Positions 1 to 64,000 of a DNA stretch of 64,000 bases are shown here, piece after piece; the first letter of the stretch is position 1; the number at the start of each line of letters is the position of its first letter. The notes beneath the pieces are model-generated. The model saw only the letters and a list, made by a program, of their open reading frames with translations, searched no databases and had not been told where the DNA came from. Position numbers and translations under genes: made by a program. The DNA comes from Roseivivax marinus (GTDB lineage: Bacteria; Pseudomonadota; Alphaproteobacteria; Rhodobacterales; Rhodobacteraceae): positions 62,001-126,000 of the forward strand of contig NZ_FOAI01000011.1 in assembly GCF_900109705.1 (NCBI RefSeq). Direction: 5' to 3'.

Positions 1-245
1 GCGGTGAAGCCCAGCAGCACGAAGACCGTCGACAGGCCCAGCACGAAGAAAAGCGCCGCAACGCCGGCCTTGGCCCGCGCCGAGCCGCCGGCCTGCATCT
101 CGTTCACGGAAACGCCCGACATGAAGGCCAGATAGGGCGGGACGATCGGCAACACGCAGGGGCTGAGGAACGAGATCACCCCCGCGAACAGGGCGACGAA
201 CATTGCGGGCAGCAGTCCCGCGTCGAGGATCTCGATTCCGAACAT
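1..245 (-). CDS. ccdA: Cytochrome c biogenesis protein CcdA, N-terminal part
   Basis: The reading frame starts at the ATG at 245 and runs off the left edge, so only about 81 residues are visible. The protein opens with a hydrophobic segment containing FLSPCVLPIVPPYLAF. This is the first transmembrane helix with the conserved SPC-LP motif of the DsbD/CcdA family, and its Cys is one of the redox pair. A second hydrophobic segment (VAALFFVLGLSTVFVLLGF) lies at the edge. Family knowledge: CcdA passes electrons from cytoplasmic thioredoxin across the inner membrane to periplasmic apocytochrome c thiol proteins. It is transcribed away from the TusA-like gene at 339. Confidence 0.9.
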   Translation of the reverse strand, partial: MFGIEILDAGLLPAMFVALFAGVISFLSPCVLPIVPPYLAFMSGVSVNEMQAGGSARAKAGVAALFFVLGLSTVFVLLGFT

Positions 246-338
246 GCCTCTGCTGTAGGCGATCGCGCGCGCAAGGTCACGGCCCCCCGGGTCACGAGGG
301 CGTGGACACGCTGTCACATCGTGGCTAACTCCAGCGGT

Positions 339-566
339 ATGACCCAGACCCACGACCTCGACGCCACCGGCCTTCTCTGTCCCTTGCCCGTGCTGAAGGC
401 GCGCAAGCGGCTCTCGGCGCTTGCGTCGGGCGACGTGCTGCGTGTGGTGACCGACGACCCCGCCGCGGTTGTCGATGTCCCGCATTTCTGCACCGAGGCC
501 GGCCATGCCCTGGAAGACAGCGCCGAGGACGGACCGCGCATGATCTGGCACATCCGCAAGCGGTGA
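339..566 (+). CDS. TusA/SirA-family sulfur carrier protein
   Basis: The protein has 75 residues and a single TusA-fold domain. The conserved Cys lies in LLCPLPVLKARK near the N-terminus (the CPxP signature), followed by the usual DPAAVVDVPHFC segment. The family carries persulfide sulfur in the cytoplasm for tRNA thiolation or other sulfur transfer; which pathway applies here cannot be read from context. A GTG at 321 would add six residues, but neither start has a strong ribosome binding site. The ATG at 339 gives the usual family length and places the DATGLLCP motif at the usual distance from the N-terminus. Confidence 0.85.
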   Translation: MTQTHDLDATGLLCPLPVLKARKRLSALASGDVLRVVTDDPAAVVDVPHFCTEAGHALEDSAEDGPRMIWHIRKR

Positions 567-804
567 CACCGGGCCGCGCGTCACTCTGACGTGGGCCGGA
601 AGCCGCCGGGCGCGTATCGCGTGACAAGCCATCCCAAGAGCCGATGGCCTGCGGGTCTAGCCCGGGGCTAGCCACTCTCTTCCGCAACCCGACCACACGT
701 GCCGACCTTACCTCGGACCGTGCCGCTCGTGGAAGGTGATCCTCGACGCTCTTTGAACCGTCGGCGCCGTCGCCGTCTTTTCCCGGCAGGCAGACGCCAA
801 AGGA

Positions 805-835
805 AAACCGCCCGAAGCTCGGCTCCGGGCGGTTT
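805..835 (-). terminator. Rho-independent terminator of rne
   Basis: Ten-base arms AAACCGCCCG (805-814) and CGGGCGGTTT (826-835) form a perfect hairpin 30 bases past the rne stop. The arms carry A and T ends on both strands, so the structure could also stop transcripts arriving from the TusA-like gene. Confidence 0.75.
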
Positions 836-864
836 CTCGTGTCAGCCTTCGCGGGTGGCGCGGT

Positions 865-3681
865 TCAGAGACCCAGCGACCACCAGCCGCGCTTCTTCGG
901 CTTCGGCTTTTCGTCGCGCTCCGGCTCGGCGTCCGCCGTGGCGGGCTCGGGCTGGGCGTCGTGACCGTTGGAGGCGGCCTTTGGTGTCTCCTCGGTCTGC
1001 TCCGGGGCCGCGGCCTCGGGCGTCTCGACCTCGGACACGGGCTCCGCGTCGGGTTCGGCCGCCTTGGTTTCCGGTGCGGCCTCGACGGCCGTCTCCGGAG
1101 TCTCCGCTTCGCTCACAGGCTCGGCGGGAGCGTCTGCCGGCGCGCTCTCGGCCGTGTCGGCCTCGGGCGTGGCCGCGGCGGCGCTCACCGGTTCTGCCGC
1201 GCCCGGCTCGGCCGGCGTATCCTCGGCGGCAGGCGCAGGCGCCTCGGCTTCGGACGTGGCGGTCGTCTCCTCGGGCGCCGACTTCTTGCGGCTGCGGCTG
1301 CGCGAGCGGCTGCGCTTCTTCGGCTTGCCTTCGCCCGCGGCCTCTTCGCTCTCGGGAGATGCGCTTTCGGTCCCGGCCTCCGCGGCGTCGCCCTCGGCCT
1401 CGGTCTTTCCGGTATTGTCCGTCGCTGCGTCAGCGCCGTCCTTCTCACCGGCGTCAGCCGTCGCGCCATTGTCCGAGGACTGGCCTTCGGCGTTCTGGCC
1501 GTCACCGTTCGACTTGCCTTTGCCACGGCGGCGACGGCGGCGACGCTTCTTCGGCTTGCCTTCGCCGTCGTCGTCGGAAGACGCGGCAGCCTCGTCTTTC
1601 ACCTCATTCGGCGCCTCTGCGCCCGGAAGGTTGTCGGAAGCGTCGGCCGGGACCTCGTCGTCCTCGTCCTCGACATCCACGTCAGCGTCGATCTCGTCCA
1701 TCAGCGCGGCGTTGCCCGACACGACCGGGGCCGTGGCCTCGGGCACCGAGCGGGTCGCGGTCTTGAACTTCTCCATGTTGAAGTCCGGGCTGACCAGCGA
1801 CGGGTCGCCCTCGATCCGCACGGCCATGCCGTAGCGCAGCTCGATCGCCGCGATATGCTCGCGCTTCTGGTTGATGAGGAAGTTCGAGATACCCACGGGG
1901 CACTTCACCAGCACCTCGCGCGAGCGGTTGCGCACGCCCTCTTCCTCGATCTGGCGCAGGACCTGCAGTGCCATGTTGTCGTCCGAGCGGATCAGGCCTG
2001 TGCCATGGCAGGAGGGGCACGGCTGGGTCGTGGCCTCGATCATGCCGGGGCGCAGGCGCTGGCGGCTCATCTCCATCAGGCCGAAGCCGGAGATGCGGCC
2101 GACCTGGATGCGCGCGCGGTCGGTCTTGAGCTTTTCCTTGATCTTCTTCTCGACGGCGGCGTTGTTCTTGCGCTCGTCCATGTCGATGAAGTCGATGACG
2201 ATCAGGCCCGCAAGGTCGCGCAGGCGCAGCTGGCGCGCCACCTCCTCGGCAGCCTCGAGGTTGGTCTTGAGCGCGGTCTCCTCGATCGAGCCTTCCTTGG
2301 TGGCCCGGCCGGAGTTCACGTCGATCGCCACCAGCGCCTCGGTCACGCCGATCACGATGTAGCCGCCCGACTTGAGCTGCACCGTCGGGTTGAACATCGA
2401 CGACAGGTAGCTCTCGACCTGGTAGCGCGCGAAAAGCGGCATCGGGTCGGCGTAGTGCTTCACGTTCTTGGCGTGGGACGGCATGATCATCTTCATGAAG
2501 TCCTTGGCGATGCGGTAGCCGCGCTCGCCCTCCACGAAGACCTCGTCGATGTCACGATTGTAGAGGTCTCGGATCGACCGCTTGATGAGGTCGCCTTCCT
2601 CGTAGATCTTGGCCGGAGCGATCGACTTGAGCGTCAGCTCGCGGATCTGCTCCCACAGGCGCTGAAGATACTCGTAGTCGCGCTTGATCTCCGTCTTGGT
2701 GCGCTTGGCCCCGGCGGTGCGGATGATGAGGCCGGCACCCCGCGGCACGTCGATCTGCTGCGCGATCTCCTTGAGCTTGGAGCGGTCGGCCGCATTGGTG
2801 ATCTTGCGGCTGATCCCGCCACCACGCGCGGTGTTGGGCATCAGGACGCAGTAGCGGCCCGCGAGCGACAGGTAGGTGGTCAGCGCCGCGCCCTTGTTGC
2901 CGCGCTCTTCCTTGACGACCTGCACCAGCAGGATCTGGCGGACCTTGATGACTTCCTGGATCTTGTACTTCCGCGGCCGCGGTTTGCGCGGCGGGCGGAT
3001 GTCGTCGGCGGTGTCGTCATCGGCGACCGACTCGATGTTGTCGTCCTCGGGGGCGCGGGCCGCGCGGCGGACGCCGTCCTGGGCCTCGTCGTCGCTGGCC
3101 TCTTCGGCGTCGCCCTCGGAGCCGTCGGTCGACGGCTCCTCGACAGGTGTCTCGGCCACGGTCTCCATCGGGGAGAGGCCCTCGCCCGTGTCACCGGCGT
3201 CGTTCGACTGCGGATCGCCCTCGACCTCGTTCTCGCCGTCGAGGTCGATGGTCTCCATGCCCTTGATGGAATCCGGATCCTTTTGTGCGACCGCATCATC
3301 GGAGTTCGACGACTCGGCGCGCGAGGAAGACCGGCGACGCCCACCGCGCGAGCGGGAGGACTTGGGCTTCTCGTCCTCGTCCTCGGCGCGGGCCTGCCGT
3401 TCCTCTTCCTCCATCAGCGCCTGCCGGTCGGCAACGGGGATCTGGTAGTAATCGGGGTGGATTTCCGAGAAGGCGAGGAAGCCGTGCCGGTTCCCGCCGT
3501 AATCGACGAACGCCGCCTGGAGCGACGGTTCGACCCGCGTCACCTTGGCGAGGTAGATGTTCCCCGCGAGCTGCCGCTTGTTCTCGGATTCGAAGTCGAA
3601 TTCCTCGACCTTGTTGCCGTCCACCACCACGACGCGGGTCTCTTCCGCGTGGGTGGCGTCGATGAGCATCTTCTTAGCCAT
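865..3681 (-). CDS. rne: Ribonuclease E (RNase E/G family)
   Basis: The protein has 938 residues. Order of parts: an N-terminal S1 domain (about residues 36-82), interrupted by a roughly 150-residue insertion (85-238) of acidic, Ser- and Arg-rich low-complexity sequence, resuming at KYKIQEVIKVRQ; then the RNase H-like and DNase I-like catalytic core with the two expected metal-binding Asp residues in AIDVNSGR (Asp454) and VIDFIDMD (Asp497); a Zn-link CPSC at 555-558 that pairs subunits; and a long disordered tail with basic patches (KKRRRRRRRGK, RSRSRSRKK) ending in KKRGWWSLGL. Family knowledge: it cuts single-stranded RNA in mRNA decay and rRNA/tRNA processing, and the basic tail binds RNA and degradosome partners. 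An upstream in-frame ATG at 3696 exists, but MAKKMLIDATH is the family start. Confidence 0.95.
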   Translation of the reverse strand: MAKKMLIDATHAEETRVVVVDGNKVEEFDFESENKRQLAGNIYLAKVTRVEPSLQAAFVDYGGNRHGFLAFSEIHPDYYQIPVADRQALMEEEERQARAEDEDEKPKSSRSRGGRRRSSSRAESSNSDDAVAQKDPDSIKGMETIDLDGENEVEGDPQSNDAGDTGEGLSPMETVAETPVEEPSTDGSEGDAEEASDDEAQDGVRRAARAPEDDNIESVADDDTADDIRPPRKPRPRKYKIQEVIKVRQILLVQVVKEERGNKGAALTTYLSLAGRYCVLMPNTARGGGISRKITNAADRSKLKEIAQQIDVPRGAGLIIRTAGAKRTKTEIKRDYEYLQRLWEQIRELTLKSIAPAKIYEEGDLIKRSIRDLYNRDIDEVFVEGERGYRIAKDFMKMIMPSHAKNVKHYADPMPLFARYQVESYLSSMFNPTVQLKSGGYIVIGVTEALVAIDVNSGRATKEGSIEETALKTNLEAAEEVARQLRLRDLAGLIVIDFIDMDERKNNAAVEKKIKEKLKTDRARIQVGRISGFGLMEMSRQRLRPGMIEATTQPCPSCHGTGLIRSDDNMALQVLRQIEEEGVRNRSREVLVKCPVGISNFLINQKREHIAAIELRYGMAVRIEGDPSLVSPDFNMEKFKTATRSVPEATAPVVSGNAALMDEIDADVDVEDEDDEVPADASDNLPGAEAPNEVKDEAAASSDDDGEGKPKKRRRRRRRGKGKSNGDGQNAEGQSSDNGATADAGEKDGADAATDNTGKTEAEGDAAEAGTESASPESEEAAGEGKPKKRSRSRSRSRKKSAPEETTATSEAEAPAPAAEDTPAEPGAAEPVSAAAATPEADTAESAPADAPAEPVSEAETPETAVEAAPETKAAEPDAEPVSEVETPEAAAPEQTEETPKAASNGHDAQPEPATADAEPERDEKPKPKKRGWWSLGL

Positions 3682-4196
3682 ATTGTCCGTTTGCACACGA
3701 CGGCGCCGCCCTGCCCAGGCGGACGGGAGACGCGGTCGGAATGTCTTGTCAGGGCGATGCGCGGCGACGCGGCGGGTTGCGGAGCCGTGTCCGCCTTCCT
3801 CTGCCTGTCTGTCGTCGCGCGCGTCATCGCGGTTCTTCTCCGACGCCGAGGGTCTGTCCGTTTATGCGAACGACGCCCCTGCGCCCGTTTGATACCCGCC
3901 GCGTTGAGCGCGGTCCGGGCGGTTTCCCTGACCCCGTAGGGCCGGATCGGTCTGTCCAATGAGGCGGTTCGGTCGAAGCCGCGCCCCAGCGTACAGCGAA
4001 ACTGGTGAGCAAATCGTCGCCATTCCCGGGGGATGGCGGAGCCTGACAGGTATTCTAATTCGGTCCGTGCGCCAAAGACAATGCAAAATCGTTCGCGCAC
4101 GAGTTGTATCGTGCGACTGCGCGCATCCGGAGAAGATCTTTCGACGCAATGGCTTGCGCCGCGGCCTTGACACGCCGCCGCAGCGCGGGACCGGCC
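3682..4196. promoter_or_regulatory. Long intergenic region upstream of rne
   Basis: No frame here looks coding; open frames on both strands are Arg-rich shadows. The 515 bases separate the rne start from the end of the dehydrogenase gene, which is co-directional and upstream. Long structured leaders that mediate autoregulation are known for rne in enterobacteria. Whether this region works that way is inference. Confidence 0.35.
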
Positions 4197-5069
4197 TCAG
4201 CCGGCGTTGCGCAGGCGCTTGAACAGCGACGAGGTGTCCCAACGGCCCCCGCCCATCTTCTGCACGTCCTTGTAGAACTGGTCCACGAGCGCCGTCACGG
4301 GAAGCGACGCCCCCACCCGGTCGGCCGCCGACAGGCAGATCCCGAGGTCCTTGCGCATCCAGTCGACGGCGAAGCCGTGGTCCCAGTGATCGTCGAGCAT
4401 GGTCTCGTAGCGGTTCTGCATCTGCCACGAGCCCGCCGCGCCCTGGCTGATGACCTCGACCACCGCACGGCCGTCCAGGCCGGACTTCTCGGCCATGTGC
4501 AGCGCCTCGGACAGGCCCTGCACCAGTCCAGCGATGGCGATCTGGTTGCACATCTTGGTGGTCTGCCCCGCGCCGCTTTCACCGATGCGGCGGCAGAGCT
4601 TGGCGTAGACGGTCATCACCGGCTCGGCGGCGTCGTAATGCGCCATGTCACCGCCGCACATGATCGACAGCTGGCCGTTCTCGGCGCCGGCCTGCCCGCC
4701 CGAGATCGGCGCGTCCACGAAGCCCGCCCCCTTTTCTGCAAAGGCCGCGTGCAGCTCCTGCGTGACCTCGGCGGACACGGTGGTGTGATCCACGAAGATC
4801 GCGCCGCTCTCCATCCCGGCAAGCGCGCCGTCCTCGCCGAGGCAGACGCTCCGCAGGTCGTCGTCGTTGCCGACGCAGGCCATCACGAAGTCCTGACCCT
4901 GCGCCGCCTCGCGCGGCGTCGCGGCGTGCGCGCCCCCGTATTCCTTGGCCCAAGCCTCGGCCTTCGCGGGGGTCCGGTTGTAGACCGTCACCTCGTGGCC
5001 CGCCTTCGCAAGGTGGCCCGCCATCGGGTAGCCCATGACCCCCAGTCCCAGAAACGCTACCTTCGCCAT
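4197..5069 (-). CDS. NAD(P)-dependent beta-hydroxyacid dehydrogenase (3-hydroxyisobutyrate dehydrogenase family)
   Basis: The protein has 290 residues. The N-terminal Rossmann fold carries GLGVMGYPMAGHLAKAGH (residues 8-25), then YNRTPAKA, where an Arg after the second strand usually favours NADP. DAPISGGQAGAENGQLS is the substrate-binding loop and GAGQTTKMCNQ contains the catalytic Lys. The helical C-terminal domain is complete. The family oxidises 3-hydroxyisobutyrate, tartronate semialdehyde, glyoxylate or related substrates; the precise one is not clear. The ATG at 5069 is preferred over that at 5078 because AAAGG lies 9 bases upstream of the former but abuts the latter. Confidence 0.88.
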   Translation of the reverse strand: MAKVAFLGLGVMGYPMAGHLAKAGHEVTVYNRTPAKAEAWAKEYGGAHAATPREAAQGQDFVMACVGNDDDLRSVCLGEDGALAGMESGAIFVDHTTVSAEVTQELHAAFAEKGAGFVDAPISGGQAGAENGQLSIMCGGDMAHYDAAEPVMTVYAKLCRRIGESGAGQTTKMCNQIAIAGLVQGLSEALHMAEKSGLDGRAVVEVISQGAAGSWQMQNRYETMLDDHWDHGFAVDWMRKDLGICLSAADRVGASLPVTALVDQFYKDVQKMGGGRWDTSSLFKRLRNAG

Positions 5070-5201
5070 CGTCGCCATCCTTTGCCAATCCGGTTCGCCC
5101 ACGTTGTGACAAGCGGGCGGCGGACTTGGCAAGGGCGGGCATCCGCGGTAGTCCCGGATCACCCGCGCGCGGCGGCGCGGACGACCTGAAGGATCCCCCG
5201 G

Positions 5202-7667
5202 ATGCGCTTTCTCTTTCGCTGGCTCCTGCGGCTTGCCTCCCTCGCCATCGTGTTGGCCGTGGTGGCGGTGGCGCTGGTCTACTACCTCGCCTCGCGCTCC
5301 CTGCCCGACTACTCGAAGGAGCTGTCGGTCGCCGGCCTGACCGCCGACGTCGAGATCGTGCGGGACAATTCCAACGTGCCGCACATCTTCGCCCGTTCGG
5401 ACCGAGACGCCTATTTCGGGCTGGGTTACGCCCACGCGCAGGACCGGCTGTGGCAGATGATGCTGCTGCGCCGCACCGCGCAGGGCCGTCTGTCCGAGCT
5501 TTTCGGCCGCCGCACGCTCGAAACCGACAGCCTGATCCGCCGCCTCGACCTTTACAACCTCGCCCGCAGCTCGGTCGAGGCGCAGACGCCAGAGACGCTG
5601 GACGCGCTCGAGGCCTACGCCGCCGGGGTCAACGCGCGTATCGAAGAGATCAACAACAGCTCTCTCGGCCGTGGCGCGCCCGAGTTCTTCCTGTTCGACG
5701 CACGGATGCCGCCGTGGCAGCCGGCGGACTCCATCGCCGTCATCAAGGTCATGGCGCTGCAGCTCTCGGGCCACCTGTCCGAGGAGGTCCTGCGCGCCCG
5801 GACGTCTCTTGCGCTCGACGACGCCGACCGCCTGGCGGACGTCCTGCCCGACATTCCCGGCGACGGGGTCGCGGCCCTGCCCGAATATGCCGAACTGGCA
5901 CCGGGCGCGCGGCGTCATGCGGCGCTGGCGCCCGCCTCCGGCGAAGATTTCCTGATGCCCCTGCCCGAGCGCGGGCTGGCTGGCGCCTCGAACGCGTGGG
6001 CCGCGGCCCCCGACCGCTCGGCCTCGGGCGGCACGCTGCTGGCGGGCGATCCGCACCTCGGGCTGACGGCCCCCTCGATCTGGTATCTCGCGCGGCTTCA
6101 GCTGTCCTCGGGCGGCGTCATCGGCGGCACGATCCCCGGCATTCCCGCCGTCATGGTCGGCCGCTCGCAACAGCTCGGATGGGCGATCACGTCGAGCTAT
6201 CTCGATGATCAGGACCTCCACCTCGAGGAGCTGAACCCCGACAACAATAACGAGTACCGCACCCCGGACGGTTGGGCCGAGTTCCGCACCCGCCGCTCGA
6301 TCATCGAGATCAAGGACGCGGCGCCGCTCACCATCACCCAGCGCTGGACCGAAAACGGTCCCGTCCTGCCCGGCTCGGTCTACGATCTCGGAAGCATCAC
6401 GCCGCAGGGCCACGTCATGTCGCTGTCGTGGACCGCGCTGTCGGGCTCGGACACCTCGATGAGCGCCGCGGTGGGCCTGATGAAGGCCGGCGACGTGCGC
6501 GAGGCCATCGACGTCTCGGAGCTCTACGTCGCGCCGTCGCAGAACCTGACCCTGATCGACGACGAGACCGTGGCGATGAAGACCATCGGCACCTTCCCGC
6601 GACGCGCCGCCAACCACCAGAGCCGCGGGCGGCTCCCGAGCCCCGGCTGGATCAACACCAACCGGTGGCAGGGCCGCCTGCCCTACGACCAGAACCCCGA
6701 ATTCGTGGCACCCGAGGGAGGCATCGTCGGCAACACCAACAACAAGATCATCGACCGCGACTTCCCCCGTCACATGAGCTTCGAATGGGGCGACAGCCAA
6801 CGGGTGATGCGCTGGCGCGCGATGATGCAGGGCCGCGAGGTCCATACCCGCGACAGCTTCATCGAGGCACAGCTCGACACCGTATCGCCGGCGGCCCGGA
6901 CGCTCCTGCCGCTGATCGGCAGCGACCTGTGGTATACCGGGGAAGCCGCGCCCGAGGGCACGCCCGAACGCCGCCGACGCCAGGCGCTCGACCTTCTGGC
7001 CGAGTGGAACGGGGAGATGAACGAGCATCTACCCGAACCGCTGATCTATGCCGCGTGGCTGCGCGCCTTGCAGGAGCGGCTGATCCGCGACGACCTCGGG
7101 CCCGTGGCCGACGCCTACGACCACGTGGAGCCGCTCTTCATCGAGCGGGTCTTCCGCGACATCGACGGCGCGGCCGCGTGGTGCGACGTGGTCCGGTCCG
7201 CCGCGGAGGAGACCTGCACGGACATCGCGCGCCTCGCGCTCGACGACGCACTCGTCTGGATCGACGAGACCTACGGCACGGCGCTGGAGTCGCTGCGCTG
7301 GGGCGACGCCCACGAGGCGGTGCACGAACACCAGGTCCTTGGCGAGGTGCCGATCCTCAAGACATTCGTGAACATCCGGCAGTCGACGTCGGGGGGCGAC
7401 TTCACCCTCCAGCGCGGGCGCACCTCGGGCGCACCCGAACACCCGTTCCGCAACGTCCACGCGGCGGGCTATCGTGGCGTCTACGATTTCGCGGACCCGG
7501 ATTCGTCGGTCTTCATCATCGCGACGGGCCAGTCCGGGCACCTTCTGTCCCGACACTATGACGACCTGGGACAGCTGTGGCGGCGGGGCGAATACATCCC
7601 GATGTCGCTCGACCCCGAACTGGCCCGCGCCGCGGCCGTGGGCGTCACCCGCCTGCGCGCCGAGTGA
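5202..7667 (+). CDS. Penicillin acylase (penicillin amidase) family N-terminal nucleophile hydrolase
   Basis: The protein has 821 residues. Residues 6-30 form a hydrophobic anchor or signal segment, so the enzyme is exported or membrane-tethered. The alpha part carries NVPHIFARSDRDAYFGLGYAHAQDRLWQM, typical of the family. GLAGASNAW (around residue 263) holds the expected autocatalytic cleavage site, with Ser263 becoming the N-terminal nucleophile of the beta subunit. GNTNNKI and the C-terminal GQSGH...DLGQLWRRG motif are also family marks. Members cleave amide bonds of beta-lactam side chains, N-acyl-homoserine lactones or N-acyl amino acids; acylase activity on a natural amide is likely, but the substrate is unknown. 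Confidence 0.9.
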   Translation: MRFLFRWLLRLASLAIVLAVVAVALVYYLASRSLPDYSKELSVAGLTADVEIVRDNSNVPHIFARSDRDAYFGLGYAHAQDRLWQMMLLRRTAQGRLSELFGRRTLETDSLIRRLDLYNLARSSVEAQTPETLDALEAYAAGVNARIEEINNSSLGRGAPEFFLFDARMPPWQPADSIAVIKVMALQLSGHLSEEVLRARTSLALDDADRLADVLPDIPGDGVAALPEYAELAPGARRHAALAPASGEDFLMPLPERGLAGASNAWAAAPDRSASGGTLLAGDPHLGLTAPSIWYLARLQLSSGGVIGGTIPGIPAVMVGRSQQLGWAITSSYLDDQDLHLEELNPDNNNEYRTPDGWAEFRTRRSIIEIKDAAPLTITQRWTENGPVLPGSVYDLGSITPQGHVMSLSWTALSGSDTSMSAAVGLMKAGDVREAIDVSELYVAPSQNLTLIDDETVAMKTIGTFPRRAANHQSRGRLPSPGWINTNRWQGRLPYDQNPEFVAPEGGIVGNTNNKIIDRDFPRHMSFEWGDSQRVMRWRAMMQGREVHTRDSFIEAQLDTVSPAARTLLPLIGSDLWYTGEAAPEGTPERRRRQALDLLAEWNGEMNEHLPEPLIYAAWLRALQERLIRDDLGPVADAYDHVEPLFIERVFRDIDGAAAWCDVVRSAAEETCTDIARLALDDALVWIDETYGTALESLRWGDAHEAVHEHQVLGEVPILKTFVNIRQSTSGGDFTLQRGRTSGAPEHPFRNVHAAGYRGVYDFADPDSSVFIIATGQSGHLLSRHYDDLGQLWRRGEYIPMSLDPELARAAAVGVTRLRAE

Positions 7668-8301
7668 CCTGCGGCGGGCGCTCGCCTGCCGCCTCGTCCA
7701 GCACGGCCCAGTCCGCGCCCCTGCGGTCGTGCGCGTTCCCCTTCCAGCCGGCTCGCAGCACGCGATGGTCTCTGCCGTGGTGTGAAGTGGACCTAGGGCG
7801 CGCTTCTCCGCCGCTCGACGCCGCGCCTCTCTTTCCGGCGCGACGGGAACGTGCCGGCGCCGTCTCGTGCACCGCAGGCGCCCGCTTGGGAGGTGAGCAG
7901 CGGCGCCCTCCCCCTTTGTGACGTCGCAATTCCCGGCCCCTAACCCTTCAGCGGCGTGATTGCGGCGAATTCGGGGGTGGCGCCAGGACAATTACGCCCA
8001 CCCCCTTCCGGTAAACTTGAGGGCGAACTTCGGCGCGCCAGTTTCGTTATTAAATCGTTATTTCAGAATCGCATTTCGTTATTCCTTCGTGAATTACCAG
8101 GTCAACGGATTCACAAACAAGTATGACGCCTCGGGCAATACGAACCGATTCTTCCATCAATTATCGCCCAATATATCATATTCAAAATAAAATATTTCAA
8201 ATCGCATTTGTTCACATTTCCTTATAAGCATTTGTTAATGTTGACTTTTAAGAAAGGCATTCGAACCATTTCCTCACGCAACCCTATTGAGGAAAATCGT
8301 G
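7668..8301. other. Intergenic region with an AT-rich block upstream of the repeat-protein gene
   Basis: The first about 370 bases are GC-rich without a convincing coding frame; an imperfect 10-bp hairpin follows the acylase stop near 7671-7692. From about 8035 to 8301 the sequence becomes strongly AT-rich, with runs such as AATATATCATATTCAAAATAA, in sharp contrast to the rest of the window. A TTGACT (8240-8245) could act as a -35 element. The block probably serves as promoter and leader for the gene starting at 8302 and may mark foreign DNA. Confidence 0.5.
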
Positions 8302-8674
8302 ATGACCATTCAATTCCAAAACCTGCCTTCCGTGAATCAATTCACTCCGACCCTCCGCACTTCGGAGGGCTCCACCACCCAGACCGGTGGGGGGGCAGAT
8401 CGCGCCCAAGCTCCACGCACGTTCCAGCACCCAAACCGGCGGCGGGCAGAACGCGCCCAAGCTTCAGTCCCGCTCCGCCACCCAGACCGGCGGCGGTCAG
8501 CTCTCGCCGAAGCTCCAATCCCGCTCCACGACCCAGACCGGAGGCGGCCAGATCGCGCCAAAGCTCCAGTCCCGCTCCACCACCCAGACCGGTTGGGGGC
8601 AGATCGCCCCGAAGCTCCAGTCCCGATCGACCACCGATATAGGCGGCGGGCAGATCGCGCCCAAGCTGCGCTGA
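8302..8674 (+). CDS. Six-repeat small protein, reading frame broken at a run of seven G
   Basis: The ATG at 8302 has GAGG nine bases upstream. The first 23 residues (MTIQFQNLPSVNQFTPTLRT, then SEG) are followed by tandem 17-residue units, consensus STTQTGGGQIAPKLQSR. At 8389-8395 there are seven G. As written, the frame shifts there into a different frame, while all later repeats lie in the frame opened by a GTG at 8387. Removing one G joins everything into a 123-residue protein of six clean units. So this is a phase-variable or programmed-slippage gene, a recent frameshift, or a sequencing error. No signal peptide and no Cys are visible. QTGGGQIAPKLQ recalls the QxGxxNxAxxxQ pattern of curlin repeats, but the Pro and the shorter unit argue against a simple curlin. 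Function unknown. Confidence 0.7.
8371..8671 (+). repeat. Tandem array of six 51-base coding repeats
   Basis: Each unit encodes 17 residues with the invariant core G-x-G-Q-x-[AS]-P-K-L. Units begin near 8371, 8423, 8474, 8525, 8576 and 8627; the first is 52 bases because of the extra G and the last ends early at KLR. Third codon positions vary between units (for example cag/caa and ccg/cca/ccc), which suggests selection on the peptide rather than very recent duplication. Confidence 0.85.
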
Positions 8675-9826
8675 TCACCGCCTGCGCGGCTCGGGGAGGC
8701 CCCGGGCCGCGTATATGCTCCAGATCGCGGGCAGGAAGAACGTCGCGAGCAGCGCGAGGGCAAAGAACTCCTCTCCCCGCGTGCCGACCATGTAGGCCGT
8801 GACGACCTGCGACAGGGCGACCCCCATCTGCACCAGCGCGGTCAGCCATTGCGAGACGTGGCGCGCCGACAGCGAGACCTCTCCGAGAAAGCGCGCACAG
8901 GTCATGTTCACCGCGATCTCGAACAGGCACAGGGCCACCACCGCGACCGCGAGCGTACCCACCTGGAACAGCTCCACTGTGGCACAGGCCAGAAGCGGCG
9001 CCGCCACGAAGAAGGCACGCCGCGGCACCTGTGCCGGAATCCGATGCAAGCCGAAGATGGTCACCGCCGCTGCCAACCGCGCGGCGCCGAGGATCGCGAC
9101 AATCGACATGGCCGGGAAAGCATCCTCGGCCAGCACCGGCAGGTAGTTCAGGAAGGCGATGACGCCGCCGAAGAACGGCACGATCCACAGCGCGAGCCGT
9201 CCCACGCCTGCCGCGTCGCGCCAGAGTTCGCGCAGGCGGGGACGTGCCGTCGCCACGCGGATTGGCCTCACGACGGCCGGGCCGCTCAGCATCAATCCGA
9301 CCGCCACGAGGACCACGCCGCCTTGCAGGACCTGAGTGAACAGCATGGCAGAGGGCAACGAGATCCCGGGTCGGGCCAGCGTCGTCATCAGCACGAGAGC
9401 CGAAAGCGCCATCGACAGCGAAAGTCGCACCGAGAACGCCGCCACAGGGTTGGGCCCCCGTGCAGCGACCAGCATTCCCATGTACTGCAACGCGCCGCTG
9501 GCGGCCCCGAGGCCGAGCCAAACGGCCAGCCGCAGGCCCGTGACAGGTCCGGCAGACACCAGCAGCAGCACCTGCGCGAGCAGGGCCACGGCAAGAATCT
9601 CGCGCAGGCGCAGGCCGCCCGGCCGCAGCACCGGCGCGCCGAAGGACGCGATCACCTGTCCGAGGAACAGCATCCCCGCCAGCCAGCCCGCGCCCAGAAG
9701 CGACGCGCCGCCCTGCCCGTAAGCGATGGTGAGATAGAGCGGCAGGCTTTGGGGGATCAGGGAGCCCGCCGCGCTGAGCAGACACGCCCCGAAGACCGGA
9801 CGCGAGAGGACCTCAACTCGCGACAT
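8675..9826 (-). CDS. Major facilitator superfamily (MFS) transporter
   Basis: The protein has 383 residues and about twelve hydrophobic segments, beginning at VFGACLLSAAGSLIPQSLPLYL and ending with the helix ALALLATFFLPAIWSIYAA. It has no recognised substrate signature. The ATG at 9826 lies 14 bases inside the end of the DUF6065 gene, so the two are likely co-translated. Its TGA (8675-8677) abuts the TGA of the repeat gene on the other strand, the two forming a shared TGATCA. Convergence with a small repeat peptide makes export of a peptide or small product thinkable, but that is only inference. Confidence 0.85.
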   Translation of the reverse strand: MSRVEVLSRPVFGACLLSAAGSLIPQSLPLYLTIAYGQGGASLLGAGWLAGMLFLGQVIASFGAPVLRPGGLRLREILAVALLAQVLLLVSAGPVTGLRLAVWLGLGAASGALQYMGMLVAARGPNPVAAFSVRLSLSMALSALVLMTTLARPGISLPSAMLFTQVLQGGVVLVAVGLMLSGPAVVRPIRVATARPRLRELWRDAAGVGRLALWIVPFFGGVIAFLNYLPVLAEDAFPAMSIVAILGAARLAAAVTIFGLHRIPAQVPRRAFFVAAPLLACATVELFQVGTLAVAVVALCLFEIAVNMTCARFLGEVSLSARHVSQWLTALVQMGVALSQVVTAYMVGTRGEEFFALALLATFFLPAIWSIYAARGLPEPRRR

Positions 9827-10580
9827 CTTCCCTGCCCGGCGCCCGCGCCTTCCGCGCACGACGCACCTGCGCTCCGTAGGTGCCGGGGCCGGTTCGAGGC
9901 TCCGACAGGCCCGGCATCCGCGTCGTGCCGCGCAGGGCTTGCCAGTCGAAATCCTCCGCCTCGAGATCGCGGAGGTCCAGCCTTTGCGCCGCCGGCCCGG
10001 CATAGGCCTCGCGCGGGATCGGCTGGACCTGGAACAGCGGCACGTCGCGCGGGATCAGGATCTCGGTGTCCGTCTTGACCAGCCGCAGGTTCACGAAGAG
10101 CGGCATGGGCGCGAACGTGTCCGTCTCGACGATGGCCTCGTAGGCGAACCACGCGGCCGAGGCGTGGATGTTCGGCAGCGGCCGGATGTTGAGCGCCCAG
10201 CCCGGCGCGGTCTGCACGAAAAGCCCGCTCCAGACCTGGATCACCGACGGCTCGAAGAGAGATGTCAGCGCCGAGGGCGCACGGTCGCGAAATTCCGGGG
10301 GACAGATGGAATTCCAGCGCTCGGCGATTTCAGGCGGCAGGGGTTCGCTCTGCAATTGCCTCCACCGTCCTTCGTCGGCGACCTGTGCCGTATATCCGTC
10401 GAACATCACGTGGACGTCCATCAGCGGAAACACGTACCACCCGTAGGCACAGGCGGTGCGCATGGCCTCGCAATACTGAAACGCGCCGAGCGGAATATGA
10501 CCCAGCCCACCCTTGTCTCCGGCCATCGGCTTGAGGAGGTCGGGGGCGACGCTGAAAAACCGAATGAGGGAGTCGTCCAA
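9813..10580 (-). CDS. DUF6065-like protein of unknown function
   Basis: The protein has 255 residues. It lacks a signal peptide and membrane segments. The core contains CEAMRTACAYGWYVFPLMDV near residues 38-57, IQVWSGLFVQTAPGW in the middle, and FVNLRLVKTDTEILIPRDVP followed by LFQVQPIPR. I recognise this pattern as DUF6065, a family without assigned activity. The C-terminus is basic and probably disordered. The start is a TTG at 10580, chosen because a perfect GGAGG sits six bases upstream. It overlaps the MFS gene by 14 bases, so the pair forms a coupled operon. Confidence 0.7.
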   Translation of the reverse strand: MDDSLIRFFSVAPDLLKPMAGDKGGLGHIPLGAFQYCEAMRTACAYGWYVFPLMDVHVMFDGYTAQVADEGRWRQLQSEPLPPEIAERWNSICPPEFRDRAPSALTSLFEPSVIQVWSGLFVQTAPGWALNIRPLPNIHASAAWFAYEAIVETDTFAPMPLFVNLRLVKTDTEILIPRDVPLFQVQPIPREAYAGPAAQRLDLRDLEAEDFDWQALRGTTRMPGLSEPRTGPGTYGAQVRRARKARAPGREDVAS

Positions 10581-11019
10581 GCCAGACCTCCGGACCGTGG
10601 CGCGACGGGTGACACGCTTTCACGTCACCTTGGCACATCCGGTTGTGTGCGCAAATGGCGAATTTCGCGTCATTTCCCGCCCCGCCTGAAATGACCGCCA
10701 GAGACGCCCGAAATGAAGACGCGGGCGGAATGAATCTTATTTTCCGAGATTATAGGTTCAGGAGGTCAGCTTGCGCGGGGACCGCGCATCGCCCGGATGG
10801 GAGGACGAAGCGAAGCTCTGGAGAGGAGGCGGACGAAGACCTGAATACAGCCGTGCCGGTCATGGCTCGGGTCATGGGCATGTTCACTGTCGATACGACG
10901 AACACACTCATGTCTCAGGTATGAACCGGGACGAGGCAGCGCACCGCGGATGGAACATGCACGGCGTGATGCCGGGCCAGCTCAATGTCGAGGGATGGAC
11001 CCCGGCGGATCGGAATGGC
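10581..11019. other. Intergenic region, no convincing gene
   Basis: The open frames here (for example 10643-10924 on the plus strand) have no recognisable domain or codon bias. The part next to 10580 must hold the promoter of the DUF6065-MFS operon. Confidence 0.4.
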
Positions 11020-11169
11020 TCAGGCGAGCGTGCGCACGACGGCGGCGATGATCGCGACCCAGGCCGCGACCGACAGCAGCGCAGCCGGAACAAGCCAGGC
11101 GGCGCGCGGATAGCTGCGCGCTTCGCGGGCCGGGACGTCCGTCAGGTTGATGCGTTCTGCGCGTTCCAT
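11020..11169 (-). CDS. Small single-span membrane protein, 49 residues
   Basis: ATG at 11169 with GAGGG three bases upstream, TGA at 11020-11022. The sequence begins MERAERINLTDVPAREARS and continues with a hydrophobic helix (AAWLVPAALLSVAAWVAIIAAVV) flanked by Arg, ending RTLA. Codon usage is strongly GC in third positions, like neighbouring genes. I do not recognise a family; it resembles the many one-helix proteins found beside tRNA genes and in stress loci. Confidence 0.55.
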   Translation of the reverse strand: MERAERINLTDVPAREARSYPRAAWLVPAALLSVAAWVAIIAAVVRTLA

Positions 11170-11580
11170 CGACCCTCAGTCGCAGCTTCTCATCGCACTA
11201 GGGGAGCGGGCAGCCAAAGGGGGTGGGAGTCCTTCGGCTGCCCTCGAAGGCAGGGAAATCGCGATGAAATCTGGCCGCTGCCCATATGCACTCAAATAGC
11301 TGGATCCCGGATACATCTCAAGACTCAATTCGCGCAACACCGGGTCACGAAATGTATAGTTAACACGCATTAGGTGAAATTACCTAGGCGATCGTGTCAG
11401 TCGGAGAAGAGGGAGCGTTCGGAGCCGTGCATAGGCCAACGCGGCCGTCACAACGTGCGGAGATCGTTAGTGTAAATCAGCCGACCCGTGTCTCACGCAC
11501 CGCGTTCTGGAGACGGAGGGCCCAAACGCGACCGGACCGCTCTGGGCGGCCGTACGGGCTCAAAATCTCTTGAGAGAAAA
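11170..11580. other. Intergenic region with a strong hairpin
   Basis: No coding frame is supported. GGGCAGCC (11208-11215) and GGCTGCCC (11236-11243) pair perfectly, and the inner AAGGG/TCCTT bases extend the stem after one mismatch. There is no T run, so it is not a classical terminator; it could be part of a structured RNA. Confidence 0.4.
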
Positions 11581-11667
11581 TGGTGCGGTCGAGAAGACTC
11601 GAACTTCCACGGGAGTTACCCCACAGCGACCTCAACGCTGCGCGTCTACCAATTCCGCCACGACCGC
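11581..11667 (-). tRNA. tRNA-Leu (anticodon GAG)
   Basis: On the minus strand the gene starts GCGGTCGTGGCGGAATTGG, has an anticodon arm CAGCG-TTGAGGT-CGCTG with GAG in the loop, a long class II variable arm, and a T arm with GTTCGAGTC. The acceptor strand CGACCGC is followed by A and an encoded CCA at 11581-11583. Total 87 bases. Confidence 0.93.
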
Positions 11668-11783
11668 ACTGTCCTTGGCATTGGGTAGCGGGCGTATAGA
11701 CGAGGCGTTCGGGGATGCCAAGGCCCCCTTGCGGGAAATTTTCACGGGCGACGCGGGGTCAGCCGCCGATCCCCTTGCCGGCC

Positions 11784-12584
11784 CTACCGGCAGGTCGACC
11801 AGCGGCCCTCGCGCTTCTCGAAGATGGTGCGTGACAAGACAGAATAACGGTCGTCCTCGGCCCGCGCGCCGTAGCGTTCGATGACCGCGCGCGGCGGCCC
11901 GAGGGTCAGGACGTTGAAGTCGTTGGGCTCGCCCCGGATGCGGGTCGACAAGCCCGTTCCCGCCTGCACCAGAAGAAGGCCCGCCGATGCCGCCAGCGGG
12001 GCGGCCCGCCAGGTGTGGAGGTGCCCGCAGAGCACGATGTCCGCACCCCGGTCGGCCAGCGTACGCAGCCCGGTCTCGGCGCCGCGCATGGGACGCTTCT
12101 CGACGTCGGGGCCGTGCTCGGGCGGATGGTGCATGGCGATGACGCCAAAGTCCCCTGCCTTGCGCGCATCGTCCAGCCGACGTCCCGCCTTCAGCAGCGA
12201 CGCCTCGCGAATCCGTCCGCGCTGCCAGGCATGGGGATCGGCGGTGTTCATGCCGGCGACGACGTAGCCCTCGCCATGGTGCACCGGCTCGAGATCGCGC
12301 GAGACGTACCTGCGGAAGCGGCTCCACGGTTTCAGGAGCCGGACCGCGAGGTTGTCGAGTGGAGTGTCGTGGTTTCCCGGCACCGCCAGCACCGGCGGTT
12401 CGAGCTGATCGAGGAAGGCACGGGCCGAGCGGAACTGCGCCCGCCTCGCGCGCTGCGTCAGGTCTCCGGAGACGACGACCAGATCAAGGTCGGCGCCGTT
12501 CAGGACGTCGATCAGCGGCGCCACCAGCTCCGGGCGGTCGCGGCCGAAGTGCAGGTCGGAGAGATGTGCGATACGGCCGGTCAT
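11784..12584 (-). CDS. Metallophosphoesterase (cyclic-nucleotide phosphodiesterase-like)
   Basis: The protein has 266 residues with all calcineurin-like metal-binding motifs in order: HLSDLHFG near residue 7, SGDLTQRA around 40, PGNHD around 70, MHHPPEH near 150 and CGHLHTW near 185. This matches the CpdA/Icc branch, whose members cleave 3',5'-cAMP, but other phosphoesters are possible. The ATG overlaps the stop of the upstream lipid-kinase gene as ATGA, so both are co-translated. Confidence 0.85.
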
Positions 12585-13585
12585 GCATCCCCGTGACCGG
12601 CATCCTCGGACGGGCCGCCGCTCTCGAGCGGCGTCTTGCGCTCGGGCGGCAGCACCACGTGCAGCGCGTTGTCGTGCATCCGGAAGCGGAACGGCGAGGT
12701 CAGCTTGAACCGCTCGCCATCCATCGCGACGGTCTGCGTGCGGCGCGAGGTCTCGATGACGATGTCTCGCCCGGTGAACAGCTCGAAGTCGCGGTTCAAC
12801 ACCATGCCCTTCGAGGCGAGCCGGAGCGCGCGAAGCAGAAGCTCCCATCGGGTCGAATCGGGAGCGACGTAAAGCGCGAATTCTCCACGCTCGACCGCGT
12901 CAGATCCCTCGAGCCCGAAATACTCGAGCTGGAACGCACTGCGGCCGATGAAGGCCAACGGCGTGCGGCGGCGCTGAACGGTGCCGCCGACATTCACGGA
13001 CATCCTCATGGGCCTGCGGAAGGTCAGGAACGTCATCAGGACCGACCAGTGCGCCGCGATGCGCGACCGGCCCCAGCGCGCGTAGGTGCCCTCACGCTCT
13101 TTCAGGACCTGCGGGTAGATGCCGAGGCTCGCATTGTTGAGAAAGACCGTGCCGTTGACTTCACCCACCGGCACGGCGCGGGTCTCGCCCTCGGCCAGCA
13201 GGTCGATGGCCGCGTCGATGTCCTCGGGGATCTTCAGGCCGCGCGCCACGTAGTTGAAGGTGCCGAGCGGCACGATCCCCAGCCGGCGGCCGGTTCCCGC
13301 AACCTGCCCCGCGACACCCGCGATGGTGCCGTCGCCGCCCGCGGCCACGATCGTGCCGAAGCCATCCTTCATGGCCCGCTGGCAGGCATCCGCGATGCCG
13401 TCGCCGGGATCGACAAGGCGCAGCTCGAAGCGATTGGGGTGCCGGTCGAACGCCGCGCGCATGGTTTCGGCCCGGTCCTCGGCATCGCCGCTTCCCGAGC
13501 CCGAGTTCATCAGCACGCAAATCCGGGTGTCCTGCGACAGAACGAGTCCGGACGGGTCGTGGCTCGGGTCGGTGAGGAGGCTCAT
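12581..13585 (-). CDS. Diacylglycerol/sphingosine kinase-family lipid kinase
   Basis: The protein has 334 residues. The catalytic domain contains [11 protein letters not shown] (N-terminal nucleotide loop), [12 protein letters not shown] (the GGDGT signature, near residue 85) and [12 protein letters not shown]. The C-terminal beta-sandwich domain includes [12 protein letters not shown] and [10 protein letters not shown]. Members of the DagK/YegS group phosphorylate lipid substrates with ATP at the inner membrane. The gene is the first of a two-gene operon with the phosphoesterase, overlapping by four bases, and is divergent from lipB. Confidence 0.87.
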
Positions 13586-13705
13586 TTCGGGGACCGTCGC
13601 GGTTCAGGGGTTCAGAGGCCGAACGTCGCCCGACGAAGGCGGTTCCGGCCTGCGCGAAGGAGGCGCCGATTGACCGCGCGTCGGCCCGGGACTAAGCGGT
13701 CGGAC

Positions 13706-14377
13706 ATGGTGGAATGGGCGATCACTCCGGGACTTACGGACTACGACCACTCGGTCGCGGAGATGGAGGCGCGCGCCGCTGCCATCGCGGACGGCCGTGC
13801 GGACGAGTTGATCTGGCTGGTCGAACATCCACCGCTCTACACGGCCGGAACAAGCGCGCGCGCCGAGGACCTCCGGGACCCCGACCGCTTTCCGGTGCAT
13901 CCGACCAAGCGCGGCGGACAATACACCTATCACGGGCCGGGCCAGCGCGTGGCCTACGTCATGCTCGACGTCGGTCGGCGCGGCCGGGACGTGCGCCGCT
14001 TCGTGCAGGATCTCGAGGCATGGGTGATCGCGGCGCTGGCCGAGTTCGGGCTGACCGGGCATGTGCGCGAAGGCCGCGTCGGCGTCTGGATCGAGCGACC
14101 CGACCGGCCGCCCCTGCCCTCTGGCGCGATGGCCGAGGACAAGATCGCCGCCATCGGCATCCGCCTGCGTCGCTGGGTCAGTTTTCACGGCATCTCGATC
14201 AACGTGGAGCCGGAGCTGTCGCATTTCGACGGGATCGTACCCTGCGGGATCACCGATTATGGCGTGACGAGCCTCGTGGACCTCGGCCTGCCCGTGACCA
14301 TGGATGACGTGGATGTGGCGCTTCGGCGCAGCTTTGCCGACGTCTTCGCCGACGCGCCCGCGCCCGCCGGCGACTGA
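13706..14377 (+). CDS. lipB: Octanoyltransferase LipB
   Basis: The protein has 223 residues and moves octanoyl groups from acyl carrier protein to lipoyl domains in the cytoplasm, the first step of lipoate synthesis. Visible motifs are [12 protein letters not shown] (substrate tunnel), the catalytic Lys in [10 protein letters not shown] (Lys146), [12 protein letters not shown], and the catalytic Cys in VPCGITDYG (Cys180). The frame is open far upstream, but homology begins only at [13 protein letters not shown], so the ATG at 13706 is the start. It is divergent from the lipid kinase. Confidence 0.94.
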
Positions 14378-14392
14378 CCTCGCACGCGGCGC

Positions 14393-14605
14393 CTACCGTC
14401 CGGCGGTCAGCAGGGCGTGGCGCAGGATGTCGCGGCGCGCGATGCCAAGCCGCGCGAGTTCCTCGTCGCTCATGCTTCGCAGTTCCGCGGTGCGCGCCCG
14501 GATCGCCCGGGCCCGCGTGTCGAAGGGCGTGTCGAGCAGCCCGCGCAGGGCGGCGATCGGCTGGAAGAGGGTCGCATCGCGACCGGTCGTGTCGAAGAAG
14601 GCCAT
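14393..14605 (-). CDS. DUF1127-family small protein
   Basis: The protein has 70 residues. The C-terminal part (LRSMSDEELARLGIARRDILRHAL) fits the DUF1127 pattern of an Arg-rich helix followed by SDxELxxLGIxRxDI. Some family members in alphaproteobacteria are small RNA-binding regulators of phosphate or C1 metabolism; this is known for relatives, not shown here. It converges on lipB with a 15-base gap. Confidence 0.8.
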   Translation of the reverse strand: MAFFDTTGRDATLFQPIAALRGLLDTPFDTRARAIRARTAELRSMSDEELARLGIARRDILRHALLTAGR

Positions 14606-14910
14606 GGTTCGGACCCCGATGAAAGCAGCGTCGCCTCCCCCGAAGCGACTGACCTCAATGTAGGCCGTCGGCGAGATTCTGCCCAGTAAGGATTTCCGTG
14701 CTCACGGCGGATTGACTTCTTGACTACCCCGACTGCGATCAAAAGGGCACGATTCGCACCCGTCCGAACCGCCCGCCTGCGACAATTTTCCGATCCCTGC
14801 GACGAAACCTGTCATTGCCGCGCGCGCCCGGCTTTCCTAAAACCGGCGCAGGCCGGGGTGCGGGCGGAGTGTGCCCGCCGCCCTCGAGAACACCATTCCA
14901 GGAGGCATTC
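14606..14910. promoter_or_regulatory. Promoter region between the DUF1127 gene and ctaD
   Basis: This 305-base non-coding stretch feeds two divergent genes. I see no clear sigma-70 pair. It ends in AGGAGG (14900-14905), the ribosome binding site of ctaD. Confidence 0.4.
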
Positions 14911-16584
14911 ATGGCAGACGCCGCCATCCATGGACATGAGCACGAAGACAACCGGGGGTTCTTCACCCGGTGGTTCATGTCCACAAACCACAAGGACATC
15001 GGGATCCTCTACCTGATCGTCGCGGCGCTGATGGGCTTCGTGTCCGTCGCGTTCACGGTCTACATGCGCATGGAGCTGATGAGCCCCGGCGTGCAGTTCA
15101 TGTGCATGGAAGGCGCACGCCTGTTCCCGGCCGCCGCCGGCGAATGCACTCCGAACGGCCACCTGTGGAACGTGCTGATCACCGGCCACGGCATCCTCAT
15201 GATGTTCTTCGTGGTGATTCCGGCGCTGTTCGGCGGTTTCGGCAACTACTTCATGCCGCTGCAGATCGGCGCGCCGGACATGGCGTTCCCGCGTCTCAAC
15301 AACCTGTCCTTCTGGCTGTACGTCGCGGGCTCCACCCTCGCGGTGTGCTCGGTGCTGTCGCCGGGCGGCAACGGCCAGCTCGGCTCGGGCATCGGCTGGG
15401 TGCTGTATCCGCCGCTTTCGGTACGTGAAGGTGGCATCTCGACCGACCTCGCGATCTTCGCCGTGCACGTCTCGGGCGCCTCGTCGATCCTCGGCGCGAT
15501 CAACGTCATCACGACGTTCCTGAACATGCGCGCGCCGGGCATGAGCCTCTTCAAGGTGCCGCTCTTCGCCTGGTCGATCTTCGTGACCGCGTGGCTGATC
15601 CTGCTGTCGCTGCCGGTTCTCGCGGGCGCGATCACCATGCTGCTGACGGACCGCAACTTCGGGACGACCTTCTTCGACCCGTCGGGCGGCGGCGACCCGG
15701 TGCTTTACCAGCACATCCTGTGGTTCTTCGGGCACCCCGAGGTCTACATCATCATCCTGCCCGGCTTCGGCATCATCAGCCACGTCATCGCGACATTCTC
15801 GCGCAAGCCGATCTTCGGCTACCTGCCGATGGTCTGGGCGATCATCGCGATCGGTGCGCTCGGCTTCGTCGTGTGGGCGCACCACATGTACACCGTCGGC
15901 ATGTCGCTGACCCAGCAGTCCTACTTCATGCTGGCCACGATGGTCATCGCGGTACCGACGGGCGTGAAGGTGTTCAGCTGGATCGCGACGATGTGGGGCG
16001 GCTCGATCGAGTTCAAGACGCCGATGCTCTGGGCGTTCGGCTTCCTGTTCCTGTTCACCGTGGGCGGCGTCACCGGCATCGTCCTGTCGCAGGCCGGCAT
16101 CGACCGCGCCTACCACGACACCTACTACGTCGTGGCGCACTTCCACTACGTGATGTCGCTGGGCGCCGTCTTCGCCATCTTCGCGGGGATCTACTTCTAC
16201 TTCCCAAAGATGACCGGCAAGATGTACCCGGAATGGGCCGGCAAGCTGCACTTCTGGGCGATGTTCATCGGGGCCAACCTGACGTTCTTCCCGCAGCACT
16301 TCCTGGGCCGTCAGGGCATGCCGCGGCGCTACATCGACTACCCGGACGCCTTCGCGCTCTGGAACCACGTGTCGAGCTGGGGCGCCTTCCTGTCCTTCGC
16401 GTCCTTCGTGTTCTTCTTCGGCGTCATCGCCTACTCGCTGCTGAAGGGCGAGAAGCAGACCGCGGCCAACCCGTGGAATGAATACGCCGACACGCTCGAG
16501 TGGACCCTGCCCTCGCCGCCGCCGGAGCACACCTTCGAGCAGCTGCCGAAGCGCGAGGACTGGGACAAGTCCCCGGCCCACTGA
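14911..16584 (+). CDS. ctaD: Cytochrome c oxidase (aa3-type) subunit I
   Basis: The protein has 557 residues and twelve predicted helices, inner membrane. Ligand motifs are intact: the His of [12 protein letters not shown] (heme a), [13 protein letters not shown] with the CuB His cross-linked to Tyr, the CuB pair in [10 protein letters not shown], and [10 protein letters not shown] with the heme a3 and heme a ligands. It reduces O2 to water and pumps protons. AGGAGG lies five bases before the ATG; the frame is open further upstream without homology. As in Paracoccus and Rhodobacter, subunit I is a single gene separated from the other subunits; ctaA for its heme A is at 31112 in this window. 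Confidence 0.97.
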
Positions 16585-16609
16585 GGCACACACCTCCAAA
16601 ATCAGGAAA

Positions 16610-16634
16610 GGCCCCGCACGTGCGGGGCCTTTTC
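16610..16634 (+). terminator. Rho-independent terminator of ctaD
   Basis: A perfect 20-base palindrome (GGCCCCGCAC/GTGCGGGGCC, 16610-16629) starts 26 bases past the ctaD stop, preceded by AAA and followed by a short T run (TTTTC). Confidence 0.85.
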
Positions 16635-16715
16635 GTTTCCATCGCCCCGCCGGCGGGTCCGCGCTGCCCCGAGGGCGTCGACACCGCCCGGACCCGTGCT
16701 AGAACGCTTTCCGAC

Positions 16716-17210
16716 ATGCCCTACCGCTGGACAGACGATCGCCCCGACATGCCGGCCGAGCTGCGGCTCTGGCCGCACAACTCGCTGCCGCCGGCAGGCT
16801 TCGCCGCGTTCATTCTCGGGACATTCGGCATGGCGACGCTCCCGCTCTACGGGCTGCTGGGGACCAAGCTGCTGTGGGGACTGCTGCCGTTCCTGCTGAT
16901 CGCGCTTGCCGGGATGTACTACGCCCTGCGCCGGAACGAGTCGGACCGCCGCATCCTCGAGGTGCTCACGGTCAGCCGCGAGGCGGTCGAACTCGTGCGT
17001 CACGATCCCAGGGGGCAAGAGCGGCGCTGGTCCTGCAATCCCTACTGGACCCGCGTGGCGCTGCACCAGAAAGGGGGCCCCGTGCCCAACTACGTCACCC
17101 TCTCGGGCGCCGGCCGCGAGGTCGAGATCGGAGCCTTCCTGTCCGAGGACGAGCGCAAGGCGCTCTACGGAGAGTTGTCGGACCGCGTCGCCAAGTTGGC
17201 ACAGCCCTGA
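16716..17210 (+). CDS. DUF2244 membrane protein
   Basis: The protein has 164 residues. Two adjacent hydrophobic helices (GFAAFILGTFGMATLPLYGLLG and LLWGLLPFLLIALAGMYYAL) are followed by a cytoplasmic domain with WSCNPYWTRVAL and IGAFLSEDER, the DUF2244 signature. These proteins often lie near cytochrome oxidase genes in alphaproteobacteria, which fits the position behind ctaD, but their role is unknown. The stop overlaps the next start as TGATG. Confidence 0.8.
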   Translation: MPYRWTDDRPDMPAELRLWPHNSLPPAGFAAFILGTFGMATLPLYGLLGTKLLWGLLPFLLIALAGMYYALRRNESDRRILEVLTVSREAVELVRHDPRGQERRWSCNPYWTRVALHQKGGPVPNYVTLSGAGREVEIGAFLSEDERKALYGELSDRVAKLAQP

Positions 17211-18109
17211 TGGCACAGGCCCCCGCCACGCCGAAAAGCCGTCGCGCCGCGCTGCTGACCATGGCCCGGGTGGCCCCGGATCGCGCTGCCGCCATGGCCG
17301 GGCTCGCGCCCTCGGAAGAGGCCGCGCTGGCGCTCCGCACCGCCCGCGCCGAACGGGCCCTGCCCGCCGCGGAAGAGGTCGTTTTCCTCCTGCCCCTCGT
17401 CGGCCCCGAGGCGGTGGGCGACTGGGGCGCGGTCTGCCGCCGGCTGACCACCACGCTGCGGAGCTTTCTGGACCAGGACGATCCGCGCTGGCGCGCCGTG
17501 ATCTGCTGCCAGCAACGCCCGGACCTGCCTGACGATTCCCGCATCACCCACTTGCCCTTCGACGATCCGACGCCCGGCAACGACAAGTGGCGCAAGCTTG
17601 CCGCGCTCTGCGATCACCTTGGAGAGACGGCGACGGCACCCGCCTATGCCATGAGCTTCGACGCCGACGACCTGCTGCGACAGGGTACGGTCGCCGAAAT
17701 GCTGTCGCGGCAAGGACCGGGCTTTCTTGCCGAGACGGGCTTTGTACGTGACGTCGCCACGGGGCACGTCGCGCTTGCCGGGCCTCGAAGCCTCCGCACG
17801 CCGCTGCGCAAGCCGTTCTGGAAGCTCTGCGGCTCCTGCGCCGCCCTGCATCACGACCCCGGCCTGCAGCAAAGCGCGGCCTTCCTGCGCGCGATGACGC
17901 AACACGAGCACCGGATGTTCCCCTACCTCGCCGACCTTGCCGGGCAACCGCTTCAACCGCTCTCCCGGCCCTCTGTCCTGTACGAGCTGAACCACGGCGA
18001 GAATTTCGGCGCGCGGCGCGGGCGGGTGTCGTTCAAGACGCGCTTCGTGGCGCGGTTCCGGGTGACCGACCGCGAGACACTGCGCGGGGTGATCCGCGAC
18101 TTTCCGTGA
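17210..18109 (+). CDS. Putative glycosyltransferase-like protein
   Basis: The protein has 299 residues and no signal peptide. EEVVFLLPLVGPEAVGDWG is followed by TLRSFLDQDDPRWRAVICCQQ and by YAMSFDADDLL. The arrangement of an early strand, an inter-strand segment ending in a query-like VICCQQRP, and an acidic DADD motif resembles GT-A glycosyltransferases, where the acidic motif binds the metal and sugar nucleotide. I cannot name the acceptor. It is co-translated with the DUF2244 gene (TGATG). Confidence 0.55.
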   Translation: MAQAPATPKSRRAALLTMARVAPDRAAAMAGLAPSEEAALALRTARAERALPAAEEVVFLLPLVGPEAVGDWGAVCRRLTTTLRSFLDQDDPRWRAVICCQQRPDLPDDSRITHLPFDDPTPGNDKWRKLAALCDHLGETATAPAYAMSFDADDLLRQGTVAEMLSRQGPGFLAETGFVRDVATGHVALAGPRSLRTPLRKPFWKLCGSCAALHHDPGLQQSAAFLRAMTQHEHRMFPYLADLAGQPLQPLSRPSVLYELNHGENFGARRGRVSFKTRFVARFRVTDRETLRGVIRDFP

Positions 18110-18137
18110 TGTGCCGAGGGAGCTCGACTGCGGGCGC

Positions 18138-18599
18138 TCAGCCCGCCAGCCGCGCCTTCACCTTGGGACCGGCGGCGCCGAAATCCATCTGGCCGGCATA
18201 TTTCGACTTCAGCGTGCCCATCACCCGGCCCATGTCGCGGATCGAATTGGCGCCGGTCTCGGCGATGGCGGCATCGACGGCGGCATCTATCTCGGTTTCG
18301 CTGAGGCGGCGGGGCAGGAACTCCTCGATCACGCCGATCTCGGCTTCCTCCTGTTCGGCGAGGTCGAGGCGCCCGCCTTCCTCGTAGGTCTTGGCGCTCT
18401 CCCGGCGTTGCTTGACCATCTTTTCGAGGATGGCCAGCACTTCGGCGTCGCCGACGCCAGTCTCGGCGCCCTCGCCCCGGGTGGCGATGTCGCGATCCTT
18501 GATCGCCGCGTTGATGAGGCGAAGGGTCGACAGACGCGTCGCGTCCTTCTCCTTCATCGCCTGTTTCGTCGCCTGAGCGATCTTCGTTCGAAGGTCCAT
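18138..18599 (-). CDS. GatB/YqeY-domain protein
   Basis: The protein has 153 residues: MDLRTKIAQATKQAMKEKD, then RLSTLRLINAAIKD, EEFLPRRLSETEI and GRVMGTLKSKYAG. This is the YqeY fold, related to the tRNA-binding tail of GatB. Family members are thought to act near tRNA-dependent amidation, but none is firmly characterised. An ATG at 18611 would add four residues; MDLR is the common family start. It converges on the glycosyltransferase-like gene. Confidence 0.85.
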   Translation of the reverse strand: MDLRTKIAQATKQAMKEKDATRLSTLRLINAAIKDRDIATRGEGAETGVGDAEVLAILEKMVKQRRESAKTYEEGGRLDLAEQEEAEIGVIEEFLPRRLSETEIDAAVDAAIAETGANSIRDMGRVMGTLKSKYAGQMDFGAAGPKVKARLAG

Positions 18600-18699
18600 C
18601 GACGTCCCCATTCCCGGGCTGGTTCGCAGTCTGTGACCCTAGCGCGCGCACCCGCCCGAGGCAACCGACCGCCCTCGGCGCCAAGTCATTGAAAACATT

Positions 18700-18715
18700 G
18701 GAACGACCACGTTCC
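18700..18715. promoter_or_regulatory. Inverted repeat upstream of carA
   Basis: GGAACG-ACCA-CGTTCC is a perfect 6-4-6 dyad 114 bases before the carA start. A TTGACC is found just downstream near 18724 with TACGTA 17 bases after it, a possible sigma-70-like pair. The dyad may be an operator for carA or the divergent YqeY gene. Confidence 0.35.
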
Positions 18716-18829
18716 GACCTTGCTTGACCACGCTGGAACAACTCCTTACGTATGGCGCGATTTGACGGCCGAGGCGGCCTTTCGCGCCGCGCCCGACCGC
18801 GCCACCCGCATCCGATCCGAGGTCCGACC

Positions 18830-19981
18830 ATGTCCCAGACGTCTTCCCGCCGCCCGACCGCCTGTCTCGCGCTCGCCGACGGGACGGTGTTCTACGGTAT
18901 GGGCTTCGGCGCCACCGGCGACACGGTGGCGGAGCTGTGCTTCAACACCGCGATGACCGGCTACCAGGAGATCATGACGGATCCCTCCTACGCGGGGCAG
19001 ATCGTGACCTTCACCTTCCCGCACGTGGGCAATGTCGGCATCAACCCCGAGGATGACGAGACACAGGACCCGGTCGCAGAGGGCATGGTCGTCAAGTGGA
19101 TGCCCACCGACCCGTCGAACTGGCGCGCCGCCGGCACCCTGTCGGACTGGCTGGCCCGGCGCGGCCGCATCGCCGTTGGCGGCGTCGACACCCGGCGTTT
19201 GACCCGGGCGATCCGGCAGCAGGGCGCGCCGCACGTGGCGCTGGCCCACGACCCCGAGGGCAACTTCGACATCGAGGCGCTTGTCGCCAAGGCCCGCGGG
19301 TTCGAAGGGCTCACCGGCCGCGATCTGGCCAAGGGCGTCACCTGCGCGCAGTCCTACCGCTGGGACGAGATGCGGTGGGCGTGGCCCGAAGGCTACCTGC
19401 GCCAGACCGAGGCGCGGCACCGCGTGGTGGCCATCGATTACGGCGCCAAGCGCAACATCCTGCGCTGTCTCGCCAGCGCCGGGTGCGAGGTCACTGTCCT
19501 TCCCGCCAGCGCCACCGCCGAGGACGTACTCGCCCAGAACCCCGACGGCGTGTTCCTGTCCAACGGGCCCGGCGATCCGGCGGCGACGGGCGAGTATGCC
19601 GTGCCGATGATCCGTGGCGTGCTCGAGCGTGACGTGCCGATGTTCGGCATTTGCCTGGGCCACCAGATGCTGGCGCTGGCGCTCGGCGGCAAGACGCAAA
19701 AGATGAACCACGGCCATCACGGCGCGAACCACCCGGTCAAGGAGATCGAGACCGGCAAGGTCGAGATCACCTCGATGAATCACGGCTTCGCTGTCGACAG
19801 CCAGTCGTTGCCGACCGGCGTTCTCGAGACCCACGTGTCGCTGTTCGACGGTTCGAACTGCGGGCTGCGGATGGCCGACAAGCCGGTCTTCTCGGTGCAG
19901 CACCACCCCGAGGCCAGCCCCGGCCCGCAGGACAGCTTCTACCTGTTCGAACGGTTCGCCGCGTCGATGGACCGCGGCTGA
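18830..19981 (+). CDS. carA: Carbamoyl-phosphate synthase small subunit (glutaminase)
   Basis: The protein has 383 residues. The N-terminal domain carries GMGFGATGDTVAELCFNTAMTGYQE split over residues 20-45. The class I glutamine amidotransferase domain has SNGPGDP, the nucleophile Cys in FGICLGHQML, and the His-Glu pair of VQHHPEASPGP. It releases ammonia from glutamine for the large subunit CarB, feeding arginine and pyrimidine synthesis. carB is not adjacent, which is common in this family. The frame is open upstream, but GAGG before the ATG at 18830 and the homology start fix the start. Confidence 0.96.
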   Translation: MSQTSSRRPTACLALADGTVFYGMGFGATGDTVAELCFNTAMTGYQEIMTDPSYAGQIVTFTFPHVGNVGINPEDDETQDPVAEGMVVKWMPTDPSNWRAAGTLSDWLARRGRIAVGGVDTRRLTRAIRQQGAPHVALAHDPEGNFDIEALVAKARGFEGLTGRDLAKGVTCAQSYRWDEMRWAWPEGYLRQTEARHRVVAIDYGAKRNILRCLASAGCEVTVLPASATAEDVLAQNPDGVFLSNGPGDPAATGEYAVPMIRGVLERDVPMFGICLGHQMLALALGGKTQKMNHGHHGANHPVKEIETGKVEITSMNHGFAVDSQSLPTGVLETHVSLFDGSNCGLRMADKPVFSVQHHPEASPGPQDSFYLFERFAASMDRG

Positions 19982-20028
19982 GCGCTGGCGAAGGTCCCGC
20001 CAGGGACGGGGCCGCGTAAGATATACCG

Positions 20029-20043
20029 TTAACGCGCAATTAA
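20029..20043 (+). promoter_or_regulatory. CtrA-type binding site
   Basis: TTAA-CGCGCAA-TTAA matches the full CtrA consensus TTAA-N7-TTAA, 49 bases before the glycosyltransferase start. CtrA is the response regulator phosphorylated through CckA and ChpT; a chpT gene lies at 36742. Confidence 0.65.
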
Positions 20044-20091
20044 CCTCGCGCGCGGCATCAAGGGGCATCCCCTGTCCCAGCCGCGTGCGCC

Positions 20092-21975
20092 ATGCCCAGT
20101 TCAGCCCTCCTCGCACGGATCGCCGCCCTGCCCCAGGCGCAGGATCGCGGCCGCCCCCTCGGCGGGCTGCTGCTGGATGGTGGGGCAGTGGCACCGGATC
20201 GGCTGCTCGATGCGCTTGGAGAGGCCGAGGCGACCGGCGCGCCCATCGACCGGGTGCTTCAGGCACACGGCCTTGCCACGCCCGATGCCTGCCTGCGCGC
20301 CCGCGGACGCCACCACGGCCTGCCGGTGCTGGACCGCGACACGACGCCCCCGTGCCCGTCCCTGGCCGGGTTGATCCCGCCCGAGACATGCCTCGCCATG
20401 CGCGTCCTTCCGTGGATGGTCGTGGGCGAGACGCTGGTCGTTGCTGGCGCCCGCCCCGAGGACGTGGAAGCCGTCCGCCCCCTGCTGGCCCAGGCGTGGC
20501 CGCAGATCATGCCGGCGCTGGCGTCGGAGCGCGACATCGAGGCCGAGCTGGCCGCCCGCCACGGGCGCCGCTTCGCGCGCGCAGCCGAAAGCAACCTGCC
20601 CGCGGACGAGAGCTGCCGCGACCTTAACCTGTCCACGCCCGGACGCCGGATCGCGGCGGGTGGCGCGGCGCTCGCCTGCGTTGCCGCGCTCGCCCTGGCG
20701 CCGACGATGTTCTTCGCCGGGGCCTTCGGACTCGCGCTCGCGGCGATAGTCGCGGGCCAGCTTCTGAAACTCGCCGCCGCAGTGGCCGCGCCTCGAGCCG
20801 AGCTGCCCGCGCCTCTGCCGGCGCAGCGCCCGACCACGCCCGTGGTCTCTCTGCTGGTGCCGCTCTTCCGCGAGGCCGAGATCGCCGGCACCCTGGTGCG
20901 CAGGCTCGAACGGCTCAGCTGGCCGAAGGCAGCGCTCGACGTGGTGCTGGTTCTCGAAGCCGGGGACGAGGACACGCGCCGAGCGCTGGCCCGCGCCGAC
21001 CTGCCCGCCTGGGCACGGGTGATCGAGGTGCCGCCCGGCGGCGTCACCACGAAGCCGCGCGCGCTGAACTACGCCCTGCCCTTCGCCCGTGGCGAGATCG
21101 TCGGCATACTCGACGCGGAGGACGCGCCGGCCGCCGACCAGATCGACAGGGTGGCCGCGCGCTTTGCCGTCGAACCCTCCGAGGTGGCCTGCTTGCAGGG
21201 TATTCTCGATTTCTACAATCCGCAGGCCAACTGGCTGTCGCGGATGTTCACGCTGGAATACGCGGCGTGGTTCCGAATGATCCTGCCCGGCCTCGCCCGG
21301 CTGGGTTTCGCGATCCCGCTCGGCGGCACGACCATCTACTTCCGCCGCGCCGCGCTGGAAGCGGTGGGCGGCTGGGACGCGCACAACGTCACCGAGGACG
21401 CGGACCTCGGGATGCGCCTCGCGCGGCACGGCTACCGCACCGCGCTCGTGCCCACCTTCACGCTGGAAGAGGCGAACTGCCGGCTGTGGCCGTGGGTGCG
21501 GCAACGCTCGCGGTGGCTCAAGGGATACATGATGACGTGGGCCGCGCATTCGCGCCGACCGGGCCGCCTGCTGCGCGACATGGGCGGATGGAAGACCGCA
21601 GGCATGCAGGTTCTGTTCCTCGGCACAATTCTGCAGGCATTGCTCGCCCCCCTGATGTGGAGCTTCTGGATCGTTCTCATCGGGATCGACCACCCTGTGG
21701 CCGCGGCGCTGCCTCCGGCAGGCTTCGCGGCGCTGGTGGCCGTGTTCCTCGCTTCGGAGGCGGTCACGCTCGGGGTCGCCTTCGCGGCGCTGGCGCGCAC
21801 GCCGCACCGCGGGCTCGGCCCATGGGTCCCGACGCTGGCCGCCTACATGCCGCTGATCGCAGTCGCCGGCTACAAGGCCCTGTGGGAGGCGATCCGGAAA
21901 CCGTTCTTCTGGGACAAGACCGCGCACGGCCGCTCCGCCCCGGACCACGCGCTAGCCGATCAGAAGTCCGTCTAA
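20092..21975 (+). CDS. Membrane glycosyltransferase, GT2 cellulose-synthase-like, with an N-terminal GspE/MshEN-like domain
   Basis: The protein has 627 residues. Residues 1-170 resemble the N-terminal domain of type II secretion ATPases (LGGLLLDGGAVAPDRLLDAL, then LIPPETCLAMRVLPW), which in relatives binds c-di-GMP. Two helices follow (about 190-240), then a GT2 core with VSLLVPLFREAEIAG, the acidic ILDAEDAP, TEDADLGMRLARHGY and QRSRWLKGY (QxxRW), the mark of processive enzymes, and further C-terminal helices. It probably makes or extends an extracellular polysaccharide at the inner membrane. The upstream CtrA box suggests cell-cycle or motility-biofilm control. Product and c-di-GMP binding are inference. 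Confidence 0.82.
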   Translation: MPSSALLARIAALPQAQDRGRPLGGLLLDGGAVAPDRLLDALGEAEATGAPIDRVLQAHGLATPDACLRARGRHHGLPVLDRDTTPPCPSLAGLIPPETCLAMRVLPWMVVGETLVVAGARPEDVEAVRPLLAQAWPQIMPALASERDIEAELAARHGRRFARAAESNLPADESCRDLNLSTPGRRIAAGGAALACVAALALAPTMFFAGAFGLALAAIVAGQLLKLAAAVAAPRAELPAPLPAQRPTTPVVSLLVPLFREAEIAGTLVRRLERLSWPKAALDVVLVLEAGDEDTRRALARADLPAWARVIEVPPGGVTTKPRALNYALPFARGEIVGILDAEDAPAADQIDRVAARFAVEPSEVACLQGILDFYNPQANWLSRMFTLEYAAWFRMILPGLARLGFAIPLGGTTIYFRRAALEAVGGWDAHNVTEDADLGMRLARHGYRTALVPTFTLEEANCRLWPWVRQRSRWLKGYMMTWAAHSRRPGRLLRDMGGWKTAGMQVLFLGTILQALLAPLMWSFWIVLIGIDHPVAAALPPAGFAALVAVFLASEAVTLGVAFAALARTPHRGLGPWVPTLAAYMPLIAVAGYKALWEAIRKPFFWDKTAHGRSAPDHALADQKSV

Positions 21976-21985
21976 ACGCTACGGC

Positions 21986-22633
21986 TCAGACGTCGCGCGC
22001 CTGGCTGTCGAGCTTGAGCCGCGTGACGAAGGCCACCGAGATGTGGTCGCGCAAAGCCCGGCTCGCGCCGTCCTCGTCGCGCTTGCGGATCGCGTCGACG
22101 ATGCGGTCATGCTCCTGCAGGGCCACCGCGCCGCGCCCCTCGGCAGCAAGCGAGGTAGTCGCCATCAGCGCCATCGAACGGTGCACGAGGTCGAGCTGCT
22201 GCACCAGAAACCTGTTGTGCGAGGCGAGGTGGATCTGCTGGTGGAACCGCCGGTTCGCCCGCGCCAGCGCCTTGGGGTCGTGCAGCAGGCCACGGTCGGT
22301 CTGCACCATCTCGGCCAGCACGAGGATTTCCTCGGCGGTGGCGTGCCGCGCGGCCAGCCGCGCCGCCAGCCCCTCGAGCTCGGTGCGCACCGCGTAGAGC
22401 TCTGCCAACTGGTTGTGGTCGAGCGACGCCACGATCAGCGAGCGACCGTCGCGGGTCAGCAGCGACTGCGTCTCGAGCCGTTGAAGGGCCTCGCGGATCG
22501 GCGTCCGGCTGACCCCGAAGCGTTCGGCCAGGTCGCTTTCCACCAGCCGGTCGCCGGGGCGATAGGTCCCGGTGTCGATCGCGTCGAGGATAAGCGAATA
22601 GGCGTCCTTCTGGCCGGCCCGACCGGTATTCAT
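21986..22633 (-). CDS. GntR-family transcriptional regulator with FCD domain
   Basis: The protein has 215 residues. The winged helix includes YRPGDRLVESDLAERFGVSRT and PIREALQRLETQ, the standard GntR recognition region. The C-terminal all-helical FCD (FadR-type) domain has ARANRRFHQQIHLASHN with metal/ligand-binding His residues and a late LRDHI. The ligand is unknown; relatives often sense organic acids. It converges on the glycosyltransferase gene and is divergent from the HAD gene at 22736, one possible target. Confidence 0.88.
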   Translation of the reverse strand: MNTGRAGQKDAYSLILDAIDTGTYRPGDRLVESDLAERFGVSRTPIREALQRLETQSLLTRDGRSLIVASLDHNQLAELYAVRTELEGLAARLAARHATAEEILVLAEMVQTDRGLLHDPKALARANRRFHQQIHLASHNRFLVQQLDLVHRSMALMATTSLAAEGRGAVALQEHDRIVDAIRKRDEDGASRALRDHISVAFVTRLKLDSQARDV

Positions 22634-22735
22634 GCAGCGTCTCCCTCAAGGTCCGCAGACGATAGACACGGCCATCGCACACGATCAAGCGACGAGCCCT
22701 TGGCAAGGACCCGACCGCGACCTAAGCCCTAGTCC

Positions 22736-23407
22736 ATGCAGGCCGTCTCCGAAACCGCTCCTTCCGTCGCCCGCGAGTTCGCACATGTGCGGACGTGGGT
22801 CTTCGATCTCGACAACACGCTTTACCCGCCCGAGGTCCGTCTTTTCGACCAGATCGAGGTGCGGATGCGGACCTTCATGACCCGCGAACTGGGCGTGCCG
22901 GTAGCCGAGGCGGACCGGCTCCGGCGGGAATACTGGTCCGCGCACGGCACGACGCTGGCCGGGCTCATGGCGGTGCACGGGGTCGAACCCGAGCCGTTTC
23001 TCGAAGAGGTCCATGACATCTCATTCGACGTGCTCACACCGGATGCGGGCCTGGCCGAGCGCATCGCCGCGCTGCCGGGCCGGCGCATCGTCTACACCAA
23101 CGGCACGGCGCCCTATGCCCGGCAAGTGATCTCCGCGCGCGGCCTAGACGGGCTGTTCGACGCGGTCTACGGCGTGGCCGAGGCGAACTATCGCCCCAAG
23201 CCCGACCGCGCGGCGTTCGAGACCGTGTTCTCGGCCGACGGCCTGGATCCGGCGCGCGCCGCGATGTTCGAAGACGATCCGCGCAACCTCTCGGTCCCGC
23301 ACGAGATGGGGCTCGCCACGGTGCTCGTGGCCCCCGCGCCCGAGCCCGCGCCGCACATCCACCACCACACCGACGACCTTGCGGGCTTCCTCGCCCGCGT
23401 CGTCTGA
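22736..23407 (+). CDS. Pyrimidine 5'-nucleotidase-type HAD hydrolase
   Basis: The protein has 223 residues. HAD motifs in order: VFDLDNTLYPP (nucleophile and acid Asp), IVYTNGTAPYA (motif II), the Lys of YRPKPD (motif III) and FEDDPRNL (motif IV). The sequence between motifs follows the SDT1/YjjG-like pyrimidine 5'-nucleotidase subfamily common in alphaproteobacteria. A run of His residues (HIHHH) near the C-terminus is unusual. UbiH-like gene follows after ten bases. Confidence 0.85.
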   Translation: MQAVSETAPSVAREFAHVRTWVFDLDNTLYPPEVRLFDQIEVRMRTFMTRELGVPVAEADRLRREYWSAHGTTLAGLMAVHGVEPEPFLEEVHDISFDVLTPDAGLAERIAALPGRRIVYTNGTAPYARQVISARGLDGLFDAVYGVAEANYRPKPDRAAFETVFSADGLDPARAAMFEDDPRNLSVPHEMGLATVLVAPAPEPAPHIHHHTDDLAGFLARVV

Positions 23408-23417
23408 GGGGGCCGAC

Positions 23418-24614
23418 ATGGACCATGACATCCTGATCTCGGGCGGCGGCATCGCCGGGCTGACCGCCGCGGCGGCCTTTGGGCGTGCCGGCTTTTCCGT
23501 GCTCTGCGTCGATCCCGCCCCGCCGGTCACCGAACGCGACGCGGCCGGCGCCGACCTGCGCTCGACCGCGTTCCTGCAGCCCGCCCGGGCCTTTCTCGAC
23601 CGCGCGGGCCTCTGGGACAGGTTCGCCCCCCACGCCACGCCGCTCCAGACCATGCGTGTGGTCGATGCGGGGGGCGGCGACGAGCCGGGCGTCCGCGCGA
23701 GCAAGAGCTTCGACGCCGCGGACATCTCCGAGAAGCCGTTCGGGTGGAACCTGCCGAACTGGCTGCTGCGGCGCGAACTGAGCGCCGCGCTGGACGAGAT
23801 CGACGGTGTCGATTTCCGCCCGGGCACCGCGACCACCGGCCTTCTGTCGCGCACCAGCGCTGCGCGGGTCACGCTGTCGGACGGCAGCCGCCCCGAGGTG
23901 GCTCTCGTGATCGCTGCGGACGGGCGCAACTCGCCCATGCGACGGGCGGCGGGCATCGGCGTTCGGACGACGCGCTTCGGCCAGAAGGCGCTGGCCTTCG
24001 CCGTCACCCATCCCGAGCCGCACCAGAACGTCTCGACCGAGATCCATCGCTCGGGAGGGCCGTTCACGCTGGTGCCGCTGCCCGACTACGAGGGCCGCCC
24101 GTCTTCCGCGATCGTCTGGATGGAGGACGGCCCCGAGGCCGAACGGCTGATGGCACTCGACACCGGGGATTTCGAGGCGGCGATGACCGCACGGTCCTGC
24201 GGCCTGTTCGGGCCGCTGACACTGGCGTCGAACCGCTCGATCTGGCCCATCGTGGCCCAGGAGGCGACGGCGCTGACCGCCGAGCGGCTGGCGTTGGTGG
24301 CCGAGGCCGCACATGTCATGCCGCCTATCGGCGCGCAGGGCCTCAACATGAGCCTGCGCGACCTCGATACTCTGCTGGACCTGGCGGAGACCCATCGCGA
24401 CGCGCTCGGGGGGCGGGCCATGCTGGACGCCTACGCGCGCAAGCGGAGCGCGGACATCCGGGTGCGCGTGGGCGGCGTGGGGCTCCTGAACCGGATCAGC
24501 CAGTCCGGGTCGCCGCTGGTGCAGGACTTGCGCGCGGTGGGGCTGTCGGCGCTCTATGATCTGCCGCCGGTGCGGCGGACGCTGATGCAGCTGGGATTGG
24601 GTGCGCGCGGCTGA
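23418..24614 (+). CDS. UbiH/UbiF/VisC/COQ6-family FAD-dependent hydroxylase
   Basis: The protein has 398 residues. DILISGGGIAGLTAAAAFGRAG is the FAD dinucleotide-binding motif (residues 4-25), VIAADGRNSPMRR the DG motif, and LVAEAAHVMPPIGAQGLNMSLRDL the second FAD motif characteristic of the ubiquinone hydroxylase group. It probably hydroxylates the ubiquinone ring at the inner membrane; which carbon cannot be told from sequence. Start ATG at 23418 behind GAGGGGG. It lies downstream of the HAD gene in the same direction. Confidence 0.85.
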   Translation: MDHDILISGGGIAGLTAAAAFGRAGFSVLCVDPAPPVTERDAAGADLRSTAFLQPARAFLDRAGLWDRFAPHATPLQTMRVVDAGGGDEPGVRASKSFDAADISEKPFGWNLPNWLLRRELSAALDEIDGVDFRPGTATTGLLSRTSAARVTLSDGSRPEVALVIAADGRNSPMRRAAGIGVRTTRFGQKALAFAVTHPEPHQNVSTEIHRSGGPFTLVPLPDYEGRPSSAIVWMEDGPEAERLMALDTGDFEAAMTARSCGLFGPLTLASNRSIWPIVAQEATALTAERLALVAEAAHVMPPIGAQGLNMSLRDLDTLLDLAETHRDALGGRAMLDAYARKRSADIRVRVGGVGLLNRISQSGSPLVQDLRAVGLSALYDLPPVRRTLMQLGLGARG

Positions 24615-24615
24615 A

Positions 24616-24637
24616 CCGCACGCGCCGGCGTGTGTGC
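24616..24637. terminator. Hairpin between convergent genes
   Basis: CCGCACGCG and CGTGTGCGG pair over nine bases (one G-U) with loop CCGG, between the UbiH-like and usg stops. There is no T run, so termination is only probable. Confidence 0.4.
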
Positions 24638-24642
24638 GGGCC

Positions 24643-24912
24643 CTAGTGGTAGGACATCTCGCCCACCACGCTGCGCCATTCGCCCGAGGACAGCATCTTG
24701 CGGTGGGTGAAGCGCACCGAGTGCAACGGCCCCTCGATCTCGGTCTGCCAGAACTCTATGAAGCCGAAGAGCTTCTCGTGGTCCGGGGCGACCTCGTAGT
24801 CCTGCCAGACGAAGGTGTTCAGGACGTTCTGGTAATCGGGCATCCGGTAGAATATCTCGGCCGTGGTCAGCCCGTATCCGCGCAGCATCATCTCGGTCTC
24901 GGACATCTGCAT
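24643..24912 (-). CDS. usg: Usg-family protein
   Basis: The protein has 89 residues, MRGYGL-type core seen here as MLRGYGLTTAEIFYRMPDYQ, followed by QDYEVAPDHEKLFGFIEFW and HSVRFTHRKML. This matches Usg, a conserved alphaproteobacterial protein originally found upstream of trpF in Caulobacter. Its biochemical role is unknown. AGAGG lies eight bases upstream of the ATG; an inner ATG at 24906 is also possible. Divergent from gyrA. Confidence 0.85.
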   Translation of the reverse strand: MQMSETEMMLRGYGLTTAEIFYRMPDYQNVLNTFVWQDYEVAPDHEKLFGFIEFWQTEIEGPLHSVRFTHRKMLSSGEWRSVVGEMSYH

Positions 24913-24993
24913 GGGTCATACCTCTCGCTGATTTTCTTGTTCGTCCGACCAGCATGACAAGGCCGAGTTACTTTTCAACGAAAACAGTGTGTT

Positions 24994-25087
24994 AGCCACC
25001 TGACCAGGTGGCTGCCAAAAGCAGTGGCCGGGCGCCATTGCACCCCATATCCGCGCTCTGCTATAAACCTGACAACAAGATATAGCA
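24994..25087. promoter_or_regulatory. Two inverted repeats in the usg-gyrA intergenic region
   Basis: AGCCACCTG-AC-CAGGTGGCT (24994-25013) is a perfect 9-2-9 dyad. TGCTATA (25059-25065) and TATAGCA (25081-25087) form a 7-bp dyad with a 15-base spacer, 22 bases before the gyrA start. Either may bind a regulator or shape the gyrA leader. Confidence 0.45.
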
Positions 25088-25109
25088 CAGGCACAGGCGG
25101 ACAAAAAAC

Positions 25110-27881
<2,772 letters not shown>

Positions 27882-28039
27882 GTTATTGCATTGGATAAAT
27901 GCAATTGCGCCGTTGCGCAGTTGATGTAGTTTGGAACGGCGGGGAGAGTGCACCGACACAATCGGTACACCGCCCCGCCGGTTCCCTTAGTGCTCGTGTT
28001 CTCGTGTTTCCCCGCTCACTTCCAGGATGGCCAGGTGGC

Positions 28040-28900
28040 ATGGACAATTGGGATGATCTGCGTTTTCTGGTCGCGCTCTCGAAGACCGGAACGATGACCT
28101 CGGCGGCAAAGCTGCTGGGGACGAACACCGCGACCGTGTCGCGGCGGATCGAAAGGCTGTCCGAACAACTCGGCACTCCGGCCTTCGTGAAGACCTCCGA
28201 GGGCTGGCGCCCGTCTGACGCGGTGAAGCGCCTGATCGACGTCAGCGAGTCCTTCGAGGGCGAATTGCAGTCGGTGCTGAATGCCCAGAGCCAGCGCAAC
28301 GCCCATGAAACCGTGAAGATCAACATGGGCTCGATCCCGATCGTCACCTCTCAGGTGCTGTTCCCGGGCCTGCACAACCGCGCCGACATGCTGTCCGGCA
28401 TCGCGCTGAGCTTCCATGATCGCATCTTTCGCGAGGGGCTCGGCGAGAACGACATCGTCATCATGCTGGGCCAGCCCGACAGCGGCCGGATCGTGACGCG
28501 CAAGGCGGGCAGCCTGTCCTTCCGCCTGTACCGGCACCGCAACACGACCATCGGCACCGAGTGGGCGGGCCTTGGCGAGAACCACGACGGGTATCCCACG
28601 ATGCTTCTGGGCACCGAGCGGTTCGGCTGCCCGCCGCGCGTCCGCGTGGACAGCTTCCTTGCGCTGTTTGCACTGATGCAGGCCACCCACATGCCCGGCC
28701 CCCTGCCCGACATCCTCGCCGCGCAGGACCCGGACCTCGTGCCGGTCTGCCCCTCGGCGCCGCCGCATTACTCGGACTTCTGGCTCATGTTCCACGAGAC
28801 CCGTCGGAGCGATCCGGCCATGCGGGCGGTAGTCGAGTGGGTCACGCTCTGCTTCGAGGATGTCGCGCAGGCAGGGACTCGAGCAACCGCCAACGGTTGA
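28040..28900 (+). CDS. LysR-family transcriptional regulator
   Basis: The protein has 286 residues. The N-terminal helix-turn-helix is MDNWDDLRFLVALSKTGTMTSA...LGTNTATVSRRIERLSEQLG, a LysR type. The effector domain is divergent and short, with IVIMLGQPDSGRIVTRKAG. The family senses small molecules and usually controls a divergent gene; here the upstream neighbour gyrA is co-directional, so the target is not evident. The frame is open upstream to 27899, but the LysR domain starts at 28040. An ATTGCAT/ATGCAAT dyad (27885-27905) lies upstream. Confidence 0.85.
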   Translation: MDNWDDLRFLVALSKTGTMTSAAKLLGTNTATVSRRIERLSEQLGTPAFVKTSEGWRPSDAVKRLIDVSESFEGELQSVLNAQSQRNAHETVKINMGSIPIVTSQVLFPGLHNRADMLSGIALSFHDRIFREGLGENDIVIMLGQPDSGRIVTRKAGSLSFRLYRHRNTTIGTEWAGLGENHDGYPTMLLGTERFGCPPRVRVDSFLALFALMQATHMPGPLPDILAAQDPDLVPVCPSAPPHYSDFWLMFHETRRSDPAMRAVVEWVTLCFEDVAQAGTRATANG

Positions 28901-29039
28901 ACACCTGATTCGTCAAGGATCGGATCGGGGGCAGGCAATTTTTTGCAAAAGCGGCTTTGACAGACGCGTGCTTGCTTGTCCCCTGTGGGTTGTGCCTACT
29001 GCTTGCAACAGAAGTTTTCGAGCAGAGAAGCACACTTAG

Positions 29040-29429
29040 ATGTCCCCCCTTTCGGTTCTTTTGGTCGTATCCCGCCTTTTGCTGGCTACCGCGCTGTTCT
29101 ACGCGGTCACCGAAACTCTCTCGTCCACCTCGCTGTTCGATCCCGGCTACACTTTGACCGGTCCGCGCCTGACGCTCGGCGCCGCGGCGCTGTCCGGACT
29201 AATGACGGTGGTCGCGATCTGGCTGGTCTTCGGCATCCGGACACGCGTTGTCGCGACCCTCGGAACCGCGCTGTATGTCGGGCACATCACCATGCTTCCC
29301 GGTTTCGGCGCGGTCGACGCAACCATCCTGGCGGAACTCGCGCTGGTCGGCGCGATCGCCCTTCCCTCCATCCTCTTCGGCGGCGGACGCTTCAGCATGG
29401 TCCGCGCCGGATGGAGCAACGTGATCTGA
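29040..29429 (+). CDS. DoxX-like small membrane protein
   Basis: The protein has 129 residues with four predicted helices: LLVVSRLLLATALFYAVTE, LGAAALSGLMTVVAIWLVFG, VATLGTALYVGHITMLPG and ILAELALVGAIALPSILFG. The arrangement fits DoxX-like proteins of the quinone-associated membrane family, though sequence motifs are weak. It ends ten bases before no other gene, and a strong terminator follows. Confidence 0.6.
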   Translation: MSPLSVLLVVSRLLLATALFYAVTETLSSTSLFDPGYTLTGPRLTLGAAALSGLMTVVAIWLVFGIRTRVVATLGTALYVGHITMLPGFGAVDATILAELALVGAIALPSILFGGGRFSMVRAGWSNVI

Positions 29430-29469
29430 CGCGTCCCTCCCGCGTCACAAACGGGCACACCGTAGACTA

Positions 29470-29496
29470 CGCGGCCTTCGGGCCGCGTTTTTTTTT
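29470..29496 (+). terminator. Rho-independent terminator
   Basis: CGCGGCC-TTCG-GGCCGCG, a stable tetraloop hairpin (29470-29487), followed by nine T (29488-29496), 40 bases after the DoxX-like gene. Confidence 0.93.
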
Positions 29497-29580
29497 GGTC
29501 GCTTCGGAAGAATCCTGACAATTCGTTAAACCCGCCGGAATCGGCTCCGGCTGCGCATGGTTTCGCTTGGGCGTGGCCGC

Positions 29581-29608
29581 CGCGCCACAGTTTCAAAACT
29601 GTGGCGCG
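29581..29608. repeat. Perfect 13-bp inverted repeat
   Basis: CGCGCCACAGTTT (29581-29593) and AAACTGTGGCGCG (29596-29608) pair completely around a CA spacer. It begins six bases after the M32 gene stop on the minus strand. No T run follows, so it may be a factor-independent block, a protein site or a mobile-element scar. Confidence 0.6.
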
Positions 29609-29613
29609 CGCGA

Positions 29614-31107
29614 TCAGATTGACAATCCGTAGAGATCGCTGAACTTGGTTTCGAGGTAGCGCATCAATGGGCCCTCGTCCGGCTCGGTCCCGGTGGCGTG
29701 CATGATGGTCTCGCGCGGGGGACGCAGACCGCCGTGGCGCTGAAGGTTGTCGCGCAGCCAGTCGGTGGCCGCCGCGACCTCGCCCACGGCCAACCGGGCA
29801 TCGAGGTCCGGCACATCGCGGCGCAGCGCCTCGTGCAGGCAGCCCGCGTAGACGTTGCCGAGGCTGTATGTCGGGAAGTAGCCGAAGAGCCCCACCGACC
29901 AGTGCACGTCCTGCAACACTCCGTTCGACGGACGGTCCACGGCAAAGCCGAAATCCGCCTCGAACCGGGCATTCCACGCCTCTTCCAGCGTATCGACCTC
30001 AAGCTCGCGCTCGATCAGCGCGCGTTCCAGGTCGTAGCGCAGAAGGACGTGGAGGTTGTATTGCAGCTCGTCCGCCTCGGTGCGGATGTAGCCGTCATGG
30101 ACCCGGTTCACTGTCCGGTAGAAGGTCTCGGCGTCGTCGATGCCGAACTCGCCAAACGCCTCGCGCATCTGGCCGAAGAGCCATCCCGTCATCGCGCGGC
30201 TGCGTCCGATCTGGTTCTCGTAGATGCGGCTCTGGCTTTCATGGACGCCCATGGAGACGCCCTGCCCCAGTGGCGTGAACAGGTAATCCTGCGAGATCGC
30301 CTGCTCGTAGGAGGCGTGGCCGACCTCGTGGATGGTCGAGTAGAGGCAATTGAACGGATCGTCCGCCGCGGTGCGCGTGGTGATCCGCACGTCGTTGCCC
30401 GAGCCGCTCGAGAACGGGTGCACGGCCTTGTCGACGCGACCGCGGCTCATGTCGTAGCCGAAGGTCTTCGCGACGTGTCGCGCCAGTCGCATCTGCGCGC
30501 CCTCGTCGAAGGTGCCGCTGACCTTTGGCGGCGCCTCGGCCCCGCGCACGGCGTCGATCAGCGCTTTTAGGCGCGGGCGCAGGGCGCTGAACATCTGCGT
30601 GAGCTGCTCCGCCGTCGCACCCGGCTCGTAGTCTTGCAAGAGCGCGTCATAGACGTCGCCGCCATCCGCCAGCGCGGCGCCCTCCTCGCGCTTGAGGGCC
30701 AGCACCTCCTTGAGCGTTGGCGCGAAGGCGGCGACGTCGTCCTTCGCTCGCGCCTCGGCCCAGACGCCCTGGCTGACGCTGGTGACGCGGGCGATCTCGG
30801 CGGCAAGACGCTGCGGCACCTTGTTTGCACGGTCGAAGTCGCGTCGGATGTGTCGCAGGTTCGCACGGGCAACCGGGTCCGCCTGAACGGCAGCATCGGC
30901 CTCGGCCTCGGACAGCCACTCGCCCAGCCGGGCGTCGCCGCGGCGGGCGTGCAGGACCGTCTCCATCGCCGCCATCTCGTCGCCCCGCTGGGATGCAGAG
31001 CCGCGCGGCATGACCGTTTCCTGGTCCCAGCCGAGCCGCTGCGCCACGTGGCCGAGCGCGCCGGTCTCGCGCACGTGCTCCATCATCTGCTCGTAAGCGC
31101 TCTGCAT
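29614..31107 (-). CDS. Carboxypeptidase M32 (thermostable carboxypeptidase 1 family)
   Basis: The protein has 497 residues, usual length. The zinc-binding HEVGH motif lies in YSTIHEVGHASYEQ, with the downstream HESQSRIYENQIGRS as the third ligand region and GYIRTEADELQYNLHVLLR plus FGYFPTYSLGNVYA as other M32 signatures. It removes C-terminal residues from peptides in the cytoplasm. It is the second gene behind ctaA with only four bases between, so co-transcription is likely. Confidence 0.93.
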   Translation of the reverse strand: MQSAYEQMMEHVRETGALGHVAQRLGWDQETVMPRGSASQRGDEMAAMETVLHARRGDARLGEWLSEAEADAAVQADPVARANLRHIRRDFDRANKVPQRLAAEIARVTSVSQGVWAEARAKDDVAAFAPTLKEVLALKREEGAALADGGDVYDALLQDYEPGATAEQLTQMFSALRPRLKALIDAVRGAEAPPKVSGTFDEGAQMRLARHVAKTFGYDMSRGRVDKAVHPFSSGSGNDVRITTRTAADDPFNCLYSTIHEVGHASYEQAISQDYLFTPLGQGVSMGVHESQSRIYENQIGRSRAMTGWLFGQMREAFGEFGIDDAETFYRTVNRVHDGYIRTEADELQYNLHVLLRYDLERALIERELEVDTLEEAWNARFEADFGFAVDRPSNGVLQDVHWSVGLFGYFPTYSLGNVYAGCLHEALRRDVPDLDARLAVGEVAAATDWLRDNLQRHGGLRPPRETIMHATGTEPDEGPLMRYLETKFSDLYGLSI

Positions 31108-31111
31108 CGGA

Positions 31112-32254
31112 TCACCCCCGGACGGACTGGAATTTCGGATATTGCGCCCCGAAGCGCGCGCGCAGGATCAGCACCCAAAGGGCGACCGCGCCGACCTGGT
31201 GGACGATGGCGATCTGCCACGGCGCGCCGTAGAGTACGGTGACGATGCCCAGCACCATCTGCAGCACCAGCATCGCCAGGACCGCGTTGAAGCGGAACCG
31301 CGTGTCGCCGTTGGGCGACTTGCGCGAGCGCGCCCAGACCACGATGCCGAAGACGAACAGCAGGTAGCCCGCGACCCGGTGCATGAACTGCACGAGTCCC
31401 GCGTTCTCGAAGAAATTGCGCCACACGGGCTCGATCTCGAACGGGGTCGGCGGGACCAGCCCGCCGGCCATGAGCGGCCAATCGGTATAGTTGCGGCCCG
31501 CATCGATCCCCGCGACCAGCGCGCCCAGCAGGATCTGCAGAAAGGCGAAGTGCAGAAGCCCCGTGCTCATCGAGAAGAGCTTGCCCTCTCGGGCGCGGCG
31601 CGCCTGCATCAACTCGCGGCTCTCTCGGCCAAGACGGAAAACATACCACGCGATCAGGCCGAGGATCACGAAGGCGAGGCCCAGATGGGTGGCCAGCCGG
31701 TAACTCGCCACGTCGATCCGCTCGCCCGAGAGGCCCGAAGACACCATCCACCATCCGATCGCGCCCTGCGCGCCACCGAGAGCGCCCAGAAGCAGCAGCC
31801 GCCCGGTCCAGCCCGGCGGGATGTTGCGGGTGACGGCGAAGCCCACGAAACCCAGCGCCCAGACAAGGCCGATCACGCGGCCGAGCTGACGGTGCCCCCA
31901 TTCCCACCAGTAGATGAACTCGAACTCCGCCAGCGTCATGTCGGGGTTCACCAGCCGGTATTCGGGGATCTGCTGGTACTTCTCGAACTCGGCCTGCCAG
32001 GCCTCCTGGCTCATGGGCGGCAAGGCGCCCGTGACCGGCTGCCATTCGGTGATCGACAGGCCGCTGTCGGTCAGCCGCGTGAGGCCGCCGACCGCGATCA
32101 TCACCATGACCAGCGCGAAGAGCACCATCAGCCACCAGCGCACCGCGCCGCGGGCCCCGCGCCGCTTTGCGTCGATCATCCCCCCCTTGGGGGCGGTGGC
32201 GCGCGGCGCCTCGTCGGTGCCGACCTCTTCGAACAGCTTGCGCTTCTGGGCCAT
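31112..32254 (-). CDS. ctaA: Heme A synthase (COX15/CtaA)
   Basis: The protein has 380 residues and eight predicted helices in the inner membrane. Conserved His residues occur in IYWWEWGHRQLGR, YRLATHLGLAF, VQFMHRVAGYLLF and IAIVHQVGAVALW, the pairs that bind heme b and heme o in the type 2 family. It oxidises the methyl group of heme O to the formyl of heme A for the aa3 oxidase encoded by ctaD. ATG at 32254 with GGAG six bases upstream; a longer frame to 32308 has no homology. Confidence 0.94.
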   Translation of the reverse strand: MAQKRKLFEEVGTDEAPRATAPKGGMIDAKRRGARGAVRWWLMVLFALVMVMIAVGGLTRLTDSGLSITEWQPVTGALPPMSQEAWQAEFEKYQQIPEYRLVNPDMTLAEFEFIYWWEWGHRQLGRVIGLVWALGFVGFAVTRNIPPGWTGRLLLLGALGGAQGAIGWWMVSSGLSGERIDVASYRLATHLGLAFVILGLIAWYVFRLGRESRELMQARRAREGKLFSMSTGLLHFAFLQILLGALVAGIDAGRNYTDWPLMAGGLVPPTPFEIEPVWRNFFENAGLVQFMHRVAGYLLFVFGIVVWARSRKSPNGDTRFRFNAVLAMLVLQMVLGIVTVLYGAPWQIAIVHQVGAVALWVLILRARFGAQYPKFQSVRG

Positions 32255-32309
32255 CTGTCGCTCCTTCGCTGGCGCGCGGACACTAGGCCCGGGCGCACCG
32301 GCCTTCAAG

Positions 32310-33056
32310 TCAGCGACCCCGGTCTGCCCACCGCACCATTTGACGCAGGACCCCGTGCAACGTCTGCGCGTCGGCCCGCGTCAGGGGCATCCGGCTCCAG
32401 AGATTACGCAGGTTGCGCTTCATGCTGGGGGCCTTGTCCTCGGGGAAGAAGAAGCCCGCGCTCTCGAGCCGCTCCTCGTAATGCGCGGCCAAGGCCTCGA
32501 CCTCGTCCTGATTGGCCCAGACCGTGCCGGCCATCTCCACGGTTTCGGCCTCCACCGAGGCGGAGGCGCGCCGCCACTCGTAGGACATGAGCAGCACGCA
32601 CTGCGCGAGGTTGAGCGACGCGTAATCGGGGTTCACCGGCACCGACACGACCGCGTTGGCCCGCGCGATATCGTCGTTCTCGAGCCCTGCGCGCTCGGGG
32701 CCGAAGAGGACCGCCACCCGCTCGCCGCGCGAGATCCGGGTGTAAGCCTCCTGCATCGCCCTTTCGGGGCTGAGAACCGGCGTCGTCAGACCGCGCGGCC
32801 GGGCGGTGGTGGCAAGAACATATGTCGCGGGCGCGATCGCCTCGGCGGTGGTCTCCGAGACGACCGCATGATCCAGCACCCGACCGGCGCCGCTGGCCAT
32901 CGCGCGGGCGGAGGGATTGGGCCAGCCGTCGCGCGGGGCCACCAGCCGCATCCCGTCGAGGCCGAAGTTCCACATCGCCCGCGCCGCCGCGCCGATGTTC
33001 TCGCCCATCTGGGGGCGCACCAGCACGATGTCGGGTTGCGTCGGCCCGTCGCTCAT
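32310..33056 (-). CDS. trmJ: TrmH/SpoU-family RNA methyltransferase TrmJ
   Basis: The protein has 248 residues. The SPOUT domain has VRPQMGENIGAAARAMWNFGL (motif 1), LFGPERAGLENDDI (motif 2) and YASLNLAQCVLLMSYEW (motif 3), which form the trefoil knot. The C-terminal extension is typical of TrmJ, which 2'-O-methylates position 32 of some tRNAs. Activity assignment rests on family similarity. It starts at 33056 behind AGGAG. It is upstream of ctaA in the same direction. Confidence 0.88.
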   Translation of the reverse strand: MSDGPTQPDIVLVRPQMGENIGAAARAMWNFGLDGMRLVAPRDGWPNPSARAMASGAGRVLDHAVVSETTAEAIAPATYVLATTARPRGLTTPVLSPERAMQEAYTRISRGERVAVLFGPERAGLENDDIARANAVVSVPVNPDYASLNLAQCVLLMSYEWRRASASVEAETVEMAGTVWANQDEVEALAAHYEERLESAGFFFPEDKAPSMKRNLRNLWSRMPLTRADAQTLHGVLRQMVRWADRGR

Positions 33057-33197
33057 GTCCGTCTCCTGTCATGCCTTCGCGTCCGCATACGCGCGGGCCG
33101 GGGCCGGCTGCAAGCCCGGGCGGAGCGGGACGACGGGAACAAAACAAGCGGCTGCATCGTCGGTCCGGAAGACGACACTTCGAAAGGCCCCTGCGTG

Positions 33198-33899
33198 ATG
33201 ACCGACTACACCCTCTACTACTGGCCGCTCCCCTTCCGGGGACAGTTCGTGCGCACGGTGCTCGCGCATGTCGGCGCCGACTGGAGCGAGGCCGGGATCG
33301 GCGAAGTCTCCGACCTACGCACCGCCGAACCCGTGGCACAGCTCGTGCCGCACATGGGCCCGCCGGTGCTGACCGACCACTCTGCCAAGCTGTCGCTGGC
33401 GCAGACGCAGGCGATCCTGGCGTGGCTCGGGGACAAGCACGGCCTGATCCCCGGCGACCCCGCCAAACGCGCGCTGACCCACAAGGTGATCGCCGACGCC
33501 AATGACGTGCTCTACGAGATGACGCGTTACAACGGCGCGCAGATGTGGACGCCCGACGACTGGGACGAGTATCGGCCCCGCCTCGGCCGCTGGATGGAAA
33601 TCTTCGAGGCGCTCGGACGGGCGCACGGCCTGACGGCCGACGGCGGCCACATGCTAGGGACCGAGCAGCCCGGCCTTGCCGACCTCACGGCCTACACCCT
33701 CTGGGGCACGATGACGACGCAGTTGCCGCCCCTGCGCCGGATGCTCGACGCGCACGCGCCCGGAATCGCCGGCCTTGTCGATCGGATCGGCGCACGCCCC
33801 GAACAACGCGATCTCTGGCAGCGCACCCGGGACCACTACGGCGACGCCTGGTGCGGCGGACAGATCGAGGACTCGCTTCGCCGCGCGCTCGATGGCTGA
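33198..33899 (+). CDS. Glutathione S-transferase family protein
   Basis: The protein has 233 residues. The N-terminal thioredoxin-like domain starts YTLYYWPLPFRGQFVRTVLAH; GPPVLTDHSAKLSLAQTQAILAWLG gives the cis-Pro and the Ser/Gln-rich glutathione site. The C-terminal helical domain has GTEQPGLADLTAY with the N-capping Asp. Substrate unknown. The frame is open far upstream without homology. Confidence 0.85.
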   Translation: MTDYTLYYWPLPFRGQFVRTVLAHVGADWSEAGIGEVSDLRTAEPVAQLVPHMGPPVLTDHSAKLSLAQTQAILAWLGDKHGLIPGDPAKRALTHKVIADANDVLYEMTRYNGAQMWTPDDWDEYRPRLGRWMEIFEALGRAHGLTADGGHMLGTEQPGLADLTAYTLWGTMTTQLPPLRRMLDAHAPGIAGLVDRIGARPEQRDLWQRTRDHYGDAWCGGQIEDSLRRALDG

Positions 33900-33909
33900 C
33901 CTGCCGGCC

Positions 33910-33933
33910 GCGCCCGCGTCGCGCGGGCGCTTT
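33910..33933 (+). terminator. Rho-independent terminator of the GST gene
   Basis: GCGCCCGCG (33910-33918) pairs with CGCGGGCGC (33922-33930) around TCG, followed by TTT; it lies ten bases after the GST stop. Confidence 0.6.
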
Positions 33934-33985
33934 CCATCCGCCGCCCGAGCCGCTATAGCGCCGCGACGATCCGCAGGAGGGACCG

Positions 33986-34606
33986 ATGGCCGACCAAGAA
34001 GAGCCGCAACTCTACCTCGTCACCCCGCCGAGCCTCGATCTTGGCAGTTTCCCCGACCTGCTGGGCCGCGTGCTCGACGCACACGAGGCCGCCTGCCTGC
34101 GCCTCGCGCTCGCCACGCGCGACGAGGATACCATCATGCGCGCCGCCGATGCCCTGCGCGAAGTGGCGCACGCCCGCGACGTGGCCTTCGTCATCGACAC
34201 GCACGTGGTGCTGGCCGAACGGCTTGGCCTCGACGGGGTGCATCTGACCGACGGCGCGCGCTCGGTCCGCTCGGCCCGCAAGACGCTGGGCGCGGACGCC
34301 ATCGTCGGTGCCTTCTGTGGCGGCTCGCGCCACGACGGCATGAACGCGGGCGAGGCCGGCGCGGACTACGTGAGCTTCGGGCCCGTCACCGCGGGCACGC
34401 TGGGCGACGGCAGCGTTGCCGACGACGAGGTGTTCGCGTGGTGGTCGCAGATGATCGAGTTGCCCGTGGTGGCCGAGGGCGGCCTGACCGAAGAGCGCGT
34501 CCGAGCCTTGGCGCCCCTGACCGACTTCTTCGCCGTGGGCGAGGAGATCTGGTCACAGCCCGACCCGGTGCTTGTCCTCTCGACCCTGCGCGACGCCATG
34601 CGCTGA
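33986..34606 (+). CDS. Thiamine-phosphate synthase-like protein (ThiE/TenI family)
   Basis: The protein has 206 residues and a TIM-barrel: LYLVTPPS, FVIDTHVVLAERLGLDGVHLTDGARS, AFCGGSRHDGMNAGEAGADYVSFGPV and VVAEGGLTEE. These match the phosphate- and pyrophosphate-binding segments of ThiE. Several catalytic residues (for example the RD...D metal site) are altered, as in many second copies of Rhodobacteraceae, so true thiamine-phosphate synthase activity is uncertain. AGGAGG lies upstream of the ATG. Confidence 0.78.
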   Translation: MADQEEPQLYLVTPPSLDLGSFPDLLGRVLDAHEAACLRLALATRDEDTIMRAADALREVAHARDVAFVIDTHVVLAERLGLDGVHLTDGARSVRSARKTLGADAIVGAFCGGSRHDGMNAGEAGADYVSFGPVTAGTLGDGSVADDEVFAWWSQMIELPVVAEGGLTEERVRALAPLTDFFAVGEEIWSQPDPVLVLSTLRDAMR

Positions 34607-34778
34607 GGCGCGGGTCCGACCCCGGCGGCGCGATCCGGCTCCGACTGCACCGCGCATCGCGAAGCGCTCGATATACGACAACGCGGGATGCCGTCCGCGC
34701 GGCGGCAAAGGCGACCCGTTCGATCCTGTCCGCGGAACGCATGAAACCGCACGGCCTCCCGACGAGACCGGGACCCGG

Positions 34779-35600
34779 TCAGATCGCCTCCGCGTAGCCC
34801 TCGCGCACCTTGGTCTCCAGCGCGTGCGCGAGTGACTTTCGGTTGGGGTGCGCGTCCACCGGCACGGCCGGGTGATAGACCACCGACACTCGCCCCTGCC
34901 GCCGCGCCGCCAGCGCGCGCAGCAGGCTCGGACCGAAGTCCATGTCGCCCCACCAGCCGTAGAACGCCGCAGGCGCGCCTTTCGGAGCCTCGTAGCGCAG
35001 GCTCACCGGCTGGACCGAGGCCGCGTGCCGGAGCCGGTCGTCGAAGAACGCCTGGAACAGCGTCGGCTTGAACGGCAGCACCCGCTGCCCGTCGGTCGAG
35101 GTGCCCTCGGGAAACACCAGAAGCCGTTCGCCCCGCGCAAGGCGATCGGCGAAAAGGTCCGCCTGGGCCCGTGCCTCGCGCCGGTCGCGGCGGATGAACA
35201 ACGTGCCGGTGGCGCGGGCGAGCCAACCGATGCCGGGCCATCCCTCGACCTCGGCCTTCGACACGAATGTCACCGGGCGCGCGGCGTTCAGCACGAAGAT
35301 GTCGAGCCACGAGACATGGTTGGCCACCGTCGCGCCGCCGCCACCCGCCGGCGTGCCGTGACGCTGCACCGGGATCCCGAGAATGCGCAGGACGGCACGA
35401 CAGACACACACCGTGATCCATGGCGTCACCGGGCGGTCGTGGCCCGAGAGCAGACGCTCGGGGCCCCGCACCAGCAGAAGCACCGCCAGCCCGCCGAAGA
35501 CCACCAGCGCCATAGGGATCCCGCGTGCCACCGCCCGCATCCAGCCCGCCGCCCCCGGCGGCGCGACCTCGGGCGGAACCGCGCCGTGCCAGGTGCTCAC
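34779..35600 (-). CDS. olsA: Lyso-ornithine lipid O-acyltransferase (PlsC family)
   Basis: The protein has 273 residues. An N-terminal membrane helix (PMALVVFGGLAVLLLV) is followed by the acyltransferase motifs NHVSWLDIF (NHxxxD catalytic), FIRRDRRE, LLVFPEGTSTDG and the later VSLRYEAP. Directly behind olsB, it most likely adds the second acyl chain to lyso-ornithine lipid. PlsC-type phosphatidic-acid synthesis would be the alternative for the domain alone. GTG start at 35600 overlaps the olsB stop as GTGA. Confidence 0.87.
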   Translation of the reverse strand: MSTWHGAVPPEVAPPGAAGWMRAVARGIPMALVVFGGLAVLLLVRGPERLLSGHDRPVTPWITVCVCRAVLRILGIPVQRHGTPAGGGGATVANHVSWLDIFVLNAARPVTFVSKAEVEGWPGIGWLARATGTLFIRRDRREARAQADLFADRLARGERLLVFPEGTSTDGQRVLPFKPTLFQAFFDDRLRHAASVQPVSLRYEAPKGAPAAFYGWWGDMDFGPSLLRALAARRQGRVSVVYHPAVPVDAHPNRKSLAHALETKVREGYAEAI

Positions 35601-36370
35601 CGGCGCTCCCGGGCGTAGATGTCGCGACTGCGCGCGTTCAGCCGCTCGGTGTCCATGACAAGGCACACGTCGGTGGTGTTGAACGCCCGGTCCACGAAGG
35701 CGCCGTCGCCCACCACGCCGCCGAGGCGCAGGTACGCCTTGATGAGCGCGGGCGTCTCGAGCACCGCCCGACGGCGGTCGCACTCGGCCTCGGACAGAAG
35801 GTTCATCGGCTGGTAGTGGCGCGAGCGCACCCTCAGGTCCCCGGGCGCGAGATGGCGGTGGTGGAGGTTCGACAGCGGATGCGCCAGCGCCTCGGGATCG
35901 GTGCCGTGAAAGCTCGCCACGCCGAAGAGGATGCCGATGCCGTGCTCGGCCACGTAGTCGGCCAGCGCCTGCCACATCACCATCATGCCGGCCCCGCCGC
36001 GGTAGTCGGCGTGCAGGCATGAGCGCCCGAGTTCGAGCAGCCGCCGCCCGGACGCGCGCAGCGGCGCGAGATCGTATTCGTCGTCGGTATAGAACTGGCC
36101 GAACTCGCGCGCCTGGTCGTCGCGCATGAGCCGGTAGACCCCGACCACCGCGTCGTCCCGGGCGCGGTCAATCAGCAGCAGGTGATCGACCGCCGGGTCG
36201 AAGCGGTCGGTTTCGCGGCGGGCGTCGTGGTCCACCCCGTCGCCGCCGCCGCTGAGTTCCTCGACGAAGACGTCGTAGCGCAGGCGTTGCGCCGCGCGCA
36301 GGTCGTCCGCATCGCGTGCGAGCCGCGTGGTGAAGTCCGGGGCGGAGAGGTCCGGGGATGGCGAGGTCAT
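35597..36370 (-). CDS. olsB: L-ornithine N(alpha)-acyltransferase
   Basis: The protein has 257 residues with the GNAT-like OlsB fold: RLARDADDLRAAQRLRYDVFVEE, then VVGVYRLMR, GRRLLELGRSCLHADYRGG and YVAEHGIGILFGVASFHGTDP. It adds a 3-hydroxy-fatty acid to ornithine, the first step of phosphate-free ornithine lipid synthesis at the inner membrane. It is coupled to olsA by a four-base overlap. Known relatives are induced by phosphate limitation; no pho box was recognised here. A near-CtrA site (TTAA-N7-GTAA, 36497-36511) lies 130 bases upstream. Confidence 0.92.
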   Translation of the reverse strand: MTSPSPDLSAPDFTTRLARDADDLRAAQRLRYDVFVEELSGGGDGVDHDARRETDRFDPAVDHLLLIDRARDDAVVGVYRLMRDDQAREFGQFYTDDEYDLAPLRASGRRLLELGRSCLHADYRGGAGMMVMWQALADYVAEHGIGILFGVASFHGTDPEALAHPLSNLHHRHLAPGDLRVRSRHYQPMNLLSEAECDRRRAVLETPALIKAYLRLGGVVGDGAFVDRAFNTTDVCLVMDTERLNARSRDIYARERR

Positions 36371-36528
36371 GGGCGGGTGGTCGTGGCCTTCGGGGTCATC
36401 CGGCGCGCAGTGTCGCGCGCCCCTTGCGTCTTAGGAAAGCCGTCCCTGCTTTGCAAACCGCGTCGCACCGTCCGCCGCCCTATCGGCGGAGTGGCGTTAA
36501 TGCTTGCGTAACCACGGGAGCCTACCGT

Positions 36529-36699
36529 CTATTCGTAGACAGGGAGTAACACGATGCGCGACCCGTCGATGACGACCTTGCCCTCGTCACGGAAATTGAC
36601 CGTGATGCGGCCGCCGATGTTCGACTGCACCTGCCCCACGCCCCACTCGGGCTTGTCAGGGTGCTGGACCAGCATGCCCGGCTCCAGCATCGCGTTCAT
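36529..36699 (-). CDS. DUF3553 small protein
   Basis: The protein has 56 residues: MNAMLEPGMLVQHPDKPEWG, then GVGQVQSNIGGRITVNF and the closing GKVVIDGSRIVLLPVYE. This is the DUF3553 domain, an SH3-like small domain usually seen alone in alphaproteobacteria or at UvrD ends. Starts at GTG 36708, ATG 36699 or ATG 36690 are all in frame; 36699 is taken. It diverges from chpT with 42 bases between them. Confidence 0.85.
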   Translation of the reverse strand: MNAMLEPGMLVQHPDKPEWGVGQVQSNIGGRITVNFRDEGKVVIDGSRIVLLPVYE

Positions 36700-36741
36700 G
36701 TCGTCCACGGTCGTCCCCCTGCCCCCGGCCGGAGGGGCCGG

Positions 36742-37347
36742 ATGAGTCTTCCTAGCGACGATCTAGCCCATTTGATAGGGGCGCGCATCTGCCACGATCT
36801 CGTGAGCCCGATCGGCGCGATCTCGAACGGGCTCGAGCTTTTGGCGATGATGTCCGAGACAGGCCCGAGCGAGGAAATGGCGCTGGTCGAGGACTCGGCC
36901 CGCGCCGCCGCGGCGCGCATACAGCTCTTCCGCCTCGCCTTCGGCACCTGCGACCCGGCCGCACGGATGCGATTGGCAGACCTGGCGGCGATCTTCGATG
37001 GCGCCTTCGCCGGGGGCCGGCTGTCGGTGCATTGCACCGGCCCGGACGAACTTCCGAGGACCGAGGCGCAGGCCGGCGCGCTGGCGGTCCTGTGCGTCGA
37101 GGCCGTTCTGCCCCGCGGCGGCGATATCCGCGCGACATACGAGGACACCGCCGGCTGGCAGGTGGACACCGAGGCTACCCCGCGCCGGGAGACGGACCTC
37201 TGGACGCTTCTGACCGCGCCGGGCACGGGCTCGGACCAGATGCACCCCGCCGAGGTGCAGTTCGGCCTTCTCGCAGCGTTCGTCGCCCGATCCGATCGCA
37301 CCGCGCGTGTGGAGGACGGGCCGGAGCGGCTCCTCCTCACCTTCTAG
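36742..37347 (+). CDS. chpT: Histidine phosphotransferase ChpT
   Basis: The protein has 201 residues. The N-terminal helix carries the phospho-accepting His in LIGARICHDLVSPIGAISNGLELL (H-box, residues 11-34), and the rest is the degenerate ATPase-like domain typical of ChpT. In Caulobacter and roseobacters ChpT relays phosphate from CckA to CtrA and CpdR, controlling cell cycle, motility and gene transfer agent release. GGAGGGG lies five bases before the ATG. The CtrA-type box at 20029 shows that targets of this pathway lie in the same window. Confidence 0.88.
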   Translation: MSLPSDDLAHLIGARICHDLVSPIGAISNGLELLAMMSETGPSEEMALVEDSARAAAARIQLFRLAFGTCDPAARMRLADLAAIFDGAFAGGRLSVHCTGPDELPRTEAQAGALAVLCVEAVLPRGGDIRATYEDTAGWQVDTEATPRRETDLWTLLTAPGTGSDQMHPAEVQFGLLAAFVARSDRTARVEDGPERLLLTF

Positions 37348-37383
37348 GCAACGCGCGCCCCGCAGGAGGCGGCACGCGACAAA

Positions 37384-38649
37384 TCAGGCGCGCGTGGCGC
37401 CGTCGCCCTCGACGAGGTACTTGAAGCTCGTCAGCTGCTCGGCCCCGACCGGCCCGCGGGCGTGCATCTTGCCCGTGGCGATGCCGATCTCGGCCCCCAT
37501 GCCGAACTCGCCGCCATCGGCGAACTGGGTCGAGGCGTTGCGCATCAGGATCGCGCTGTCGAGCCGCTCGAAGAACCGGTCGGCGGCGGCATCGTCCTCG
37601 GTCACGATGCAGTCGGTGTGGTTCGACCCGTAGGTACGGATATGCGCGATGGCCGCGTCGATGTCGTCCACGACCCGCGCCGCGATCACCATGTCGAGGT
37701 ATTCGCGGCCCCAGTCCTCGGCACCGGCGGGCGTCACGCCCTCGATCGCCTGAAGAGTCTCGTCGCCCCGCACCTCGACCCCCGCATCAAGCAGCGCGCG
37801 CACCACGCCCTGCCCCACGGTGTCGAGAATGTCGCGGTGAATCAGCAGGCACTCGGCCGCACCGCAGATGCCGGTGCGCCGGGTCTTGGCGTTGAGCACG
37901 ATGTCGAGCGCCTTCACCGGGTCGGCCTCCGCGTCGAGATAGACGTGCACGATGCCCTCGAGATGGGCAAAGACCGGCACCCGCGCCTCACGCTGGACGA
38001 GACCCACGAGCCCCTTGCCGCCGCGCGGCACGATCACGTCGATGGTGTCGGTCATCGTCAGCATCTCGCCCACAGCCGCACGGTCGCGGGTGGGCACGCG
38101 CTGGATCGCGTCCTCGGGCAGGCCGGCGGAGCGCAGGCCCTCGACGAGGCAGGCATGAATCGCGTCCGACGAGTTGAAGCTCTCGGAGCCGCCGCGTAGG
38201 ATCACCGCGTTCCCGGCCTTGAGGCAGAGCGCCCCCGCATCCGCCGTCACGTTGGGGCGGCTTTCGTAGATCACGCCGACGACGCCCAGCGGCGTGCGGA
38301 CACGGCGGATGCGCAGACCGGTCGGCTGCTCCCACTCAGCCGTGACGGCACCGACGGGATCGTCCTGTGCGGCCACTGCGCGGAGGCTGGCACAGATGCC
38401 CTCGATCCGCGCCTCGTCCAGCTTCAGCCGATCGATCATCGCGGGCGTGAGGTCCTTCTCGTGGGCAAGTTTCACGTCCTCGGCGTTGGCCGCGATCACC
38501 GTGGCGCGATCGCGCCAGAGCGCGTCGGCCGCGGCCTCCAGCGCCTGCCGCTTGACCTCGGACGGGGCAAAGGCCAGCTCCGCGGCGGCCGCCTTCGCGC
38601 GGCGACCGATATCCTGCATCAGGGCGGGAATGTCGCTCATGTCCTTCAT
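37384..38649 (-). CDS. proA: Glutamate-5-semialdehyde dehydrogenase (gamma-glutamyl phosphate reductase)
   Basis: The protein has 421 residues. The aldehyde-dehydrogenase fold shows [33 protein letters not shown] and the catalytic Cys in [13 protein letters not shown]. It reduces gamma-glutamyl phosphate with NADPH in proline synthesis and works with ProB, encoded just upstream. GGAG lies seven bases before the ATG at 38649. Last gene of the rplU-to-proA run. Confidence 0.96.
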
Positions 38650-38754
38650 GTCTCGGCTCCTTGGCGGACCGCTCCGATGCGGTCGGCTTCCGTGGAAATG
38701 GTTCTAACGAGGTGGGGGCCGTCTTGGCCAGTGCGTCGAGAGGCGGGGCGGCGA

Positions 38755-41015
<2,261 letters not shown>

Positions 41016-41555
41016 TCACCCGTAGCGCTTGAGATAGGTCCAGGTCGGGACCACCGCATCACGGGCGACGGACACGGCCTCGGCGTCGCCGATATACTCG
41101 AAGCCGCAATGGATCAGCACCCGAGCCGACGCCGGGTTGTCCTTGAACACGCTCGCGAAGATCGTGCAGTTACCGAGCGGGTTGGCCTCGACCAGCATCC
41201 GCACCGCCTCGGAGGCGATGCCGGTGTTCCACGCCTCCGGCGCGATCCAGTAGCCGATCTCGGACTGGCCGCGGCCCACCTGCGTCAGCGATACGATCCC
41301 GGCCAATGGCGCGCCGCCCGAGCGGCTCGCGTCGATGGCCCAGACCTCCTCGGTCCGATCGGGGTCGTGGGCGGCAGCGACATAGGCCGCGGCGTTGCCG
41401 GGCGGCAGCGGGTGCGGCACCGTCGTCGTCATACGCGCCACGCGCGCGTCGCCCGCAAAGCGTTCGATCCAGGAAACGTCGCTCGCCGACGGCGTCCGCA
41501 GATCGAGCCGCGTACCGGTGATGAGCGATTGCGTTGTGACGTGATCGAGGCTCAT
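41016..41555 (-). CDS. GNAT-family N-acetyltransferase (RimJ/RimL-like)
   Basis: The protein has 179 residues: TGTRLDLRTPSASDVSWIERFA at the N-terminus, EIGYWIAPEAWNTGIASEAVRML as the acetyl-CoA motif, and VFKDNPASARVLIHCGFEYIG at the end. These are typical of RimJ/RimL-type acetyltransferases, which act on N-termini or small molecules. It lies between rpmA and obgE, where such a gene is commonly found in this order of bacteria. Substrate unknown. Confidence 0.87.
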   Translation of the reverse strand: MSLDHVTTQSLITGTRLDLRTPSASDVSWIERFAGDARVARMTTTVPHPLPPGNAAAYVAAAHDPDRTEEVWAIDASRSGGAPLAGIVSLTQVGRGQSEIGYWIAPEAWNTGIASEAVRMLVEANPLGNCTIFASVFKDNPASARVLIHCGFEYIGDAEAVSVARDAVVPTWTYLKRYG

Positions 41556-41657
41556 GCCTCGCCCTCCCTGACCTGTCCGAGGGGCCCTCCCGGCCCCGGC
41601 CCAGCGCCTACACGCCGAAGATGACGGGCGCGTGGCAGTGCCATGCCCTCAAACGCG

Positions 41658-41688
41658 AAAAGGGGACCGGCGCGTTCCGCCGATCCCC
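41658..41688 (-). terminator. Rho-independent terminator of rplU-rpmA
   Basis: On the minus strand GGGGATCGGCG and CGCCGGTCCCC (one G-U pair) enclose a five-base loop and are followed by TTTT. It lies 26 bases after the rpmA stop, so the GNAT, obgE and pro genes probably have their own promoter or depend on read-through. Confidence 0.85.
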
Positions 41689-41713
41689 TCAATGTGACGT
41701 GACGGCGCGTCGC

Positions 41714-41983
41714 TTACTCGGCGGCCTCTGCCACCGGGAGCACGGAGATGAACGTCCGGCCCTTGAGGCCTTTGCTGAACGTCACCGACCCCTCTTCGGT
41801 CGCGAAGATGGTGTGGTCCTTGCCCATGCCGACGCCGGCGCCCGGCCAGAACTTCGTGCCGCGCTGACGGACGATGATGTTGCCGGGGATCGCGCGCTCG
41901 CCGCCGTAGAGCTTGACGCCCAGTCGACGGCCGGCGGAGTCGCGTCCGTTGCGGGAGGAACCGCCTGCTTTCTTGTGTGCCAT
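41714..41983 (-). CDS. rpmA: 50S ribosomal protein L27
   Basis: The protein has 89 residues, beginning [20 protein letters not shown] and containing [19 protein letters not shown] and [15 protein letters not shown], the invariant L27 sequence. It sits at the peptidyl-transferase centre. It follows rplU after a 15-base gap. Confidence 0.98.
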
Positions 41984-41998
41984 AGGTCGTGTCTCCTC

Positions 41999-42676
41999 TT
42001 ACTTCTGAAGGTCCGCGGCCTGCGCGACCCAGCCTTCTTTCTCGGCCTTATTGCTGATCGAGTCGTCCAGGGCAGCGAGGTCGTCCTCGGTCCAGGCGGC
42101 GATCTGCGCGAAGGTGGTGATGCCGGCCTCGTGCAGCTTCTTCTCGAGCGCCGGGCCAACGCCCGACAGCTGCTTGAGGTCGTCTGCAGCGCCGTCGGCC
42201 ACGCCGGATGCGGCGGTGGTCTTGGCCTGCGCCTCGTCCTCGGCCACCCGCGCGGCCATGTCGGACTGCTCTTCACGGTTGGTCGTGTGCTTGGACACGC
42301 CAAGGCCCGCAACGCCCGCGGCGCCTGCGCCGATGGCGGCCTTCACGCCGGTCTTGTCACCGCCCGAGGTCAGGATGTCGGTCACGCGCACCAGCGTCAG
42401 CTGCTGGCGGTGGCCCTTCGTCCGCTTCGAGCTGTGCTTGCGGCGGCGCTTCACGAAGTGAATGACCTTGTCACCCTTGATCTGGTCGACGATCTCGGCC
42501 TGCACGGCCGCGCCGTCGATCAGCGGGGCGCCGACGGTGGTCTCGTCGCCGCCGAGCATGAGAATCTCGTTGAACTGCACGGTCTCACCGGCATCCGCCG
42601 CGAGCTTCTCAACCCGCAGGGTATCGCCCGAGCGAACCGTGTATTGCTTGCCGCCGGTCTTCATCACAGCGAACAT
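41999..42676 (-). CDS. rplU: 50S ribosomal protein L21 with a C-terminal helix-hairpin-helix extension
   Basis: The protein has 225 residues, more than twice the usual length. Residues 1-104 are a complete L21 (MFAVMKTGGKQYTVRSGD, VIHFVKRRRKHSSKRTKGHR, VTDI). An Ala/Gly-rich linker (about 105-160) leads to LKQLSGVGPALEKKLHEAG and the following ITTFAQIAAWTEDDLAALD, a helix-hairpin-helix domain of the kind that binds nucleic acid backbones. Long L21 proteins of this form occur in Rhodobacterales; the function of the tail is unknown. Confidence 0.95.
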   Translation of the reverse strand: MFAVMKTGGKQYTVRSGDTLRVEKLAADAGETVQFNEILMLGGDETTVGAPLIDGAAVQAEIVDQIKGDKVIHFVKRRRKHSSKRTKGHRQQLTLVRVTDILTSGGDKTGVKAAIGAGAAGVAGLGVSKHTTNREEQSDMAARVAEDEAQAKTTAASGVADGAADDLKQLSGVGPALEKKLHEAGITTFAQIAAWTEDDLAALDDSISNKAEKEGWVAQAADLQK

Positions 42677-42880
42677 GGTGCGTCTTCCTTGTCTCTACCG
42701 CGTCCGTCGGCCCCCGGGTCCGGGCGTTGGGGACCGCGCGATGCGGTCCGCCTGGAACAGCGCGCCCCTGTCGGGGACGTCGTTTTGGCTATAAATGCGA
42801 AGCGGGGCACAAGGCCCCGGCTCACTCAGTCCGCGCGCACTACGCGGAAAGCCCCCCGCCTGTCAAGCCCGCGGGCGGCC

Positions 42881-43699
42881 TCAGAGCTCGGTTCCGGCCA
42901 TCTGTCGCGCGGCCGCGAGGCCGATGGCATAGGAGATCTCGTTATACATCGTGTTGAACCCCGCAAAGAGCGCGCGATTGAGAGCGCCACCCTCCGGGCT
43001 GTCCGACATTTCCGTGTAGCGGGCCAGTTCCTCGGGGTCGAGAGGCTCGTAGGCCATCAGCAGGTAGCCATAGAGCCACTCGGCCGTGTCGGCGCGTGTC
43101 TCTTCCTCGGACAACCACACGTCGGCCAGCACCTCTTCCTCCGTCAGCGCGATGGCGCCGCCGTCGCTGAGGCCGCGATAGAAGGCGAGGCTCGCATTGA
43201 GTGCCCCCGACACGTTCTGCTCCACGAGGTCGTTGGCCTCCACGAAGGCCTCAACGCCGTTCAGACGCTCTGCCTCCGTGGCGTGGGCGGTGCGGTAGAC
43301 CGTCCGCGCCGCCTCCTCGACCTCGGGGTCGACCATGGCGGCGCGGGCATCGAGTTCGAGCTCGACCACGCGCCGGCCGAGATCGCTCTCGAAGAAGTCC
43401 GCCAGCGCCTCGGCCTGGTCATCCTCGAGCTCCGCGCGAATGCCGGAGACCACGCTCTCCTGCATCTTGTCGGTATCGTAGATCCGCCCCACCGTGTCAC
43501 GCCAGCCCTCCGAAGATTCGGTGCCCAGCATTTCGACGGCCAGCTCGTCGGCGTAGACCAGCCCCTCGTCGCGCATGATTCCCACGACCTCGTCGAGGCG
43601 CAGCGCGGCCACGAGGTCGTCCACCGGCGCGGCGGACGCGTGCGTCGGCACGGCAACGAGAAAGGCAGCGCCGACGGCGCCCGCGAGGCGGTCCAACAT
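42881..43699 (-). CDS. DUF2059 periplasmic protein
   Basis: The protein has 272 residues with a Sec signal peptide (AGAVGAAFLVAVPTHASA, cleavage after ASA). The mature part is acidic and helical, containing the DUF2059-type block LADFFESDLGRRVVELELDARAAM. Function unknown; the family is periplasmic and widespread. It lies between rplU and tRNA-Ser, transcribed away from the tRNA. Confidence 0.75.
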   Translation of the reverse strand: MLDRLAGAVGAAFLVAVPTHASAAPVDDLVAALRLDEVVGIMRDEGLVYADELAVEMLGTESSEGWRDTVGRIYDTDKMQESVVSGIRAELEDDQAEALADFFESDLGRRVVELELDARAAMVDPEVEEAARTVYRTAHATEAERLNGVEAFVEANDLVEQNVSGALNASLAFYRGLSDGGAIALTEEEVLADVWLSEEETRADTAEWLYGYLLMAYEPLDPEELARYTEMSDSPEGGALNRALFAGFNTMYNEISYAIGLAAARQMAGTEL

Positions 43700-43864
43700 G
43701 GCATTCGTTCCAATTCGAGGCTTTTATACAGACCTAGAGCCGCCCTGCCCCACCCTCAAGACAAACTCGCGTGCGGGGGCTGAAACGCCGGCGTGGAAAA
43801 ACCGTGAAAACCGGGTTGCACCGCTCCGCCACGCGCGTTACATGCCGCCTCCACAGACCCCCGC

Positions 43865-43954
43865 GGAGAGGTGCCGGAGCGGTCGAACGGGGCGGTCTCG
43901 AAAACCGTTGACCCTTCACGGGGTCCCAGGGTTCGAATCCCTGTCTCTCCGCCA
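43865..43954 (+). tRNA. tRNA-Ser (anticodon CGA), integration site of the downstream element
   Basis: Acceptor strands GGAGAGG and TCTCTCC, anticodon stem GCGGT/ACCGT with loop CTCGAAA (anticodon CGA), a long variable arm, T arm CAGGG-TTCGAAT-CCCTG, discriminator G and encoded CCA (43952-43954); 90 bases. An integrase gene begins 145 bases downstream in the same direction, the usual arrangement when a tRNA 3' end is the attachment site. A second copy of the 3' end was not found in the window. Confidence 0.94.
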
Positions 43955-44099
43955 TAAACACCGCATCTATCTCCCGAAATATTATTGTATTACAGCTAGT
44001 TGAATCTCGAAACGCTCTTCCGAACCGGCTAGAGCGCTCTCCAATGCCTGCATTTTGCTACACAAACTGCTACACGTGTCGTGCAGGAACGGAGGCATC

Positions 44100-45374
44100 A
44101 TGAACATCATGAAGCGCGGGAAAGTGTGGAATCTGCGGCGCCGCGTGCCGAAACGCTACGCGCCCGTAGAGGAACGCGGCGAAATCTGGATCAGCCTTCA
44201 TACCGACTCGGAGCGCGCAGCGCGCGACAAGGCCCCGGGCGTCTGGGAGGAGCAGATCGCGGTGTGGGAGGCCAAGCTGGCAGGAAACGACACGACGGCT
44301 TCACGTCACGTCGATGCGATGCGCGATATCGCTGCCGCGAAAGGGCTACGTTACATGCCGATGGACAAGGTGGTCGACCTGCCCCTCGAGGCGCTTCTGA
44401 GCCGGATAGAGGCCATTGGCACGAAGGGACATCGTCCTGATCCCGTAGAGGCAGCCGCGGTGCTCGGCACGGCAAAGCACTCCATGATGACGGTCACGCA
44501 AGCTCTCGAGACCTATTGGTCGCTCGCCAAGGACAAGACATACGGGAAGAGCGCCGATCAGATCCGCCGCTGGGCGAACCCCCGCAAAAAAGCCGTGAGG
44601 ATCTTCGTGACGGTCGTAGGGGACAAGCCTATCGACGAAATCACCGCCGATGACATGCTGGACATGAGGACGGCCCTGCAGGACCGCATTGAGGCGGACG
44701 CGATCAAGCCCCAGAGCGCAAACAAGGACCTGATTCATCTCGGGGATGTCCTGAAGACGGTCAATAGTATGAAGCGGCTCGGCCTCGTCCTTCCGCTCGG
44801 TGGCCTTACCTTCAGGGAGGCCGAACAAGAGGAACGTCCGTCGTTTTCGGATGCATGGATTCGCGATCGCATTCTAAAGAACGGGGCTCTCTCCCAGCTT
44901 GATCCGGAAGCCCGCGCCATTCTCTTGGGAATGATCAATACCGGTTACCGGCCGAGCGAAGCCGCCTGCGCACTTCCAGGGCAATTCCGCCTGAATGCGG
45001 ACGTGCCACACCTGATGGTCCAACCCCGTATCGACAGGCAAATTAAGAATAAGAACTCGAAACGGTTGCTGCCTCTGGTTGGCGTAAGCTTGCAGGCCCT
45101 CCGAGATTTTCCTGAGGGTTTTCCGCGCTACCGAGATGACAATTCGACCTTGTCGTCTACAATCAACCGATATCTTCGAGGGCATGGGTTGATGGAGAGC
45201 GATAGGCACGTCATGTATTCCTTACGCCACAGCTTCGAAGACCGTTTGCTACGGGCCGGTATCGATGACCGCATTCGGAGCGACTTGATGGGTCACACCT
45301 CGCATCGGCAAAAGTATGGCGACGGCGGCGGGCTCGAATTCAAAGCGAAAGCTCTTCAGAAAATCGCATTCTGA
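44100..45374 (+). CDS. Tyrosine-type site-specific integrase
   Basis: The protein has 424 residues. The N-terminal part (MKRGKVWNLRRRVPKRYAPV) is the DUF6538-like arm-binding region, followed by a SAM-like core-binding domain and the catalytic domain with Arg in NTGYRPSEAA, YSLRHSFEDRLL (the His-x-x-Arg-like box), LMGHTSHRQ and the nucleophile Tyr in KYGDGG. GGAGG lies five bases before the ATG. It probably catalyses insertion into and excision from tRNA-Ser. Confidence 0.92.
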   Translation: MNIMKRGKVWNLRRRVPKRYAPVEERGEIWISLHTDSERAARDKAPGVWEEQIAVWEAKLAGNDTTASRHVDAMRDIAAAKGLRYMPMDKVVDLPLEALLSRIEAIGTKGHRPDPVEAAAVLGTAKHSMMTVTQALETYWSLAKDKTYGKSADQIRRWANPRKKAVRIFVTVVGDKPIDEITADDMLDMRTALQDRIEADAIKPQSANKDLIHLGDVLKTVNSMKRLGLVLPLGGLTFREAEQEERPSFSDAWIRDRILKNGALSQLDPEARAILLGMINTGYRPSEAACALPGQFRLNADVPHLMVQPRIDRQIKNKNSKRLLPLVGVSLQALRDFPEGFPRYRDDNSTLSSTINRYLRGHGLMESDRHVMYSLRHSFEDRLLRAGIDDRIRSDLMGHTSHRQKYGDGGGLEFKAKALQKIAF

Positions 45375-45625
45375 CTAATGCCTCTGACCATCGCCTTCGC
45401 CCGCGCCGATGCCGACTGCTTCTCTCTCGCAGCTTCGAGTTCGGTCTCCAACCTTACGAAGATCTCGAGATACGCATCGTCGGACTCCACGAGCATCGCA
45501 GCACGCGTCAAAGCCCGCTCGATCCGCGCAACCTGACGATCGGTCGTGCAGGTGCGGCACGGCGTCGGATGGGCGCTCCGGGCACGATCGTTAGTGTTGA
45601 ATTTTGGGCGGCTCGATACTGTCAA
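45356..45625 (-). CDS. Hypothetical protein, convergent with the integrase
   Basis: The coherent part has about 89 residues ending CRTCTTDRQVARIERALTRA, then ESDDAYLEIFVRLETELEAA and REKQSASARAKAMVRG. This looks like a real helical protein. The start is unsure: a TTG at 45625 is proposed; the frame stays open to 45823 but upstream composition is not convincing. The stop lies 19 bases inside the integrase 3' end. Not recognised. Confidence 0.45.
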   Translation of the reverse strand: MTVSSRPKFNTNDRARSAHPTPCRTCTTDRQVARIERALTRAAMLVESDDAYLEIFVRLETELEAAREKQSASARAKAMVRGISQNAIF

Positions 45626-45875
45626 AACAGGCGTCTTCGTTCGCGCAGGCGCGTCTACCCTCTCGGGCGGTGATGATGGCCCGGTCGCCCGGGAGTGACG
45701 TGCAAGCCGGAAAATCACGTGCCATCGCCTGAGGCGGTTGCAGCGTCGAACTTCGTTCCCGATCGGACCGAGAACCAATTTTGCCGTCTTGCATTCAAGC
45801 AGATACGCGCAAAAATTTCCCACTTAAGGGATTATCCACATTTCTTACGAGATAGACGAAATACGTGGGCCGGAT

Positions 45876-46127
45876 TCAAAGATCGAAATCCGGCGTGTGG
45901 CTGTCATCTTCGCGGTCGGCGCCGCAAATTCGACGCGCGTTCGCCGCTTCGGAAAGCTGTTTCCGGACGTTCTCACACCATTCAGGGCCAGGCTCACCCC
46001 GCCCGAGGGACAGGACGATGTCCTCGTGGTCATGGGCTACGCGAATACACTCTTGCCCATCCTGATCAACGCCGAACCTCGTGAACCTCGAACCACCGAA
46101 AACCTCCAATACCAGTTGTCGCGTCAC
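45876..46127 (-). CDS. Hypothetical protein, possible third gene of the mob operon
   Basis: A GTG at 46127 overlaps the TGA of the upstream coiled-coil gene as GTGA and opens an 83-residue frame that is identical in phase with the long relaxase frame. The protein begins MTRQLVLEVFGGSRFTRFGV and includes HDHEDIVLSLGRGEPGPEW and CENVRKQLSEAANARR. Either a separate small protein or the relaxase C-terminus; the coupled start favours the former. Confidence 0.45.
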   Translation of the reverse strand: MTRQLVLEVFGGSRFTRFGVDQDGQECIRVAHDHEDIVLSLGRGEPGPEWCENVRKQLSEAANARRICGADREDDSHTPDFDL

Positions 46128-47663
46128 TGCGAGCCATTCGACTCGCGAGCTGGCGGCAGGCCGAGCATTTCGATCAAGTGGTCGACTTTCGCGGCCATCT
46201 CTGCCTGGATCGCGGCCTTCCGGGCGAGCGCCTCCTCCATCCGCCGCTCCATGGCCTGAAGGTCGTCCAGCGTCACCGCCCCTGCCAACCTCGGTGCTGC
46301 CTCTCCCATGTGCCGCGACGCGCTCGTCATCGCGCGCTCGACGCGTGAGAGCTGCTCGATGATGTCGTCCAAGCGGTCCGCCAGAGATCCGTCCGTTCGG
46401 CGTTCGAGGAGCGTCTCGAGGAGTTCGATCAGGCGTTCCATGCGATGGTTGACAGGATTTGCGTCGGGTAAGGTCGTCACAGGTCGTCTCCAATGTGAGT
46501 GCGAGGTCCGTCAGGGTTTTAGGCGCAAGTGCGGCGATCGCTCGGGCCGAAACGAGATCGGATAGGGCCCTCATGAGCCGGTCAATCAGACGTCCGAGCA
46601 GAGAACTCCGCGCGCCGCCAGACGTCATCAGCGGCCTCGGACGGTCGAGTAGCTGTGCAGGTTCTGGCAGGATGACATCCGGCCAAGTGCGCGACGATAA
46701 ATTGCGGCGATTGAAATCGGCTCTCCGATTAAGGGCCTGCGTGAGGCGTTTCGGCGCGGCAGCGATCTCGAGTTGCCGAGCCGACATCGCATCGAAGGGA
46801 TCAATCGCATCCTCCGCACCGTCTCCGAGCGCGGCGCCACGGAAGGTGACTCGAGGCCCCTGCCCGTCGATCGGCCCGCACGTGATGTCGGCGCGCGACT
46901 GGCTCGTGACCGCCCAGCCGTAGGGTCCGAGACCCGCACCGACATGCGCGACGATATCGTCGCGAGCGGCGAGACCCGCCGCGGTCGCCTGGCGGCAGAG
47001 CGACCATGCCCGGTAGCGCGGATCGCTCTGATCGACGCCGACCTGCTCGCCACGCTCGGCCCGCCGCATCAACTCGGCGGCCGCTTTGGCCATCCAACTG
47101 GGTGGCGTAATATGTCGCCGCCGCATCGGGCAGCGCGGGTCCGCCCAGCCGAAAGTCGCGTTTACGACGTCGGTGTAGGCATCCCAGTCGTCCCGGCTCT
47201 CGCGTCCGGGCGGATGCGGGTTGATGCTTTTGAGCTGATCGCCGGGAAGTCCGACCGCACGCGGTAGGAGCAGATTGACCTCGAGACGTCCCAGATGCGT
47301 GTGCGTCGATGCGAGGACCGGCGGTCGGGCGGCTAGGGGCACGCCAGCATAGGCCATCTCGAGCAGCAGTCGCAGGGCACCGGAAACCGCGGTCCGTGAC
47401 GCGGAAGCCCCATCATTGAATCTCCGGACATCGAGCTCGTCAGGCGAGAAACTCAACACGCAGGACCTGTATCGAGACCGGAACGGCAGAGCGTCGATAT
47501 ACGCACCGACGAGGGATTGCGCTCCGAACAGAATTTCGGGTGCAGGATCGCGGCCGACGATCACCGATCGACCATCCAGCTGTTTCCGCACGCGCGCGGC
47601 CAAGAAATAGTCGATCGCGCCAGAGGCCGGTCCGCTCTGGTATTTGGACCACGTCAGGATCAT
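45876..47663 (-). CDS. Relaxase/mobilisation nuclease
   Basis: The ATG at 47663 overlaps the MobC-like stop as ATGA. The N-terminus (MILTWSKYQSGPASGAIDYF) and the metal-binding segment STHTHLGRLEVNLLLPRA resemble relaxases of Rhodobacteraceae mobilisable elements, which nick oriT and bind the strand covalently. The frame stays open for 595 codons to 45876, but from about 46480 its composition becomes shadow-like, while another frame (46124-46480) has clear coding bias. So the original protein probably ended near 46480 and its stop has been lost or shifted. The last 83 codons again look coding and may be a separate gene (see 45876-46127). Confidence 0.65.
   Translation of the reverse strand: MILTWSKYQSGPASGAIDYFLAARVRKQLDGRSVIVGRDPAPEILFGAQSLVGAYIDALPFRSRYRSCVLSFSPDELDVRRFNDGASASRTAVSGALRLLLEMAYAGVPLAARPPVLASTHTHLGRLEVNLLLPRAVGLPGDQLKSINPHPPGRESRDDWDAYTDVVNATFGWADPRCPMRRRHITPPSWMAKAAAELMRRAERGEQVGVDQSDPRYRAWSLCRQATAAGLAARDDIVAHVGAGLGPYGWAVTSQSRADITCGPIDGQGPRVTFRGAALGDGAEDAIDPFDAMSARQLEIAAAPKRLTQALNRRADFNRRNLSSRTWPDVILPEPAQLLDRPRPLMTSGGARSSLLGRLIDRLMRALSDLVSARAIAALAPKTLTDLALTLETTCDDLTRRKSCQPSHGTPDRTPRDAPRTPNGRISGGPLGRHHRAALTRRARDDERVAAHGRGSTEVGRGGDAGRPSGHGAADGGGARPEGRDPGRDGRESRPLDRNARPAASSRVEWLAVTRQLVLEVFGGSRFTRFGVDQDGQECIRVAHDHEDIVLSLGRGEPGPEWCENVRKQLSEAANARRICGADREDDSHTPDFDL
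46124..46480 (-). CDS. Coiled-coil small protein nested in the relaxase frame
   Basis: The GTG at 46480 opens 118 residues with strong GC third-position bias. The protein is a predicted coiled coil: MERLIELLETLLERRTDG, LADRLDDIIEQLSRVERAM, LQAMERRMEEALARKAAIQA, then AAKVDHLIEMLGLPPARE. It sits in a different frame from the relaxase. Possibly a mobilisation accessory protein. The overlap pattern with its downstream neighbour (GTGA) is that of a translationally coupled operon. Confidence 0.6.
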   Translation of the reverse strand: MTTLPDANPVNHRMERLIELLETLLERRTDGSLADRLDDIIEQLSRVERAMTSASRHMGEAAPRLAGAVTLDDLQAMERRMEEALARKAAIQAEMAAKVDHLIEMLGLPPARESNGSQ

Positions 47664-48019
47664 CGACCACCACTCCGTCCGGAACCGCCATCCGCGACGG
47701 CCGCGGCGATTTCTTCGATCCGCGCGGCGACCCGGTCGAGGGCATCCGCAAGTTGGAGCTGGTCGAGTGCGGCCTCGCGCCCTGCAATGCTGTCCGAGAT
47801 TTCCGACAGCGCTTGCTGGGATACAGTCAACAGACGGATCACATCGACCTCGAAACGGCGCGAAGTGTATTCCGAGCGCGCAAGAGCAGCGTCGACGAGA
47901 TACGCCGAGATCGAGAGCCCGGCCGTCTCGGCCTTTTCGCGAACGCACTGCCACTCCCCGTTAGTCGCGTGAATGCGTCGGGGCCTCGTTTCGCTCTCCC
48001 GGTTGCGGCGATGTCCCAT
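47660..48019 (-). CDS. MobC-like relaxosome accessory protein
   Basis: The protein has 119 residues. TRPRRIHATNGEWQCVREKA followed by AETAGLSISAYLVDAALARS is the ribbon-helix-helix pattern of MobC-type proteins that bind oriT and help the relaxase. A helical C-terminal part (LTVSQQALSEISDSIAGREA) follows. Overlaps the relaxase start by four bases (ATGA). Confidence 0.65.
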   Translation of the reverse strand: MGHRRNRESETRPRRIHATNGEWQCVREKAETAGLSISAYLVDAALARSEYTSRRFEVDVIRLLTVSQQALSEISDSIAGREAALDQLQLADALDRVAARIEEIAAAVADGGSGRSGGR

Positions 48020-48428
48020 GCGTCAACTCCTCTACTACGGACCCGTCCGAGGGGCCTCGCTCCAGATCGGCAGATCCCGATCGCGGCTCATCGGATTATC
48101 GGAAAAAGATGATCTCGCAGGCGAGCTTTGCGTGGCGAGGCGGTCTCCGCTGCCGCACTCCCAAACGAAGATGCGCGCAGCGAGTTCTTCAGATTTTCGA
48201 GCCCCTTAAAGAATCTGATGAACCTGCCCAGCGATGGCATGGGCCAGTGCAGGATCATTCGCTAATTTTGCGATCCGGCCGCACGCGCGAGGGAACTCCA
48301 TAAAGTATTTCGCGGGAAGTGGGCGGGCCAAAGAGGCCACACAATGCAATGGAGTGAGGTGCTCGGTGGCGCCGAACTCGGCTAGGGCGTCGGGCCGCGC
48401 GCATGCGGCACCCGGGCGCAACGACGTG
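48020..48428. other. Intergenic region of the mobilisation module, possible oriT
   Basis: No gene is firmly supported; a 71-codon minus-strand frame (48206-48421) ending in FPRACGRIAKLANDPALAHA could be a small protein remnant. The stretch lies between kfrA-like and mobC-like genes, where oriT is usually found. CTCGC-AG-GCGAG (48114-48125) is a short dyad that could be part of it, but no known nic motif was recognised. Confidence 0.35.
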
Positions 48429-48872
48429 CTAGGCCCCCCTCGCGCGCGTCTTGCCGGCCTCGATACCCTTTCTCAAGCTATCGAGAATACCGTCGACGGA
48501 CCGCAACTGGTCCTGCATCACACGCCGCCGTCCGACCTCGCGCTCCAGGCACTGACGCTCTGCCGTCTCGAGCGCCTCAATCACCCTGCGGCGAATGTCC
48601 TTCAGGACAAGCAGAGGCTCTTCGGTGACATTAAGCTCGGCATGGATCCCAGCCACGATCGCGGCCTCCAGCTCCTGTGCCGTTGCGGTCCCCGGCCGCT
48701 GCTCAACATCGATCTTGACCGACCGCGAGATGCGGGCCAGCCGATCATTGCCGGCAGGCCCCTCAAGGATCTCGCGGACCTGGTTGTAAGTGGGCCACTC
48801 ACCATGCTGGTCGCGGAAAGCAAGGATCGCCGTGCGGATTTCGGCGTCGGTCTTCGTGGGCGTCTTGGGCAT
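48429..48872 (-). CDS. KfrA-like N-terminal DNA-binding protein
   Basis: The protein has 147 residues. The N-terminal part AILAFRDQHGEWPTYNQVREILE has the helix-turn-helix pattern of KfrA_N, a domain of plasmid-borne DNA-binding proteins, and the C-terminal half (LKDIRRRVIEALETAERQCLEREVG, in pieces) is a short coiled coil. It is much shorter than classical KfrA. Probably a maintenance or copy-control factor of the element. Confidence 0.55.
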   Translation of the reverse strand: MPKTPTKTDAEIRTAILAFRDQHGEWPTYNQVREILEGPAGNDRLARISRSVKIDVEQRPGTATAQELEAAIVAGIHAELNVTEEPLLVLKDIRRRVIEALETAERQCLEREVGRRRVMQDQLRSVDGILDSLRKGIEAGKTRARGA

Positions 48873-49009
48873 AACTTTTTACTCCTCTGTTGGACGGTGA
48901 CGAGGTATGCGCCAAGATTTCTCACGGAAGCGCGGCGGCGAGGTTATCCACATATCCGTTGCAGAGACCGTTCCCATCATCGGCAATTGATGATCAACGC
49001 ATCTCGTCG

Positions 49010-49232
49010 ATGCGGCTTATCCATCAAGCGGCCCTCGACACCGCGGCACGGGCGCGCGACGCTGCCGCTCTTGCCATCAAGACGGCCACCGAGGCGCGGG
49101 ACGCGGCCGGCAAGGCCATCACCGAGGCCGAGACGGCCTTCGCCGAGGCGCGGCGCCAGACCCTGGAAAGCGGCCTGACCCAGCTTCCGGAGAGCCCGGC
49201 CGGCGCCAAGGAGGCGCTGGCCAATCTCCAAG
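49010..49232 (+). pseudogene. Ala-rich coiled-coil protein, truncated by the IS3 fragment
   Basis: The ATG at 49010 opens MRLIHQAALDTAARARDAAA, followed by AITEAETAFAEARRQTLESG and SPAGAKEALANLQG, a heptad-like helical protein with good coding bias. At 49231-49233 the sequence changes abruptly into an IS3-family transposase in another frame, so the C-terminus is lost. Confidence 0.6.
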
Positions 49233-49736
49233 GAATGTCTGGCGGCCGTCGTCGATACGTCCATCAGCGGGCGCAGAGTGGCGCGAGAGTTGTCCGGTCT
49301 CATAGATCGGCGCGGCCCTCCCGGGCTCATCGTCAGCGACCACGGCACCGAGTTCACCTCGAACGACATGCTCGAATGGTCGCAGAAGACCGGCGTGCCC
49401 TGGCACTTCATCGCGCCGGGAAAGCCGATGCAGAACGGGATCTGCGAAGCTTTCAATGGCCGAATGCGCGACGAACTCCTCAACGAAACCCTGTTTGTCA
49501 GTCTCGACCACGCTCGCGATGCCACCGCCCGGTGGGTCGCCGATTACAACTCGTGCCGGCCGCATTCCGCGCTCGGCTACATGCCCCCGGCGGCCTATGC
49601 CGCCAAACTCACCGCAATGGACGATCCGCTCCGCGCACCTGAAACGCTGCGCGGATCGCCCATTGCTCCACCGGCGCACCCGCGCCAATCTAACCGCCGG
49701 GCTCCGGCTTCGGGTGGATGAAGATTGGGGGTCACA
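49233..49736 (+). pseudogene. IS3-family transposase (OrfB), 3' part only
   Basis: From 49233 the frame reads ECLAAVVDTSISGRRVARE, then GLIVSDHGTEFTSNDMLEW (second catalytic Asp), PGKPMQNGICEAFNGRMRDE (catalytic Glu) and YNSCRPHSALGYMPPAAYAA, ending at 49721. The first Asp of the DDE triad and all of OrfA are missing, so the element is dead. GGGGGTCA at 49729-49736 could be the inner end of its right inverted repeat. Confidence 0.85.
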
Positions 49737-49973
49737 GCAAAGTGTATGGGCCTCCAGGCGCGCCATTCAACAAGTAGATTGGGCTCGGTGTGTGTCTTCG
49801 CTGCGGCCTGCCTGAGCGACGGCACCGCGGACCCTTCCGGCAATTCGCCGCACACGCTCGGTTTATGCTGCGCCTGCGCAGTCACCCAAGAGGCAGGGCG
49901 GAAACTGGACGTTCGCTGCGCACGCGAACGGTTTCGGTGACGCCGGCAGAAAGCGGACCTGAGGCAGTGCTCA

Positions 49974-51098
49974 CTATTGTTCGCGGAGCCGCATATGATG
50001 AAGCACCCATTTACGGAGAAACTCAGCGACGGTTCCTGCAACCAAACCAGAAAATGGATCGAGCACGACGCAGATCACGGCAGTGATGCCGATGACAGGA
50101 TAACAGGATGGTCGACTATCCGTCAGCCGCCGATCTTTCGCGAGCTCGATCGCTGCGACGAGGAGCAGGACGCCGAGCACACTTTCGGGAAAGCTCACAA
50201 GAAGGGTCGTGCTCGTGTCCGCAGATAGGGTCGCAATAGCCAGTAAACCTCCCATCATCAGCACTGCGGCACCACTTCGCGCGCCGAAGGCATTGTGCGC
50301 GGCCAAGCCGCCCGCGCCGTGACACATGGGGAGCGCACCGAAGGGAGCCAGTGCGCAGTTCAATAGCCCGGAGGACAGGCATAGACGTCTCGGCGTTACC
50401 TGCGCGGCTTTGGTTCCGAAAAGTTCACCGGCGACGAGCGCTGTCACGATGACGGCGTTCGTCAGCGTCAGTGCAAGCTGGGGGAGGACAATGTCGGTCA
50501 GCGCATCCGAGGCAACCGACAAATTCGGCGCGATGACCCAGTCGGGCTGCCAAGCCCCCTGGATGTTATTCACCGGCGCGTCCGATACGGCTGCGATGAT
50601 GGCCCCCGCCGTGATAAGGATAAAGGCGGACGGCGCTCCCATGCAGCGCGCGACGGCCAGCAGCGCGACAGCCGCAGCTGCCATAGCGAGGTCACCCATC
50701 ATGAGGCCCAGAGCAATCCATGCAAGGCTCAGGCCCAATCCGAGCCGAAGACCTGCGATGATCGAGCGTGGCACCAGCCGCGCAAGCCGGTCGATCGCCC
50801 CGGTGGCACCCAGGAGGACCAGCACCGCACCGATCATGAGCCCTGCCATGGCGACTGCCTCGGGTGTGACTTCCGTAACCATAACAAGGGCCGCTATCGC
50901 CTTCATCGGCTGCACAGGGACAGGAAGGCGATAGACGAGACCAGTGACCAGATACGCGAGCGCGAATCCGAGTAGCACCGGAATCGGGGACATCCCGCCA
51001 ACCGTGATCGCACCGATCAAGAGCGGCAGAAGCGTGCCGGTGTCGCCGAGAGCTCCGTTGAATTCGGCCAGGGTCCAGCGGTGCCGCTCCCCAGTCAT
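49974..51098 (-). CDS. MOT1-type molybdate (sulfate) permease
   Basis: The protein has 374 residues and about ten helices. FNGALGDTGTLLPLLIGAI, PVPVQPMKAIAALVMV and GALPMCHGAGGLAAHNAFGA are the two conserved glycine/proline-rich motifs of the MFS_MOT1 family, which in plants and algae takes up molybdate with high affinity. The neighbouring Mop and binding-protein genes support molybdate over sulfate. Divergent from mop with 83 bases between. Confidence 0.88.
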   Translation of the reverse strand: MTGERHRWTLAEFNGALGDTGTLLPLLIGAITVGGMSPIPVLLGFALAYLVTGLVYRLPVPVQPMKAIAALVMVTEVTPEAVAMAGLMIGAVLVLLGATGAIDRLARLVPRSIIAGLRLGLGLSLAWIALGLMMGDLAMAAAAVALLAVARCMGAPSAFILITAGAIIAAVSDAPVNNIQGAWQPDWVIAPNLSVASDALTDIVLPQLALTLTNAVIVTALVAGELFGTKAAQVTPRRLCLSSGLLNCALAPFGALPMCHGAGGLAAHNAFGARSGAAVLMMGGLLAIATLSADTSTTLLVSFPESVLGVLLLVAAIELAKDRRLTDSRPSCYPVIGITAVICVVLDPFSGLVAGTVAEFLRKWVLHHMRLREQ

Positions 51099-51181
51099 AC
51101 AGGGCCTCGGGCGACTTCAGCCTTGAACTCTGGCAATAGAAACAGACGTTGAGAGGAAAGCAATTTCAGGAGGATAGATCG

Positions 51182-51394
51182 ATGAAACTCAGCGCGCGCA
51201 ACCAGCTCAAGGGCACAGTCGTCGAGGTCGAAAAAGGCGCCGTGAACGCCACGGTGAAGATCGACGTCGGCGGCGGGACGATCATCACCTCGATGATCAC
51301 GAACGATTCCGTCGAGGAACTCGATCTCGCCAAAGGCACGGAGGCCTATGCGGTCATCAAGGCGTCTCATGTAATGGTCGCCGCCGACGACTGA
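51182..51394 (+). CDS. mop: Mop (molbindin), single TOBE-domain molybdate-binding protein
   Basis: The protein has 70 residues: MKLSARNQLKGTVVEVEKGA, then NATVKIDVGGGTIITSMITN and a final AVIKASHVMVA. This is the complete mono-Mop domain, which assembles as a hexamer and stores molybdate or tungstate in the cytoplasm. AGGAGG lies just before the ATG. Its last 28 bases overlap the convergent ABC ATPase gene. Confidence 0.93.
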   Translation: MKLSARNQLKGTVVEVEKGAVNATVKIDVGGGTIITSMITNDSVEELDLAKGTEAYAVIKASHVMVAADD

Positions 51395-52164
51395 AGCTCG
51401 GGCAGACAGACACGGCGTCCGCTGGCGGTGCGCTCGACCGTCAGCGGGACGCCGTAAATCTCCGAAAGACGCGCAGACGACAGCACGTCCACCGCCGGGC
51501 CCTCGGCGATCATCCGCCCGGCCGACATCGCAAGCACGCGCGCCTGAAGCGCGAGCGCCTGATCGGGATCGTGCGTGGACAGGATGACGCAGCGTCCGCT
51601 CCCGTTTCGCGCCAGCGAGGCAATCCGGTCCAGCACCGCGAGGCGATTGCCGAAATCGAGGCTGGCCGTCGGTTCGTCCATGACGATGAGCGGCGCCTCC
51701 TGCGCCAGCGCGCGGGCGATCAGCACCAGTTGCCGCTGGCCCCCCGAAAGCCGCGCATAATCGCGACCGGCGAGGTCCGCGATGCCGAGTGTCGCGAGCG
51801 CCTCCATGGCGATCGTCCGGTCGCGCGCCGAGGGCTGTGCAAAGGTCCCGATCCGCGCGGTCCGGCCCATGAGGACTACCTCCAGCACCTCGAACGGAAA
51901 CGGCGGGGCGTGGGCCTGCGGCACATAGGCGATGGCGCGGGCGATGTCCTGCCGGGACATGCGGGCGATGTCCGCGCCGTCGAGCGCAAGCGTGCCGCCG
52001 AGCCGTGGCAGCAGGCCGAGCAGCGTCTTGAAGAGCGTGGTCTTGCCGCAGCCGTTCGGCCCCAGCAGGCAGACGATCTCGTCCGGACCGAGCGCGAGCG
52101 ACAGGTCCGCGCCGATCCGCTCGCGCCCGTAGCCGATGGCGAGATCCGTGGCCGCGAGCCTCAT
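51367..52164 (-). CDS. ABC transporter ATP-binding protein (FecE/MolC type)
   Basis: The protein has 265 residues: Walker A LLGPNGCGKTT, Q-loop in AYVPQAHAPPFPF, signature LSGGQRQLV, Walker B LIVMDEPTASLD and switch His in LSTHDPDQ. This is the pattern of ATPases for siderophore, vitamin B12 and MolABC-type oxyanion importers. The ATG overlaps the permease stop (ATGA). Within this cluster it probably powers molybdate or tungstate uptake. Confidence 0.88.
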   Translation of the reverse strand: MRLAATDLAIGYGRERIGADLSLALGPDEIVCLLGPNGCGKTTLFKTLLGLLPRLGGTLALDGADIARMSRQDIARAIAYVPQAHAPPFPFEVLEVVLMGRTARIGTFAQPSARDRTIAMEALATLGIADLAGRDYARLSGGQRQLVLIARALAQEAPLIVMDEPTASLDFGNRLAVLDRIASLARNGSGRCVILSTHDPDQALALQARVLAMSAGRMIAEGPAVDVLSSARLSEIYGVPLTVERTASGRRVCLPELQSSAATIT

Positions 52165-53147
52165 GTCCAGCCCCGGCGGCCCGAGGCCAGCAGCCAGACG
52201 AAGACCGGCGCGCCAATGACAGCGGTAAGGATACCGAGCGGCACCTCGATCTGAGCGATGGTGCGCGCCGCGGTGTCGACGAGCAGCAGGTAGCCCGCGC
52301 CGATCAGCGCCGAGGCCGGGAGAAGGCGTCCGAAGCCGGGACCGACCAGCATCCGCGCGATATGCGGTATGACGAGCCCAACCCAACCGACGACGCCCGC
52401 CACCGCCGTGACCGAGGCCGTGACCAGCGTCGCCGCCGCGATCACCAGGAGGCGCGTGCGGCCCGCCTCGATCCCGAGGGCGCGCGCCTCCTCGTCGCCC
52501 ATCGACAGCACGTTGATCCGCCAGCGGAGCAGAACGAGGGGCAGCAGCCCGAACGCAACGGCGGGAAGCGCGGGAAGAATATCGGCGGAGGTGACCGAGG
52601 CGAGCGAGCCGAGCAGCCAGAAGGTGATCGCGGGCAACTGGTCGTAAGGGTCCGCCAGGACCTTGAGGAGCGACGTGGCTGCCCCGGCGAGCGCGCCGAT
52701 CACCACGCCCGTCAGGACCAGCGTCAGCACCCGATCGCCTCCGCGCACGGCAGAGGCCACGGCCATGACAACGGCGACGGCCGCGAGGCCACCGACGAAG
52801 GCCGAAAGCTGAATGAGCACCACCGGCAGCGACAGGAAGATCCCCGCCACGGCGCCGAGACCGGCCCCGGCGGAGACACCCAGGATATCGGGCGACACCA
52901 GCGGGTTGCGGAAGAGCGCCTGGTAGCTCGCCCCGGCCGCGGCCAGCGCCGCTCCGACGAGGCAGGCGCCCGCGACGCGCGGCAGGCGGATGTTCCAGAC
53001 GACGATCTGCGCTTGGTCGCCCGCCTGGCCCAGCAGCGCGGCGACGGTCTGCTCCGGGGTCAGCCCGAACGGACCCACGAGCAACGCTCCGAAGGCGAGC
53101 GCAACGAGGCCCACCGACAGAGCACCGTTCAGCCCGAAGCGCGTCAT
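52161..53147 (-). CDS. FecCD-family ABC transporter permease (MolB type)
   Basis: The protein has 328 residues with about ten helices. Conserved stretches include WNIRLPRVAGACLVGAALA, YQALFRNPLVSPDILGVSAG, and GWVGLVIPHIARMLVG before the last helices, all hallmarks of the FecCD/BtuC fold. Binding protein upstream (53155) and ATPase downstream complete the importer. Relatives carry iron chelates or, as in Haemophilus MolB, molybdate; the cluster favours an oxyanion. Confidence 0.88.
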   Translation of the reverse strand: MTRFGLNGALSVGLVALAFGALLVGPFGLTPEQTVAALLGQAGDQAQIVVWNIRLPRVAGACLVGAALAAAGASYQALFRNPLVSPDILGVSAGAGLGAVAGIFLSLPVVLIQLSAFVGGLAAVAVVMAVASAVRGGDRVLTLVLTGVVIGALAGAATSLLKVLADPYDQLPAITFWLLGSLASVTSADILPALPAVAFGLLPLVLLRWRINVLSMGDEEARALGIEAGRTRLLVIAAATLVTASVTAVAGVVGWVGLVIPHIARMLVGPGFGRLLPASALIGAGYLLLVDTAARTIAQIEVPLGILTAVIGAPVFVWLLASGRRGWT

Positions 53148-53154
53148 GCGGCCC

Positions 53155-54186
53155 TCATTCGGGCGGCCGACCCTCGGCCCATTCGAGCAGCCGGTCGAGC
53201 TCGGCGTCGCCGAGTTCGACCTGATACCACGTCTTGTAGAACTCGGCCGTCTCATCGCGCAGATCGCCCTCCCACCGCTCAGGATAGAAGAGCCGCGCCA
53301 TCCATCGAAGGCCCATCATCCGGTTGAGAGACGGCGGGCGGTCGATCCAGCCGAAAGGCGCTGTCGGCGAGAGGTAAACCTCTCCGCTCTGCACCGCATC
53401 GACGTCAGCCCAAATCTGATCGTCCCAGACGCGGTCGTAGAAGGTCGGGTCCCATGTCACGACGATTTCCGGGTCCGCGACGATCACCTGCTCGGGCGAG
53501 ACCTGCACGAGGCCCTGCGTGCGCCCGCCGTCGTCGGCGACATTCGCGCCGCCCGCACGTTCGATGATCTCGGTGTTGATCGAGCCTTTCATTCCGGTCT
53601 CGAGCCCGTCCGGTCCGCGCGCGAGGTAGGTGCGGGGACGCTCCTCTTCAGGAACGTCGTCTAATATCGCGTCGATCCGGGTGAAGGTCTCTTCCGCATC
53701 GCGCGCCAGCTGCTCACCGCGCTCGGGTTTGCCGAGCACCTCGCCGAGTAGCCGAAGGGCCTCGGGCGTGTTCTCGAACCGTCCGTCGATCAGGATGTAG
53801 GGAATGGCCGTCTGCTCCTGCACGCGGTTTGCGAGATCGACATACGTGTCGCGCACCGAGCCAAAATCGAGGATCAGATCCGGCGCGATCTCCAGAACAC
53901 GCTCGAGATTGGCCTCGCCGCCGCGCCCGGTCAGCCGGCCGGTCTCGGGCAGGTCGCGATAGGGTTCGGCGATGTAGTCCCGTTCCTCGGGCCTGAGGGC
54001 GCGCGGCCATCCGGTCAGGGTCTCAGGCGCGACGACGTAGACCAGAACCGAGGCCGGCGGGCCTGCGGCAAAGACCGTCTCGATCTCGTCCGGCACCTCC
54101 ACCGTCCGGCCGGCGCTGTCGGTGACGGTGCGCGCGACCGCCGGGGTTGCGAGAAGCGCGAGGGCGACGAGGGTTCGGAGTATCAT
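53155..54186 (-). CDS. FecB/BtuF-type periplasmic binding protein
   Basis: The protein has 343 residues with signal peptide MILRTLVALALLATPAVA. The mature part starts RTVTDSAGRTVEVPDEIETV, typical of helical-backbone (cluster A) binding proteins, with NLERVLEIAPDLILDFG and VSPEQVIVADPEIVVTWDP. It delivers its ligand to the permease encoded 7 bases downstream. Ligand not readable; the operon context points to molybdate or tungstate, but iron chelates are the common alternative. Confidence 0.82.
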   Translation of the reverse strand: MILRTLVALALLATPAVARTVTDSAGRTVEVPDEIETVFAAGPPASVLVYVVAPETLTGWPRALRPEERDYIAEPYRDLPETGRLTGRGGEANLERVLEIAPDLILDFGSVRDTYVDLANRVQEQTAIPYILIDGRFENTPEALRLLGEVLGKPERGEQLARDAEETFTRIDAILDDVPEEERPRTYLARGPDGLETGMKGSINTEIIERAGGANVADDGGRTQGLVQVSPEQVIVADPEIVVTWDPTFYDRVWDDQIWADVDAVQSGEVYLSPTAPFGWIDRPPSLNRMMGLRWMARLFYPERWEGDLRDETAEFYKTWYQVELGDAELDRLLEWAEGRPPE

Positions 54187-54190
54187 ACTG

Positions 54191-55000
54191 TCACTCTCTC
54201 GGAAGGCCGGGCGTATCGAAGCCGTAGTCCGCGAGCACGGCCTGTCCGGCGGGCGAGAGGATATGGAATGCGAGCCGCCACGCGGCGTCCGGCGCATCAT
54301 TGAGCACCATCAGCCCGTAATCGGCCCCCACGGACAACGCCTCGGGCACCTGCGCGATTTGCAGGTCCGGCACCTCCCGCTGTGCCAGCACGGCGTTGGT
54401 GCAATAGGTCAGGAACAGGTCCGCCCGGTCATTCTCCATCACCCAGGCATAGGTGTTGCGGCCCTCCGGCGCGGGCTCGCTGTCCGGGCCCCCGGTCAGC
54501 TGCATCGCCTTCTCTTCGAGCGCCTCTTGCGCGCCCGGGCTCAGGCCCTCGGCCTTGCCGAAGAGGTCCCACGCGTAGTCGCCGGACGGATCGGCGCCGG
54601 GCGTCGAGGTGCCAAGGCGCGTGCCCTGGGACAGCATGACATCCAGAAGCGTATCGGACGCGATGTCGAGAGCCGGCCGCGCGATCCCGCAGAGACGGTT
54701 CCGGGCAAAGAGGACCACCGGGCCGCCGCGTCCGGCCTCTTCCAGGGTGCGTGGGTGGGCCATGTTCGCCGACGCGAAGACATGCGCTTTTGCACCGTTC
54801 TCGATCTCCTGCCGCATGAGGCCGGAGGGACCGAACGTCGTTTCGACAGTCGTCCCACTGGCAGTCTCGTAGTCGGATGCGACCTGGCCGAGCGCCGCGC
54901 GCAGGCTGCCGGCCGCGATTAATGATACGCTGTCCTGTCCGATCGCCGGGCCAGCACTCATCAGTGCCGCCCCGATGATGGATAACGTCGATAGACGCAT
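54191..55000 (-). CDS. ModA-like molybdate-type binding protein
   Basis: The protein has 269 residues with signal peptide MRLSTLSIIGAALMSAGPAIG. The mature part SVSLIAAGSLRAALGQVASD and TTFGPSGLMRQEIENGAKAH, followed by VFASANMAHPRTL, matches ModA-type oxyanion binding proteins (ligand Ser in the first loop). It ends four bases before the FecB-type gene, in the same operon, though no ModB permease is present. GGAGG precedes the ATG at 55000. Confidence 0.82.
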   Translation of the reverse strand: MRLSTLSIIGAALMSAGPAIGQDSVSLIAAGSLRAALGQVASDYETASGTTVETTFGPSGLMRQEIENGAKAHVFASANMAHPRTLEEAGRGGPVVLFARNRLCGIARPALDIASDTLLDVMLSQGTRLGTSTPGADPSGDYAWDLFGKAEGLSPGAQEALEEKAMQLTGGPDSEPAPEGRNTYAWVMENDRADLFLTYCTNAVLAQREVPDLQIAQVPEALSVGADYGLMVLNDAPDAAWRLAFHILSPAGQAVLADYGFDTPGLPRE

Positions 55001-55062
55001 GTCGCTCCTCCCCGCATGAACGATCGCTTCCGCTGGCCTCACTCGGCGACATAGTGGCCGCG

Positions 55063-55075
55063 GGAAATTTTGCAG
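55063..55075. repeat. 13-base repeat GGAAATTTTGCAG, copy 1
   Basis: Identical to copy 2 at 55203-55215, in the intergenic region between the ModA-like gene and the tup genes. Copy 1 is about 63 bases upstream of the ModA-like start. Candidate regulator site. Confidence 0.5.
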
Positions 55076-55202
55076 TCAAACGCAAGGTGTAGCGGCCCGC
55101 ACACATCTACAAGGACGCTGAGGCCGCAGATTCCATACAAGTTAGTTGTTGAAATCTCCGATCGAGCGCTCAGTGTGGCACATGGTTAGCAATTATCGCG
55201 TC

Positions 55203-55215
55203 GGAAATTTTGCAG
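55203..55215. repeat. 13-base repeat GGAAATTTTGCAG, copy 2
   Basis: Second exact copy, same orientation, 140 bases downstream of the first. It includes the proposed TTG start of the tup ATPase frame, which argues that true translation begins further downstream and that this is promoter DNA. Confidence 0.5.
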
Positions 55216-55965
55216 CAAATCGCAGATGTCTTGACCTATCTTGATACCGAGCCGGCTGTCGGAAGCCGCCTTCTGCCGTTCGTGGCAGAGGGGCTGACCC
55301 TGCGGTTTGGCTATCATGCCGTGCTCGACGGCCTCGATCTTCGGCTCGAAGGGCCGGGCTGCACCATACTCATGGGCCCCAATGGCGCCGGAAAGAGCCT
55401 CCTGCTGAAAGTCATGCACGGGTTGATCCAGCCGAGCGCAGGACATGCGACTTGGGCCGGCCATCCCGCGTCGGGCGTGACACGCTTCCAATCGCTGGTC
55501 TTTCAGGCCCCGACGCTCTTGCGCCGCTCGGTGGCGGCGAACATTGACTTCGTCCTGAAGACCCGCGGCCTGGATCGCGCGCGCGGGCCGGACCTGCTCG
55601 ACCATGTCGGCCTCGCGCACAAGGCGGACCAGCCGGCGCGACTTCTCTCGGGCGGCGAGGCGCAGAGGCTTGCGCTGGCCCGCGCGCTGGCCATCGATCC
55701 CGAGGTCCTGCTGCTCGACGAGCCCACGGCGAGCCTCGATCCTGCTTCCGTTCTCGCCATCGAGCGGATCGTCTCGGACGCGCGGGACCGCGGCGTGCGC
55801 ATCGTCTTCGTAACTCACGACGTCGGCCAAGCCCGCCGCATGGCTGACGACGTCGTGTTCCTGTTTCGCGGCCGGGTGGAAGAGCACCGCCCGGCCGCGG
55901 ACTTTTTCCGGGCGCCCGCATCGCAGGCGGCCCGGGATTACCTCGACGGCAACATCGTCGTCTGA
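55210..55965 (+). CDS. ABC transporter ATP-binding protein, TupC-like
   Basis: The open frame has 251 codons from a TTG at 55210; homology to tungstate ATPases begins only around LLPFVAEGLTLRFGYHAVLD, so the real start may be the GTG at 55282. Walker A is MGPNGAGKSLLLK, signature LLSGGEAQRLALARAL, Walker B LLLDEPTASLDP, switch His FVTHDVGQARR. The Walker A-signature variant and immediate tupA neighbour (26 bases) point to the tungstate/molybdate TupABC family. No TupB permease gene exists before or after it in the window. Confidence 0.82.
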   Translation: MQQIADVLTYLDTEPAVGSRLLPFVAEGLTLRFGYHAVLDGLDLRLEGPGCTILMGPNGAGKSLLLKVMHGLIQPSAGHATWAGHPASGVTRFQSLVFQAPTLLRRSVAANIDFVLKTRGLDRARGPDLLDHVGLAHKADQPARLLSGGEAQRLALARALAIDPEVLLLDEPTASLDPASVLAIERIVSDARDRGVRIVFVTHDVGQARRMADDVVFLFRGRVEEHRPAADFFRAPASQAARDYLDGNIVV

Positions 55966-55991
55966 CGTTCCAAACCAAGGGGGAAAACCAC

Positions 55992-56810
55992 ATGCTCAAA
56001 CGCGCCATCTGCACATCCGTCGCAGCGCTCCTGCTGACGGGGACCGCATACGCTCAGGACCAGTCCATCATCGTGCAATCGACGACGTCGACCGCAAACT
56101 CTGGCCTCTATGACCACCTCCTGCCGATGTTCGAGGAGGAAAGCGGCATTCAGGTCAACGTCGTCGCCGTCGGGACCGGTCAGGCGATCACGAACGCCGA
56201 AAACTGCGACGGGGATCTTCTGCTTGTGCATGCCAAGCCCGCGGAAGAAGCCTTCGTCGAAGCGGGTTACGGCACCGAACGAACCGACCTGATGTATAAC
56301 GACTTCGTCATCGTCGGGCCCTCTGAAGACCCTGCGGGTGTGAGCGGCATGAGCGACGCGCAGGACGCCCTGAGCCAGATCGCCGAGAGCGGCGCGACCT
56401 TCGCCTCGCGCGGCGACGACAGCGGCACGCACAAGAAGGAGACGTCCCTCTGGGCCGACACGGACGCCGATCCGACCTCAGGGTCCGGAGATTGGTATCG
56501 CGAAACGGGCTCTGGCATGGGCGCAACGCTGAACGCCGGTATCGGCATGGGCGCCTACGTCATGACCGACCGCGCTACATGGATCAGCTTCGGGAACAAG
56601 CGGGATTACGAGATCCTGGTCGAGGGCGACGAAGACTTGTTCAACCAGTATGGTGTGATCCCGGTGAGCCCCGAGCACTGCCCGAGTGTGAACATCAATG
56701 CGGCGCAGGCGTTCGCAGATTGGCTGCTCTCCGCGGATGGCCAGGAGGCGATTGGCGCCTACGAGGTCGAGGGCCAGCAGCTGTTCTTTCCGAACGCGCC
56801 GGAGAGCTGA
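55992..56810 (+). CDS. tupA: Tungstate-type periplasmic binding protein TupA
   Basis: The protein has 272 residues; signal peptide MLKRAICTSVAALLLTGTAYA. The mature part begins QDQSIIVQSTTSTANSGLYD, followed by VNVVAVGTGQAITNAENCDG, DLLLVHAKPAEEAF and FASRGDDSGTHKKE, all conserved in TupA proteins that bind tungstate with high selectivity. Co-directional with the TupC-like ATPase. A weak hairpin followed by a T run lies right after the stop (56795-56828). Confidence 0.87.
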   Translation: MLKRAICTSVAALLLTGTAYAQDQSIIVQSTTSTANSGLYDHLLPMFEEESGIQVNVVAVGTGQAITNAENCDGDLLLVHAKPAEEAFVEAGYGTERTDLMYNDFVIVGPSEDPAGVSGMSDAQDALSQIAESGATFASRGDDSGTHKKETSLWADTDADPTSGSGDWYRETGSGMGATLNAGIGMGAYVMTDRATWISFGNKRDYEILVEGDEDLFNQYGVIPVSPEHCPSVNINAAQAFADWLLSADGQEAIGAYEVEGQQLFFPNAPES

Positions 56811-57004
56811 TCGCGGCTTTTTTTGGGGGGCCAGCTCACCTGTGTGCTGAACACAATATTCCAAGCTTCAGGTCGCTCGGTGTTACCGAGCCACCTGAAG
56901 CTGCATACTGGTTCGAATGGCGGCTCCTGTGAAGCTGCGTCGTAGCGTCAGGCAATTGCTGAACGGCGGCTCTGGGCCGGCCGCGACAAGCCGGGCCGTC
57001 CAGT

Positions 57005-57640
57005 TCAGATATCCACCGCCTCAGCGATGGCGAGCGCATCTTCGAGTTCGACGCCGAGGTAACGGACCGTGCTGTCCATCTTCGTGTGGCCAAGGAGGAG
57101 TTGCACCGCCCGCAGGTTGCCGGTCTTTCGGTATATCTGCGCGACCTTTGTGCGCCGCATGGAATGGGTGCCATAAGCGTTTGGCTCGAGGCCTATAGAG
57201 GTCACCCAGTCCCGGACGAGGCGAGCATACTGCCGCGTCGAGATGTGCAGCCGCTCGTGGAACCTCCCCGGCCAGAGATGCTCCGATCCAACCATGAGCG
57301 GGGCATCGAGCCAGGCTCCGATTGCTTTCCGTGTCCCTTCGGTGATCTCGAAGCTCACTGGCCTCAGTGTTTTGCTCTGGACGATCGCGGTCCGGTGCTT
57401 GACCTGGCCCGCCGCATAGATGTCGGACACCTTGAGTCGCACCAGGTCGCAGCCCCGAAGTTTGCTGTCGATGGCGAGGTTGAAGAGTGCCAGCTTTCGG
57501 GTCCTCTGGGCGATCTCGAGGCGGACGCGTATCGCCCAGACATGCTTCGGTTGCAGCGGACGTTTCTGGCCGACGATGCGCCCTTTGTTCCAAGCGGGAC
57601 GGCAGGCGCGGATTGCTGGTAGGTTGGCGGTAGACATCAT
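57005..57640 (-). CDS. Stand-alone tyrosine recombinase catalytic domain
   Basis: The protein has 211 residues and lacks the usual N-terminal core-binding domain. Catalytic features: Arg in NLAIDSKLRGCDLVRL, Lys in VQSKTLRP, HSMRRTKVAQIYR (His-x-x-Arg), LLGHTKMDSTVRYLG with His and nucleophile Tyr. GGAGG lies just upstream of the ATG pair (57640/57637). Such short recombinases are frequent in proteobacterial accessory regions; target unknown. It may mark the right side of an island starting at tRNA-Ser. Confidence 0.87.
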   Translation of the reverse strand: MMSTANLPAIRACRPAWNKGRIVGQKRPLQPKHVWAIRVRLEIAQRTRKLALFNLAIDSKLRGCDLVRLKVSDIYAAGQVKHRTAIVQSKTLRPVSFEITEGTRKAIGAWLDAPLMVGSEHLWPGRFHERLHISTRQYARLVRDWVTSIGLEPNAYGTHSMRRTKVAQIYRKTGNLRAVQLLLGHTKMDSTVRYLGVELEDALAIAEAVDI

Positions 57641-57893
57641 GGTTCCTCCGATCCACCGGTCCCCCCACGTCTTCAGCACCTCGCCGACACCCCACCATAC
57701 CACCACTCCGCGGCGAAAGTCGGCTTTGGGCCCAGAATGACCTTCATGCCGGCCCTAGCGTTCGCGAGTGCAGTAAAACGAATTAGAGCAAATCTACATC
57801 AGGAGCAGACATGCTTTATTGGAACGCCGTGTTGGAAACGGACCTTCAAAACTGCGGCTGGCTGCTCGGCGCGCCCTTCGCTAACTATACCTT

Positions 57894-59225
57894 ATGGTTC
57901 ATCGCGTCCTTCGTATCCTCTGCGTTCTGGCTGCCTTCGGGACGCAGGCTCCCGCTCAGGGAAACGATCCGGCAGCTGGCGCTCCTTCCGTCGTAGCAGT
58001 CGAAAAAGCGCCTTCTGACGAGAGCATCGCCGCCCGTTTACGCGGAATTTTCTCCGCCCTCGATCACGATGGGATCACCGTGTCAGTAGAGGCCGGGGTG
58101 GTCACCCTAACGGGGGAGATCGCGGATCAGGGTGTTAACGAAGATATGGCAGACATTGCCCGACGCATCGAGGGCGTCGTCGCGGTCAACAACGCCCTCG
58201 CAGCATCCGACGACGTCTCACAGCAGATTAACCCGGCATTGGAGCGCTTCAGCGAGCGGTTCAATCAGCTTATTGCACGCTTACCTTTGTTCGCTGTCGC
58301 CGCCGGCGCGTTCGTTGCGATCGTTGCCCTCGGGACGTTGCTGGCACGATCGCGTTTTTGGGATCGTATAGCGCCGAACGTTTTCATCGCAGGAATTTAT
58401 CGTCAGGCATTTCGTGTCGCCGCCGCCACCGTAGGCATCGTGGTCGCGCTTGATCTCGTTGGAGCGGCAGCCCTCCTTGGCACCATCCTCGGCGCCGCCG
58501 GCATCGTGGGCCTCGCAATCGGCTTTGCGGTCCGCGACACGGTGGAGAACTTTGTTGCTTCGATCATGCTCAGTCTGCGCCAGCCATTCCGGCCAAACGA
58601 TCTTGTTGAGATCGCGGGCGATGTTGGGCGCGTTATCCGACTGACCTCGCGGGCGACGATCCTGCTGTCGCTGGACGGCAACCATATCCGCATTCCGAAT
58701 GCCACGGTCTTCAAAGGACGGATCGTAAACTACACCCAAAACCCGGCCCGGCGATTTTCCTTCGACATCGGCATTGATCCCGATGCCGACCTGGAGGCGA
58801 CGCGACAGCTGGCACAGTCGGCGTTAAAGGCGCAGCCCTTCGTTCTGGGTGACCCCGAGGAACTCGTCTGGATCGAGAACATCACCGAATCCGGGGCGAT
58901 CCTGAGGGTGACCGGCTGGATCGACCAGAACGAGACCGGCTTCGTCACAGCACGCGGCGATGCAATTCGCCTGGTGAAAGCCGCTATCGAGGCCGCTGGG
59001 GTCGCAATCCCCGATACAACGTATCGCATCCGCCTTGAAGGTGCTGGGAACGCCTCCGACATTGCCGAAAGGACGCAGCAGAGCGCAAGGTCCACGCCAC
59101 CATTGCGCTCCGAATCGACGGCCCGGTCGGATCGCCAGTCCGAAGAGCAGGCACTGATCCCCCTCGTGGCGGCGGAACGAGAGGAATCCGGCGATCTCCT
59201 CGCAAAGGACGCACCACGGGAGTAG
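57894..59225 (+). CDS. Mechanosensitive channel of the MscS family with an N-terminal BON domain
   Basis: The protein has 443 residues: signal peptide (MVHRVLRILCVLAAFGTQAPAQ), BON domain (about residues 40-105, VSVEAGVVTLTGEIADQGVN) for envelope or lipid contact, three helices (about 130-220) and the MscS pore/beta domain (GLAIGFAVRDTVENFVASIM, LRQPFRPNDLVEI, IRIPNATVFKGRIVNY). The tail is charged and probably disordered. It opens under membrane tension after hypo-osmotic shock. No clear ribosome site precedes 57894; a 61-codon frame with AGGAG at 57811-57996 overlaps this start and may be a translational leader. Confidence 0.88.
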   Translation: MVHRVLRILCVLAAFGTQAPAQGNDPAAGAPSVVAVEKAPSDESIAARLRGIFSALDHDGITVSVEAGVVTLTGEIADQGVNEDMADIARRIEGVVAVNNALAASDDVSQQINPALERFSERFNQLIARLPLFAVAAGAFVAIVALGTLLARSRFWDRIAPNVFIAGIYRQAFRVAAATVGIVVALDLVGAAALLGTILGAAGIVGLAIGFAVRDTVENFVASIMLSLRQPFRPNDLVEIAGDVGRVIRLTSRATILLSLDGNHIRIPNATVFKGRIVNYTQNPARRFSFDIGIDPDADLEATRQLAQSALKAQPFVLGDPEELVWIENITESGAILRVTGWIDQNETGFVTARGDAIRLVKAAIEAAGVAIPDTTYRIRLEGAGNASDIAERTQQSARSTPPLRSESTARSDRQSEEQALIPLVAAEREESGDLLAKDAPRE

Positions 59226-59307
59226 TCGGCAAACTCGAAACCCGAGGTTCCGCGTTTCCCCTCACAATTGATAAATGTCATTGGAACTTTCTCCAGACGC
59301 GATTGAG

Positions 59308-59332
59308 GGAACGACCTAGGCCACCTCGCGTT
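59308..59332 (+). promoter_or_regulatory. EcfG-type general stress promoter
   Basis: GGAAC (59308-59312), exactly 16 bases, CGTT (59329-59332): a perfect match to the promoter of the alphaproteobacterial general-stress sigma factor EcfG. It lies 185 bases upstream of the three-gene envelope operon starting at 59517. Confidence 0.75.
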
Positions 59333-59516
59333 CGAGTGACACGACCTAAGCAGATTTCCAAAAGCGATCGATCAAAGCACGGCCTTTTGCCGTTGCCTCC
59401 GCACTATCGATGCGGCGGGCCGACAAGGTGCGTGCTGATAGCGCCGGTCTGCATTGGGTGGTGTCGGCGCTCCATGTGAGGGTCGGCCACATCAGACCTT
59501 AGCGAAAGAGGACAGA

Positions 59517-60125
59517 ATGTCAGAAATATACAGAGACGACCGCGACGTCCGCCGCGAGACAGGCGACGACATGAAGCGCTCGGCCGAACGGCTCGGAGAC
59601 GATGCCCGCGGCGCGGCCGAGCACGCGAGCGCTCGCGTGCAGCAGGAAGCGATGGATCAGGCTGAACGCGCCAAAAGCGGTGCGGCGTCCGAGATGTCGG
59701 GCATCGCCAGCGCCTTGCGCACCGCGGCTCAGGAGTTGCGCAGCGGTTCGCCCCAAGAGCGCACCTTCGGCCAGATCGCGGAGAGCCTCGCGGGCGCATC
59801 GGACGCCCTTCGCGACCGCGATCTGGGCGAGCTGGCGGGAGATGTGAGTGCATTTGCTCGCCGCAATCCCATGGGTTTCTTGGGCGGTGCAGCGCTCGCC
59901 GGTTTCGCGGCAACCCGCTTTGCGCAAGCCTCGTCGCACCCGCGCACCGAGAGTGCGAACGAGCGGTCGGACAGCTCCGCGAGCGCGACATATGACGAGC
60001 CTGCGGCGCACGCGTCGACCGCGGCCCCCGCACAATCCACGCGCCCCAACCCAACCCGCGACAGCACGGCGTCGACCGGACCTATGGTCGTGCCCGCGGA
60101 ACCCAAGACCCCGGGAGACTCCTGA
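59517..60125 (+). CDS. Stress/nutrient-deprivation-type membrane-associated protein (YtxH/Ndi-like)
   Basis: The protein has 202 residues. An Ala- and Glu-rich amphipathic N-terminal half (SAERLGDDARGAAEHASARV) with helical heptads is followed by one hydrophobic segment (NPMGFLGGAALAGFAATRFA) and a Ser/Thr/Pro-rich tail. This resembles nutrient-deprivation-induced proteins of rhizobia. GAGG precedes the ATG. The stop overlaps the next start as TGATG. First gene behind the EcfG-type promoter. Confidence 0.65.
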   Translation: MSEIYRDDRDVRRETGDDMKRSAERLGDDARGAAEHASARVQQEAMDQAERAKSGAASEMSGIASALRTAAQELRSGSPQERTFGQIAESLAGASDALRDRDLGELAGDVSAFARRNPMGFLGGAALAGFAATRFAQASSHPRTESANERSDSSASATYDEPAAHASTAAPAQSTRPNPTRDSTASTGPMVVPAEPKTPGDS

Positions 60126-60553
60126 TGTCTAGCACTGACACGCAGACCACCGACGGCGCGCGGCGCCAAATCCGCGATACCGGCACGCTTCTCAGCGACG
60201 CGCTGCGGCAGGTCATTGCCCTCATTCGCGGCGAGATGGACCTGTTCCGCGCCGAGCTTGACCAGAACGTCAAGAAGGCCGGGACTGCCGTTGGCTTGCT
60301 CGTTGGCGGCATTGTCATGCTGCTCGTATCGCTGAACGTTCTCGCAGGGGCTGCTGTGACGGCGATTGCAGAGATGGGCATCGCGCCCGGCTGGTCGGCC
60401 CTGATCGTGGGCGGCGCTCTCCTGATCCTGGCTGGCATCTTGGTGAAGATCGGGCAGAGCAATCTCAAACTTGCTTCGCTCGCGCCTACGCGCACGAAGA
60501 AAAACCTCGATCGCGACCGCGAGACCGTCGCAAAGGAACTGTCCAATGAGTGA
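60125..60553 (+). CDS. Holin-like phage-holin superfamily III / DUF1469 protein
   Basis: The protein has 142 residues: cytoplasmic helical N-terminus (IRGEMDLFRAELDQNVKKAG) and two helices (VGLLVGGIVMLLVSLNVLAG and LIVGGALLILAGILVKIG), the DUF1469 pattern. Despite the family name these are envelope stress proteins rather than phage holins in this setting. Coupled to both neighbours by overlaps. Confidence 0.75.
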   Translation: MSSTDTQTTDGARRQIRDTGTLLSDALRQVIALIRGEMDLFRAELDQNVKKAGTAVGLLVGGIVMLLVSLNVLAGAAVTAIAEMGIAPGWSALIVGGALLILAGILVKIGQSNLKLASLAPTRTKKNLDRDRETVAKELSNE

Positions 60554-61613
60554 TATCCGCACACCCGACGAGATCGAGCGCGAGCTCGAAGCAAACCGCG
60601 AAGGGCTGCAAGGCACTCTCCGGGCGCTCGAGACCACCTTTTCGCCCGATAGTATCTTCCGCAGCATCACCGACAATATCGGCCGGCATGGCGATGATTT
60701 CGGCAAGTCTGCGATGGACGCGGCCCGCGGCAACCCGCTGGCGCTCGGCCTGACGGCAGTAGGCCTCGGCTGGTTGATGTTCGGCAAGGGGCCGTCCGCT
60801 GACCGTCTCGATCGCGAGGCGCAGCACGCCCTGAATGGCAAGGACCGCCACGGCGCGCCCTCGGCTGACCCTTCGGCCCCGCTCACGCCGCGCGGCCCGG
60901 TGCCAAAGGGCGCCGCCGGAACGGGATCCACAGCGGGCCAGCGTGCGCGGGCCAGTTGGTATCGCACGGAAGGGCATGTCCGCTCGGGCGCCCAATCTGT
61001 GTCGAGCGGTGCGCATTCGGCAAAAGACGGCGCGTCTTACGCGGCGGGCCGTGTTCGGGATCGCTCCTCGGATATGGCGCAGAGCCTTTCCGAAGGCACC
61101 GAGAAGATGAACGCCGAGGCGCGAGAGCGGATCGTCGCTGCGCGCGAGCGTGCAATCCTCGCCGGCGAAGAAGCTCAACGAAAGGCGCGCCGTGGCGCAA
61201 ACCGCAGCGCTGATTTCTTCGATGAGAACCCTTTGGTTGCTGGCGCGCTGGCGCTGGCTGCTGGTGCGCTCCTTGCGGGAAGCCTGCCGCGCACGCAGAT
61301 GGAAGACGAGCAACTCGGACCGCACAGTGACCGACTTTACGAGGATGCGGAGAAGCTTTTCGAGGAAGAGCGCGCCAAGGTCGAGCGTGTCGCCGGCGCA
61401 GCGGCGGACGAGGCGCGCACGATCGGACACGAGCTTCGTGCTGACGCCGACGACGCGAGCCGCCGTCTCAAGGACGAGGCGGACCGCAACACACGCGGAG
61501 ATGGCAGCGCCGCAGATGCCGCGGTCGACAAGACCGAGGAGGCCGCCGAGCGCATCGCGACCGCCGCCGAGCGTCAGGCCGAGAAAGAAGACCTTGGCCC
61601 CAAGCGCGGCTGA
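60546..61613 (+). CDS. DUF3618 protein with long Ala-rich helical region
   Basis: The protein has 355 residues. The N-terminal DUF3618 block is RTPDEIERELEANREGLQGT followed by NPLALGLTAVGLGWLMFG, a membrane segment. The centre and C-terminus are Ala/Glu/Lys-rich helices (AEARERIVAARERAILAGEE) around another hydrophobic segment (NPLVAGALALAAGALLAGSL). DUF3618 genes almost always accompany DUF1469 genes in alphaproteobacteria. The ATG lies eight bases inside the preceding gene. Confidence 0.78.
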   Translation: MSDIRTPDEIERELEANREGLQGTLRALETTFSPDSIFRSITDNIGRHGDDFGKSAMDAARGNPLALGLTAVGLGWLMFGKGPSADRLDREAQHALNGKDRHGAPSADPSAPLTPRGPVPKGAAGTGSTAGQRARASWYRTEGHVRSGAQSVSSGAHSAKDGASYAAGRVRDRSSDMAQSLSEGTEKMNAEARERIVAARERAILAGEEAQRKARRGANRSADFFDENPLVAGALALAAGALLAGSLPRTQMEDEQLGPHSDRLYEDAEKLFEEERAKVERVAGAAADEARTIGHELRADADDASRRLKDEADRNTRGDGSAADAAVDKTEEAAERIATAAERQAEKEDLGPKRG

Positions 61614-61637
61614 TCTCTTCCGCCACAACGACATACG

Positions 61638-61668
61638 AGCGCCCGCGTCCTGCGACGCGGGCGCTTTC
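61638..61668 (+). terminator. Rho-independent terminator of the stress operon
   Basis: AGCGCCCGCGTC (61638-61649) pairs perfectly with GACGCGGGCGCT (61654-61665) around CTGC, followed by TTCCTTT; 25 bases after the DUF3618 stop. It also separates the operon from the convergent brkB-type gene. Confidence 0.85.
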
Positions 61669-61687
61669 CTTTGCGTTGGCGAGGCGT

Positions 61688-62641
61688 CTATTGTGCTTCG
61701 CCGACGTGATCCGCCTTGACTGCGCCACGCTTGCCCATGGGAAGCTCACGACCCGTCGTGCTGTCGTGCCGGGTCTGATGCTCCATCTCGGAATTGATTT
61801 CCGCCCCGAGCAGGACAATGTAGGCCGACAGCCAAAGCCATGTCAGCAGAACGATTACCCCACCGATCGCGCCGTAGGATTCGTTGTAATCTCCGAAGTT
61901 GCGGACGTAGAGCGAGAAGGCAATGGAGCCCGCAATCCAGAAGACCATCGCGATGACCGAGCCCCACGTGACCCAGCGCCATTCTGGATCCTGACGCGAG
62001 GGACCGTAGCGATACAACACCGCGAGGCCGATCACGGTGAGCGCCGCGAGGAGCGGCCAACGGCCCCAGTCCAGCAGTGTCGTCAGCGCATCGGGCAGCC
62101 CGAGCGATCCGATCAGCGCAGGCACCGCAACGGTCAGTCCAAGCGATACGAGCACCCCGAGGATCAGGAACACGGTAAGCGCGAAGGACACGGCGTATTG
62201 CTTGATCATGCCGCGGGTCTCTTCTTCATCGTAGGCAATGTTCATGCCCTCCATCAGGGTGCTCATGCCTTTTGACGCGCCGTAGATCGAAAGCGCCAGC
62301 CCGGCGAGCGCGGCCAAGCCAAGGCTGGTCCCGCCGTTCGATGCGACTGCGCGAGCTTGGCCTTGCAGGATCTCGGCCGCGTCTTTCGGAAGTATCGCCA
62401 CTAACTCTTCCAGCTGGAGTTCGATTGTCGCCGGGTCCATGAGAAGTCCCGCCGTGGACATCAGCGCTCCGATCGCCGGAAACAGCGCCAGCAGGCCGAA
62501 GAACGCAACGCCCGCCGAGACGACCGAGACGTGATCCCGAGACAACTCGCGGTAGACGCGCAGTCCGATGTCCCACCAGCCTCGAGCGGGAATTTGCCCC
62601 GGTCGCTCCGCGCGACGTCCGCGTTGATTTGTTTTGCTCAT
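61688..62641 (-). CDS. YihY/BrkB-family membrane protein
   Basis: The protein has 317 residues and six helices. RELSRDHVSVVSAGVAFFGLL, SIYGASKGMSTLMEGMNIAYDEEE and the late WLWLSAYIVLLGAEINSEMEH are the family signatures. Once annotated as ribonuclease BN, these are now regarded as membrane proteins of unknown transport role, in some bacteria linked to serum or osmotic resistance. The final residues include HQTRHDSTTGRELPMGKRGA, common for the alphaproteobacterial form. It faces the stress operon and has an EcfG-like promoter itself. Confidence 0.92.
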   Translation of the reverse strand: MSKTNQRGRRAERPGQIPARGWWDIGLRVYRELSRDHVSVVSAGVAFFGLLALFPAIGALMSTAGLLMDPATIELQLEELVAILPKDAAEILQGQARAVASNGGTSLGLAALAGLALSIYGASKGMSTLMEGMNIAYDEEETRGMIKQYAVSFALTVFLILGVLVSLGLTVAVPALIGSLGLPDALTTLLDWGRWPLLAALTVIGLAVLYRYGPSRQDPEWRWVTWGSVIAMVFWIAGSIAFSLYVRNFGDYNESYGAIGGVIVLLTWLWLSAYIVLLGAEINSEMEHQTRHDSTTGRELPMGKRGAVKADHVGEAQ

Positions 62642-62674
62642 GCCTGCCTCGCGGTTTTAAGACTGTGGTGGCTC

Positions 62675-62699
62675 AACCGGGGGCCGTGAGACTCGTTCC
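62675..62699 (-). promoter_or_regulatory. EcfG-like promoter of the yihY/brkB gene
   Basis: On the minus strand GGAAC (62699-62695), 16 bases, GGTT (62678-62675). One base differs from CGTT. It lies 34 bases upstream of the start at 62641. Confidence 0.55.
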
Positions 62700-63133
62700 T
62701 ACGATGATAATTTCACATGACCAGACCTGACAGGGACAAAGAAAATGGCATTGGGGCCCGTTCATTCTACGCGGATTCATATGCCCTTGCGCCCGCCCGA
62801 GGCCGCAATCGCTTGAAGCACCAAATCACATGATGCGGGATGTCGGGATGATGTTTTGCCAAACTACGTGGCGTTTCGAGACAGCCGCAATAGTTATCGC
62901 TCCCTCCTTCGCTGAAGGGTTTTTGAAACGACGCCATACGATTAGCGCGTGCGGCGAACAGGCCAAGGGTCCGCGGACCTGACCTTCATCTTCCCAAAAT
63001 GCTGCGCGGTGGACGAATGGCTGGATTGGTGAAGCTGCACCGCGGCGATCGGCCGAGGACTGAAAGGCAGGTTACGGCCGCTACGTGCGGGCTCGAAGAA
63101 GCGCCTGAACAGATCGTATTTCAAACGCAACGG

Positions 63134-63165
63134 CGCCCGGGGCAGGTCGATGCCGCGGGCGCCGA
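63134..63165 (-). terminator. Hairpin behind the TRAP binding-protein gene
   Basis: GGCGCCCG (63134-63141) and CGGGCGCC (63158-63165) pair perfectly around a 16-base loop, 22 bases after the gene stop. The T content behind it on the minus strand is low (GTTGCGTTTG). Confidence 0.5.
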
Positions 63166-63186
63166 GTTCCGTGCGCCAAGAAGCAG

Positions 63187-64000
63187 TTACTCGGTTCCGT
63201 AGCTGGCCGGGTCGAGGTTGTCGTAGATCTCGGTGCGAGCGAGCTCTGCGAGGGCCTCCACGTCGGTATGGTCAACCTCCGACAGCAGATCGGCCCAGCG
63301 ATTGACGATGCGCTTGTAGTCGGCGAGGATCTCTTCGGGGTTCTCGAGGCCCCGCTCGCGCGCGTTCTCGAGCAGCACGGCTTCGTCCGCTTTCACGAAC
63401 TCGGCCAGCGCATCGCGGAGCGCCTGGTCCGGCTCGAAGACCTCCATGCCGTTCTCGGTGGCCGAGGACACCGCCTTTTCGACATCGGCGTCGAACTCGA
63501 CCCGGTGCTCGGCAAGGTAGTAGGCCATCTGGTCGAAGAGGACAGAGCGAACCTCGGGCGTCAGGCCCTGCCAGAAGCCGCGGTTGTAGCCCCACTCGAA
63601 GCCGGAATAGTAGTTGCCGACCGCCAGCGTGTTCATGGATGTCACCACATCCGACAGCGAGAAGCTGTCGAGGGCGTCGGCAGCCGCGACCGCGCAGTCG
63701 AGCGAACCGGTGTCGAGGCCGGTATACATCTCGGACGAGGGGATCGAGACCGGGACCGCTCCGACGAATTCGGCAAAGCGCGACCAGGCGCCGCCGGCCA
63801 TGCGCAACCGCTTGCCTTGGATATCCTCGTAGGTCTCGACGGGCGTGTTGCACATCATCACGTATTCCGAGGTGGAGTAGCCGCCCCCGAAGACGATGCC
63901 GTTCTCGCGCCATTCGGCAAGCGCAGCCTCGTTGGTCAGGCCGAACTCGGTCGAGGCGAAGGCCATTACCATCGGGTCGGTGTTGTAGAAGGCCGCGTTG
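63187..64000 (-). CDS. TRAP transporter substrate-binding protein (DctP family), N-terminus beyond the window
   Basis: About 270 C-terminal residues are visible. Typical DctP features are YEDIQGKRLRMAGGAWSRFA with the conserved Arg that binds the substrate carboxylate, PSSEMYTGLDTGSLDCAVAA and GFWQGLTPEVRSVLFDQMAY. The protein delivers an organic acid from the periplasm to a DctQM permease, whose genes are not visible. The first in-frame ATG at 63972 is internal; the frame continues past the right edge. Confidence 0.9.
   Translation of the reverse strand, partial: NAAFYNTDPMVMAFASTEFGLTNEAALAEWRENGIVFGGGYSTSEYVMMCNTPVETYEDIQGKRLRMAGGAWSRFAEFVGAVPVSIPSSEMYTGLDTGSLDCAVAAADALDSFSLSDVVTSMNTLAVGNYYSGFEWGYNRGFWQGLTPEVRSVLFDQMAYYLAEHRVEFDADVEKAVSSATENGMEVFEPDQALRDALAEFVKADEAVLLENARERGLENPEEILADYKRIVNRWADLLSEVDHTDVEALAELARTEIYDNLDPASYGTE

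Follow-up and report, generated by a model that had tools for sequence, protein, structure and literature searches.

The window analysed here, a 64,000-nucleotide stretch of Roseivivax marinus DNA, carries a short gene for a tandem-repeat peptide on the forward strand and, on the reverse strand, genes for a predicted MFS-type transporter and a DUF6065 protein. The features of the locus are as follows.

8000..8300, no strand: A+T-rich upstream region; in the composition profile, G+C falls to 0.44 over 8000-8399 from about 0.7 in both flanks
8289..8293, forward strand: Shine-Dalgarno-like GAGGA, read from the sequence, 8 nt ahead of the ATG at 8302
8302..8388, forward strand: 5′ part of the peptide gene, read from ATG 8302, encoding the 23-residue leader-like MTIQFQNLPSVNQFTPTLRTSEG and the start of unit 1
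8371..8422, forward strand: unit 1, 52 bases, split over two frames (units 2-5 are of 51 bases)
8389..8395, forward strand: run of seven G (G7), inside unit 1, the junction of the two frames
8423..8674, forward strand: units 2-6 and the stop codon, in the repeat frame, with unit starts at 8423, 8474, 8525, 8576 and 8627
8675-9826, reverse strand: MFS-type transporter, 383 aa from the ATG at 9826, predicted from an AlphaFold model and VIA structure matches
9813-10580, reverse strand: DUF6065 protein (PF19541) of the 'YCE' subtype, 255 aa; Pfam E 6.8e-9, 36 bits against a cut-off of 26.6

Tandem Repeats Finder detected a single strong array, located at 8369-8667, with a period of 51 bp, 5.8 copies, 80% matches and a score of 372; the sole other row in the 64 kb is at 49105-49154 (21 bp, 2.3 copies, score 56). 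The initial annotation had described six 17-residue units, with the 23-residue N-terminus in another frame and the two frames joining at the G7 run, and our analysis bears this out in every part. The repeat frame runs from 8387 to the TGA at 8672-8674. Units 2-6 contain a core around T-G-G-G-Q-I-A-P-K-L (window core TQTGGGQIAPKL), and unit 6 is shortened, reading S-T-T-D-I-G-G-G-Q-I-A-P-K-L-R before the stop. Between units one period apart, the substitutions at codon positions 1, 2 and 3 number 10, 5 and 30 (chi-square p = 8.6e-6, from lagged comparisons that are not fully independent); because third positions carry most of the differences, the units have been under selection at the protein level. 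A DNA search of the 39 contigs (4.01 Mb) of the genome to which the window belongs returned no second copy of the array. The A+T-rich region upstream is probably a promoter region or a recent arrival; a sigma-70 consensus scan identified no promoter ahead of the peptide gene. Further upstream, at 5202-7667, lies a gene for an enzyme of the Penicillin-amidase family (PF01804, E 3.7e-203) with weak PvdQ similarity, for whose membership in the cassette there is no evidence.

Pfam and NCBIfam scans of the repeat ORF gave no model above cut-off. With E up to 1, the sole Pfam row was the sub-threshold GH3_N_vert (E 0.02, 15.3 bits against a cut-off of 34.1), in keeping with the earlier remark that the unit resembles neither curlin nor RTX repeats; for the small amyloid-like protein suggested at the same time, nothing in our analysis speaks.

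The stop codon of the MFS gene abuts that of the peptide gene (8674/8675), the two genes being convergent and arranged tail to tail, and the MFS gene shares the 14 nt at its start with the end of the DUF6065 gene. The peptide gene is thus beside a DUF6065 gene of the close subtype, with the MFS gene between them, and this order and orientation match those in Sagittula salina (L034/L072). The transporter has no Pfam match, being below detection by MFS_1; its AlphaFold model (pLDDT 77, pTM 0.80) matched solved structures with VIA Z up to 32.8 (9w1r, rmsd 3.6, 362 aligned), and the product is therefore predicted to be an MFS transporter. Within the genus, it is present in one of nine genomes, its own, so the locus looks accessory.

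Direct searches with the repeat protein failed to reach any relatives. Only the own gene was found in 101 genomes, the next best hit (E 0.0035) being at chance level; of 107 pattern matches in genome_contigs, none passed confirmation, and plasmids and phages gave nothing beyond chance. The peptide family was reached only through the neighbouring DUF6065. A protein search of 295 genomes of the family with DUF6065 found it in seven others, and in six of these (L034-L039) a tandem-repeat gene adjoins it, whose units measure 16, 19, 19, 19, 22 and 17 residues and fall into four different sequences; the seventh (L040) has a distant DUF6065 and no tandem-repeat gene. When 394 genomes of the family were searched with a profile, a close DUF6065 was present in seven besides the window's own (L034-L039 and L083), all seven with an adjoining array.

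A profile built from seven DUF6065 proteins found 32 loci in named records; six are L034-L039, and the near relatives L053-L056 are counted several times. They come from Rhodobacteraceae, Reyranella, Vineibacter, Rhizobium, Bradyrhizobium, an Acetobacteraceae bin, Variovorax and Hydrogenophaga, among others. When their surroundings were read, a short peptide gene was found near DUF6065 in 30 of the 32, and none in L058 and L060. Twenty-four are multi-unit, 23 with a clear tandem array (L050 and L075 at a contig end) and L071 with three diverged units, and six are single-unit (L067, L073, L074, L076, L078 and L079); L071 and the single-unit loci were assigned by eye, and of these seven only L067 appeared among the 45 best rows of the motif HMM (E 0.066). 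An automatic tandem-repeat test, blind to the motif, was positive within 1.5 kb of DUF6065 at 17 of 32 loci, compared to 2 of 31 at 3-4.5 kb (Fisher p = 7e-5); among the controls, 1 of 18 dUTPase loci and 1 of 28 other loci were positive.

Further loci were collected from 385 genomes of the class, 398 genomes of the phylum and the Rhizobium plasmid locus L118. All five additional close DUF6065 loci have the peptide, four of them new (L120 is the L054 locus again), whereas none of the 20 distant DUF6065 loci does, in surroundings that reach about 1.5 kb beyond the matched part (about 4 kb in L119). The link to the peptide is thus a property of one DUF6065 subtype. The distant loci (L040, L119 and L124-L141) served as controls and were excluded from the family counts; the distant DUF6065 genes of many Alphaproteobacteria (L124-L141) may have another role. 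In one of the distant loci, on a Sinorhizobium medicae plasmid (L119:3441-4654), DUF6065 overlaps a hypothetical gene of 169 residues, with no repeat peptide.

DUF6065 was also present at 10 loci of the viral_contigs (IMG/VR) collection, four of which begin within 22 bases of the gene. The six with upstream sequence (L088, L090, L091, L093, L095 and L096) all contain, by eye, a short peptide with a [RK]-I-R-[LM]-G-[GA]-like core, and the HMM scores of the five outside the training set are weak (E 0.77 to 13). The DUF6065 of L088 had no match in 50,697 phage records. The peptide family beside DUF6065 is widespread and apparently undescribed; a literature search found no publication naming DUF6065, PF19541 or the core strings tried.

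The shared core approximates V-x-[LMIF]-G-x-G-x-x-[ASLP]-P-x-[VILF], with examples such as VHIANKSPAF, VKLGMMAPAF, VRLGNMSPAF and VSVGGGIAPIV, and, from further relatives, VRMGSGELPPRV, RQFGGGYIAPSV and VTFGSGGYISPTV. The fit is loose, the proline being missing in L061 and L070, and no Cys, Ser or Thr of the core is invariant. It is present once or in 2 to 12 copies, which are joined by more variable linkers. With an HMM from 15 other loci, built on a core alignment made by hand and with the window excluded, the window ORF ranked first among the window's ORFs of at least 25 aa (E 1.1e-6, the next being at E 3.9); the window gene thus belongs to the family. In L121-L123, which belong to a single genus from a different family of the class, V-R-L-G-N-M-S-P-A-F recurs as the core with hardly any change, whereas the linkers differ; the core is therefore taken to be the working part of the unit.

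The reading frame was checked in 23 arrays of 2 to 12 units, a set that leaves out L050, L071 and L075 (contig ends, diverged units) and predates L118 and L121-L123. All 23 are open; at an in-frame start, 22 of them carry a word of 4-6 bases that resembles a Shine-Dalgarno site, a count for which no chance level was computed. In addition to the window, an excess of third-position changes was found in 10 of 10 other arrays, with totals of 102, 72 and 360 by codon position. The leaders are short, variable and unrelated, and are nearly absent in L053 and L055. Core similarity follows DUF6065 identity, with a Mantel rho of 0.63 for 23 loci and 0.53 for 18 non-redundant loci (0 of 5000 permutations each, with the hand-made core alignment); core and DUF6065 co-diverge, although such a correlation would also arise simply from linked genes being inherited as one cassette. 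The weak NCBIfam rows of the repeat peptides, all but one under the curated cut-offs, were rejected as inflation of scores by repeats; YlcI/YnfO_N on L061 (63.7 bits against a cut-off of 30) was rejected likewise, no stretch of the peptide passing alone.

In total, 38 neighbourhoods were compared: the 32 named loci, L083, four viral contigs and the window. The MFS and regulator counts given here include the near relatives L053-L056 and are hence not independent. DUF6065 has an MFS gene immediately after it in 11 of the 38, and in one (L068) the MFS gene lies ahead of the peptide; these MFS genes form two similarity clusters, of 7 and 5 members. Among five members scanned, those of L048, L064 and L070 pass Pfam MFS_1, and those of L072 and the window fail. 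A regulator-like BLAST cluster of BTAD/TPR type occurs within 6 kb in 13 of the 38 neighbourhoods; the window has no member of it within 6 kb. Of seven members scanned, L053, L057 and L067 score above the Pfam BTAD cut-off and L088 slightly below it, and L064, L066 and L078 gave TPR matches alone (under the cut-off in L078, and together with a cyclase domain in L066). BTAD/TPR-type proteins are common beside secondary-metabolite genes. No YcaO, radical SAM, ATP-grasp or LanM protein, the classical RiPP maturases, was noticed when the recurring neighbour clusters were inspected.

On the Rhizobium plasmid pWSM4643_1, where the record labels the homologue 'DUF6065 family protein', the peptide and DUF6065 are followed by two abutting hypothetical genes that together look MFS-like by eye; this MFS-like gene (L118:5840-6858), annotated as two hypothetical proteins, may be frameshifted. 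In Roseibium denhamense (L079:6012-6769), DUF6065 is split in two overlapping reading frames, whereas its near twin L076 is whole; because of its broken frame, L079 was excluded from the DUF6065 alignment A3. Upstream of the single-unit peptide, these two loci share a conserved ORF of 45 aa (L076:5379-5516 and L079:5396-5533) with one hydrophobic segment and a C-terminal C-P-T-G-W-N-C. In the four viral contigs L088, L090, L091 and L093, a gene cluster is found a few kb downstream of DUF6065, and its member in L088 is a terminase (Pfam E 1.3e-16); the pair of peptide and DUF6065 may thus be carried on phages or prophages there. L088 is also the contig with the BTAD-like regulator just under the cut-off.

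The model of the window DUF6065, computed with 32 sequences, reached pLDDT 89 and pTM 0.83, and the solved structures that match it best are those of dUTPases (Foldseek E 4.1e-6 for 3ecy_A). With VIA, Z was 12.9 for 3lqw (rmsd 4.3, 126 aligned) and 12.3 for 2py4 (rmsd 2.5, 116 aligned); over the best 50 rows, Z was 11.7-12.9 and rmsd 2.1-5.9 over 113-139 residues. A dUTPase-like fold is therefore predicted for DUF6065, and PF19541 matches all eight proteins of alignment A1, including that of the window. Profile comparison of DUF6065 with dUTPases was not significant (hhalign probability 0.1%, E 0.42), and the dUTPase motifs R-S-G-L-A, P-G-T-I-D-x-D-Y and G-G-x-G-S-T-G, taken from an alignment of 18 dUTPases (A4), are absent from the conserved columns of DUF6065 (A3). 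The invariant residues of its 32 sequences are G27, Y36, C37, E38, R41, A43, G47, G119, N164 and P181 in window numbering. We rejected DUF6065 as a dUTPase enzyme, as the fold alone agrees and the motifs and the profile do not; the fold, as predicted by the model, is borrowed from dUTPases.

A start with its Shine-Dalgarno site is present in the window, and the frame entered from it changes at the G7 run. Since unit 1 itself is split between the frames, the peptide gene was formerly continuous and the break came later. Not one of the 23 relatives' arrays checked has a broken frame, so the break looks private to this assembly, and the DUF6065 and MFS genes beside it are both open. It points to an error in sequencing, a recently arisen null or a switch that can revert, and not to an old pseudogene. 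An error of sequencing or assembly, the gene being intact, is a strong candidate, if somewhat short of probable: the open arrays of all 23 relatives, the open partner genes and a third-position excess with no sign of decay all agree with it, but the window also holds a G8 and a C7 that were read in open frames, so homopolymers are not systematically wrong here. The latter evidence is mild, as the two runs are near the 3′ and the 5′ end, respectively, of what we take, from our own reading of the sequences, to be gyrA-like and COX15/CtaA-like genes. Quite as credible is a recent loss-of-function mutation in a strain that is losing the system. The window's copy is the only broken one among those checked, and the transporter is missing from the genus's eight other genomes, which can therefore do without the cassette; on the other hand, the DUF6065 and MFS genes are still open, and an error or a switch would look identical.

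The initial annotation had regarded the G7 run as an on/off switch and had suggested comparing tract length among relatives. That the break is located exactly within a G run fits a contingency locus in which slippage toggles the gene, and the open partners and the third-position excess imply that any off state would be young. However, seven is short for a slippery tract, and a run of seven or more is present in none of the 23 relatives' arrays, two of which have an in-frame G6; the other long runs of the window sit in open frames, and G or C runs of seven or more are rarer in it than expected (3 seen against 11.7 under a Markov model). The tract is thus neither conserved in relatives nor over-represented, phase variation finds no support, and we consider a switch improbable, the lowest rated of error, fresh mutation and switch. 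A literature search found no publication on phase variation via homopolymers in Rhodobacteraceae. Slimmer still are the prospects of an explanation in which the frames are joined by frameshifting or slippage during translation or transcription, or the array starts at GTG 8387. GGAGGG (8364-8369) does precede the tract, the GTG at its edge opens a 95-aa frame with units 2-6 whole, and certain relatives are nearly leaderless; but the 17 nt between GGAGGG and the GTG are too wide a spacing for efficient initiation, the local RNA folds no differently from expectation (z -0.47), and the 23 relatives checked all manage without a step of this kind. A GC-rich hairpin, CCCUCCG-CACUU-CGGAGGG, is located at 8351-8369, about 20 nt ahead of the G7 run, with no U run following it.

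As to function, we favour, with moderate confidence, a reading of the three-gene cassette of tandem-core peptide, DUF6065 and MFS genes in which the units would be the cores of a multi-core, RiPP-like precursor, DUF6065 its partner and the MFS protein its exporter. The precursor would be cleaved in the linkers between the cores, each core would be bound or modified by DUF6065, and export of the product would fall to the MFS protein; these steps, and a use for the product, are inferred. In some other genomes, the BTAD/TPR-type proteins may control the system. The window gene encodes a putative precursor with conserved cores, as in RiPP systems, and the protein that recurs beside it, DUF6065, is a candidate for the modification enzyme; in the window, it is accordingly a candidate partner or maturase of the peptide. 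A multi-core peptide precursor had been among the first guesses from the sequence. Comparative genomics has lent it support, in the form of a family of often tandem motif peptides beside DUF6065, which is not proof.

The main rival is that the peptides are multivalent ligands or regulators of DUF6065, the cores docking on the dUTPase-like protein and the number of repeats tuning avidity. dUTPases can be held by protein partners such as Stl, and Stl complexes are among the fold matches; the co-divergence of core and DUF6065 also speaks for it, as does a core that persists although the number of units ranges from 1 to 12. This account is nevertheless unlikely, in our judgement: the dUTPase motifs are not kept, and an MFS transporter is present in 12 of the 38 neighbourhoods and, in the window, overlaps DUF6065, a recurrence and an overlap that suggest export. 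It is very improbable that the gene encodes a structural repeat protein, such as a small amyloid, an RTX-like protein or an adhesin fragment, unrelated to DUF6065. Its product is repetitive and rich in Gly, Thr and Gln, but no Pfam or NCBIfam model is over cut-off, and the tie to DUF6065 is specific, so that synteny disfavours it.

Beyond the cassette in the window, we raise tentatively a wider proposal, namely a new class of ribosomal peptide natural product, found mainly in Alpha- and Betaproteobacteria, in which concatenated V-x-[LMIF]-G-x-G-x-x-x-P cores would be modified by a DUF6065 of dUTPase fold and exported by the MFS protein where present, in places beside phage packaging genes. If DUF6065 is the maturase, the class would be new; a dUTPase fold is not known from any RiPP pathway. 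A literature search found no publication on a multi-core RiPP in alphaproteobacteria, and searches on RiPPs, dUTPases and BTAD proteins found none that matched by title or abstract opening. Through the peptide family, a domain of unknown function gains a partner and hence a testable function. Should it modify the cores, this would be a case of peptide chemistry that has taken over a dUTPase-like fold, and hypothetical small genes, for example that of WP_170279615.1 on the Rhizobium plasmid, become predicted precursors that lend themselves to heterologous expression. The varying unit number provides a natural series for the study of multi-core processing.

Compared to trimeric dUTPases, DUF6065 shares the predicted fold, but it is about 100 residues longer and does not conserve their invariant motifs; PF19541 itself comprises two kinds, the close 'YCE' subtype with the peptide and the distant kind without it. 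The window transporter model is similar to MFS drug and metabolite transporters with the G6PT, OxlT, SotB and NorA folds (VIA Z 27-33), whereas its sequence is too diverged for Pfam MFS_1. Different from known multi-core RiPPs, the family has no known maturase, its leaders are short or missing, unlike those of most known RiPPs, and no Pfam or NCBIfam precursor family fits it. We take dikaritins, epichloecyclins, multi-core graspetides and cyanobactins to be the closest layouts. These systems share with the family a short gene, a repeated conserved core with variable linkers, an adjoining protein that is not a housekeeping one, at times a transporter, and a unit number that changes readily. In its layout, the peptide gene of the window resembles multi-core RiPP genes.
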